34,213 nt of DNA. Origin: Limnohabitans sp. Rim8 (lineage in GTDB: Bacteria > Pseudomonadota > Gammaproteobacteria > Burkholderiales > Burkholderiaceae_C). Shown piece by piece: positions 1 to 34,213 of the stretch. The position numbers were made by a program, and so were the translations under genes. Under the pieces are notes generated by a model. That model did not search any database. It had not been told where the DNA came from and was given only the letters and a program-made list of their open reading frames with translations. Location of the stretch: assembly GCA_945897465.1 (NCBI GenBank), contig CAMDFK010000028.1, positions 1 to 34,213 on the forward strand, given 5' to 3'. Each line of letters starts with the position of its first letter. Within the stretch, counting starts at the first letter, position 1.

Positions 1-346
1 GCTCTACACTTGCCTACAGATTTTGTCGGTGTCTGTTTTCGAGAAAACGTCGATTTCATGCGCCTTGCAGACCGATGCTTACACAACCGAACCACCTGAC
101 TGCGCTAAGCAATTGAATTTATTCACTTTTTAACCGGACACTACTGATATTTTAAATGTTTAAATAATATATAAGGTTGTAGAAATACTTATTGCAAATA
201 AAAAAATTCATCTGAATCAAGGACCTTGTAATGGCCGGCAAATGACGATGTTTTTTGCCCCGACAGATCACTGGCTTGCAGCCTGTGGAAGAGTTTCTGA
301 AACGAAGCTGGGAAACGGGTCTACAAGCTGTAGGACAATCGTGCGC
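1..346. other. AT-rich region upstream of xseA, no gene recognised
   Basis: No gene can be supported here. Positions 1 to about 110 have ordinary composition and could be the tail of a gene entering from the left, but all three forward frames close within about 130 nt and none resembles a known C-terminus. Positions about 115-235 are strikingly AT-rich compared with the rest of the window, with two TTTAAA palindromes separated by TG at 151-164, which suits a promoter region for xseA. The xseA frame stays open back to an ATG at 242, but residues encoded by 242-346 do not look like the family N-terminus and are probably leader. Confidence 0.5.
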
Positions 347-1702
347 ATGAGTCCTCAAGAGATGAAAACGCCCCGTGCCTGGACGGTGTCCGCGCTGTGC
401 CGTGCTGTGGCCGATAGCCTGGATGCCCAGTTCAACCCGGTCAGTGTGCGTGGTGAGATTTCTGGGTTTTCACGCGCCGCAAGTGGGCATTGTTATTTCT
501 CCATCAAGGATTACACGGGCCAGATCCGCTGCGCCATGTTTCGCCGAGCCGCCAGTTTGATCGATTTTGCCCCGCGTGATGGCGAATTGGTCGAGGTGCG
601 TGGTCGTTTGGGCGTGTACGAAGCCCGGGGCGATCTGCAGCTGATTGTTGAATCCATGGAGCGTGCAGGGCAGGGCGCGCTGTTTGAGCAGTTTTTGCGC
701 CTCAAGGCCAAGCTCGAAGCCGAGGGCCTGTTCGATGCCGCCCACAAACGCGCTGTGCCCGCCCAGCCCCGTGCCATTGGGGTGGTCACGTCTTTGGGCG
801 CTGCTGCTTGGCACGATGTGGTGACCGCTTTGCAGCGGCGCGTGCCGCACATTCCGGTGCTGATGGCCCCGGCCTTGGTGCAGGGCGCTGGCGCTGCGGC
901 CACACTGGCGCAAGCATTGCAAAACATCTATGCCCTCACGGCCGAAGACAACCCGCTGTGTCCACCCGTGGATGTGATTTTGCTGGTGCGTGGGGGGGGC
1001 TCGATGGAAGACCTGTGGTCGTTCAACGATGAAAACCTGGCCCGCTTGATCGCGCAAAGTCCGGTGCCGCTGATTTGCGGCGTGGGCCACGAGACGGATT
1101 TCACCATCGCCGATTTTGTGGCTGACGTGCGTGCCCCGACGCCCACGGCGGCGGCCGAGATGGCCGCAACCGACCGGGGTGTGGGCCTCGAAGCCCTGTC
1201 GGTGCTGGAGCAACGCCTGAGCCGGGGCTTGATTCGCCAGCAAGACCGACAGGCACAGCGTTTGGACGCGTTGGCGGCGCGATGGGGGGGGGGCTTGGTC
1301 CGTCAACAAGAGCGCCAGAGTCAGCGGCTGAGCACGGTGTCGGCCCGGCTGGGGCGACCACAAGCTGTGCTGGGGCAGCACAGCCAGTGGCTGGACCGCT
1401 TGGCCAGTCGTTTGCGGACGGGCATGCAAAGTCAATTGGTCGGCCAAGGCCACCAGTTGGAGCGCTTGAACGATCGTTTGGCTTTCAACCGGGCTCAGCA
1501 AGTGCCGCAACGCGCCCAGCGCCTAGAGCGGGCCGCTTTGCGTTTGTCGTCGGTGGACCCGCGCCAGATGCTTGAGCGCGGTTATGCATGGCTCAGCGAT
1601 GAGCGCGGCCAGGCTTTGACCCGCGCTGCCCAGTTTCAGCCGCACCAGGTGGTGCGGGCGACGCTGGCAGATGGGGATGTGCCCTTGACGGTTACTTCTT
1701 GA
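347..1702 (+). CDS. xseA: Exodeoxyribonuclease VII large subunit
   Basis: Catalytic subunit of exonuclease VII, which degrades single-stranded DNA in both directions in the cytoplasm together with the small subunit XseB (not in this window). The 451-aa product has the N-terminal OB-fold (about residues 10-105, containing GEISGFSRAASGHCYFSIKD), then the family catalytic core with GVVTSLGAAAWHDV, LLVRGGGSMEDLW and GVGHETDFTIADFVAD. A long coiled-coil region follows, rich in Gln, Arg and Leu, in which a segment of the LxRGLIRQQDRQAQRL type is repeated about 25 residues later. The start at 347 is chosen because the family N-terminus begins there; ATG 362 is an alternative and an in-frame ATG at 242 is less likely. 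A run of ten G (1284-1293) lies in the coiled-coil part. Confidence 0.93.
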   Translation: MSPQEMKTPRAWTVSALCRAVADSLDAQFNPVSVRGEISGFSRAASGHCYFSIKDYTGQIRCAMFRRAASLIDFAPRDGELVEVRGRLGVYEARGDLQLIVESMERAGQGALFEQFLRLKAKLEAEGLFDAAHKRAVPAQPRAIGVVTSLGAAAWHDVVTALQRRVPHIPVLMAPALVQGAGAAATLAQALQNIYALTAEDNPLCPPVDVILLVRGGGSMEDLWSFNDENLARLIAQSPVPLICGVGHETDFTIADFVADVRAPTPTAAAEMAATDRGVGLEALSVLEQRLSRGLIRQQDRQAQRLDALAARWGGGLVRQQERQSQRLSTVSARLGRPQAVLGQHSQWLDRLASRLRTGMQSQLVGQGHQLERLNDRLAFNRAQQVPQRAQRLERAALRLSSVDPRQMLERGYAWLSDERGQALTRAAQFQPHQVVRATLADGDVPLTVTS

Positions 1703-1762
1703 GTGGGGTTGTAGGTTTCAATTTCTGCGGGTACGTCGTTAAGGGTGAGCCGTCAAAGGTGA

Positions 1763-1838
1763 GCCGTGATGGGCTGGGGCCTGGGCACCTCATGAGGGAG
1801 TACCCAAAATCGGTGCCCAAGCCCCAGCCCATCACGGC
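1763..1838 (+). repeat. 76-nt palindromic element, copy A
   Basis: Two 27-nt arms (1763-1789 and 1812-1838) pair with a single mismatch and enclose a 22-nt asymmetric loop (1790-1811) that starts TCATGAGGGAG and ends CCCAAAATC. The loop is the exact reverse complement of the loop in copy B at 2729-2750, and the inner stem sequence is shared, so both are copies of one element. It begins 60 nt after the xseA stop codon. No T-tract follows the stem, so it is not a standard intrinsic terminator. It could be a REP/MITE-like non-autonomous repeat or a 3'-UTR structure. Confidence 0.9.
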
Positions 1839-1912
1839 GGTGGACAGTGTGGGCTATGACTGTGATGGGCCTTGTCGACCCAAAAAAGGTACTTGGGCAG
1901 TGACCTGTCACT

Positions 1913-1941
1913 GAAAAGGGCGATCGCCTAGCCCCTAAAAT
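1913..1941 (+). promoter_or_regulatory. Candidate sodB promoter
   Basis: TAAAAT at 1936-1941 is a plausible -10 box about 44 nt before the sodB start. The -35 is weak (GAAAAG near 1913-1918, 17-nt spacer). Just upstream is a perfect inverted repeat CAGTGAC-CT-GTCACTG at 1898-1913, and a 10-nt palindrome GGCGATCGCC sits in the spacer at 1919-1928; either could bind a regulator. The prediction rests only on motif inspection. Confidence 0.35.
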
Positions 1942-1984
1942 GCATGAGTTAACCTTCAACCCGCAACAACAAAAGGACATCCTC

Positions 1985-2566
1985 ATGGAACATACCTTGC
2001 CCGCACTGCCGTACGCGATTGACGCTTTGGCTCCCCATTACAGCCAGGAAACCTTGGAGTTCCACCACGGCAAGCACCACAACGCTTATGTTGTGAACCT
2101 GAACAACCTGCAAAAAGGCACCGAATTCGAGAGCATGTCCCTCGAAGAGATCATCCAAAAGTCCAGCGGCGGTGTGTACAACAACTCAGCCCAAATCTGG
2201 AACCACACCTTCTTCTGGAACTGCATGAAGCCCAACGGCGGTGGCGAGCCCACAGGCGAATTGGCCACAGCCATCAACGCCAAGTTCGGCAGCTACGCCG
2301 CTTTCAAAGAAGCCTTCGTCAAGAGCGCTGTCGGCAACTTCGGCTCCGGCTGGACATGGTTGGTCAAGAAAGCCGACGGCTCGGTCGACATCGTCAACAT
2401 GGGCGCCGCGGGCACCCCCCTGACCACAGGCGACACCGCTTTGTTGACTGTGGATGTCTGGGAACACGCCTACTACATCGACTATCGCAATATGCGTCCC
2501 AAGTTCGTTGAGACCTTCCTCGACAAGCTGGTGAACTGGTCTTTTGCCGAGAAGAACTTCGGTTGA
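1985..2566 (+). CDS. sodB: Superoxide dismutase [Fe]
   Basis: Cytoplasmic iron superoxide dismutase, converting superoxide to hydrogen peroxide and oxygen. The 193-aa product is the normal family length. Metal ligands are visible at His27, His74, Asp157 and His161 (in [18 protein letters not shown] and [13 protein letters not shown]). Gln70 just before the second ligand motif (SAQIWNH) is the residue typical of Fe rather than Mn enzymes. The start at 1985 gives the family N-terminus [11 protein letters not shown]; an upstream in-frame ATG at 1940 would add 15 unrelated residues. The gene is alone, has its own terminator at 2586-2611, and is bracketed by the two palindromic elements. No iron-responsive site was recognised. 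Confidence 0.96.
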
Positions 2567-2585
2567 TCGACGTTTTTCCCAAGTC

Positions 2586-2611
2586 AAAAAGCCCGCTGAT
2601 GCGGGCTTTTT
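2586..2611 (+). terminator. Rho-independent terminator of sodB
   Basis: The stem AAAAAGCCCGC / GCGGGCTTTTT with a TGAT loop is followed by further T-rich sequence, beginning 19 nt after the sodB stop. The A-tract on the left side means it could also stop transcripts arriving from the opposite strand, such as the SDR gene downstream. Confidence 0.93.
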
Positions 2612-2701
2612 GCTTTTTGTTCCGCAAGTGAAGGTGACCCGAGGGGCACAGGTTCAACCAGAGCCAACAGGCTGCTGGAATGACCTTCAATCGACCATTA
2701 A

Positions 2702-2777
2702 GCTGAGCATGGGCTGGGGCCGGGCACCGATTTTGGGTACTCCCTCATGAGGTGCCCGGCCCCAGCCCATGCTCAGC
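2702..2777 (-). repeat. 76-nt palindromic element, copy B
   Basis: Two perfectly complementary 27-nt arms (2702-2728 and 2751-2777) enclose a 22-nt loop (2729-2750) that is the exact reverse complement of the loop of copy A. Total length is 76 nt, as in copy A. The outermost stem differs from copy A (GCTGAGCAT against GCCGTGAT) but is still fully paired within the copy. On the minus strand it starts 23 nt after the SDR stop codon, so it sits behind that gene in the same orientation as copy A sits behind xseA. No T-tract follows. Confidence 0.92.
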
Positions 2778-2800
2778 GCCACCCGAAGCATCAAGAAAAG

Positions 2801-3562
2801 TCAGCGAATCATCATCCCTCCATCGGCCACAATGGTCTGCCCCGTCACATACTGCCCAGCAGGACTCGCCAAAAACACCGCAATACCGCCAATGTCGTCC
2901 GGCTCACCCATGCGGCGCAGCGGCGTTTCGCTGTTGTACTTGGCGCTCATCACCGGGTCCTCGTGCAGGGCCTTGGCAAAGTCGGTCTTGATCAGGCCAG
3001 GCGCGATGCAATTCACGCGGATGTTGTCCGGGCCCCATTCCACCGCCAAGTTGCGCGCCAGTTGCATGTCGGCCGCCTTGGAAATGTTGTAGGCCCCGAT
3101 GATGGCCGAGCCGTGCAGGCCGCCAATCGACGACACGATCACGATGGCGCCGTCCTTCTTGGCTTTCATGTCGGGATAGACCATGTTGCACAACCAGGTG
3201 TTGGACAACACGTTGTTGCGCATCACTTTGTCAAACACCTCGTCGCTCATGCCGGTGGTGGGGCCGTAATAGGGGTTAGTGGCCGCATTACAGACCAAGA
3301 TGTCGATCGGGCCCCAAGTCTCACGGGTCTGCGAGATCAGGTTTTGCAGCTGCTCCTTGTTGGAGATGCTGGCGGCCATCGCCATGGCCTCGCCGCCTGC
3401 TGCCTGAATCTCTTTGACAACCACTTCACAGGCGTCCAGCTTGCGGCTGGACACGACGACTCTGGCGCCTTGCCTGGCCAACTGGTGCGCAATCGATTGG
3501 CCAATGCCCCGGCTGGAGCCAGTGACGACGGCGACTTTGCCTTTGAGATTGAACAGCGACAT
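2801..3562 (-). CDS. SDR-family NAD(P)-dependent oxidoreductase
   Basis: Classical short-chain dehydrogenase/reductase of 253 aa. The nucleotide-binding motif TGSSRGIG is at residues 14-21, NAA at about 92-94, and the catalytic tetrad is Asn117, Ser145, Tyr158 and Lys162 (YNISK). A PG motif follows (IAPGLIKTDF), and the C-terminus has the usual VTGQTIVADGG. Substrate cannot be read from sequence; the closest general resemblance is to FabG-like and DHRS4-like dehydrogenases. It is divergent from the flavoprotein gene starting at 3703, with about 140 bp between them for both promoters. The palindromic element B lies just behind its stop codon. Confidence 0.9.
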   Translation of the reverse strand: MSLFNLKGKVAVVTGSSRGIGQSIAHQLARQGARVVVSSRKLDACEVVVKEIQAAGGEAMAMAASISNKEQLQNLISQTRETWGPIDILVCNAATNPYYGPTTGMSDEVFDKVMRNNVLSNTWLCNMVYPDMKAKKDGAIVIVSSIGGLHGSAIIGAYNISKAADMQLARNLAVEWGPDNIRVNCIAPGLIKTDFAKALHEDPVMSAKYNSETPLRRMGEPDDIGGIAVFLASPAGQYVTGQTIVADGGMMIR

Positions 3563-3702
3563 GAATGGGTCTCCTGATTGAATGGGGTCCAGTCTGCCCG
3601 GGGGCTGCTCTCGTGTCTGTCTTGCGGGTGTCAGTTGTCGGGGCTTGGTTCAGGTGCGGATCGGCCACAATGTTGTCTCTAGCATGGTGGCGTGAGGTGA
3701 AT

Positions 3703-4812
3703 GTGGAACAAGTGGATGCTGTGGTGATCGGGGCCGGTGTGGTTGGTTTGGCTGTTGGGCGGGCGCTGGCGCTGTCAGGCCGTGAGGTGCTGGTGCTCGA
3801 ATCGGAAAACGCGATTGGCACGGGCACCAGCTCGCGAAACAGCGAGGTCATTCATGCGGGTATTTATTACCCGGCAGGCTCGCTCAAGGCGCGGCTGTGT
3901 GTGCAAGGCAAACAGATGCTCTACGCCTATTGCGCCGAGCGCGGTGTGGCGCACAAGCAGTTGGGCAAGCTGATCGTGGCCACCAGCCGCGAGCAAGTGC
4001 TGGCGCTGGACGGCATCATGGCCAAGGCAGCTGCCAACGGCGTGCACGATTTGCAAAAACTCACGGCTGCCCAAGCCCAAGCGCTGGAGCCAGCGCTCTC
4101 TTGTGAAGCGGCGCTGCTCTCGCCCAGCACTGGGGTGATCGACAGTCACGGCTACATGCTCGCCTTGCAAGGTGATATGGAAAATGCAGGCGGCTTGCTC
4201 GCGCTGGTCTCACCTGTGCAGCACATCGGTCTAAAGCACGGCACAGCCTCGCACCCGATTCGCGTGACCACACAAGACGGTACAGATCTGGCTTGCAAAG
4301 TGCTGGTCAATGCCGCTGGGCTGAGTGCCGTGGCAATGGCTGAGCGCATGGACGGGCTGGACAAAAGCGGTCTTCCGTCAGCGCATTACGCCAAGGGCAA
4401 CTATTTCACACTCGCGGGCAAGGCACCGTTCTCCCGCCTGATTTACCCCGTGCCCGAAAAAGCCGGTTTGGGCGTGCACCTCACGCTTGATTTGGGCGGT
4501 CAAGCCAAGTTCGGGCCAGACGTGCAGTGGGTCGATGACCCCACCGACCTGCAGGTCGACCCGCGCCGGGGAGATGCCTTTTATGCCGAGGTGCGCAAAT
4601 ACTGGCCCGCATTGAAAGATGGCGCATTGCAAGCGGGCTACTCGGGCATGCGCCCCAAGATCAACGCACCGCACGAAGCAGCAGCCGACTTCATGATCCA
4701 GGGCCCCGCCGAGCACGGCGTGCCGGGTCTGGTGAACCTGCTGGGCATCGAGTCGCCGGGGCTGACCAGTTCGTTGGCCATGGCCGACGAGGTTTGCGCC
4801 CGCTTGGCTTGA
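3703..4812 (+). CDS. FAD-dependent oxidoreductase, L-2-hydroxyglutarate oxidase-like
   Basis: DAO-superfamily flavoprotein of about 369 aa, related to L-2-hydroxyglutarate dehydrogenase/oxidase (LhgO/L2HGDH). The N-terminal Rossmann motif [17 protein letters not shown] is at residues 7-23 with the ribose-binding Glu in [20 protein letters not shown] is the family signature, and the C-terminal part has YSGMRPKI and [16 protein letters not shown]. The family role is oxidation of a 2-hydroxy acid to the 2-oxo acid with electrons passed to the quinone pool; the exact substrate here is inferred only. The GTG start at 3703 gives the usual short N-terminus; GTG 3697 and ATG 3670 are in-frame alternatives, the last lying within a plausible -10 box. 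It is followed 48 bp later by the thioesterase gene. Confidence 0.87.
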
Positions 4813-4860
4813 TGCTTTTGGGACAGTGAGGCGTGCCAGGGCACGCCTATCATCGTGAAC

Positions 4861-5679
4861 ATGCACCCATTCGACGAAGCCATTGACCTGCGCGCCGCAG
4901 CACTTGCGGACGCACCCCACGAATTCACAGGCGCCACCCACCCGGCTTACGCCAACATGGTGGGGCCGTTTGGCGGCACCACTTCAGCGCAGATGCTGCA
5001 GTCGGCCATGCTGCACCCCGAACGCCTGGGTGAGCCGGTGGCGCTCACGGTCAACTTTGCGGCCCCGGTGGCCGATGGCGACATCCGCTTTATGGCGCGG
5101 CCCGTGCGCACCAACCGATCGACCCAGCACTGGATCATCGAGGCCCACCAAGCCGAAGGCGTGGTGGCCACCGCCACGGCCGTGTTCGCGGTGCGGCGCG
5201 AAACGTGGTCAGACGTTGAGGCAGTGATGCCTGCCAATGTGCCTGCTCCTGAGGCTGTCCCCCGAATGCCCACCAGGGGCTTCCCGGCTTGGCCGCAGCG
5301 TTACGACATGCGATTTGTTGAAGGCGCTTTTCCCGCTGCCTTTGATGAGCAAGAGCAAGCCCATTCACGATCCACCGTGTGGGTGCGTGACGAGCCCGAA
5401 CGGGCCTTGGACTTCGCCTCGCTGGCGGCCATCAGCGACAGCTTTTTTCCGCGCATCTACATCCGCCGCCGCCGGCGGGCGATGATCGGCACGGTGTCCC
5501 TCACGACGTACTTTCATGCCGACAGCGCCTTACTGGCGCAAGTGGGCACGCGCCATGTGCTGGGCGTGGCCAAGGCGCTGAATTACCGCCATGGCTACTT
5601 TGACCAAACGGGCGAGCTGTGGAGCCCCAAAGGGCAGCTGCTGGCGAGCACGCACCAGCTGGTTTATTTCAAGGACTGA
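4861..5679 (+). CDS. TesB-like acyl-CoA thioesterase
   Basis: Product of about 272 aa resembling the double-hotdog thioesterase-like superfamily (TesB-type), which hydrolyses acyl-CoA to free acid and CoA. An N-terminal hotdog (about residues 25-120) contains ANMVGPFGGTTSAQML and the strand segment LTVNFAAPV; the second (about 160-272) contains the acid-rich strand region and ends GQLLASTHQLVYF, typical of the last hotdog strand. A catalytic triad is not assigned. An in-frame GTG six bases upstream (4855) is an alternative start. It probably shares a transcript with the upstream flavoprotein gene, which suggests a small acid-catabolism unit with the divergent SDR, but this is inference. Confidence 0.82.
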   Translation: MHPFDEAIDLRAAALADAPHEFTGATHPAYANMVGPFGGTTSAQMLQSAMLHPERLGEPVALTVNFAAPVADGDIRFMARPVRTNRSTQHWIIEAHQAEGVVATATAVFAVRRETWSDVEAVMPANVPAPEAVPRMPTRGFPAWPQRYDMRFVEGAFPAAFDEQEQAHSRSTVWVRDEPERALDFASLAAISDSFFPRIYIRRRRRAMIGTVSLTTYFHADSALLAQVGTRHVLGVAKALNYRHGYFDQTGELWSPKGQLLASTHQLVYFKD

Positions 5680-5719
5680 GCACTGGGGGTCCAAGCATAT
5701 GGACCCCTGTTTCCTTGTT

Positions 5720-6763
5720 TCAGCGCTTCATCTGCTGCAGAGCACTCGCCACTTCGGTGACCAGTTCGGGGCCTTTGAAGATGAGGCCGGTGTAAATCTG
5801 CACCACGTCGGCACCGGCTTCTATTTTTGCAATCGCGTCGTGCCCGCTCAAGATGCCTCCCACGCCGATGATGGGGAAGTCTTTGCCCAAGGCAGCACGC
5901 AACTGGCGGATCACGCGGTTGCTGCTGGCCAGCACAGGCGCCCCCGACAGGCCGCCCATTTCCTCGGCATTAGCCAAGCCGCTCACCGCGTCGCGCGCCA
6001 GTGTGGTGTTGGTGGCGATCACGCCGTCCATGCCGTGCTTTCGCAGGGTGGCGCCGATCACGCCCACTTGGGTTTCGTCCAGATCGGGAGCGATTTTAAG
6101 GAACATGGGCACGCGGCGGCCGTGTTCGGCGGCCAGTTCTTCGCGCCGCGCCACCAAGGCGGCCAGCAGGCCGTCGAGCGCTTCGTCACTTTGCAGGGCG
6201 CGCAGGTTCTTGGTGTTGGGGCTGGAGATGTTCACCGTCACATAGTCGGCGTGCGAGTAAACGCCCGCCAAGGCGATCAAATAGTCATCGGTGGCGTTTT
6301 CAATCGGGGTGGCAGCGTTCTTGCCGATGTTCAGGCCCAGCAGTCGGCCTTGTTGGCGGAACTTGGAGCGCTTGACGTTGGCAATGAAGGCGTCGAGTCC
6401 GTCGTTGTTAAAACCCAGTCTGTTGATCAAGGCTTGCGCCTCGGGCAGGCGGAACATGCGGGGCTTGGGGTTTCCGGGCTGCGCCTTGGGCGTGACGGTA
6501 CCCACTTCGACAAAACCAAAACCCATGGCACCCAGTCCGTCAATGCAGCGGGCGTTTTTGTCCAGACCCGCAGCCATCCCGACCCGGTTGGGAAAGTGCA
6601 GGCCCGCCAACGTGATGGGTTGGGCCACAAAGGGTTGGCGATAGAGCCGGTCGAGGGGGGTGTTTTGGGTGCGGGCCAAGCCTGAGAGGGTCAGTTCGTG
6701 GGCCTCTTCGGGGTCCATCCTGAACAAAACAGGACGGGTCAGGCAATAAGGGATCAGGGACAT
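5720..6763 (-). CDS. pyrD: Dihydroorotate dehydrogenase (quinone), class 2
   Basis: Fourth step of pyrimidine synthesis: oxidation of dihydroorotate to orotate with electrons passed to ubiquinone at the inner membrane. The 347-aa product has the short N-terminal helical extension of class 2 enzymes ([19 protein letters not shown]), then the FMN barrel with [20 protein letters not shown] and the catalytic Ser181 in [28 protein letters not shown] and [13 protein letters not shown] form the phosphate-binding end. The start at 6763 is chosen on the family N-terminus; 21 extra in-frame residues upstream are not family-like. It diverges from rpiA across about 100 bp and faces the thioesterase gene at its 3' end. 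Confidence 0.96.
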
Positions 6764-6867
6764 TGGATAATTCCGGTCTTGTGCAGGGCGTTGCAACGTG
6801 GGGCTCAGTGGCCCTGATTGTCTCAAACCCTGACCTGTCTTTTTGACTTTCCAACCGAGCCCCTTTC

Positions 6868-7539
6868 ATGACCCAAGACGAACTCAAAGCCCTGGTGGGC
6901 CAAGCTGCCCTGAATTACGTTGTTCCCGGTGAGATTGTTGGCGTGGGCACCGGCTCTACGGTCAACAAATTCATCGACACTCTCGCCACCATGAAGGACC
7001 AGATCAAGGGCGCTGTGTCGAGTTCCGAAGCCTCCACCATGCGCCTGAAGGCTCTGGGCATTCCGGTGTTCGACAGCAACGAGGTCGAAAGCTTGTCGGT
7101 CTACATCGACGGAGCGGACGAAATCGACCACCAGGGCCACATGGTCAAGGGCGGCGGTGCAGCGCTCACCCGCGAAAAAATCGTGGCTGCCCAATCCAAA
7201 CAGTTTGTCTGTATCGCCGATGAAAGCAAGTGGGTGGATGCGTTGGGCGCTTTTCCTTTGCCCGTGGAAGTCATCCCCATGGCCACGGCCCGTGTGATTC
7301 GCCAGTTTGCGGCCATGGGCGGCGCGGCGGCGGTGCGCCAAAAAGACGGCCAACCGCTGGTCACCGACAACGGCCAGCACATCGTCGATGTGAAGGGCTT
7401 GAAGATCACCGATCCGGTGGCTTTTGAAAACACCGTCAGCCAGTGGCCCGGTGTGGTCACGGTGGGCGTTTTTGCCCTGCAAAAAGCCAAGGTGTGTTTG
7501 CTGGGGACCTCTGCTGGGGTGAAGACGCTGGTTTTCTGA
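6868..7539 (+). CDS. rpiA: Ribose-5-phosphate isomerase A
   Basis: Interconverts ribose 5-phosphate and ribulose 5-phosphate in the non-oxidative pentose phosphate pathway, supplying precursors for nucleotides and riboflavin. At 223 aa it has normal length. Phosphate-binding GTGSTVNKF is at residues 27-35 and SSSEAST at 51-57. The active-site residues Asp81, Asp84 (YIDGADEID), Lys94 and Glu103 ([14 protein letters not shown]) fall at the positions known from the E. coli enzyme. It runs towards ribD, with only 17 bp between the two stop codons. Confidence 0.97.
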
Positions 7540-7556
7540 CCCAGGGATTGGCAGAT

Positions 7557-8684
7557 TCAGGCCCTTCGCAGCAGCAGGCGCAGATCAGGGCCGATGCGCT
7601 CCACCGCATGAAAGCCCAGCTGGACTGCATCATCGAGCGCTGTCAGTACTGGCAAATTGGCCATGCCTTGGCCAGGCCCCAGCAGCTTCGGGGCCAAATA
7701 GACCAAATACTCGTCCACAAGACCTTCTCGGATGAAGGAGCCGTTGAGCTTGTGCCCGGCTTCGACATGGAGTTCGTTGATCTCGCGCCCGGCCAAGTCG
7801 CGCAGCATGGCGTTCAGATCGACCTTCCCGCCGGGGCCGGGCATGTCAATCACCTTCGCACCGCGTGCGCTCAGAGCGTTGCGTTTTTCGGCTTGTTCTG
7901 GATTGGCAGGGTCGACCGCCGTGTAAACCCAAATTTGCCGGGCCTGATCGCCTGTGCCCTGTGTGTTCAGCAGTTGGGCGTTCAGGGGCAACTCCAGGCG
8001 GCTGTCAACCACCACCAAGTGTGGCTGGCGCGGGGTGTCCAAGCCGCGCACATTCAGTTGGGGGTCGTCTTCGAGCACGGTGCCGATGCCGGTCAGGATG
8101 GCGCAGGCGCGGGCGCGCCAAGCATGCCCATCGGCGCGGGCCTCGGGGCTGGTGATCCACTGGCTTTGGCCGTTTTGCAAAGCGGTTTGGGCGTCCAGCG
8201 AGGCCGCCACTTTCATGCGCACCCAGGGCAGGCCCCGCTCCATGCGGCTGAAAAAACCAATATTCAGTTCTCGGGCTTGGAGGGCGATGTCGTCCTGCGG
8301 TTTCAGGGTTTCGGTCTGCACACCCGCCGCCGCCAGCCGCGCCATGCCTTGGCCGGCCACTTGGGGGTTCGGGTCGGTCAAGGCCGCCACCACGCGGCCA
8401 ATGCCCGCAGCGGCCAGCGCGTCGCAGCAAGGCCCGGTGCGGCCTTGGTGGGCACAGGGCTCCAGCGTGACCCAGGCGGTGGCGCCTTGCACGCTGTGCC
8501 CGCGCTCTGCGGCGTTGCGCAGGGCCATGATTTCGGCGTGCGGGCCGCCTGCCCGTTGGGTGTGGCCAATGGCCAGCACGGCGCCATCGGCGGCGGTGAT
8601 GACGCAGCCCACCCGCGGGTTGGGCGAGGTCAACCAAAGGGCTTGGCGGGCCAAGCTCACAGACAAGCTCATGGCTGGGTCCAT
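7557..8684 (-). CDS. ribD: Bifunctional riboflavin biosynthesis deaminase/reductase
   Basis: Bifunctional diaminohydroxyphosphoribosylaminopyrimidine deaminase and 5-amino-6-(5-phosphoribosylamino)uracil reductase, two early steps of riboflavin synthesis. The 375-aa product has an N-terminal cytidine-deaminase-like domain with zinc ligands His49 (PHAE, with Glu51 as acid/base), Cys77 and Cys86 (LEPCAHQGRTGPCC). The C-terminal reductase domain contains KVAASLDAQTALQNGQSQWIT, an HVEAG motif and LVYLAPKLLG. ATG 8684 is preferred; ATG 8672 is an alternative. It lies 61 bp after pilV on the same strand and is probably the last gene of the minor-pilin transcript. No FMN riboswitch is seen upstream. 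Confidence 0.93.
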   Translation of the reverse strand: MDPAMSLSVSLARQALWLTSPNPRVGCVITAADGAVLAIGHTQRAGGPHAEIMALRNAAERGHSVQGATAWVTLEPCAHQGRTGPCCDALAAAGIGRVVAALTDPNPQVAGQGMARLAAAGVQTETLKPQDDIALQARELNIGFFSRMERGLPWVRMKVAASLDAQTALQNGQSQWITSPEARADGHAWRARACAILTGIGTVLEDDPQLNVRGLDTPRQPHLVVVDSRLELPLNAQLLNTQGTGDQARQIWVYTAVDPANPEQAEKRNALSARGAKVIDMPGPGGKVDLNAMLRDLAGREINELHVEAGHKLNGSFIREGLVDEYLVYLAPKLLGPGQGMANLPVLTALDDAVQLGFHAVERIGPDLRLLLRRA

Positions 8685-8745
8685 GTGCGGGGCGGCATCG
8701 GGTGTCGAGTTCGGATGGGTCACAGCGAAAGTCGGGTGCAGCAAA

Positions 8746-9246
8746 TCATGGCAAGGATACGCCAAGCCACGCGGGCACCGCATCGCGGCTGCTGTGCAGC
8801 ACGAGTTCGCCCATGCGCGGCTGTGCCTGCCCAAGCGAGCCCGCACCCAAGCCAACCCCCACTGCACCCAAAGCGGGCCCCACCGCGGGCCATTGCACAC
8901 GCACTTGCAGGTCCTCCAATGCCAATCCAGGCCGCATTTGCAACTGGCTTTGCAGGCTGTAGGTGGTGCCTTGAACCTTGACAGAGGTCTGCAGGGGGCA
9001 GCCTGAGCGGCCGGACTGGTGGCAGTCCATGGCATCCAGGGCCAAGGTCAGGGCCACGGTGTGCTGCCGGGTGTCGCTGGCGGTGTTCAAGGTGTACATG
9101 GTCAGGCGCGTGGCGGCGACCAGCCCGATGCCCAGCACCGCTGAGGCCACGAGCGCCTCGATGAGTGCCATGCCCTGTGCTGGTACTTTTGACGTAGAGC
9201 GTGCATGCCTGGCTGAGGGTCGCATTTGGCAGGTCGGCGATGTCAT
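8746..9246 (-). CDS. pilV: Minor type IV pilin, PilV-like
   Basis: Minor pilin of 166 aa. A basic leader (about 25 residues) ends in a prepilin-peptidase site AQG^MALIEALVASAVLG with Glu at mature position 5, followed by a hydrophobic helix. The mature part has two Cys separated by about 8 residues (DCHQSGRSGC). Minor pilins of this type help start pilus assembly at the inner membrane in other systems. The start codon overlaps the stop of the upstream pilX-like gene as ATGA (9243-9246), which indicates translational coupling and fixes the start. The name rests on gene order and prepilin features, not on strong sequence identity. Confidence 0.8.
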   Translation of the reverse strand: MTSPTCQMRPSARHARSTSKVPAQGMALIEALVASAVLGIGLVAATRLTMYTLNTASDTRQHTVALTLALDAMDCHQSGRSGCPLQTSVKVQGTTYSLQSQLQMRPGLALEDLQVRVQWPAVGPALGAVGVGLGAGSLGQAQPRMGELVLHSSRDAVPAWLGVSLP

Positions 9247-10358
9247 GGACCGCCTTCCCGCCAGCTGCCCGGCACGCGTTGCACTTGGCGTGTGTCCATC
9301 CCCTCAGGCCAGGGCATTCGGTATGGGGCTGATGCCTGCTCGCTGGCCTCGATCCGGCTGCCGCTTTGCAACTCGGGCAAACCCGATTCCACCACCACTT
9401 GCCCCACGATGTGCCCGGCGAACCATCCCCGTACCTTGTCGTCTTGGCATTGGGTTTGAAGGACCACGGTGCCCACCACACGCACCCCAGCCGCCATGTC
9501 CGGGCAGCGCTGGCTGCAGGCTTGGCCCGAAAACACCAACAACACCGGGGCCTCAGGGCTGCCCACACTTTGGCTCCAGGTGGCGGGGCTGTCCACCCAA
9601 TAAACACTGCGTGCGGGCTGGCTCAGGGCGCTCAGGCCGTTGCGTTCCTGCGCTTCAGACCAAGCACGGATTTGCTCGGGGGTGGTATCGCCCAGCACGC
9701 TGGCCCAGGCCGATGGTGTGCAAGCGCTGTTGAGACCGCCCGGGCAAACACGGCTTGCGGTGTGGGTTTTCCCGCTGGTGCTCGCAGGGTTTGCAACCGA
9801 GGCACAGCCATTGAGTACCACCGCTGCGGGGTTGGGCGGGTGGGGAGCGGGCGCCAAAGTGGGAACAAACACTTGGGCCTGGACTTGGGCTCGGCTGGTG
9901 CCATCTTTCAGGCTGGCGCTGGCCAGCAGCAGGGCCACATGGGGCGAGCCGATGAGGTCGCGCACGGCCAGCACCTGCGCCACAGCTTCGGGCAAAGCTG
10001 TGTGCGCGGGCGGCTGCAGGGCCACGCACTGCCATCGCGCCGTGATGAAGCCGCTGGGGCAGGGCGCGGTGCTTGTGCCGGGGCCCCAGACGGCTGGTGC
10101 CCGGTTGCTAGCGTGTTGTCGCTGCATCTCGGCACGCCCCCAGGCCAAGGCCGCTTCGGCGGCCAGTCGGGCCTGCACAGCCTGGGTTTGGTTTTGGCTG
10201 GCCAGTCGGTCCACCAGCACGCTGCGGGCGCTGTAAAAACTGGCCAGACTGGCCAGCAGCACCAGGCCGATCGCCACCAGCAGGCTGATGGCACCGCCTT
10301 GCCTTTCATGTGGCCCTAAAGGGCTGCCGGTCAGGCTCAGAGCCAACAGGTGGGTCAC
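9243..10358 (-). CDS. PilX-like minor pilin assembly protein
   Basis: Product of 371 aa from a GTG start that overlaps the pilW stop as GTGA (10355-10358), strong support for this start. After about 20 residues comes RQGGAISLLVAIGLVLLASLASFYSARSV, a hydrophobic prepilin-like helix after a Gly pair but without Glu5, as is common in PilX. The remaining part is a large periplasmic region with several Cys (for example SGQACSQRCPD) likely to form disulfides. It is longer than a typical PilX of about 200 aa, so it may carry an extra C-terminal domain. It sits between pilW and pilV in a coupled operon. Confidence 0.72.
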   Translation of the reverse strand: MTHLLALSLTGSPLGPHERQGGAISLLVAIGLVLLASLASFYSARSVLVDRLASQNQTQAVQARLAAEAALAWGRAEMQRQHASNRAPAVWGPGTSTAPCPSGFITARWQCVALQPPAHTALPEAVAQVLAVRDLIGSPHVALLLASASLKDGTSRAQVQAQVFVPTLAPAPHPPNPAAVVLNGCASVANPASTSGKTHTASRVCPGGLNSACTPSAWASVLGDTTPEQIRAWSEAQERNGLSALSQPARSVYWVDSPATWSQSVGSPEAPVLLVFSGQACSQRCPDMAAGVRVVGTVVLQTQCQDDKVRGWFAGHIVGQVVVESGLPELQSGSRIEASEQASAPYRMPWPEGMDTRQVQRVPGSWREGGP

Positions 10359-11020
10359 TGTGCGGCTCCACAAACTGCAGGCCAAGGCGAGGCGGGAACG
10401 TCGTTGCGCAGTGACACGGTCCGCGACAGGCTCAGAGCCCGTGTGGCGTCGCGGGGCCACTGCGCACTCAACTGCATGGTGACCCAGCGGGCCACCCAGC
10501 GCCCTCGTTTTTCGCATTGCACTTGCCACTGCAGTCCCGTCATTTTCAGGCTGCCTGCGTCGGTCAAATCGGTCCAGACCTCGGGTGTGCAGGCTGTGCG
10601 GATTTGCAACTCATGGTCCTTGAGGCGAAAGCCCGAACACTCGTTGTTGTCCAGCAGACCGCTTTGGTTGCGGTCATGCCCGAAGCTGATGCGCTGGCCG
10701 AGCACCTGCAAGTCGGCCTGCCCTGCACAAAAAGCGTCTGTACATTGCGCAGACACACGCTCACGCCAGGCTTGTCCGAGCGACTGCGCCTGGCGCAACT
10801 CCCGGTCGACGGTGTCCAGCGCTGAACGCAGGTCGTGGTGGACATGGCTGTCTTGCAAAGCCAGGCGATGCCCCTGCATTTGCTGCGCCAACATCTGGCT
10901 GCCTGCGGCCAGCACCACCATGCCGACACCCAAGCCCACCAACATGCCCACCAGGGTTTCTCCCCCTTGTTTCTTGGGTCGAGCGGGTTGCAGCTGCATG
11001 GTGCGTTTCATGTTTTTCAT
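10355..11020 (-). CDS. PilW-like minor pilin
   Basis: Product of about 221 aa. A short basic leader (MKNMKRTMQLQPARPKKQG) precedes GETLVGMLVGLGVGMVVLAAGSQ, the prepilin helix. The usual Glu at mature position 5 is missing: with cleavage after either Gly, Glu falls at +1 or +2 instead. The globular part contains DLRSALDTVDRELRQA, typical of PilW/GspJ-like pilins, and several Cys. The start at 11020 lies 22 nt after the upstream gene; ATG 11011 or an ATG further upstream at 11071 (overlapping the previous gene) are alternatives. It is second in the four-pilin operon. Confidence 0.75.
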   Translation of the reverse strand: MKNMKRTMQLQPARPKKQGGETLVGMLVGLGVGMVVLAAGSQMLAQQMQGHRLALQDSHVHHDLRSALDTVDRELRQAQSLGQAWRERVSAQCTDAFCAGQADLQVLGQRISFGHDRNQSGLLDNNECSGFRLKDHELQIRTACTPEVWTDLTDAGSLKMTGLQWQVQCEKRGRWVARWVTMQLSAQWPRDATRALSLSRTVSLRNDVPASPWPAVCGAAQ

Positions 11021-11042
11021 GGGGTGCCCGATCTGACCTGAC

Positions 11043-11504
11043 TCATTGCCGCCAGCAGCGACCTGGATCACCCACCAGATCGGCCCCGCTGCTGAGCTCC
11101 ACCGTGGCCATGTGCCGCAATTTCAGGCGCATCGGGGCGCAGGCGCTGTCCCGCGCTTGTGTGCCGATCGGGGTGGCAATCAGGCTGTAGCCCTCGCTGT
11201 TGGCGTCTTCGATCGACAGGCGGTAATGACCGCCCGGGGACAGGTCTCCGACCCAGCCCAGGCTGGCCAAATCGGAGGCATGGCTGCTCTGGGTGCCACG
11301 CCAACGGGCTTGGGCCAGTTGCAGTTGCTGCAATGCGCTTTGGGCATCGTTGCGGCGGGCTTGTCGCTGCTGAGCCTGGAACGCGGGCAATGCCACGGCC
11401 GCGAGGACGGCCATCAAGGCCAAGCTGACCAACAACTCGCTCAGCGTCCAACCGGTTTGTAAAGTTGGTGCAGACGCGACAGCCTTGACTTTGGGGAACC
11501 TCAT
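11043..11504 (-). CDS. Type IV pilin-like protein, PilE-like
   Basis: Product of 153 aa. Leader MRFPKVKAVASAPTLQTG is followed by WTLSELLVSLALMAVLAAVALPAFQ, a classic prepilin helix with Glu at mature +5. The C-terminal part holds two Cys (SACAP and GRCWRQ at the end), consistent with the D-region disulfide of PilE-like pilins. ATG 11504 is chosen because AAAGGAG sits just upstream; an ATG at 11528 lies before that site. First gene of the minus-strand pilin operon, divergent from the FimT/GspH gene. Confidence 0.8.
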   Translation of the reverse strand: MRFPKVKAVASAPTLQTGWTLSELLVSLALMAVLAAVALPAFQAQQRQARRNDAQSALQQLQLAQARWRGTQSSHASDLASLGWVGDLSPGGHYRLSIEDANSEGYSLIATPIGTQARDSACAPMRLKLRHMATVELSSGADLVGDPGRCWRQ

Positions 11505-11528
11505 GCCAGTCTCCTTTTGGCACGTCAT

Positions 11529-11625
11529 TGTGAATACTTAATAATGACTTGTATAGCGAATTTATTTGCCGCCAAAGCATTCGGCAATGGGGTGTTTGTC
11601 AAAAAACCAAAGGGGAGGGCTGGCG
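11529..11625. promoter_or_regulatory. Divergent promoter region of the two pilin units
   Basis: The 97-bp to 120-bp gap between the PilE-like gene (minus) and the FimT/GspH gene (plus) is AT-rich in its left half and must hold both promoters. No sigma-54 site (GG-N10-GC type) was recognised. A Shine-Dalgarno-like AGGGGAGGG lies just before the fimT start at 11626. Confidence 0.45.
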
Positions 11626-12177
11626 ATGCGAAACCGGGGTTTCACGCTGCTGGAGGTGCTGGTGGTGCTGGCGTTGCTGGCCGTTCTGTTGTCTTTGGCG
11701 GCCCCCAGTTTCCAAGGCATGCAGCAAAAGCATCAGATGCAAAGCCAAGCCGAGCAATTCCAAGCGAGCTTGCTGTTGGCGCGTTCAGAAGCCTTGCGCC
11801 GCCAGCAGCGCGTGAGCTTGTGTGTGCGTGAGTCACGGAATGGATCAGAGCCGTATTGCGCCACGGCGGGCACTTGGTCGCAAGGCTGGCTGGTGTTTGT
11901 GGACGGCAACGACAACGGCCGTCGCGAAGCGAGTGAAACCGTACTGCAACTGCACCATGCCTTGCCAGAATTTTTAACGCTGCAAGGCAATGCCACGGTG
12001 GACCGCTACATCTCTTATGGACCACAAGGCCGCAGTCAGAGCACCTCAGGGGCCTTCCAGGCAGGGACTTTGACTCTGTGTGGGGCCGGGCAGTCGCATG
12101 TCTGGCAGGTGGTGATCAATGCGGTAGGCAAACCTCGGCTGGAGAAAGCTTTACGCCAAGCCAAAGCAAATTGCTGA
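11626..12177 (+). CDS. fimT: GspH/FimT-family pseudopilin
   Basis: Product of 183 aa beginning MRNRG^FTLLEVLVVLALLAVLLSLAAPSF, a textbook prepilin with a four-residue basic leader and Glu at mature +5. After the helix comes the GspH/FimT signature region (residues about 50-70, with LLLARSEALRRQ) and a beta-rich C-terminal part with DGNDNGRRE and two Cys. Family members are minor pilins linked to type IV pilus function and, in some bacteria, DNA uptake. The start at 11626 is fixed by the prepilin leader and the upstream AGGGGAGGG. It runs towards nrdR with 12 bp between stop codons. Confidence 0.86.
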   Translation: MRNRGFTLLEVLVVLALLAVLLSLAAPSFQGMQQKHQMQSQAEQFQASLLLARSEALRRQQRVSLCVRESRNGSEPYCATAGTWSQGWLVFVDGNDNGRREASETVLQLHHALPEFLTLQGNATVDRYISYGPQGRSQSTSGAFQAGTLTLCGAGQSHVWQVVINAVGKPRLEKALRQAKANC

Positions 12178-12189
12178 ATAGGGGTTCTT

Positions 12190-12639
12190 TCAGCGCTGCA
12201 CTTCATCCACCAAGGTCTTGAACGCGTCGATGTCTTCAAAGTTGCGGTACACACTGGCAAAACGCACATAGGCCACTTTGTCGAGCTTTTTCAGCTCGCG
12301 CATGACCAGCTCGCCAATGCGGTGTGAGGCCACCTCGCGGATGCCCAGGTTCAGCAGGTTTTCTTCGATGCGTTCGATGGCGCTGTCCACCTGTTCGGTG
12401 CTGACGGGCCGCTTGCGCAAGGCCAGATTCAGACTGCCGCGCAATTTGTCGCGCTGGTAATCGATGCGGCGGCCGTCTTTTTTGACGATGGCCGGAAAGT
12501 TGACTTCCGGCTTCTCGTAAGTGGTGAAGCGCTTTTCACAGGCGCCGCATTGGCGGCGCCTGCGGATGAAGTCCCCGTCCTCGGCCAAACGGGTCTCGAC
12601 GACCTGGGTCTCGGGGTGGCTGCAAAACGGGCATTTCAT
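12190..12639 (-). CDS. nrdR: Transcriptional repressor NrdR
   Basis: Zinc-ribbon plus ATP-cone repressor that shuts down ribonucleotide reductase genes when dATP is abundant. The 149-aa product has zinc ligands Cys3, Cys6, Cys31 and Cys34, followed by [17 protein letters not shown], and an ATP-cone domain at about residues 49-139 ([15 protein letters not shown] onwards). It begins 12 bp after the glyA stop and is almost certainly co-transcribed with it. NrdR boxes in the window were not found by eye. Confidence 0.97.
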
Positions 12640-12651
12640 CGCGCGTGCCGA

Positions 12652-13911
12652 TCAGCCGTAGACCGGGAAGCGGCTGGTCAGCGCGTGCACCTTGGCGCGC
12701 ACCGCCGCGATGTTGGCTTCGTCGTGCGGGTTGTCCAAAACATCGGCGATCAGGTGGGCCGTTGCGCGGGCTTCATCGTCCTTGAAGCCGCGCGTGGTCA
12801 TGGCGGGGGTGCCGATGCGCACACCGCTGGTCACAAACGGCTTTTCAGGGTCGTTCGGGATGGCGTTTTTGTTGATGGTCATATGGGCATTGCCCAAAGC
12901 GGCCTCAGCCACTTTGCCGGTGATGCCGTGTTTCCATGTCGAACTTTCGCGCAGGTCCACCAGCATGACGTGGCTCTGGGTACCGCCGCTGACAATGCGC
13001 AGGCCGCGCGCGGTCAAGGTTTCGGCAATGATTTGCGCGTTCTTGATCACTTGGGCTTGGTAGGCCTTGAACTCGGGTTGCAGCGCCTCTTTAAAAGCCA
13101 CGGCCTTGGCCGCAATCACGTGCATCAGCGGGCCGCCTTGCAGACCCGGGAACATGGCGCTGTTGATGGCTTTTTCGTGCTCGGCCTTCATCAAGATGAT
13201 GCCCCCGCGTGGGCCGCGCAAGCTCTTGTGGGTGGTCGAGGTGACGATGTCGGCGTGCGGCACGGGGTTGGGGTACAGGCCTGCGGCGATCAGACCGGAG
13301 TAGTGCGCCATGTCGACCATGAAGATCGCGCCGACTTCCTTGGCCACTTTGGCAAAGCGCTCAAAGTCGATGTGCAGCGAATAGGCAGAAGCACCGGCAA
13401 TGATCAGTTTGGGCTTGGTCGCGCGCGCCTTGGCTTCCATGGCTTCGTAGTCGATGACCTCGTTTTTGTCCAATCCGTAGGACTCGGCCTTGAACCATTT
13501 GCCCGACATGTTGAGCGCCATGCCGTGCGTCAGGTGGCCGCCTTCGGCGAGGCTCATGCCCAAAATGGTGTCGCCAGGCTTCAAAAAGGCCAAAAACACA
13601 GCCACGTTGGCCGAGGCGCCGCAGTGGGCCTGCACGTTGGCGGCTTCGGCGCCATAAATCTGTTTGAGTCGGTCGATGGCCAGTTGCTCGGCCACGTCCA
13701 CGTGCTCGCAGCCACCGTAATAGCGCTTGCCGGGGTAGCCTTCGGCGTATTTGTTGGTGAGCTGGCTGCCCTGCGCGGCCATGACGGCGGGCGAGGCGTA
13801 GTTTTCGCTGGCGATCAGCTCGATGTGGTGCTCTTGACGGGCGTTTTCGGCTTGGATGGCGGCGAACAGCTCGGGGTCGGTTTGTTCAATCAATGTGTTT
13901 CGGTTGTACAT
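12652..13911 (-). CDS. glyA: Serine hydroxymethyltransferase
   Basis: PLP enzyme that converts serine and tetrahydrofolate to glycine and 5,10-methylene-THF, the main one-carbon source. The 419-aa product has the PLP-binding Lys229 in [14 protein letters not shown], matching E. coli numbering, with SENYAS at 35-40 and [18 protein letters not shown]. Upstream, a ZTP riboswitch at about 13966-14080 makes expression respond to the folate-stress alarmone ZTP. nrdR follows 12 bp downstream. Confidence 0.98.
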
Positions 13912-13965
13912 GGCAGTCCTTTGGATGGAGGTGACCTTGACCAGAACCCGGCGTGAACGGACAAG

Positions 13966-14080
13966 GGCTGCCCAGGCGAACGGCTGAACACCTGGCCCAG
14001 CATGAAAAATGGCAGGTCAGGCTGTGCGCTTCCCAGTGGTTCGGCAGTGACTCGTTTCACCACGCTCCACGTCAGAGTGC
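13966..14080 (-). promoter_or_regulatory. ZTP (pfl) riboswitch in the glyA leader
   Basis: Read on the minus strand, the leader contains the conserved pieces of the pfl/ZTP motif in order: GACGTGGAGCGTGGTGAAAC, then GAGTCACTGCCGAACC, ACTGGGAAGCGC, a variable linker with its own stem, and finally CCGTTCGCCTGGGCAGCC. The 3' CGCCTGGGCA and the GGGAAGCG pieces are the most characteristic. The family binds ZTP/AICAR-type purine intermediates and turns on folate and glycine genes such as glyA. About 55 nt separate it from the glyA ATG with no clear intrinsic terminator, so control of translation is more likely. A small stem CTGTTTT/AAAACAG (14082-14101) lies immediately 5' of it. Confidence 0.82.
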
Positions 14081-14167
14081 TCTGTTTTGTTGAAAAAACA
14101 GGCTCCTATCGCCAGTTGCGCACCCTCTGAGTGTAGCCCAGCCTGCTCCGCTTGCAGGGCCAGCCGT

Positions 14168-14956
14168 TCACATTTGGGCCAGAGGTGATCTGGTCAAGGT
14201 GGTCAGGGCTTTGTCGTCTAAGGCGTTTTCTTGGCCTCGGCTGATCTGGTCAAGTAATTTTTGCTCTGCCAACACGCGCTCGACGTACCGCTCGCTCCAG
14301 CCCTCACCTGAGGCGATCGCGTACAAGCGAAGCGCATCTTCGAGCGAATGGCTGTCTTGAATCAAACCCTGCAAATGACGTGTGCCCACCCGCAGGTTGG
14401 TCAGGGGGTCAAATGCAGCCAGTCGTCCACCAAATGGCATCAAAGCCGTGCTCTGAGCGTCGGGTTCGATTTTCATCAAACCCAAGCGGCCTTGGCTGTC
14501 GGAAGCAAAAGGATTGAAGCGAGACTCAATGGCCATGATCGAAAGGATCAAGGTGGGGGCGATCTGGCTGCGCTCCCCGATCGACCAAGCTTCAGACACC
14601 AAGGCAGCCAAGGGTTCAGGGGAGATCTTGTATCTGCGACTGAGCCAGTGAGTCACCGTCAATTGCTCCGGGTTGAGTTGATGGACCGGTGTTGCTGTGG
14701 AGCGCTCTGCAGGGCTGGATGACCCGAGCGAGTCCTTCGCTGGCATGAATTGGATTTGCCGGTCCTCAAGCCAATTGAGCAGGCTGCTGCTGGCAACTTG
14801 CTGCAAGCTTGGTTGGGCTGAAAAAGTCAGTGCAGTGGCCACCACAGCCAAGCCAATCACCGCCAAACTGTGCCGTGTGATCTCGACAAAGCCTTCTCGC
14901 ACATCACCCACCAAGGTCTGGATGACCAGTTTCAGCTTTGTCCATGTTGCAGCCAT
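14168..14956 (-). CDS. Membrane-anchored lytic transglycosylase
   Basis: Product of 262 aa. One membrane segment is visible at about residues 31-46 (LAVIGLAVVATALTF), then a linker and an SLT domain (about residues 125-235). Catalytic Glu144 is in IMAIESRFNPFA, followed by SQGRLGLMKIEP and DPLTNLRVGTRHL, which match the soluble lytic transglycosylase fold that cleaves peptidoglycan between MurNAc and GlcNAc. The usual Ala and Gln of the GA.GLMQ motif are Arg and Lys here. ATG 14956 is chosen because GAGAGGA sits 6-7 nt upstream. It is a single gene; its partner process (division, secretion, pili) cannot be inferred from context. Confidence 0.85.
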   Translation of the reverse strand: MAATWTKLKLVIQTLVGDVREGFVEITRHSLAVIGLAVVATALTFSAQPSLQQVASSSLLNWLEDRQIQFMPAKDSLGSSSPAERSTATPVHQLNPEQLTVTHWLSRRYKISPEPLAALVSEAWSIGERSQIAPTLILSIMAIESRFNPFASDSQGRLGLMKIEPDAQSTALMPFGGRLAAFDPLTNLRVGTRHLQGLIQDSHSLEDALRLYAIASGEGWSERYVERVLAEQKLLDQISRGQENALDDKALTTLTRSPLAQM

Positions 14957-14971
14957 AAGGTTTCCTCTCAT

Positions 14972-15355
14972 GCCAAATACAGGTTGCCGATATGGCAGTC
15001 CAAGGATGGGTTGGGTGTTGCGGAAAGCGAAGAAAATGACGCCGATCGGTTTGTGGCAAACCCGTCAGGAATCTAGGGTTTGCCCTTATCTTGACTTTCG
15101 CAGTGTGCCGAATTTATGGAACATTTCATATTCAGTCAAGTATATAAAATTAACTTATATAAGATTTATGGAATAAGGAAATAATCAGCGCTTTGAATCA
15201 AGCAAAGATTGCGCTCTCTGGTCCGTCAAGTGTTTGTGCAGCTCAAATAAAGGTGAAAATAGCCTTTTGTGGCCATTGGGAGGACTTGCGCATGCAAGTA
15301 CCACCTTTTGGGTCTCTAAGCCCCATGGGCAACACCGTGATTTAAAGTTTTAACT
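14972..15355. other. Intergenic region before the DUF349 gene
   Basis: About 380 bp without a supportable gene. The left half, roughly 15080-15190, is AT-rich and contains CTTATATAAG and several TATA-like stretches, suitable for divergent promoters of the lytic transglycosylase and the DUF349 gene. A short perfect stem ACTTGC-GCAT-GCAAGT lies at 15284-15299, followed by a CC-rich stretch. No known riboswitch or small RNA was recognised. Confidence 0.5.
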
Positions 15356-18136
15356 GTGACTTCTTCCAAGCCTTTTGAGATCAACGCCCTGGACCCTTTG
15401 ACAGCAGGGATCTTCCATGCCCCTACCTCTGGCGAGCGCAGTGCCCGCCTGCGCGAGTGGCTGCAGACTGAGCCTTCCGAGGACTTCATGTCCGAGGTCT
15501 ACCGCGAGTTATCGGGTCGCGACAAGGGGGTGGCCAAACTGCTCAAGGAAAAGCTCGACGAGCTCAAGCGGCTGCATGCTCAAGAAGCCTTGGCCACCGA
15601 GTGGGCCCAAAAAGCCGAGAATTTGCTGCAAGCGCCGCGTCTGAACATTGCCGATGCGCTGGCCTGGCTGCGCGATGCTGCCAAGGCCGGAGCACCACTT
15701 TCTCGCGAGCCCTTGGCAAACCTGAAGCAGCGCTTGACCGAAGTGGTCAAAGGCGTAGAGGACTTGCAGCACCAAGTGATGGTTCAACGTGAGGCTGCCG
15801 TCTTGCTGGCTCAACGCATCGAGGTTCTGTCGACCAAATCTTTGGCTGAGGCGCTGGGTGGGCAAGCTGGCTTACAGGCCGATGTGGCACAGTGGCAGAG
15901 TCAAGCAATGGCACTGACCCAGAACAGTGTCTGGCCCAGTGTGGACCTGAAATACCCACCCCAGCTCGAAGGTGCTGGACTGCAATTGCAAGCGGTATGG
16001 GAAGGTTTTTCAGCAGCAGCTTCTCTGGCAAGTTTGGCCCAAAGTGACACTTCAGCCCTCTTGCCACCTGTGCCCGTTTGGGCCGAAGAGATCCGCCGCC
16101 TGCGCGGCGAATTGCCCCAACAAGCCACCGCGGCTGTCGAATCGTCCAAGCCTGACAAAACTGAAGCCGCTGAAAAGCCGGTCAAACCTAAAATTGATCC
16201 GGCCCAGCGCCAAGCCTTGCGCGAGAATGCCATAGTGGCTGTCACCGAGGTCTTGGAGGCACTGGAAAACCTTGTCAATCAAGCCCCAGAAACCTCCGCC
16301 GCAGAGGCTTTGAGCGCTTTGCGCATCGCGCTCAAAACCCATGGCAAACATTTGGACACCAGCCTCGACGAGCGCTTGCACAAGGCGTTGATATCGGGGG
16401 GGGATACCGAAGGCTGGCAACGTTGGCTGGCTGATCAGGTGCGCACCGACCTGGTCAACCAAGCCGAAGCCTTGCTGGACGCCAACAAAGCCCCCACTGT
16501 GGGCGGCCGAAAAATGCAGGACAAGCTGCGCCAGCTGCGCGACAGCTGGAAGCAAATCGACCAAGGTGGCCTGCCCAACCATGCCTTGTGGAAGCGCTTT
16601 GATGCAGCTTGCAACGAGGCCTACAAAACCGTGTTGGCTTGGCTCGAGCAGATGAAAAAAGACTCGGCCGATCAGCGTGCCCAGCGTGTGGCGCTGATGG
16701 ACGAGGTCAAGGCCTGGACCGCAGAGAATGCCCAAAGTGAAGACTGGCGTGCTCAGCTCCGCGCCTTGCACCAGTTCGCCGACCGTTGGCGCAATGCGGG
16801 TCACCTGAGCGAGAAAGCCTTTGGTGAAATGCAAGGCCAGTGGAAAGGTATTTTCAAAGCGGCAGCATCCCGCCTCGAAGCGGCCCAAAAAGCCAGCGTC
16901 GACCGTCGCCAAGCCTTGATCCATGAAGCCCGCGAGGTGGGCGCTGCAGCAACTTTGCGTGTGGATGCTGTCAAAGCCCTGCAGCAACGCTGGCAAGTGG
17001 AAGCGCAGTCGGTGCCGCTCGACCGCAAGACCGAACAAAAACTCTGGGAAGTGTTCCGCGCCCCGCTGGATGAAGCCTTCCAGCGCAAAAGCACTGATCG
17101 CCCACAGGCTGCGGCCTCTATGAGTTTGCATGACCGTGCGGTGATTGATGCCTCCAAAGCGCTGGATGCGGCCAATGCCAGTGGCGATGCGGCCAAGATC
17201 CGCGCTGCGATGGCTGCGCTCGACGCTGCCCTGCGCGGCCAAGCCCTTCAGGCGCAAGCCGCCCACTCTGCCGCCCCCGCTGCAGGCACCGCTGTGGCTG
17301 CGTCCTCAGCTGAGGCGGTGGCCGAGGCTCCAGTCGATGAAGCCGCAGCGACTGCAGCAGCGGCAGAAGACCCAGCGAGCGAGCCAGCCGAGTCTGGCGT
17401 TTCAACAACCGGCTCCGAATCGGACAGCCCGAGCCCAGAGTCCGCTGCGGCACCCGCTGTGGCCCCCAAGCCAGCCAAACCTGTGGTGGCGGTTCGCGGC
17501 GACGACCGACCTGGCCAAAAGCGCGCGCAAGCGCCTGCTGGCCGCGATGGACGTCCAGATGGCCGCCCTGGAGAGCGTGGTACCCGCCCAGGTGGCGACC
17601 GCGGCCCAGGTGCCGGCCGCTTTGGTGATCGCGGTGGTGATCGTTTTGGTGACCGCGGTCCGCGCGAAGACCGTGGCCCGCGATTGGGTGATGCGGCATT
17701 CCGCGCCCAACGCGAAGCCTTGGAACGCGCTGAAATGTCGTTGCGCAAGCTGGCTGCGCAAGCGCACGGCGAAACCTTGGGTCGTGTGATGAGCGCCTGG
17801 CAAGCCCGCCAGGCCGAGGATTTGCCCACGGTGCAGGAGCTGGGCAAAGTCGTCAATGCCACGACCCGTCAGGCCTGGGCACAAGCCGTGGGTGCAGAGC
17901 CCAAATCCCCCGCGGCCACGGCCTTGCTGCGCCTTGAGATGGCAGCCGATGTGCCAACGCCCGCTGACCAACTCAATGAACGGCGCGCCCTGCAGTTGCA
18001 GTTGCTGACCCAGCGAAACCAACCTGGCCCGATAGAAACCTGGACACAGGATGTGGCACAGGTTCTGTCAGGCCCTCACGAGGAAGCCTCAGCACGCCGC
18101 TTGCAAAACGTGCTCAAGAATTTGTTGCGCAGATAA
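15356..18136 (+). CDS. DUF349 domain-containing protein
   Basis: Large 926-aa protein of unknown function. The N-terminal 120 residues are alpha-helical and charged; DUF349-like repeats (three-helix units with a conserved Trp) are visible at about 385-445 (RQLRDSWKQIDQGGLPNHALWKRFD), 460-520 (LHQFADRWRNAGHL) and 530-582 (VKALQQRWQVEAQSVP). An Ala/Glu/Pro-rich linker (about 633-710) leads into a Gly-Arg-Asp-rich segment (about 714-778) like those of RNA-binding proteins, then a helical C-terminal domain. The GTG start is the first in-frame start after a TGA at 15338; no clear Shine-Dalgarno is present. A run of eight G lies in the gene near 16397. No function is assigned. Confidence 0.88.
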   Translation: MTSSKPFEINALDPLTAGIFHAPTSGERSARLREWLQTEPSEDFMSEVYRELSGRDKGVAKLLKEKLDELKRLHAQEALATEWAQKAENLLQAPRLNIADALAWLRDAAKAGAPLSREPLANLKQRLTEVVKGVEDLQHQVMVQREAAVLLAQRIEVLSTKSLAEALGGQAGLQADVAQWQSQAMALTQNSVWPSVDLKYPPQLEGAGLQLQAVWEGFSAAASLASLAQSDTSALLPPVPVWAEEIRRLRGELPQQATAAVESSKPDKTEAAEKPVKPKIDPAQRQALRENAIVAVTEVLEALENLVNQAPETSAAEALSALRIALKTHGKHLDTSLDERLHKALISGGDTEGWQRWLADQVRTDLVNQAEALLDANKAPTVGGRKMQDKLRQLRDSWKQIDQGGLPNHALWKRFDAACNEAYKTVLAWLEQMKKDSADQRAQRVALMDEVKAWTAENAQSEDWRAQLRALHQFADRWRNAGHLSEKAFGEMQGQWKGIFKAAASRLEAAQKASVDRRQALIHEAREVGAAATLRVDAVKALQQRWQVEAQSVPLDRKTEQKLWEVFRAPLDEAFQRKSTDRPQAAASMSLHDRAVIDASKALDAANASGDAAKIRAAMAALDAALRGQALQAQAAHSAAPAAGTAVAASSAEAVAEAPVDEAAATAAAAEDPASEPAESGVSTTGSESDSPSPESAAAPAVAPKPAKPVVAVRGDDRPGQKRAQAPAGRDGRPDGRPGERGTRPGGDRGPGAGRFGDRGGDRFGDRGPREDRGPRLGDAAFRAQREALERAEMSLRKLAAQAHGETLGRVMSAWQARQAEDLPTVQELGKVVNATTRQAWAQAVGAEPKSPAATALLRLEMAADVPTPADQLNERRALQLQLLTQRNQPGPIETWTQDVAQVLSGPHEEASARRLQNVLKNLLRR

Positions 18137-18344
18137 ACCATGGGGCACTGGTAGCTGGAATGCTCTCACAGGGCCCTTGAGGCTTCGGTGGTTGAATGAC
18201 GTTGCTTTTGCCAGCGGCTCTGATTGATGGGCTTTTCCGTTTTGGCGCTGACCTGAAATTTATCCCGCTCAGCTTGTTTTTGCTGTCTGCGCGGGCTGGT
18301 CGCTGCCACCCCAGTCGAGGCTCTCTTTTGAATGGGCGAACGGC

Positions 18345-18373
18345 TTGGAGCGGGTGATGGAAATCGAATCCAC
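18345..18373 (-). repeat. Partial tRNA-Gly 3' end, candidate att site (distal)
   Basis: TTGGAGCGGGTGATGG followed by AATCGAA and CCAC matches the complement of the tRNA T-arm, acceptor strand and CCA end. The two mismatches against the true tRNA are at 18361 and 18369. The similarity stops sharply beyond 18373, so the rest of a tRNA is absent here. Confidence 0.75.
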
Positions 18374-18537
18374 TCAATTTAAGTTGTTGATTTAAAAGGG
18401 AAAACGTCGGGATTCGGCGTTGTGCCAAGCTTTGTACCAACATTGTTATTTTCTCACACTCAATTCGAGTTGACCAATAAGCAGCATCAGGTGTATCAGT
18501 TGCTACGTAATACGTATCGAAAAAATTGTGAATGAAG

Positions 18538-18566
18538 TTCGAGTAAATATCACCGGGTGATATACT
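18538..18566 (+). promoter_or_regulatory. TA promoter with operator palindrome
   Basis: TTCGAG (18538-18543) and TATACT (18561-18566) are spaced by 17 nt and form a plausible promoter. A perfect inverted repeat ATATCACC-G-GGTGATAT (18547-18563) fills the spacer and touches the -10 box, so binding there would block RNA polymerase; the HTH antitoxin encoded downstream is the natural candidate for autorepression. The toxin start codon GTG at 18573 is only 7 nt after the -10 box and has no Shine-Dalgarno sequence, suggesting a leaderless mRNA. Confidence 0.5.
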
Positions 18567-18572
18567 TTGACT

Positions 18573-18932
18573 GTGAATGAATACCAAATCCGAACGCTGC
18601 TTGACCTTCATGACCAGATCATTGATCAGGAAGATGGCTACTGGATCAAGATCGAAGCTTGGGAAGTGAAATCCAGCAAAGATATTCCACACGGCATCAG
18701 GTACACGCTTACTTTGCATGCGCCCAGTGGCAAAAGGATCTAGGGGTACGACAATGCGCACGCCGTCAAAGCCAATGGCAACAAATTCTCCGGGCAGCGT
18801 TTGCCGTTTGATCACAAGCACAGACACGTTGCAGACAAGGGAGTGCCCTATGAGTTCAAGGACGCTCATCGGCTGCTGTAGGACTTTTTTACCGAGGTTG
18901 ATTCGGTTCTGAAAGAGGTGAGGTCGAAATGA
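18573..18932 (+). pseudogene. TumE-family (DUF6516) toxin, interrupted by two TAG codons
   Basis: Reading through, the frame encodes 119 codons that match the TumE/DUF6516 toxin pattern: HGIRYTLTLHAPSGKRI, GYDNAHAVK, LPFDHKHRH, VPYEFKDAHRLL and DFFTEVDSVLKE. Two in-frame TAG codons interrupt it, at codon 57 (18741-18743, where the family usually has a hydrophobic residue before GYDN) and codon 103 (18879-18881, before DFF). Each could arise by one base change. No frameshift is seen and the 3' end still overlaps the antitoxin start as ATGA (18929-18932). It is most likely an inactivated toxin; amber suppression is a remote alternative. Confidence 0.78.
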
Positions 18933-19276
18933 AAGTCATCAAAATTGGCATTGCGCCGCAAGAGAAAATTCGCGAACGGATGTTGGCCATCGCTAAGGGT
19001 GAGATCAAGCCCAAAGCGTCTGACCCGAAGGTTTGGTTCACATCTATGCGTTCTCTGTCGCAAGTCTTGAGCGATGAGAACCGCGCTCTGTTAGATGTCA
19101 TCCGTACTTCACGTCCTTCATCCATCAGTGAACTGGCTGATATCACTGGACGCAAGCAGGGCAACCTGTCGCGTACGCTTAAAACCATGTCTCGATATGG
19201 ACTGGTAAAGATGGAGAAAAACGATCGTTCGATCCGTCCGATCGCACAGGCTGAGGGCTATCAGATCATGGCGTAG
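18929..19276 (+). CDS. TumA-like HTH antitoxin
   Basis: Intact 115-aa protein with a MarR/HTH_24-like winged helix at about residues 50-110 (NRALLDVIRTSRPSSISELADITGRKQGNLSRTLKTMSRYGLVKME). Proteins of this type are encoded immediately after TumE/DUF6516 toxins and act as DNA-binding antitoxins that also repress their operon. The start overlaps the end of the toxin frame by ATGA. It appears free of damage although its toxin is broken, so it may persist as a repressor, as protection against incoming copies, or through lack of time to decay. Confidence 0.82.
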   Translation: MKVIKIGIAPQEKIRERMLAIAKGEIKPKASDPKVWFTSMRSLSQVLSDENRALLDVIRTSRPSSISELADITGRKQGNLSRTLKTMSRYGLVKMEKNDRSIRPIAQAEGYQIMA

Positions 19277-19373
19277 GCAAATTTGTAAATTCGATTGAAC
19301 GTGTTGATTAGGGTAGGCCATTTCCAAGGTTTCCTTTGGTCATGATGGACCAAGGCATGGACACTTGTACCTC

Positions 19374-19394
19374 AAGGATTTTTAAAAAATCCTT
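19374..19394. repeat. Perfect inverted repeat beside tRNA-Gly
   Basis: AAGGATTTTT and AAAAATCCTT, separated by one A, form a 21-nt inverted repeat 23 nt beyond the tRNA 3' end. On the minus strand it could serve as the tRNA terminator because of its T-rich arm; it could equally be a recombinase arm site of the integrated element. A second, weaker stem TTGGTC/GACCAA lies at 19336-19353. Confidence 0.5.
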
Positions 19395-19415
19395 ATAAAT
19401 CAATAACTCAAGTGT

Positions 19416-19444
19416 TTGGAGCGGGTGATGGGAATCGAACCCAC
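19416..19444 (-). repeat. tRNA-Gly 3' end, candidate att site (proximal)
   Basis: The intact copy of the 29-nt direct repeat, spanning from one base past the CCA end through the acceptor strand into the T-arm. tRNA 3' ends covering the T-arm are well-known integration targets of tyrosine recombinases. Confidence 0.7.
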
Positions 19445-19490
19445 GTTATTTGCTTGGGAAGCAAGAGTCCTACCATTGAACGACACCCGC
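19417..19490 (-). tRNA. tRNA-Gly (anticodon CCC)
   Basis: The cloverleaf is read on the minus strand: acceptor GCGGGTG pairs with CACCCGC, anticodon loop TTCCCAA gives CCC (positions 34-36), T-arm GTGGGTTCGATTCCCAT, and TCCA at the 3' end including encoded CCA. The anticodon stem CTTGC/GCAAA has a C-A mismatch at its outermost pair (27-43). The D-arm region is GTTCAATGGTAGGAC, as in bacterial tRNA-Gly(CCC). Its 3' 29 nt are repeated about 1.07 kb away. Confidence 0.95.
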
Positions 19491-19503
19491 GAGACTGCCT
19501 AGT

Positions 19504-20976
19504 TTACTTGAGGATATCGCCGACGCAGAGGTATTTGATCTCGACATAGTCGTCCATGCCGTGGTGTGAGCCTTCGCGGCCCAAGCCCGACTGCTTGACG
19601 CCACCAAAGGGCACATGCTCGGTGGCCAAAATGCCCACGTTGATGCCGACCATGCCGTATTCGAGTGCCTCGCTCACGCGGAAGATGCGGCCCACGTCAC
19701 GGCTGTAGAAATAGCTGGCCAGACCAAACTCAGTGTTGTTGGCTGCAAAGATGGCTTCTTGTTCGGTCTTGAACTTGAAGATGGGCGCGAATGGACCAAA
19801 GGTTTCTTCTTTGGCGCAGACCATGTCAGCAGTCGCATCGGCGATCACAGTAGGCTCAAAAAACTGACCGTCCAATCGCTTGCCGCCAGTGAGCACGCGG
19901 CCGCCCTTGGCGATGGCGTCTTTCACATGGCGCTCCACCTTGTCGAGGGCCGAAGGCTCGATCAGCGGTCCTTGGTTCACGCCATCGGCAAAGCCGTTGC
20001 CCACTTTGGCGGTTTTGACTTTGGCGGCGAACTTGGTGGCGAACTCTTCGTACACCGACTCCTGCACATAAAAGCGGTTGGAGCAAACGCAGGTCTGGCC
20101 CGCGTTGCGGTATTTGCTGGCAAAAGCGCCCTCGACGGCGCTGTCGATGTCGGCGTCTTCAAACACGATGAAGGGGGCGTTGCCACCCAGCTCCAGCGAC
20201 ATCTTCTTGACGGTGGGGGCCGACTGTGCCATCAGGATGCGGCCCACTTCGGTGGAGCCGGTGAAGCTGATGTGGCGCACCACATCAGAAGCGCACAGCA
20301 CTTTGCCAATGGCGATGCTTTGCGGACCGTCGGCGGTGATGATGTTGAGCACCCCGGCCGGGATGCCGGCGCGAATGGCCAACTCGGCAGCGGCCAAGGC
20401 GGTGAGCGGGGTTTGCTCGGCGGGTTTGATGACCACGGGGCAACCTGCGGCCAGCGCCGGGGCCACTTTGCGGGTGATCATGGCCAACGGGAAATTCCAG
20501 GGCGTGATGGCGGCGCACACGCCAATAGGCTGCTTGAGCACCAAGAGGCGGCGGTTGTTGTCAAACTGGGGCAGGGTCTCGCCATTCACGCGCTTGGCTT
20601 CTTCGGCAAACCACTCCACAAAACTGGCGCCATAGGCCACTTCGCCACGCGACTCAGCAATCGGTTTGCCGTTTTCTGAGGTCATCAAGCGGGCCAAGTC
20701 TTCGGTGTTGGCGACCAACAGGTCATACCATTTGCGCAAAATGATGCTGCGCTCTTTGGCGGTTTTGTTTTTCCATGGGCCCCAAGCGGCGTTGGCGGCG
20801 GCAATGGCGGACTCTGCCTCGGCGGCGCCCAGGTTGGCCACGCTGGCCAAATGAGCGCCCGTGGCCGGGTCGGTCACCTCAAAACGCTGGCTGCCACTGA
20901 CCCACTGACCGTTGATCAGGGCGTCGGTTTTGAGCAAAGTCGGGTCGTTCAGCAGGGCGAGGGGGGAAGTGGACAT
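19504..20976 (-). CDS. gabD: NAD(P)-dependent succinate-semialdehyde dehydrogenase
   Basis: Aldehyde dehydrogenase of 490 aa that oxidises succinate semialdehyde to succinate, the last step of GABA breakdown. Motifs: TPWNFPLAMITRKVAPALAAG (about residues 159-179), FTGSTEVG (238-245), catalytic Glu262 in LELGGNAP and nucleophile Cys296 in NAGQTCVCSNR, followed by a second Cys at 298 as in GabD. The C-terminal GGVKQSGLGREGSHHGMDDYVEIKYLC is typical of the succinate-semialdehyde group. ATG 20976 is used; a TTG nine bases upstream is possible. No gabT or regulator is adjacent, and it starts just beyond the tRNA-Gly gene. Confidence 0.9.
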   Translation of the reverse strand: MSTSPLALLNDPTLLKTDALINGQWVSGSQRFEVTDPATGAHLASVANLGAAEAESAIAAANAAWGPWKNKTAKERSIILRKWYDLLVANTEDLARLMTSENGKPIAESRGEVAYGASFVEWFAEEAKRVNGETLPQFDNNRRLLVLKQPIGVCAAITPWNFPLAMITRKVAPALAAGCPVVIKPAEQTPLTALAAAELAIRAGIPAGVLNIITADGPQSIAIGKVLCASDVVRHISFTGSTEVGRILMAQSAPTVKKMSLELGGNAPFIVFEDADIDSAVEGAFASKYRNAGQTCVCSNRFYVQESVYEEFATKFAAKVKTAKVGNGFADGVNQGPLIEPSALDKVERHVKDAIAKGGRVLTGGKRLDGQFFEPTVIADATADMVCAKEETFGPFAPIFKFKTEQEAIFAANNTEFGLASYFYSRDVGRIFRVSEALEYGMVGINVGILATEHVPFGGVKQSGLGREGSHHGMDDYVEIKYLCVGDILK

Positions 20977-21152
20977 GGTGTTCAATGTGGAGTGAGAAGG
21001 TGCGCAGCGAATATTTTGCCGATGAATACGCGAGCATAGCGGCCAAAAATGCGGGTTTGTGTCGCGCAGTTAACGCTGATGTTCATGTCTTTGAGTGGGC
21101 CCTAAAAGCCTTTTATCCCTTTTGCTTGCAGCCTCAAACCGTCTCAAGACGA

Positions 21153-21620
21153 TCAGCTCGAAGCGAAAGGGTTGACCAGTTTCACCCCAGCCAGCACCTC
21201 CCCGTTGCCCATGACCTCGGTGATCAGCACCGCGCACCCTGCAATGTGGGCGCTGGCCAGGATCAGGGCATCCCAGTAACTCAGGGCGTGTTTTTGGTGC
21301 AAATCCACCGCCATGTCGATGGTGTCAGGTGTCACAGCCGCGAAGTCGAGTTGGCGGTAGCAATGCAGTTGCTCGCGGATGTGCACGTGCGGCAGACCCA
21401 GCTTGCGCAGTGCAACCTGGATGTATTCGTTGAGCACCTGCGTGGAAAGTACGCCCAAACGCTCAAAACGCAGGTGTCGCAGCACATCGATGGCGATGCG
21501 CTGTTTGCGGGGCTCGTCGGTGCTGTCGGCATAGACCAGCACGTTGGTGTCGATGAAACAACGGGCTTTGGGCAGGGCCAGCAGCTGGCCCCAGGGCGGT
21601 GTGGGTTCAGCCGCGATCAT
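21153..21620 (-). CDS. PIN-domain toxin, VapC-like
   Basis: Product of 155 aa with a PIN nuclease fold (about residues 20-150). Acidic residues Asp24 ([10 protein letters not shown]), Glu65 (QVLNEYIQV) and Asp117 ([11 protein letters not shown]) match the metal-binding set. The fourth position, normally the Asp of a TEDM-like motif, is Val136 (ITEVMGNGE), with Glu135 next to it. The family cleaves RNA, often tRNA or rRNA. The start at 21620 overlaps the antitoxin gene by 14 bp, as expected for a coupled toxin-antitoxin pair. Confidence 0.85.
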
Positions 21621-21834
21621 GCAGGGCGTCCCGGTCCAACTTGTAGCCCTGCAGGCGACCACCGCCGCTCAGGCAGCGTTGCTCCCACAGCTGCCATTCG
21701 GTGGCTTGGCGCTCTTGTCCGGCCAGTTGCTCCAGATAGTCGCGCACAGCTTGGTTCAGGCTTTTGCCCATCTTGCGGGCTGCTTCACGGGCAGATTCGG
21801 CGACGCGTTCGTCAACGGACAGGGTGATGTTCAT
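21607..21834 (-). CDS. Ribbon-helix-helix antitoxin (DUF6364-like)
   Basis: Product of 75 aa. [40 protein letters not shown] has the short beta-strand plus two-helix pattern of ribbon-helix-helix antitoxins such as DUF6364. The remaining 30 residues are the likely toxin-binding tail. The start at 21834 is preceded by GAAAGG at a proper distance. It precedes and overlaps the PIN toxin. An imperfect palindrome CACGTA-T-TATGTG at 21890-21902 upstream is a candidate autoregulatory operator, and it lies in the shared region with alaS. Confidence 0.82.
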
Positions 21835-21889
21835 GGCGGGCCTTTCACAAAGCAACAGGGTCGTGATGTGGTTTCTAATTTGATATTCG

Positions 21890-21902
21890 CACGTATTATG
21901 TG
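21890..21902. promoter_or_regulatory. Candidate operator of the PIN toxin-antitoxin pair
   Basis: CACGTA and TATGTG around a central T form a near-perfect inverted repeat (one mismatch) about 55 bp upstream of the antitoxin start, in AT-rich sequence that also holds candidate minus-strand promoter elements. Ribbon-helix-helix antitoxins usually bind such short palindromes. Confidence 0.3.
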
Positions 21903-21966
21903 TGAAATGTGGTTTTGTCGCAAATCCTGCACCCAATCATGCTCAGGCGAGCCCAGTCCCCAAACT

Positions 21967-21972
21967 TATAAT
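21967..21972 (+). promoter_or_regulatory. alaS -10 box
   Basis: A consensus TATAAT lies 30 nt upstream of the alaS start. The -35 region at the proper distance (around 21944-21949) is weak, so the promoter may depend on the -10 element or an activator. Confidence 0.5.
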
Positions 21973-22002
21973 GCAAGGTTGCACTTTGAGCGATATCACC
22001 CC

Positions 22003-24654
22003 ATGAGCCAAGCCACTTTCACCGTCTCCGACATCCGCAAGACCTTTTTGGACTTTTTTGAGTCCAAAGGGCACACCGTGGTGGCGTCCAGTCCCCTGGT
22101 GCCCGGCAACGACCCCACCCTGATGTTCACCAACTCGGGCATGGTCCAGTTCAAGGACGTGTTTTTGGGCTCGGACAAGCGCTCTTATGTGCGTGCCGCG
22201 TCCGTGCAAGCCTGCCTGCGGGCCGGTGGCAAACACAACGACCTGGAAAACGTGGGCTACACCGCCCGTCACCACACGTTCTTCGAGATGCTGGGCAATT
22301 GGTCTTTTGGCGACTACTTCAAGCGCGAATCGCTCGAATGGGCTTGGGAGCTCTTGACCCAGGTCTACAAGTTGCCCGCCGACAAGCTTTACGCCACGGT
22401 TTACATGGAAGACGACGAGGCCCATGGCATCTGGGAAGGCATTTTTGTCAAAGCCGGCTGGACGCCTGAGCGCATCAAGGCTGAGAACCGCATCATCCGA
22501 ATTGGCGACAACAAGGGCGGCCGCTACAAGTCGGACAACTTCTGGATGATGGCCGACACCGGCCCTTGCGGTCCTTGCTCCGAGATTTTTTACGACCACG
22601 GCGCCCACATTCCCGGCGGCCCTCCTGGCAGCCCCGATGAAGACGGCGACCGCTTCATCGAAATCTGGAACAACGTGTTCATGCAGTTCAACATGGACGA
22701 GACGGGTGCCGTCACGCCGCTGCCTGCGCCTTGCGTGGACACGGGCATGGGTCTGGAGCGTTTGGCAGCCATCTTGCAGCACGTGCACAGCAACTACGAG
22801 ATCGACATTTTTGACGCGCTGATCAAGGCTGCTGCCCGTGAAACCGGCTGCACCGACCTGAACAACAAGTCGCTGCGCGTGATCGCCGACCACATCCGGG
22901 CCACAGCGTTTTTGGTGAGCGATGGCGTGGTGCCGAGCAACGAAGGCCGCGGCTACGTGCAGCGCCGCATCGTGCGCCGTGCGATTCGCCACGGGTATTT
23001 GCTGGGCCAAAAGACCCCGTTCTTCCACAAGCTGGTGCCTGATTTGGTGAAGCTCATGGGCACGGCTTACCCCAACATGGCCGATCAGGCCGAGCGCATT
23101 GCCGACGTTTTGCGTGTGGAAGAAGAGCGTTTCTTCGAGACCCTGCAAAGCGGCATGCAAATTTTGGACGCGGCCCTCGAAGGTGGTGTGAAAGTTCTGC
23201 CCGGCGAAGTGGCTTTCAAGCTGCACGACACCTATGGCTTCCCGCTCGACCTGTCGGCCGATGTCTGCCGTGAGCGCGGCCTGAGCGTAGACGAAGCGGG
23301 TTTTGCCACCGCCATGGAAAAGCAAAAAGCCCAGGCCCGTGCGGCGGGCAAGTTCAAGATGGACAAGGCCCTCGACTATTCGGGCGCTGGCAACGACTTT
23401 GTGGGCTACGACGACCTGACGGCCAACGCCAAAGTGCTGGCCTTGTACGCCGACGGCAATGCCGTGACCGAGCTGAAAGCTGGCCAAGCCGGCGTGGTGG
23501 TGCTGGACACGACCCCGTTTTATGCCGAGTCCGGCGGTCAGGTGGGCGACCAGGGCATGCTGCACAACGCGGGTGGCCAGTTCAATGTGGCCGACACCCT
23601 CAAGATCAAGGCCGATGTGTTTGGCCACCATGGCGAAGTGAAATCTGGCAGCCTGAAACTGGGCGACGCGGTGCAGGCGCATGTGGACATGGACTTGCGC
23701 GCCGCCACCGTACGCAACCACTCAGCCACCCACTTGATGCACAAAGCTCTGCGCGAAGTGCTGGGTAGCCATGTTCAGCAAAAGGGCAGCTTGGTGAATG
23801 CCGAGCGCACACGTTTTGACTTTGCGCACAATGCGCCTGTGTCGGACGGTGAAATCCGCGAAATCGAAGCGCGTGTGAACGCTGAAATTTTGGCCAACGC
23901 CGCGGCACAAGCGCGTGTGATGGACATCGAAAGCGCCCAGAAGACCGGCGCCATGATGCTGTTCGGCGAGAAGTACGGCGAGACCGTTCGCGTGCTCGAC
24001 ATTGGCTCCAGCCGCGAGTTGTGCGGCGGCACCCACGTCAAAGCCACGGGCGACATTGGCCTGTTCAAGATCGTGGGCGAGGGCGGTGTGGCCGCTGGCG
24101 TGCGACGCGTCGAAGCCGTGACCGGGGTGAATGCCCTGGCTTATTTGCAGTCACTCGAAGACACCGTGACCCAAGCTGCAGGCACACTCAAAGCCCAGCC
24201 TGGGGAGCTGAACAACCGCATTGCGCAGGTCCTTGATCAGGTCAAGGCGCTGGAGAAAGAACTGGCAGCTGCCAAAGGCAAGCTGGCTTCGGCCCAAGGT
24301 GACGAGCTGCTGAGCCAAGCGGTGGACGTCAAGGGCATCAAGCTGCTGGTGGCAGCGCTGGATGGAGCCGACGCCAAGACCCTGCGCGACACCATGGACA
24401 AGCTCAAGGACAAGATGAAAACCGCCGTGATCGTGCTCACGGCTGTCGACGGCGACAAGGTGCAGATTGCCGCAGGCGTGACGGCCGACACCACTGGCAA
24501 AGTCAAAGCGGGCGATTTGGCCAGCTTTGTGGCGGGCCAAGTGGGCGGCAAAGGCGGCGGCAAGCCCGACATGGCCATGGCCGGGGGCACCAACCCTGCA
24601 GCTCTGCCCGCTGCGATGGCCAGCGTGCAGGCTTGGGTGACCGAGCGGGTTTGA
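22003..24654 (+). CDS. alaS: Alanyl-tRNA synthetase
   Basis: Charges tRNA-Ala and edits mischarged Ser/Gly-tRNA-Ala. The 883-aa product has the class II catalytic core at the N-terminus ([21 protein letters not shown], then [14 protein letters not shown] and [10 protein letters not shown]). The editing domain has the zinc-binding set NHSATHLMH (about residue 573) and CGGTHV (about 674). A C-terminal C-Ala domain ends in the Gly-rich [18 protein letters not shown]. The ATG at 22003 gives the family N-terminus [24 protein letters not shown]. It diverges from the PIN toxin-antitoxin pair. Confidence 0.98.
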
Positions 24655-24697
24655 AACTGAATTTTCGAGCGCAGGCCTCCAACCGGCAGGCCATCTT

Positions 24698-25897
24698 TCA
24701 GGCCGCTGGGTGATTTGAAAAATAGTCCATGATGGCCTGCACGCCGCTGCCTTGCAGCGCCACGCCTGAGAGCTTGAGGCCCATTTCGCAGCCCGCTACC
24801 GTGGCTATCAAGGTCAGGTCGTTGCTGTCTCCCAGGTGGCCAATTCGGAACATGCGGCCCTTGACTTTGCCCAGGCCGGTGCCCAGTGAGCAGTCAAAGC
24901 GTTGGTGGATGACTTTGCGCACCGCATCAGCGTCCACACCCTCGGGGGTCATGACGCCGGTCAGGACGGGCGAGTAGACGGCAGGGTCGGCGCACTGGAT
25001 GGGCAGACCCCAAGCGTTGACTGCCGCACGCACGCCAGCTGCCCAGCGCTGGTGGCGTTCAAAGACTTTGTCCAGGCCCTCGGCCAAAATCATGTCGCAG
25101 GCCTCACTCAGGCCGTAGAGCAAGTTGGTGTTGGGGGTGGACGGCCAATATCCGTTTTTGTTCATCTCAATCATCTCGCCCCAAGCCCAGTAGCTGCGGG
25201 GCATGCCGCCTTTTTGATTGGCTTCGATGGCGCGAGGTGACAGGGCGTTGAAGCTGATGCCCGGCGGCAGCATCAGGCCTTTTTGCGAGCCGCTGATGGT
25301 CACGTCCACGCCCCATTCGTCGTGGCGGTAGTCGGCGCTGGCCAGGCCAGAAATCGTGTCGACCAAGAGCAAGGCCGGGTGTTTGGCGGCGTCGATCGCG
25401 CGGCGCACGGCGGCGATGTCGCTGGTCACGCCGGTCGAGGTTTCGTTGTGTACCACGCACACGGCCTGGATGCTGTGGCCCGTATCGGCCTTCAGGCGCT
25501 GCTCGATCAGGTCGGCCTGCACGCCATGGCGCCAGCCTTCCAGGCCTGGCAGGCTCAAGACTTCAGACTTCAGGCCCAGCTGGTTGGCCAGTTTGTTCCA
25601 CAAAAATGCAAAGTGACCAGTCTCGTACATCAGCACATGGTCGCCAGCTCGTAGCACGTTGCTCAGCGCCGCTTCCCAGGCGCCGGTGCCCGAGGCCGGG
25701 TAGATCATCACCGGGTGGCGAGTTTTGAAAATCTTTTGCACATCGGCCAGGACTTTCAGGCCGAGGGCACCGAACTCGGGGCCGCGGTGGTCGATGGTGG
25801 GTGAGCTGATGGCGCGCAAGATGCGGTCGGGCACCGGAGACGGACCGGGAATTTGCAGGAAGTGGCGGCCGGTGGGGTGGAAGTTGGTGGTGAGCAT
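24698..25897 (-). CDS. Alanine/serine--glyoxylate aminotransferase
   Basis: Class V PLP aminotransferase of 399 aa that transfers an amino group from alanine or serine to glyoxylate, giving glycine. N-terminal IPGPSPVPDRIL and YPASGTGAWEAALSNVL are family signatures; the PLP lysine is Lys206 in VTISGSQKGLMLPPG, with Asp180 in LLLVDTISGLAS. FRIGHLGDSNDL near the C-terminus is typical of the bacterial serine-glyoxylate type. Which amino donor is used cannot be read from sequence. It is divergent from a GntR regulator and an FAD/Fe-S dehydrogenase, which suggests a glycolate/glyoxylate pathway unit. Confidence 0.9.
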   Translation of the reverse strand: MLTTNFHPTGRHFLQIPGPSPVPDRILRAISSPTIDHRGPEFGALGLKVLADVQKIFKTRHPVMIYPASGTGAWEAALSNVLRAGDHVLMYETGHFAFLWNKLANQLGLKSEVLSLPGLEGWRHGVQADLIEQRLKADTGHSIQAVCVVHNETSTGVTSDIAAVRRAIDAAKHPALLLVDTISGLASADYRHDEWGVDVTISGSQKGLMLPPGISFNALSPRAIEANQKGGMPRSYWAWGEMIEMNKNGYWPSTPNTNLLYGLSEACDMILAEGLDKVFERHQRWAAGVRAAVNAWGLPIQCADPAVYSPVLTGVMTPEGVDADAVRKVIHQRFDCSLGTGLGKVKGRMFRIGHLGDSNDLTLIATVAGCEMGLKLSGVALQGSGVQAIMDYFSNHPAA

Positions 25898-25927
25898 GGG
25901 TTGTACAGTACTTTGGAATGATTTGAT

Positions 25928-25941
25928 TTTTGTATACAAAA
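25928..25941. promoter_or_regulatory. GntR-type operator palindrome
   Basis: TTTTGTATACAAAA is a perfect 14-nt palindrome in the 114-bp gap between the divergent aminotransferase and GntR genes. FCD-type GntR regulators commonly bind palindromes with a TTGTATACAA-like core, so the adjacent regulator is the likely ligand. A second short palindrome GTAC-A-GTAC lies at 25903-25911, and TAAAAT at 25966-25971 is a candidate -10 box for the regulator. Confidence 0.6.
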
Positions 25942-26011
25942 TACATTTGTCAAGGGTGTTCATCGTAAAATGAAGACAAGAAAGCAGTTTTTTTGAATTC
26001 AAAAAAAGACC

Positions 26012-26749
26012 ATGGCCACAGACACATTTTCTGTTCAACAGTCCATTCCACGCCCCGTCTTGCACGAACAAGTTGCGCAGCGACTGCGCCAGATGTTGGT
26101 GGAAGGCCTGATCCCGCCCGGCGGCAAACTCAACGAGCGGACCCTGTGCGAAGAGCTGAGCATCTCGCGCACGCCGCTGCGCGAGGCCATCAAAATGCTG
26201 GCGGCCGAGGGCTTGGTGGAGCTCTTGCCCAACCGGGGCTCGGTGGCGGTGCAACTGAGCGAGGCCGATGTGCGCCACACCTTTGAGGTGATGGCCGGGC
26301 TGGAGGGGCTGTCGGGCGAGCTCGCCGCGCAGCGCGTGACCGAGGCCGAACTCAATGAAATCAAGGCCTTGCATTACGAGATGCTGGCCGCTTACACCCG
26401 GCGCGACCTGTCGGCCTATTACCAAATCAATGCGGCGATTCACCGCAGCTTCAACGCGGCGGCCAAAAACCCGGTGCTGACCGCGACCTACAACCAGGTC
26501 AATGCCCGTTTGCAGGCCTTGCGCTTTCGCTCCAACCAAGACGGTGACAAGTGGCAACGCGCTGTGGACGAGCACATCGCCATGGTGCAAGCGCTGGAAG
26601 CGCGCGACGGCGCAGCCCTGCGCCAAGTGCTGATGCAGCACCTGGACAACAAGCGCAGCGTGGTGATCGAGCAGCTGCGCAGCGCCTCCATTGCCGCCTT
26701 GACCGAGAACAACGTATCGCCATCCCTCACAGAAGGACACGCCCCATGA
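26012..26749 (+). CDS. GntR-family regulator with FCD domain
   Basis: Regulator of 245 aa. An N-terminal winged helix (about residues 15-80) contains LNERTLCEELSISRTPLREAIKMLAAEGLVELLPNRGSVAV, the standard GntR recognition region. The C-terminal FCD domain (about 90-220) has the metal/effector-binding pattern with HRSFNAAAKNPVL and DEHIAMVQALEARD. Effector is unknown; the neighbours suggest glycolate, lactate or glyoxylate. Its stop overlaps the ATG of the downstream dehydrogenase (ATGA, 26746-26749), so the two are translated together, and the upstream palindrome suggests control of both divergent units. Confidence 0.92.
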   Translation: MATDTFSVQQSIPRPVLHEQVAQRLRQMLVEGLIPPGGKLNERTLCEELSISRTPLREAIKMLAAEGLVELLPNRGSVAVQLSEADVRHTFEVMAGLEGLSGELAAQRVTEAELNEIKALHYEMLAAYTRRDLSAYYQINAAIHRSFNAAAKNPVLTATYNQVNARLQALRFRSNQDGDKWQRAVDEHIAMVQALEARDGAALRQVLMQHLDNKRSVVIEQLRSASIAALTENNVSPSLTEGHAP

Positions 26750-29700
26750 ACGCCCCTTTGCTCATCGATTTGTCCAAAGCATCGCCGGACCAAACCTACG
26801 AGAAGGTGGCCAGCAGCAGCAACGAAGTGGCCGCATTGTTGGCCAAACGCCTGCGCCTGCATGCTCGGGGCGAGGTGCTTTTTTCTGCAGCCGATCGGGG
26901 CCGCTACGCCACCGATGCGTCCATTTACCAGGTCATGCCTTTGGGCGTGTTTGTGCCGAAAGACGCCGCCGATGTGCGGCTGGCCATGGACATTTGCCGT
27001 GACTTGGGCGTGCCCATCGTGCCGCGCGGCGGCGGCACCAGCCAGTGTGGACAAACCGTGGGCGCGGGTCTGGTGATTGACCACGCCAAACACATGCGCA
27101 AGATCATGTCGGTCGATGCCGAGCAGCGCACCGCCAACGTGGAGCCGGGCTTGGTGCTGGACCACCTGAACGCGGCCCTCAAAACCCATGGCCTGTGGTA
27201 CCCGGTGGACGTGTCCACCAGCGCCCAAGCCACCTTGGGGGGCATGGCGGGCAACAACTCTTGCGGCAGCCGCTCGATCGCCTACGGCAACATGGTGCAC
27301 AACGTGCTGGGGGCTGAGGCTTGGTTGGCCGATGGCAGTTTGCTGGAATTTGGCGCGTATGAACAAGCCCAAGGCCGGGTTCGCCAAATTGGCGACTTTG
27401 TGCGCGACTTGGCGCAGCAACACGCCAGCGAAATCGATGCCCACTGGCCCAAAGTGATGCGCCGCGTGGCGGGTTACAACCTGGACATTTTCCGCAACCA
27501 AAACGAGCGGCCCTACACGGCCGACGGCTCGGTCAACCTGGCCCATTTGCTCATTGGCAGCGAGGGCACGCTGGCGCTGACCCGCTCGCTCACCCTGCGC
27601 CTGGCCGAGTTGCCCCGGGCCAAGGTGCTGGGCGTGGTGAATTTCCCGAGCTTTTACCAGGCGATGGACGCGGCGCAGCACATCGTCAAACTGGGGCAGG
27701 ACATGCCGGTGGGGCAGCTGTCGGCGGTCGAGCTGGTGGACCGCACCATGATCGAGCTGTCTTTGCAGAACCCGTCTTTTGCCCCCACCATCCGCACGGC
27801 CTTGTCGCCACACATCAACGGCGGCATGCCCGAAGCGGTGTTGCTGGTGGAATTTTCAGGGCCGAGCAAAGGCGACATCGCGCACAAGATCAAAGAGCTG
27901 GTGGAACTGATGGGCGACTTGGGCCTGCCCGGCAGCGTGGTCGAGATGGTTCAGGATGCGCCGCAGAAAAACCTGTGGGAAGTGCGCAAAGCGGGCCTGA
28001 ACATCATGATGAGCCTGCGTGGCGATGGCAAGCCGGTGAGCTTCATTGAGGACTGCGCGGTGCCGCTGGAGAGCTTGGCCGAATACACCGATGCTTTGAC
28101 TAGCGTGTTTCGCAAACACGGCAGCCGGGGCACTTGGTACGCCCACGCCTCGGTGGGCACTTTGCACGTCCGCCCCATCTTGGACATGCGCCGCGATGGG
28201 GCAGCCAAGATGCGCGCCATTGCCGAAGAGGCGAGCGAACTGGTGCGCCGCTACAAGGGCGCTTTCAGTGGCGAGCATGGCGACGGCCTGTGCCGGGGCG
28301 AGTGGATTGGTTGGCAGTTTGGCCCGCGCATCAGCGAGGCCTTTGCGCAGATCAAACAACAGATGGACCCGCAGCAACTGCTGTGCCCCCAGCGTATCGT
28401 GAACCCGCCCAAAATGGACGACACGTCTTTGATGCGCTTTCCGCCCACCTACAAGGTGGTGCCCATCCAAACCGCGCTCGACTGGCGCGCCTGGGACGTC
28501 CAAAACGACCCCGTGACCGAAAAAACCAGCCCCCCCGGTACAGGCGGAGACCCAGCCCAAGGCCTGGCCAAAGCGGTGGAGATGTGCAACAACAACGGCC
28601 ACTGCCGCAAGTTCGATGCAGGCACCATGTGCCCCAGCTACCGTGTCACTCGTGACGAGCAGCACCTGACACGCGGCCGCGCCAACACCTTGCGCTTGGC
28701 CCTGAGCGGGCAAATCGAGGGCCTGGCGGGCCAAGACGCCTTGTCCAGCCAAGCGGTGCACGACGCGATGGACCTGTGTGTGGGCTGCAAAGGCTGCAAA
28801 CGCGATTGCCCCACAGGGGTGGACATGGCCAAGATGAAGGTCGAGTTTTTGCAGCACTACAAGGCCCAACACGGCCACACGTTGCAAGACAAGGTGGTGG
28901 CTTACCTGCCCGCATACGCGGCGTGGGCCGCCCGCCTGGCCCCGGTGCTCAACCTGCGCAACCGAATACCACTCTTGGCCGCGCTGACCGAAAAGCTGCT
29001 GGGCCTGTCGGCCCAGCGCAGTTTGCCGCAGTGGCAAATGCGGCACTTCTTCAACACCCCGTCAAGCGCTGCACAAGCGACCGCCAGCCGAGAAGAGGTG
29101 TTGGCTGCCGCGCGCGGCGTGGTCTTGTTTGTGGACACCTTCAACGGCTACTTCGAGTCGGCCAACGCGCATGCGGCCGTCAAGGTGCTGAAGGCGGCCG
29201 GATACACGGTGCATGTGGCGACCCAATTGAAAGACGACGGCCAGCACCTGTGCTGCGGCCGAACCTACCTGGCCACGGGCATGGTGGAGCGCGCCCGCGA
29301 AAAAGCCAGCGAAGTCGTGCAAAGCCTGCTGCCTTTTGCAGAGCGCGGTTTGGCCATCGTGGGTCTGGAGCCCTCGTGTTTGCTGACCCTGCGCGACGAG
29401 CTGCTGGTGATGGGTTTGGGCGAGGGCGCTCAAAAAATCGGCCAGCAGGCCTTGTTGTTTGAAGAGTTTTTGGCCCGCGAAGCCCAAGCCGGACAGCTGG
29501 ACGAACTGAAAGCCCAAATCACCCCGGTGGACCGCCCGGTCTTGCTGCACGGTCACTGCCACCAAAAAGCCTTTGACGCGGTCTCACCCGTGATGGAGGT
29601 CTTGCGCTGGATACCAGGGGCCAAGCCGCAGCTGATTGAGAGCAGCTGTTGCGGCATGGCAGGCAGTTTTGGCTACGAGGCCAGCCACTACGAGGTGTCG

Positions 29701-29859
29701 ATGCAAATGGCCGAGCTGAGTTTGTTGCCCGCCGTCCGCGCTCAGCCCGATGCGATCGTGGTGGCCGACGGCACCAGCTGCCGTCACCAAATCCAAGACG
29801 GCGCTCAGCGCGAGGCCGTACACCTGAGCCAGTTGCTGGCGGGATTGTTGCCGGGCTGA
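26746..29859 (+). CDS. FAD-binding and Fe-S-binding oxidoreductase (D-2-hydroxyacid dehydrogenase-like)
   Basis: Single 1037-aa chain joining GlcD-like and GlcF-like parts, like YdiJ. The FAD_binding_4 domain (about residues 60-250) has VPRGGGTSQCGQTVG and GNNSCGSRSIAYGNMVHNV; the FAD-oxidase C-terminal domain (about 290-560) ends with AFSGEHGDGLCRGEW. Ferredoxin-like clusters follow, with CNNNGHCRKFDAGTMCPSY (about 614-632) and CVGCKGCKRDCPTG (about 677-690). Two CCG motifs (CCGRTYLATG about 836, CCGMAGSFG about 968) close the protein. It probably oxidises a D-2-hydroxy acid such as glycolate or D-lactate and passes electrons to quinone. Start fixed by the ATGA overlap with the GntR gene. 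Confidence 0.9.
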   Translation: MNAPLLIDLSKASPDQTYEKVASSSNEVAALLAKRLRLHARGEVLFSAADRGRYATDASIYQVMPLGVFVPKDAADVRLAMDICRDLGVPIVPRGGGTSQCGQTVGAGLVIDHAKHMRKIMSVDAEQRTANVEPGLVLDHLNAALKTHGLWYPVDVSTSAQATLGGMAGNNSCGSRSIAYGNMVHNVLGAEAWLADGSLLEFGAYEQAQGRVRQIGDFVRDLAQQHASEIDAHWPKVMRRVAGYNLDIFRNQNERPYTADGSVNLAHLLIGSEGTLALTRSLTLRLAELPRAKVLGVVNFPSFYQAMDAAQHIVKLGQDMPVGQLSAVELVDRTMIELSLQNPSFAPTIRTALSPHINGGMPEAVLLVEFSGPSKGDIAHKIKELVELMGDLGLPGSVVEMVQDAPQKNLWEVRKAGLNIMMSLRGDGKPVSFIEDCAVPLESLAEYTDALTSVFRKHGSRGTWYAHASVGTLHVRPILDMRRDGAAKMRAIAEEASELVRRYKGAFSGEHGDGLCRGEWIGWQFGPRISEAFAQIKQQMDPQQLLCPQRIVNPPKMDDTSLMRFPPTYKVVPIQTALDWRAWDVQNDPVTEKTSPPGTGGDPAQGLAKAVEMCNNNGHCRKFDAGTMCPSYRVTRDEQHLTRGRANTLRLALSGQIEGLAGQDALSSQAVHDAMDLCVGCKGCKRDCPTGVDMAKMKVEFLQHYKAQHGHTLQDKVVAYLPAYAAWAARLAPVLNLRNRIPLLAALTEKLLGLSAQRSLPQWQMRHFFNTPSSAAQATASREEVLAAARGVVLFVDTFNGYFESANAHAAVKVLKAAGYTVHVATQLKDDGQHLCCGRTYLATGMVERAREKASEVVQSLLPFAERGLAIVGLEPSCLLTLRDELLVMGLGEGAQKIGQQALLFEEFLAREAQAGQLDELKAQITPVDRPVLLHGHCHQKAFDAVSPVMEVLRWIPGAKPQLIESSCCGMAGSFGYEASHYEVSMQMAELSLLPAVRAQPDAIVVADGTSCRHQIQDGAQREAVHLSQLLAGLLPG

Positions 29860-29878
29860 GTCCAGCCAAACAAAAGCT

Positions 29879-30796
29879 TCAAGGCGCACTGAGTGTCAAA
29901 TGCAGTCCGCTGGTCCACGCGCGGGCATAGCCGGTGATGGGGTCGGTGAAGCGCAGCGACTTGGCCAGCAATTGCAAGGGCTGGCCAAAGTCTTCTGGCG
30001 CATCCGGGCCGCGCAGGACGGTGGGGTAAAAGGGGTCGCCTTCGATCGGGATGCCCAAGGCGTTCATCTGCACCCGCAGCTGGTGGCGCTTGCCGCTGAT
30101 GGGCTCCAGCGCGTACAGGGCCCGCTGACCATCGGTGTGCAACAAAGCGATACGGGTTTCGCTGTTGGCAGGGCCCGGCACTTCTTGCGTTCTGAAAAAC
30201 GGCTCGCCCGGCACCAAGCGGCTCGCGTACAACAGCGGCAGCTTCAGTTGCGGCGCATGCGCTGCCACCGCGTGGTAGGTCTTGTGGATCTGGTGGTCGC
30301 GAAACAGGGCGTGGTAGGCGTCACGGTCTTGCAGGCGTTTGCCCAACAACACCAAGCCTGCGGTTTCGCGGTCGATGCGGTGCAACGGCACCAAATCGGC
30401 GCAGCCCGTTTGGCGCTTGAGTTGCACCAACAGGCTTTGCTGCACGTAGTGTCCCGAGGGCGTGACGGGCATGAAGTGCGGTTTGTCCACCACCAGCAAA
30501 TGCGCGTCTTCAAACAAGACCTGCGCCTGAAACGGCAGCACGGGCTCGTCGGCCAGATGGCGGTAGTAATACAGGCGCTGGCCCGGTTGGCAACTTTGGT
30601 CGGGCAGGGCCGCTTGACCGTCTTCGTGCAGCACCAAGCCTTGCGCCAAGCGATCGCTCCATTGTTGGCGGGAAACGCCGGGCATGCGCTGGGCCAAAAA
30701 ATCAAGCAGATGCGGCGCACCTTGCGGCACCGACACCACACTGGCGCTCACCCCGTTGCGCATGGGCAACTGAATGGGATGAACGGATTCGTGCAT
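29879..30796 (-). CDS. RluA-family pseudouridine synthase
   Basis: Product of 305 aa that isomerises uridine to pseudouridine in RNA. The N-terminal part (about residues 25-80) looks like an S4-type RNA-binding segment, and the catalytic domain carries HRIDRETAGLVLL with Asp142. Conserved elements VVDKPHFMPVTPSG and SGKRHQLRVQMNALG follow the RluA family order. The exact rRNA or tRNA target is not evident. One base separates its start from the trmB stop, so they are co-transcribed. Confidence 0.9.
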   Translation of the reverse strand: MHESVHPIQLPMRNGVSASVVSVPQGAPHLLDFLAQRMPGVSRQQWSDRLAQGLVLHEDGQAALPDQSCQPGQRLYYYRHLADEPVLPFQAQVLFEDAHLLVVDKPHFMPVTPSGHYVQQSLLVQLKRQTGCADLVPLHRIDRETAGLVLLGKRLQDRDAYHALFRDHQIHKTYHAVAAHAPQLKLPLLYASRLVPGEPFFRTQEVPGPANSETRIALLHTDGQRALYALEPISGKRHQLRVQMNALGIPIEGDPFYPTVLRGPDAPEDFGQPLQLLAKSLRFTDPITGYARAWTSGLHLTLSAP

Positions 30797-30797
30797 G

Positions 30798-31532
30798 TCA
30801 GACCCGCTGGAACACGAGGTCCCACACGCCGTGGCCGAGTTTCAGGCCCCGGTTTTCAAACTTGGTGAGTGGCCGGTAGTCGGGCTTGGTGGCAAAGCCG
30901 TCTGCCGCATCGCTGGTGTTGGCCAGCAAAGGCTCGGCGCCAATGACTTGCATCATCTGCTCGGCATACGGTTGCCAGTCCGTGGCGCAGTGCAGGTAGC
31001 CGCCGCTTTTGAGGCGCTGGGCGAGTTTGTTGACCAGGGCGGGCTGGATCAAACGGCGCTTGTGGTGCTTGGATTTGTGCCATGGGTCGGGGAAAAAAAT
31101 GTGCACGCCGTCCAAGGTGCCCGGGTTGAGCATGTGGTCAATGACTTCCACCGCGTCATGGCGCAGGATGCGGATGTTATTCAGGTCTTGCTCGCCAATG
31201 CGCTTGAGCAGGGCGCCTACACCGGCCTCGTGCACCTCGCAGCACAAGAAATTGTCATCGGGCCGGACCCGGGCAATGTGCGCTGTGGCTTCGCCCATAC
31301 CAAAGCCGATTTCCAGAATCAGCGGGGCGCTGCGGCCAAAGGCGGCGCTGGCGTCCAGGGCTTGGGGTGCATAGGTCAGTAAATTGGCGGGGCCATACAG
31401 CCCATAGGCCTTGGCCTGGCCGATGGTGGTGCGGCCAGCACGCAAGACATAGCTTTTGATGGTGCGTAAAAATGGGACGTCAGCAGGAATACCTGCTGGC
31501 TTGGGGCCGTCGGTGGGCGCGTTATCAGTCAT
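30798..31532 (-). CDS. trmB: tRNA (guanine-N7-)-methyltransferase
   Basis: Makes m7G46 in the tRNA variable loop using SAM. The 244-aa product contains the SAM-binding [17 protein letters not shown] (about residues 71-87), [13 protein letters not shown], and the family signature [18 protein letters not shown] (about 147-164). The start at 31532 (MTDNAPTDG) is preferred over an upstream in-frame ATG at 31577. It sits between nth and the pseudouridine synthase gene on the same strand, an RNA-modification pair. Confidence 0.95.
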
Positions 31533-31580
31533 GGGTGGGGATTGTAGGGGGCGCCCTTTGTACGGGCCGCGGCCCACGCC

Positions 31581-32213
31581 TCAGACCGTTTTGGCTTTGA
31601 AGTTACAAAAAGCCGCGACCGAGCACTGAGCACACAAGGGTTTGCGGGCTTGGCACACATAGCGCCCGTGCAGGATCAACCAGTGGTGTGCGTCCACCAA
31701 GTACTGGGCAGGGATGCGTTTGAGCAGTTTGAGCTCGACTTCCAAGGGGGTTTTCCCCGGGGCCAAACCCGTGCGGTTGCCCATGCGAAAAATGTGGGTG
31801 TCCACCGCCATGGTCGCTTCGCCAAAAGCCGAGTTGAGCACCACATTCGCCGTTTTGCGGCCCACGCCGGGCAAGGCCTCGAGGGCCTCTCGCGAGCGCG
31901 GCACTTGGCCGCCGTGTTGTTCGACCAGAATCCGGCAGGTTTCCATCAGGTGTTTGGCTTTGCTGCGGTACAGGCCAATCGTCTTGATGTGATCTTCCAG
32001 CCCCGCCAGACCCAAATCCAAAATCTTTTGTGGCGTGCCCGCGACCGGAAACAGGCGGCGCGTGGCCTTGTTCACGCCCACATCGGTGGCCTGCGCCGAC
32101 AGCAGCACGGCGGCCAGCAGCTCAAACACGCTGGTGTACTCCAACTCGGTCACGGGCATGGGGTTGGCGGCTTGAAGGGTGGCAAAAAAAGATTCGATCT
32201 GTGGGGGTTTCAT
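31581..32213 (-). CDS. nth: Endonuclease III
   Basis: Base-excision repair glycosylase and AP lyase for oxidised pyrimidines. The 210-aa product has the HhH-GPD motif LPGVGRKTANVVLNSAFG with catalytic Lys120 and Asp138 (AVDTHIFRM), and the 4Fe-4S ligands Cys187, Cys194, Cys197 and Cys203, all at E. coli positions. The start at 32213 (MKPPQIESFF) is chosen because it gives normal family length; the frame stays open upstream through the divergent aminotransferase gene, which is an antisense shadow. Divergent from the aminotransferase across 66 bp. Confidence 0.97.
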   Translation of the reverse strand: MKPPQIESFFATLQAANPMPVTELEYTSVFELLAAVLLSAQATDVGVNKATRRLFPVAGTPQKILDLGLAGLEDHIKTIGLYRSKAKHLMETCRILVEQHGGQVPRSREALEALPGVGRKTANVVLNSAFGEATMAVDTHIFRMGNRTGLAPGKTPLEVELKLLKRIPAQYLVDAHHWLILHGRYVCQARKPLCAQCSVAAFCNFKAKTV

Positions 32214-32279
32214 GGGGGTCAAAAGGAGGTGTGCAGAAGTTGGCAAAATGAGGACCAAGACAACACAGGAACATACACC

Positions 32280-33476
32280 ATGCCTTTGCAATTTGCCGAC
32301 CGCCTGAACAATGTAGAAACCTCCGCCATCCGCGAGCTTTTCAAGCTTTTGGGCAAGCCGGGCATCATCAGCTTCGCGGGCGGCTTCCCAGACAGCGCCA
32401 TGTTCGACGTGGAAGGCATCCGTGAAGCGAGCAACGCTGCGTTGGCACAAGACCCCGGCGCAGCGCTGCAATACGGCGCGACCGAAGGCTTTGGCCCGCT
32501 GCGCGAGCAACTGGCCCAATTCATGGCGCAAAAGGGGGCCAAGGATGTGGAGGCCGACCAGCTGATCGTAACCACCGGCAGCCAGCAGGGCCTGGATTTG
32601 ATCGGCAAAACCATGATCAGCCCCGGCGACAAGGTGATTGTGGAAGGCCCGACCTTTTTGGCCACCATCCAGTGCTTCCGTTTGTATGGAGCCGAACTCA
32701 TCAGCGCCCCGGTGGACGGCCACGGCGTCAAAACCGACGTGCTTGAAAAACTGATCGCCGAGCACAAACCGAAGTTTGTGTATCTGATCCCCACCTTCGG
32801 CAACCCCAGCGGCGCCCTGATGAACTTCGAGCGCCGCATGCAAGTGCTGGAAATGGCCGTCAAGCACCAGACCTTGATTGTCGAAGACGATCCTTATGGC
32901 GATTTGTACTTTGGCGAGACCCCACCGCCCAGTTTGCTGACCCTGAGCAGCACCGTGCCCGGCAGCCGCGAGCTGTTGGTGCATTGCGGCTCGCTGTCCA
33001 AAGTGTTGTCGCCTGGTCTGCGTGTGGGCTGGATGGTGGCCCCCGCCGAGTTGCTGGCCCGCGCCACCATGTGCAAGCAGTTCAGCGACGCGCACACCAG
33101 CACCTTTGCCCAAGCGACGGCCGCGCAATACCTCTTGGCCGGTCGCATGCCCGCCACGCTGGACAAAGTGCGCGCTGTGTATGCCCAACGCGCCCAAACC
33201 ATGGGTGACGCCCTGCGCCGTGAGCTAGGCGATGCGGTCGAGTTTGTGCAACCACAAGGCGGTCTGTTTGTGTGGGCGCGTCTCACGGGTGCAGGCGGCA
33301 AGGTGAATGACGGCAACGCTTTTGCCAAACGCGCCATCGACAACGGCGTGGCTTTTGTGCCGGGCATACCGTTCTTCTGTGCCAACCCCGACCACGCCAC
33401 TTTCCGCTTGAGTTTTGCCACCGTGGGCGAAGACAAAATCCTCGAAGGCATCTCGCGCCTGGCCAAGGCCCTTTGA
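32280..33476 (+). CDS. PLP-dependent aminotransferase (LysN/2-aminoadipate type)
   Basis: Fold-type I aminotransferase of 398 aa. SFAGGFPDSAMF at residues 31-42, the Asn and Pro of PTFGNPSGAL, DDPYGDLYF (203-211) and the PLP lysine Lys241 in CGSLSKVLSPGLRVGW place it with the 2-aminoadipate/valine-type subgroup (class I/II, LysN- and MocR-related). Substrate is uncertain; broad amino acid-2-oxo acid exchange is likely. It is divergent from nth, and an alpha/beta hydrolase gene follows 3 bp after its stop, so they are probably co-transcribed. Confidence 0.88.
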   Translation: MPLQFADRLNNVETSAIRELFKLLGKPGIISFAGGFPDSAMFDVEGIREASNAALAQDPGAALQYGATEGFGPLREQLAQFMAQKGAKDVEADQLIVTTGSQQGLDLIGKTMISPGDKVIVEGPTFLATIQCFRLYGAELISAPVDGHGVKTDVLEKLIAEHKPKFVYLIPTFGNPSGALMNFERRMQVLEMAVKHQTLIVEDDPYGDLYFGETPPPSLLTLSSTVPGSRELLVHCGSLSKVLSPGLRVGWMVAPAELLARATMCKQFSDAHTSTFAQATAAQYLLAGRMPATLDKVRAVYAQRAQTMGDALRRELGDAVEFVQPQGGLFVWARLTGAGGKVNDGNAFAKRAIDNGVAFVPGIPFFCANPDHATFRLSFATVGEDKILEGISRLAKAL

Positions 33477-33479
33477 CCC

Positions 33480-34213
33480 GTGGCAACCGTCTCTGAATCG
33501 GGCTCCGAAACGCCTACCGAAATGCATGGCGAGAGGTGCATCGAAGTCCATGGCACCGAGGTCTGGCTGCAAGGTGAGGACGACGAGGTCATCCTCATGC
33601 TGCACGGCTGGCCCGACACCCGCTCCCTGTGGGACGGCACCGTGGCCGCATTGCAAGACCGCGCCACCTGTGCACGATTGACGCTGCCGGGTTTTGAAAC
33701 GGGACCTTCAGCCACCAGTTTGGACGACATGTGTCAATTGCTGCGCCAGGTCGTGGACCGGATCAGCCCGGGCCAACCCGTCACCCTGATGCTGCACGAC
33801 TGGGGTTGCATTTTTGGTTACCAATTTGCCATGCGCCACGCCGAGCGGGTGGCCCGCGTGGTGGCGGTGGACGTGGGCGACCACAACTCGGGGGCCTTGC
33901 TGCGCGAATGGGGTTTGAGGGAAAAACTGTCCGTCATGGGCTACCAGGTCTGGTTGGCCCTGGCCTGGAAAATCGGGGGCAGCTTGGGCACCCGCATGAC
34001 ACGCGCCATGGCCCGCTGGCTGCGCTGCCCCACTGAGCCATCACACATCACCCAGCAGATGAATTACCCCTATGCCATGCAGTGGCTCGGCACGGCGGGC
34101 GGGTTCAAAAAAGCATCCCCCATCCGGCTCGGTATGCCGCTGCTTTATGTGTATGGCGAACGCAAACCCTTCATGTTTCATTCCGCCCAATGGCTGGCGC
34201 AAGTGGCCAGCGC
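33480..34213 (+). CDS. Alpha/beta hydrolase, epoxide hydrolase/dehalogenase-like (truncated by window end)
   Basis: The frame runs off the right edge after 244 codons. It contains HGWPDTRSLWDG (residues 42-53, oxyanion and HGWP motif) and LHDWGCIFGYQFA (105-117), where the nucleophile position is Asp107 in HDWG rather than Ser. An Asp nucleophile is typical of epoxide hydrolases and haloalkane dehalogenases. The remaining acid and His of the triad lie beyond the window or cannot be assigned. The GTG start at 33480 is 3 bp after the aminotransferase stop; ATG 33522 is an alternative start. Confidence 0.75.
   Translation, partial: MATVSESGSETPTEMHGERCIEVHGTEVWLQGEDDEVILMLHGWPDTRSLWDGTVAALQDRATCARLTLPGFETGPSATSLDDMCQLLRQVVDRISPGQPVTLMLHDWGCIFGYQFAMRHAERVARVVAVDVGDHNSGALLREWGLREKLSVMGYQVWLALAWKIGGSLGTRMTRAMARWLRCPTEPSHITQQMNYPYAMQWLGTAGGFKKASPIRLGMPLLYVYGERKPFMFHSAQWLAQVAS

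Follow-up and report, generated by a model that had tools for sequence, protein, structure and literature searches.

REPIN-like hairpins with free stems and a conserved internal loop around sodB, inside uvrA and elsewhere in Limnohabitans and its family

The window (the whole stretch of DNA that was analysed, 34,213 nt) is part of the genome of Limnohabitans sp. Rim8 (G000; 3.02 Mb in 48 contigs). Two long hairpins in it enclose the superoxide dismutase gene sodB. The features of this region are listed below; bit scores are those of R1, the covariance model of the hairpin described further on.

347..1702, plus strand: xseA, exonuclease VII large subunit (PF02601, 4.8e-93), upstream of element 1
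1763..1838, minus strand: hairpin element 1, 27-nt arms and a 22-nt core at 1790-1811 (R1 92.1 bits at 1762-1839)
1790..1811, minus strand: core of element 1, minus-strand reading GATTTT / GGG-TACT-CCC / TCATGA
1985..2566, plus strand: sodB, Fe/Mn superoxide dismutase (PF02777, PF00081), between the two divergent hairpins
2585..2612, plus strand: terminator-like stem-loop of the ordinary type with a T-run, 3' of sodB
2702..2777, plus strand: hairpin element 2, perfect 27-bp stem and a 22-nt core (R1 97.8 bits at 2701-2778)
2729..2750, plus strand: core of element 2, GATTTTGGGTACTCCCTCATGA
2801..3562, minus strand: short-chain dehydrogenase gene (PF13561), convergent with sodB, downstream of element 2

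Element 1 sits between xseA and sodB, and element 2 between the terminator-like stem of sodB and the short-chain dehydrogenase gene. The pair is in divergent order, 861 bp apart by model ends, and a similarly wide pair is found around another gene in G012. As the earlier note described, both elements are palindromes of 27 + 22 + 27 nt, with one mismatched pair in the arms of element 1 as DNA (96%), which are fully paired as minus-strand RNA. The 22-nt loops, TCATGAGGGAGTACCCAAAATC at 1790-1811 and GATTTTGGGTACTCCCTCATGA at 2729-2750, are indeed exact reverse complements of each other, and the inner 42 nt of the two elements (1777-1818 and 2722-2763) are 95% complementary. The outermost arms differ between the elements (GCCGTGATGGGC vs GCTGAGCATGGGC), yet pair within each of them. 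The stems score 27 and 23 (match +1, mismatch -3), far above random expectation and thus not by chance: the next best stem in the window, the sodB terminator at 2585-2612, scores 12, and the best stem in each of ten first-order random windows scores 9 to 11. Folding z-scores range from -10.7 to -12.6 as RNA and from -10.6 to -12.5 as DNA, with none of 200 shuffles folding as well for any of the four strands, and as RNA the hairpins reach -64 to -73 kcal/mol. Element 2 thus has a rival as candidate terminator of sodB, namely the ordinary terminator-like stem 3' of the gene.

No hairpin in the window has an Rfam match at gathering score. At E values of up to 10 there are 66 matches, all below gathering scores, and those on the hairpins are mostly of the miRNA type. 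A known Rfam RNA was rejected on these grounds, which agrees with the earlier note, where no named family was recognised. Elsewhere in the window, Rfam finds only a tRNA and a ZMP/ZTP riboswitch (13963-14129, minus strand; 40 bits, gathering score 39).

Sequence searches recover little of the family to which the pair belongs. BLAST with 1.2 kb around the pair finds one further place in G000, which holds two hairpins with a similar core and different stems, and a 16-nt stretch of the core with two mismatches allowed matches the window pair alone. The covariance model R1 was built from 52 of 54 copies extracted from the genus, leaving out two with arms that do not match (L021:166-243 and L034:6026-6103); one inner pair is misplaced in the model itself, while the genus covariation count given below uses the right pairing. 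R1 gives 20 matches in G000 (the three weakest at 36–49 bits), which correspond to 16 distinct places after merging of opposite-strand matches, and it has matches in 57 of 60 Limnohabitans genomes. The remaining three (G067, G071 and G076) have no hairpin, also when more candidates were scored in a laxer search. In the host's GTDB family, 43 of the 250 genomes have matches, and 29 of 126 genera are represented; genera other than Limnohabitans are under-counted because R1 was built from genus copies. We take this family to be the Burkholderiaceae, formerly Comamonadaceae, and C. taiwanensis, which is mentioned below, to be a Cupriavidus of the wider Burkholderiaceae. All copy numbers are lower bounds, since scoring was limited to a subset of the first-look candidates (150 of 1553 for G000, 79 per genome in the genus and 19 in the GTDB family), with stricter candidate filters for searches above 40 genomes. 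BLAST with one copy matched 21 of 36 genus genomes and none of 24 others, whereas the covariance model matched all 36 of the same genus genomes. With the stem sequence free, sequence searches miss most copies. The suggestion that the window pair belongs to a repeat family whose copies are scattered and keep the loop is thus borne out within the genus and beyond it.

The structure of the unit is evident from two alignments. Covariation in the genus alignment (52 rows) is 0.597, compared to 0.158 when shuffled and at most 0.133 when slid, and both sides have changed in 26 of 32 pairs. The cross-genus alignment (A4; 23 rows, 11 genera) is made up of 22 copies of 78 nt, taken from 38 distinct ones, and the window copy. 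It has 95.1% of its cells paired and a covariation of 1.001 (0.203 shuffled); both sides have changed in 27 of 28 outer pairs and in two of four inner pairs, and the bare count of such pairs (29) is equalled in 9 of 500 shuffles. GATTT, most of GGTAC.CC, and ATGAG are invariant in all 23 rows. GATTT and ATGAG are also kept in 37 of the 38 distinct copies, which come from loci of 20 other genera (L221 has ATGAA), a count that leans towards core-keeping copies as R1 scores the core, while the length and sequence of the mini-hairpin between them vary. The constant part is therefore an internal loop, 5'-C GATTT N...N' YATGA G-3', around a covarying mini-stem. Of the earlier claim that a conserved loop is single-stranded in the folded form, the conservation holds, but the core is structured. 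On the sense strand, the sequence of the internal loop could allow G.A, A.G and U.U pairs. The outer stem is mostly 24–31 bp long, the core 20–30 nt, and the entire hairpin about 70–90 nt. In the cross-genus alignment, no stem column is invariant except the loop-closing G51, and the conserved R and L boxes of attC sites are absent. Inspection of alignments A1 and A4 and of the window copies reveals no conserved base at the hairpin feet and no GTAG. Families of small palindromic repeats are, in most cases, defined by a stem whose sequence is conserved. In the present one, the stem varies freely and the structured internal loop alone is constant. The copies provide natural variants with which to test which feature of a folded hairpin is read by an HUH transposase, or by a host protein.

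Neighbouring hairpins follow a doublet rule. Among 36 pairs of neighbours at most 300 bp apart in 11 genomes (four of one set of seven, six with matches of nine, and G000; same-place opposite-strand matches dropped), 32 are in the order minus–plus, three are plus–plus, one is minus–minus and none is plus–minus. The spacer in the minus–plus pairs within this distance is 42–192 bp long. When 83 loci, chosen from 12 genomes because all of them held R1 matches, were scanned by text search, 81 clusters were obtained, of which 45 are minus–plus doublets, 21 single minus and 15 single plus hairpins, with no other arrangement; this finder missed many copies of G006 and G031 that have a longer core (GAACGATTT...). 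The divergent inverted doublet is the arrangement of REPINs. In G160, 15 related doublets could be aligned that have unrelated flanks and stems that differ by ~20–30% by eye yet remain paired. The spacer of the G160 doublets (L238–L251) has an inverted repeat of its own, GGTAGCGCGCTACCGGTAGT ... ACTACCGGTAGCGCGCTACC, with variants. An island in G001 (L098:6830-12800) carries four similar direct doublets that alternate with unrelated gene modules: a beta-lactamase-fold gene with two others, a TacA1–GNAT pair and a photolyase-like gene. The island adjoins genes that read by eye as serS and tRNA-Ser, and its beta-lactamase-fold module recurs with doublets, reversed, beside other genes in G080 (L100:5825-9188).

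The genomic positions of the hairpins are diverse. The 81 clusters lie between co-directional (31), convergent (21) or divergent (12) genes, within ORFs (13, ten of which are uvrA) or at edges (4), as judged from ORFs called by a simple script rather than a gene caller; the text scan called L094 co-directional, and a longer ORF places its doublet inside uvrA. The scattered copies were expected in the earlier note to be intergenic, which is true of many but not of those inside uvrA. The distance from a hairpin to the end of an ORF is often about 100 nt or less. Compared to hairpin-free neighbouring ORF pairs, those with hairpins show an enrichment of the convergent class at odds of 1.7 (p = 0.08), and the divergent class gives p = 0.62. 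Gene orientation thus shows no significant preference, and a role as terminator or promoter element is not clearly supported. In DNA similarity searches, they have two weak partial matches to plasmids and none to phages, so an origin from either was rejected on this measure, although such searches are insensitive because the stem is free. The 40 most widespread groups of neighbouring proteins, read by eye, contain no recurrent transposase gene.

The sodB locus is a recurrent site. One or more hairpins were detected by text search at 26 of the 30 sodB loci that were fetched. Among the matches listed, the stems at these sites carry compensating changes between species and hairpin orientation differs between species; at the upstream site, again among the matches listed, G033 has an inverted core on a stem that hardly differs from that of G018 (L142, L156), which is what a flip of the entire palindrome or recombination between its arms would produce. 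At the same sodB sites (among the matches listed) and uvrA sites, several species have lost the hairpins or carry decayed ones.

Doublets also lie in the coding region of uvrA. The UvrA ORF of G000 has 2156 residues with four Walker A motifs and contains a doublet in frame. Hairpins occupy three uvrA sites in G025, G077 and G033, and G252, which belongs to another genus, carries three doublets in frame, so that as many as three sites of uvrA are occupied and two genera are represented; all these inserts are in frame and contain no stop codon. The sites are polymorphic for the insertion. At the first (16 of 30 loci could be placed), seven rows have the doublet, four the second hairpin only, and five none, and the third site is empty in G063 and G030. 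At the empty site, the flanks are too diverged for the ends to be placed, and a target-site duplication was not resolved. The minus hairpins are mostly translated as (S/A)S(Y/H/W/C)...KS(S/A/V) and the plus hairpins mostly as DDF...(H/Y)EE (DDL...HEE and ADL...HEV in G147), and the single uvrA hairpin of G006 reads ASYSDKKSL.

Between six of the seven genomes with a full doublet at the first site (L177, which contains a run of N, was excluded), the two hairpins are 98.8% and 96.3% identical, the coding flanks 89.4% and 92.7%, and the spacer between the hairpins 60.8%. The difference persists at third codon positions, which are 97.6% and 93.3% identical in the hairpins vs 73.9% and 81.1% in the flanking coding DNA. 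As the spacer of the doublet diverges, the inserted peptide itself is loosely constrained, and the constraint is read as acting on the nucleic acid. REP insertions have been reported in uvrA of O. terrae and Thioalkalivibrio and in other repair genes (in the available part of PMC3733652), which makes uvrA a recurrent host gene for such elements. The present inserts are a further case of a repair gene with in-frame palindromic inserts, in which the insert is constrained at the nucleotide level. In several Limnohabitans genomes, the coding region of uvrA also contains a palindrome that resembles the terminal inverted repeats described below, AAATTGGGGTCAGATCCC(C/A)ATTT (L094:1905 and the same place elsewhere), about 0.87 kb before the hairpin doublet.

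A gene for a Y1 transposase (PF01797), the check proposed in the earlier note, is present in 58 of 60 genus genomes. The protein of G000 scores 79.6 against NF047646 (REP-associated tyrosine transposase; cut-off 80). Its presence does not follow that of the hairpins. Y1 genes are found in all three hairpin-free Limnohabitans genomes and, outside the genus, in 22 of the 25 hairpin-positive genomes examined (out of 39) and in 17 of the 20 hairpin-negative ones examined (out of 207), with no Y1 match in the hairpin-bearing G197, G263 and G336. Only one of 30 Y1 loci has a hairpin match, at 19.5 bits, unlike a RAYT gene flanked by its own repeat. The likeness to REP/RAYT systems seen in the earlier note thus stands for the inverted-doublet layout, while a direct link to a RAYT is less well supported. 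The Y1 genes have flanking repeats of another kind: among 29 loci (L109–L137), repeats of the GGGGTC(A/T)GA type are present on both sides in 22 and on one side in four. By their sequence, they fit the motif GGGGWSAS published for the terminal inverted repeats (TIRs) of TIRYT, a group of Y1 transposases (PMC3733652; subclass 2.1 in PMC6006769, both as far as available).

In two genomes, G006 and G031, repeats of this type also surround the hairpins. There, inward-facing GGGGTCAG repeats enclose 26 of 43 hairpins, two others have the repeat on one side and 15 have none. The Y1 gene is flanked by this repeat or one almost identical to it in all seven genomes inspected (G001, G006, G012, G020, G031, G066 and G080). 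Around the window hairpins and at the fetched doublets of G001 and G080, there is no repeat of the GGGGTCAG type. A link between hairpins and Y1 via shared TIRs appears only in some Limnohabitans genomes. The TIR-bounded form may have arisen by capture of the hairpin by a TIRYT miniature element, or the reverse. In G031, some GGGGTCAG inverted pairs are only ~70 bp apart with no hairpin match between them (L288:3898-3971, L295:4614-4686 and L295:11055-11128) and represent a second, shorter miniature element.

Several known systems resemble the hairpins in part. Judging from the available text of PMC3116915, REPINs share with them the inverted pair with a variable spacer, the prevalence of doublets, compensatory changes, singlets, decayed copies and the small, non-autonomous size. 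Unlike the short REP sequences of that account, the present hairpins are ~70–90 nt long, have a free stem with a conserved internal loop instead of a conserved 16-mer, show no GTAG and do not flank the Y1 gene. The REP class has a conserved stem, and here both partners vary in 27 of 28 outer pairs. CGTC REPs and Rickettsia palindromic elements (PMC3733652 and PMC10969869, available in part) are similar in that a single dimer type predominates, that no dedicated transposase has been found for them, and that they insert in frame, with uvrA and other repair genes as recurrent sites. The CGTC REPs differ in their 8–9 bp stem, 4–5 nt loop and unpaired CGTC end, compared to mostly 24–31 bp and an internal loop here. 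In its available portion, the main text of PMC3733652 contains no match for Burkholder, Comamonad, Polaromonas, Rhodoferax or Acidovorax, and CGTC-1 repeats are described there in C. taiwanensis. TIRYT elements, as far as their published description was available, are similar in that GGGGTCAG repeats flank the Y1 gene and enclose the 26 hairpins of G006 and G031, and differ in that these repeats are absent around both the window hairpins and the naked doublets and that the published motif does not include the hairpin core. The TnpA-REP protein of E. coli needs the unpaired zone of its folded, bulged REP (available text of PMC8266576). A stem with an unpaired zone that is read by an HUH protein could serve as a model for the internal loop, with protein binding being putative here. 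Because the GTAG, CGTC and conserved-stem hallmarks were not found, the hairpins are not counted as members of the known REP classes. Searches of the open-licence PMC literature turned up no description of the repeat, either for Limnohabitans or for Comamonadaceae. The hairpins look like a new, apparently undescribed family of REPIN-like elements, with a mobilising enzyme that we infer.

The window hairpins are probably units of a REPIN-like, non-autonomous palindromic family that a loop-reading Y1/HUH enzyme would serve in trans. The folded single strand would be the recognised form, and the internal loop would mark it for recognition, comparable to the bulge of the REPs in E. coli; the doublets would be spread in trans by a Y1/HUH transposase. 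Where the sites are old, as at sodB and uvrA, selection on structure, exerted by the element or by the host, would now maintain the copies. Against this explanation, the naked doublets are tied to no enzyme, Y1 presence does not track the hairpins (three of 60 genus genomes have Y1 but no hairpin), 15 of the 43 hairpins of G006 and G031 have no GGGGTCAG-type repeat on either side, and no target-site duplication was resolved. A purely selfish element also does not predict strong conservation at fixed loci. A rival reading is a host-domesticated element, the internal loop of which, as cruciform DNA or RNA, would bind a cellular protein, with copies kept for local roles at genes such as sodB, uvrA and recQ and mobility being secondary or past. 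The core that is invariant in 23 copies from 11 genera and present in 37 of 38 copies from 20 other genera, the uvrA hairpins at 98.8% and 96.3% identity vs 61% in the spacer and 89–93% in the coding flanks, and the hairpins at 26 of 30 sodB loci with compensating stem changes (among the matches listed) are all consistent with domestication. We nevertheless consider it rather unlikely as the main explanation: copies are lost or decayed at the same sites in several species, gene orientation preference is not significant (convergent p = 0.08), positions and copy number vary between genera with none in three of 60 genus genomes, and R1, by scoring the core, biases the matches to core-keeping copies.

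The high RNA stability (-64 to -73 kcal/mol), the ORF ends often within about 100 nt and the possible G.A/A.G and U.U loop pairs of the sense strand would suit a transcribed cis-regulatory RNA or a bidirectional terminator or insulator. This is improbable given that both orientations are used, that the doublets are symmetrical on both strands, that 12 of 81 clusters lie between divergent genes and 13 inside ORFs, and that no Rfam family matches at gathering score. A terminator as the main role was rejected, as sodB already has an ordinary terminator-like stem and orientation shows no significant preference. The G001 doublets that alternate with unrelated modules, together with a three-gene module bounded by doublets in both G001 and G080, bring to mind attC-like recombination sites that bound gene cassettes; a single island was examined, the stems contain no conserved box, and homologous recombination between similar direct repeats gives the same picture, so that this reading is very improbable. 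Least probable of all, and barely credible, are neutral palindromes perfected by template switching with a loop that is not recognised. Such a process would account for free stem sequence, near-perfect pairing and the core found in either orientation on near-identical stems upstream of sodB (among the matches listed), but would not keep GATTT and ATGAG across genera or slow the substitution of uvrA stems. Returning to the REPIN-like family, a bolder proposal, which we hold with more doubt than belief, is that the CGATTT/YATGAG loop might be the address label of a nucleic-acid-binding protein of the Burkholderiaceae, in which case formerly mobile doublets would now form a selectively kept set of structure-coded sites across the family that tolerate any stem, even inside uvrA, and are recognised by their structure and not their sequence.

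Two further observations concern individual loci. On contig C4 of G000, three hairpins lie in a row (L004:1202-1561) between two co-directional genes, which to us look like boxB and boxA of benzoyl-CoA oxidation. The record CALQKH020000002.1 (L044), titled Akkermansia muciniphila, bears the Limnohabitans pattern, and its title is probably wrong.
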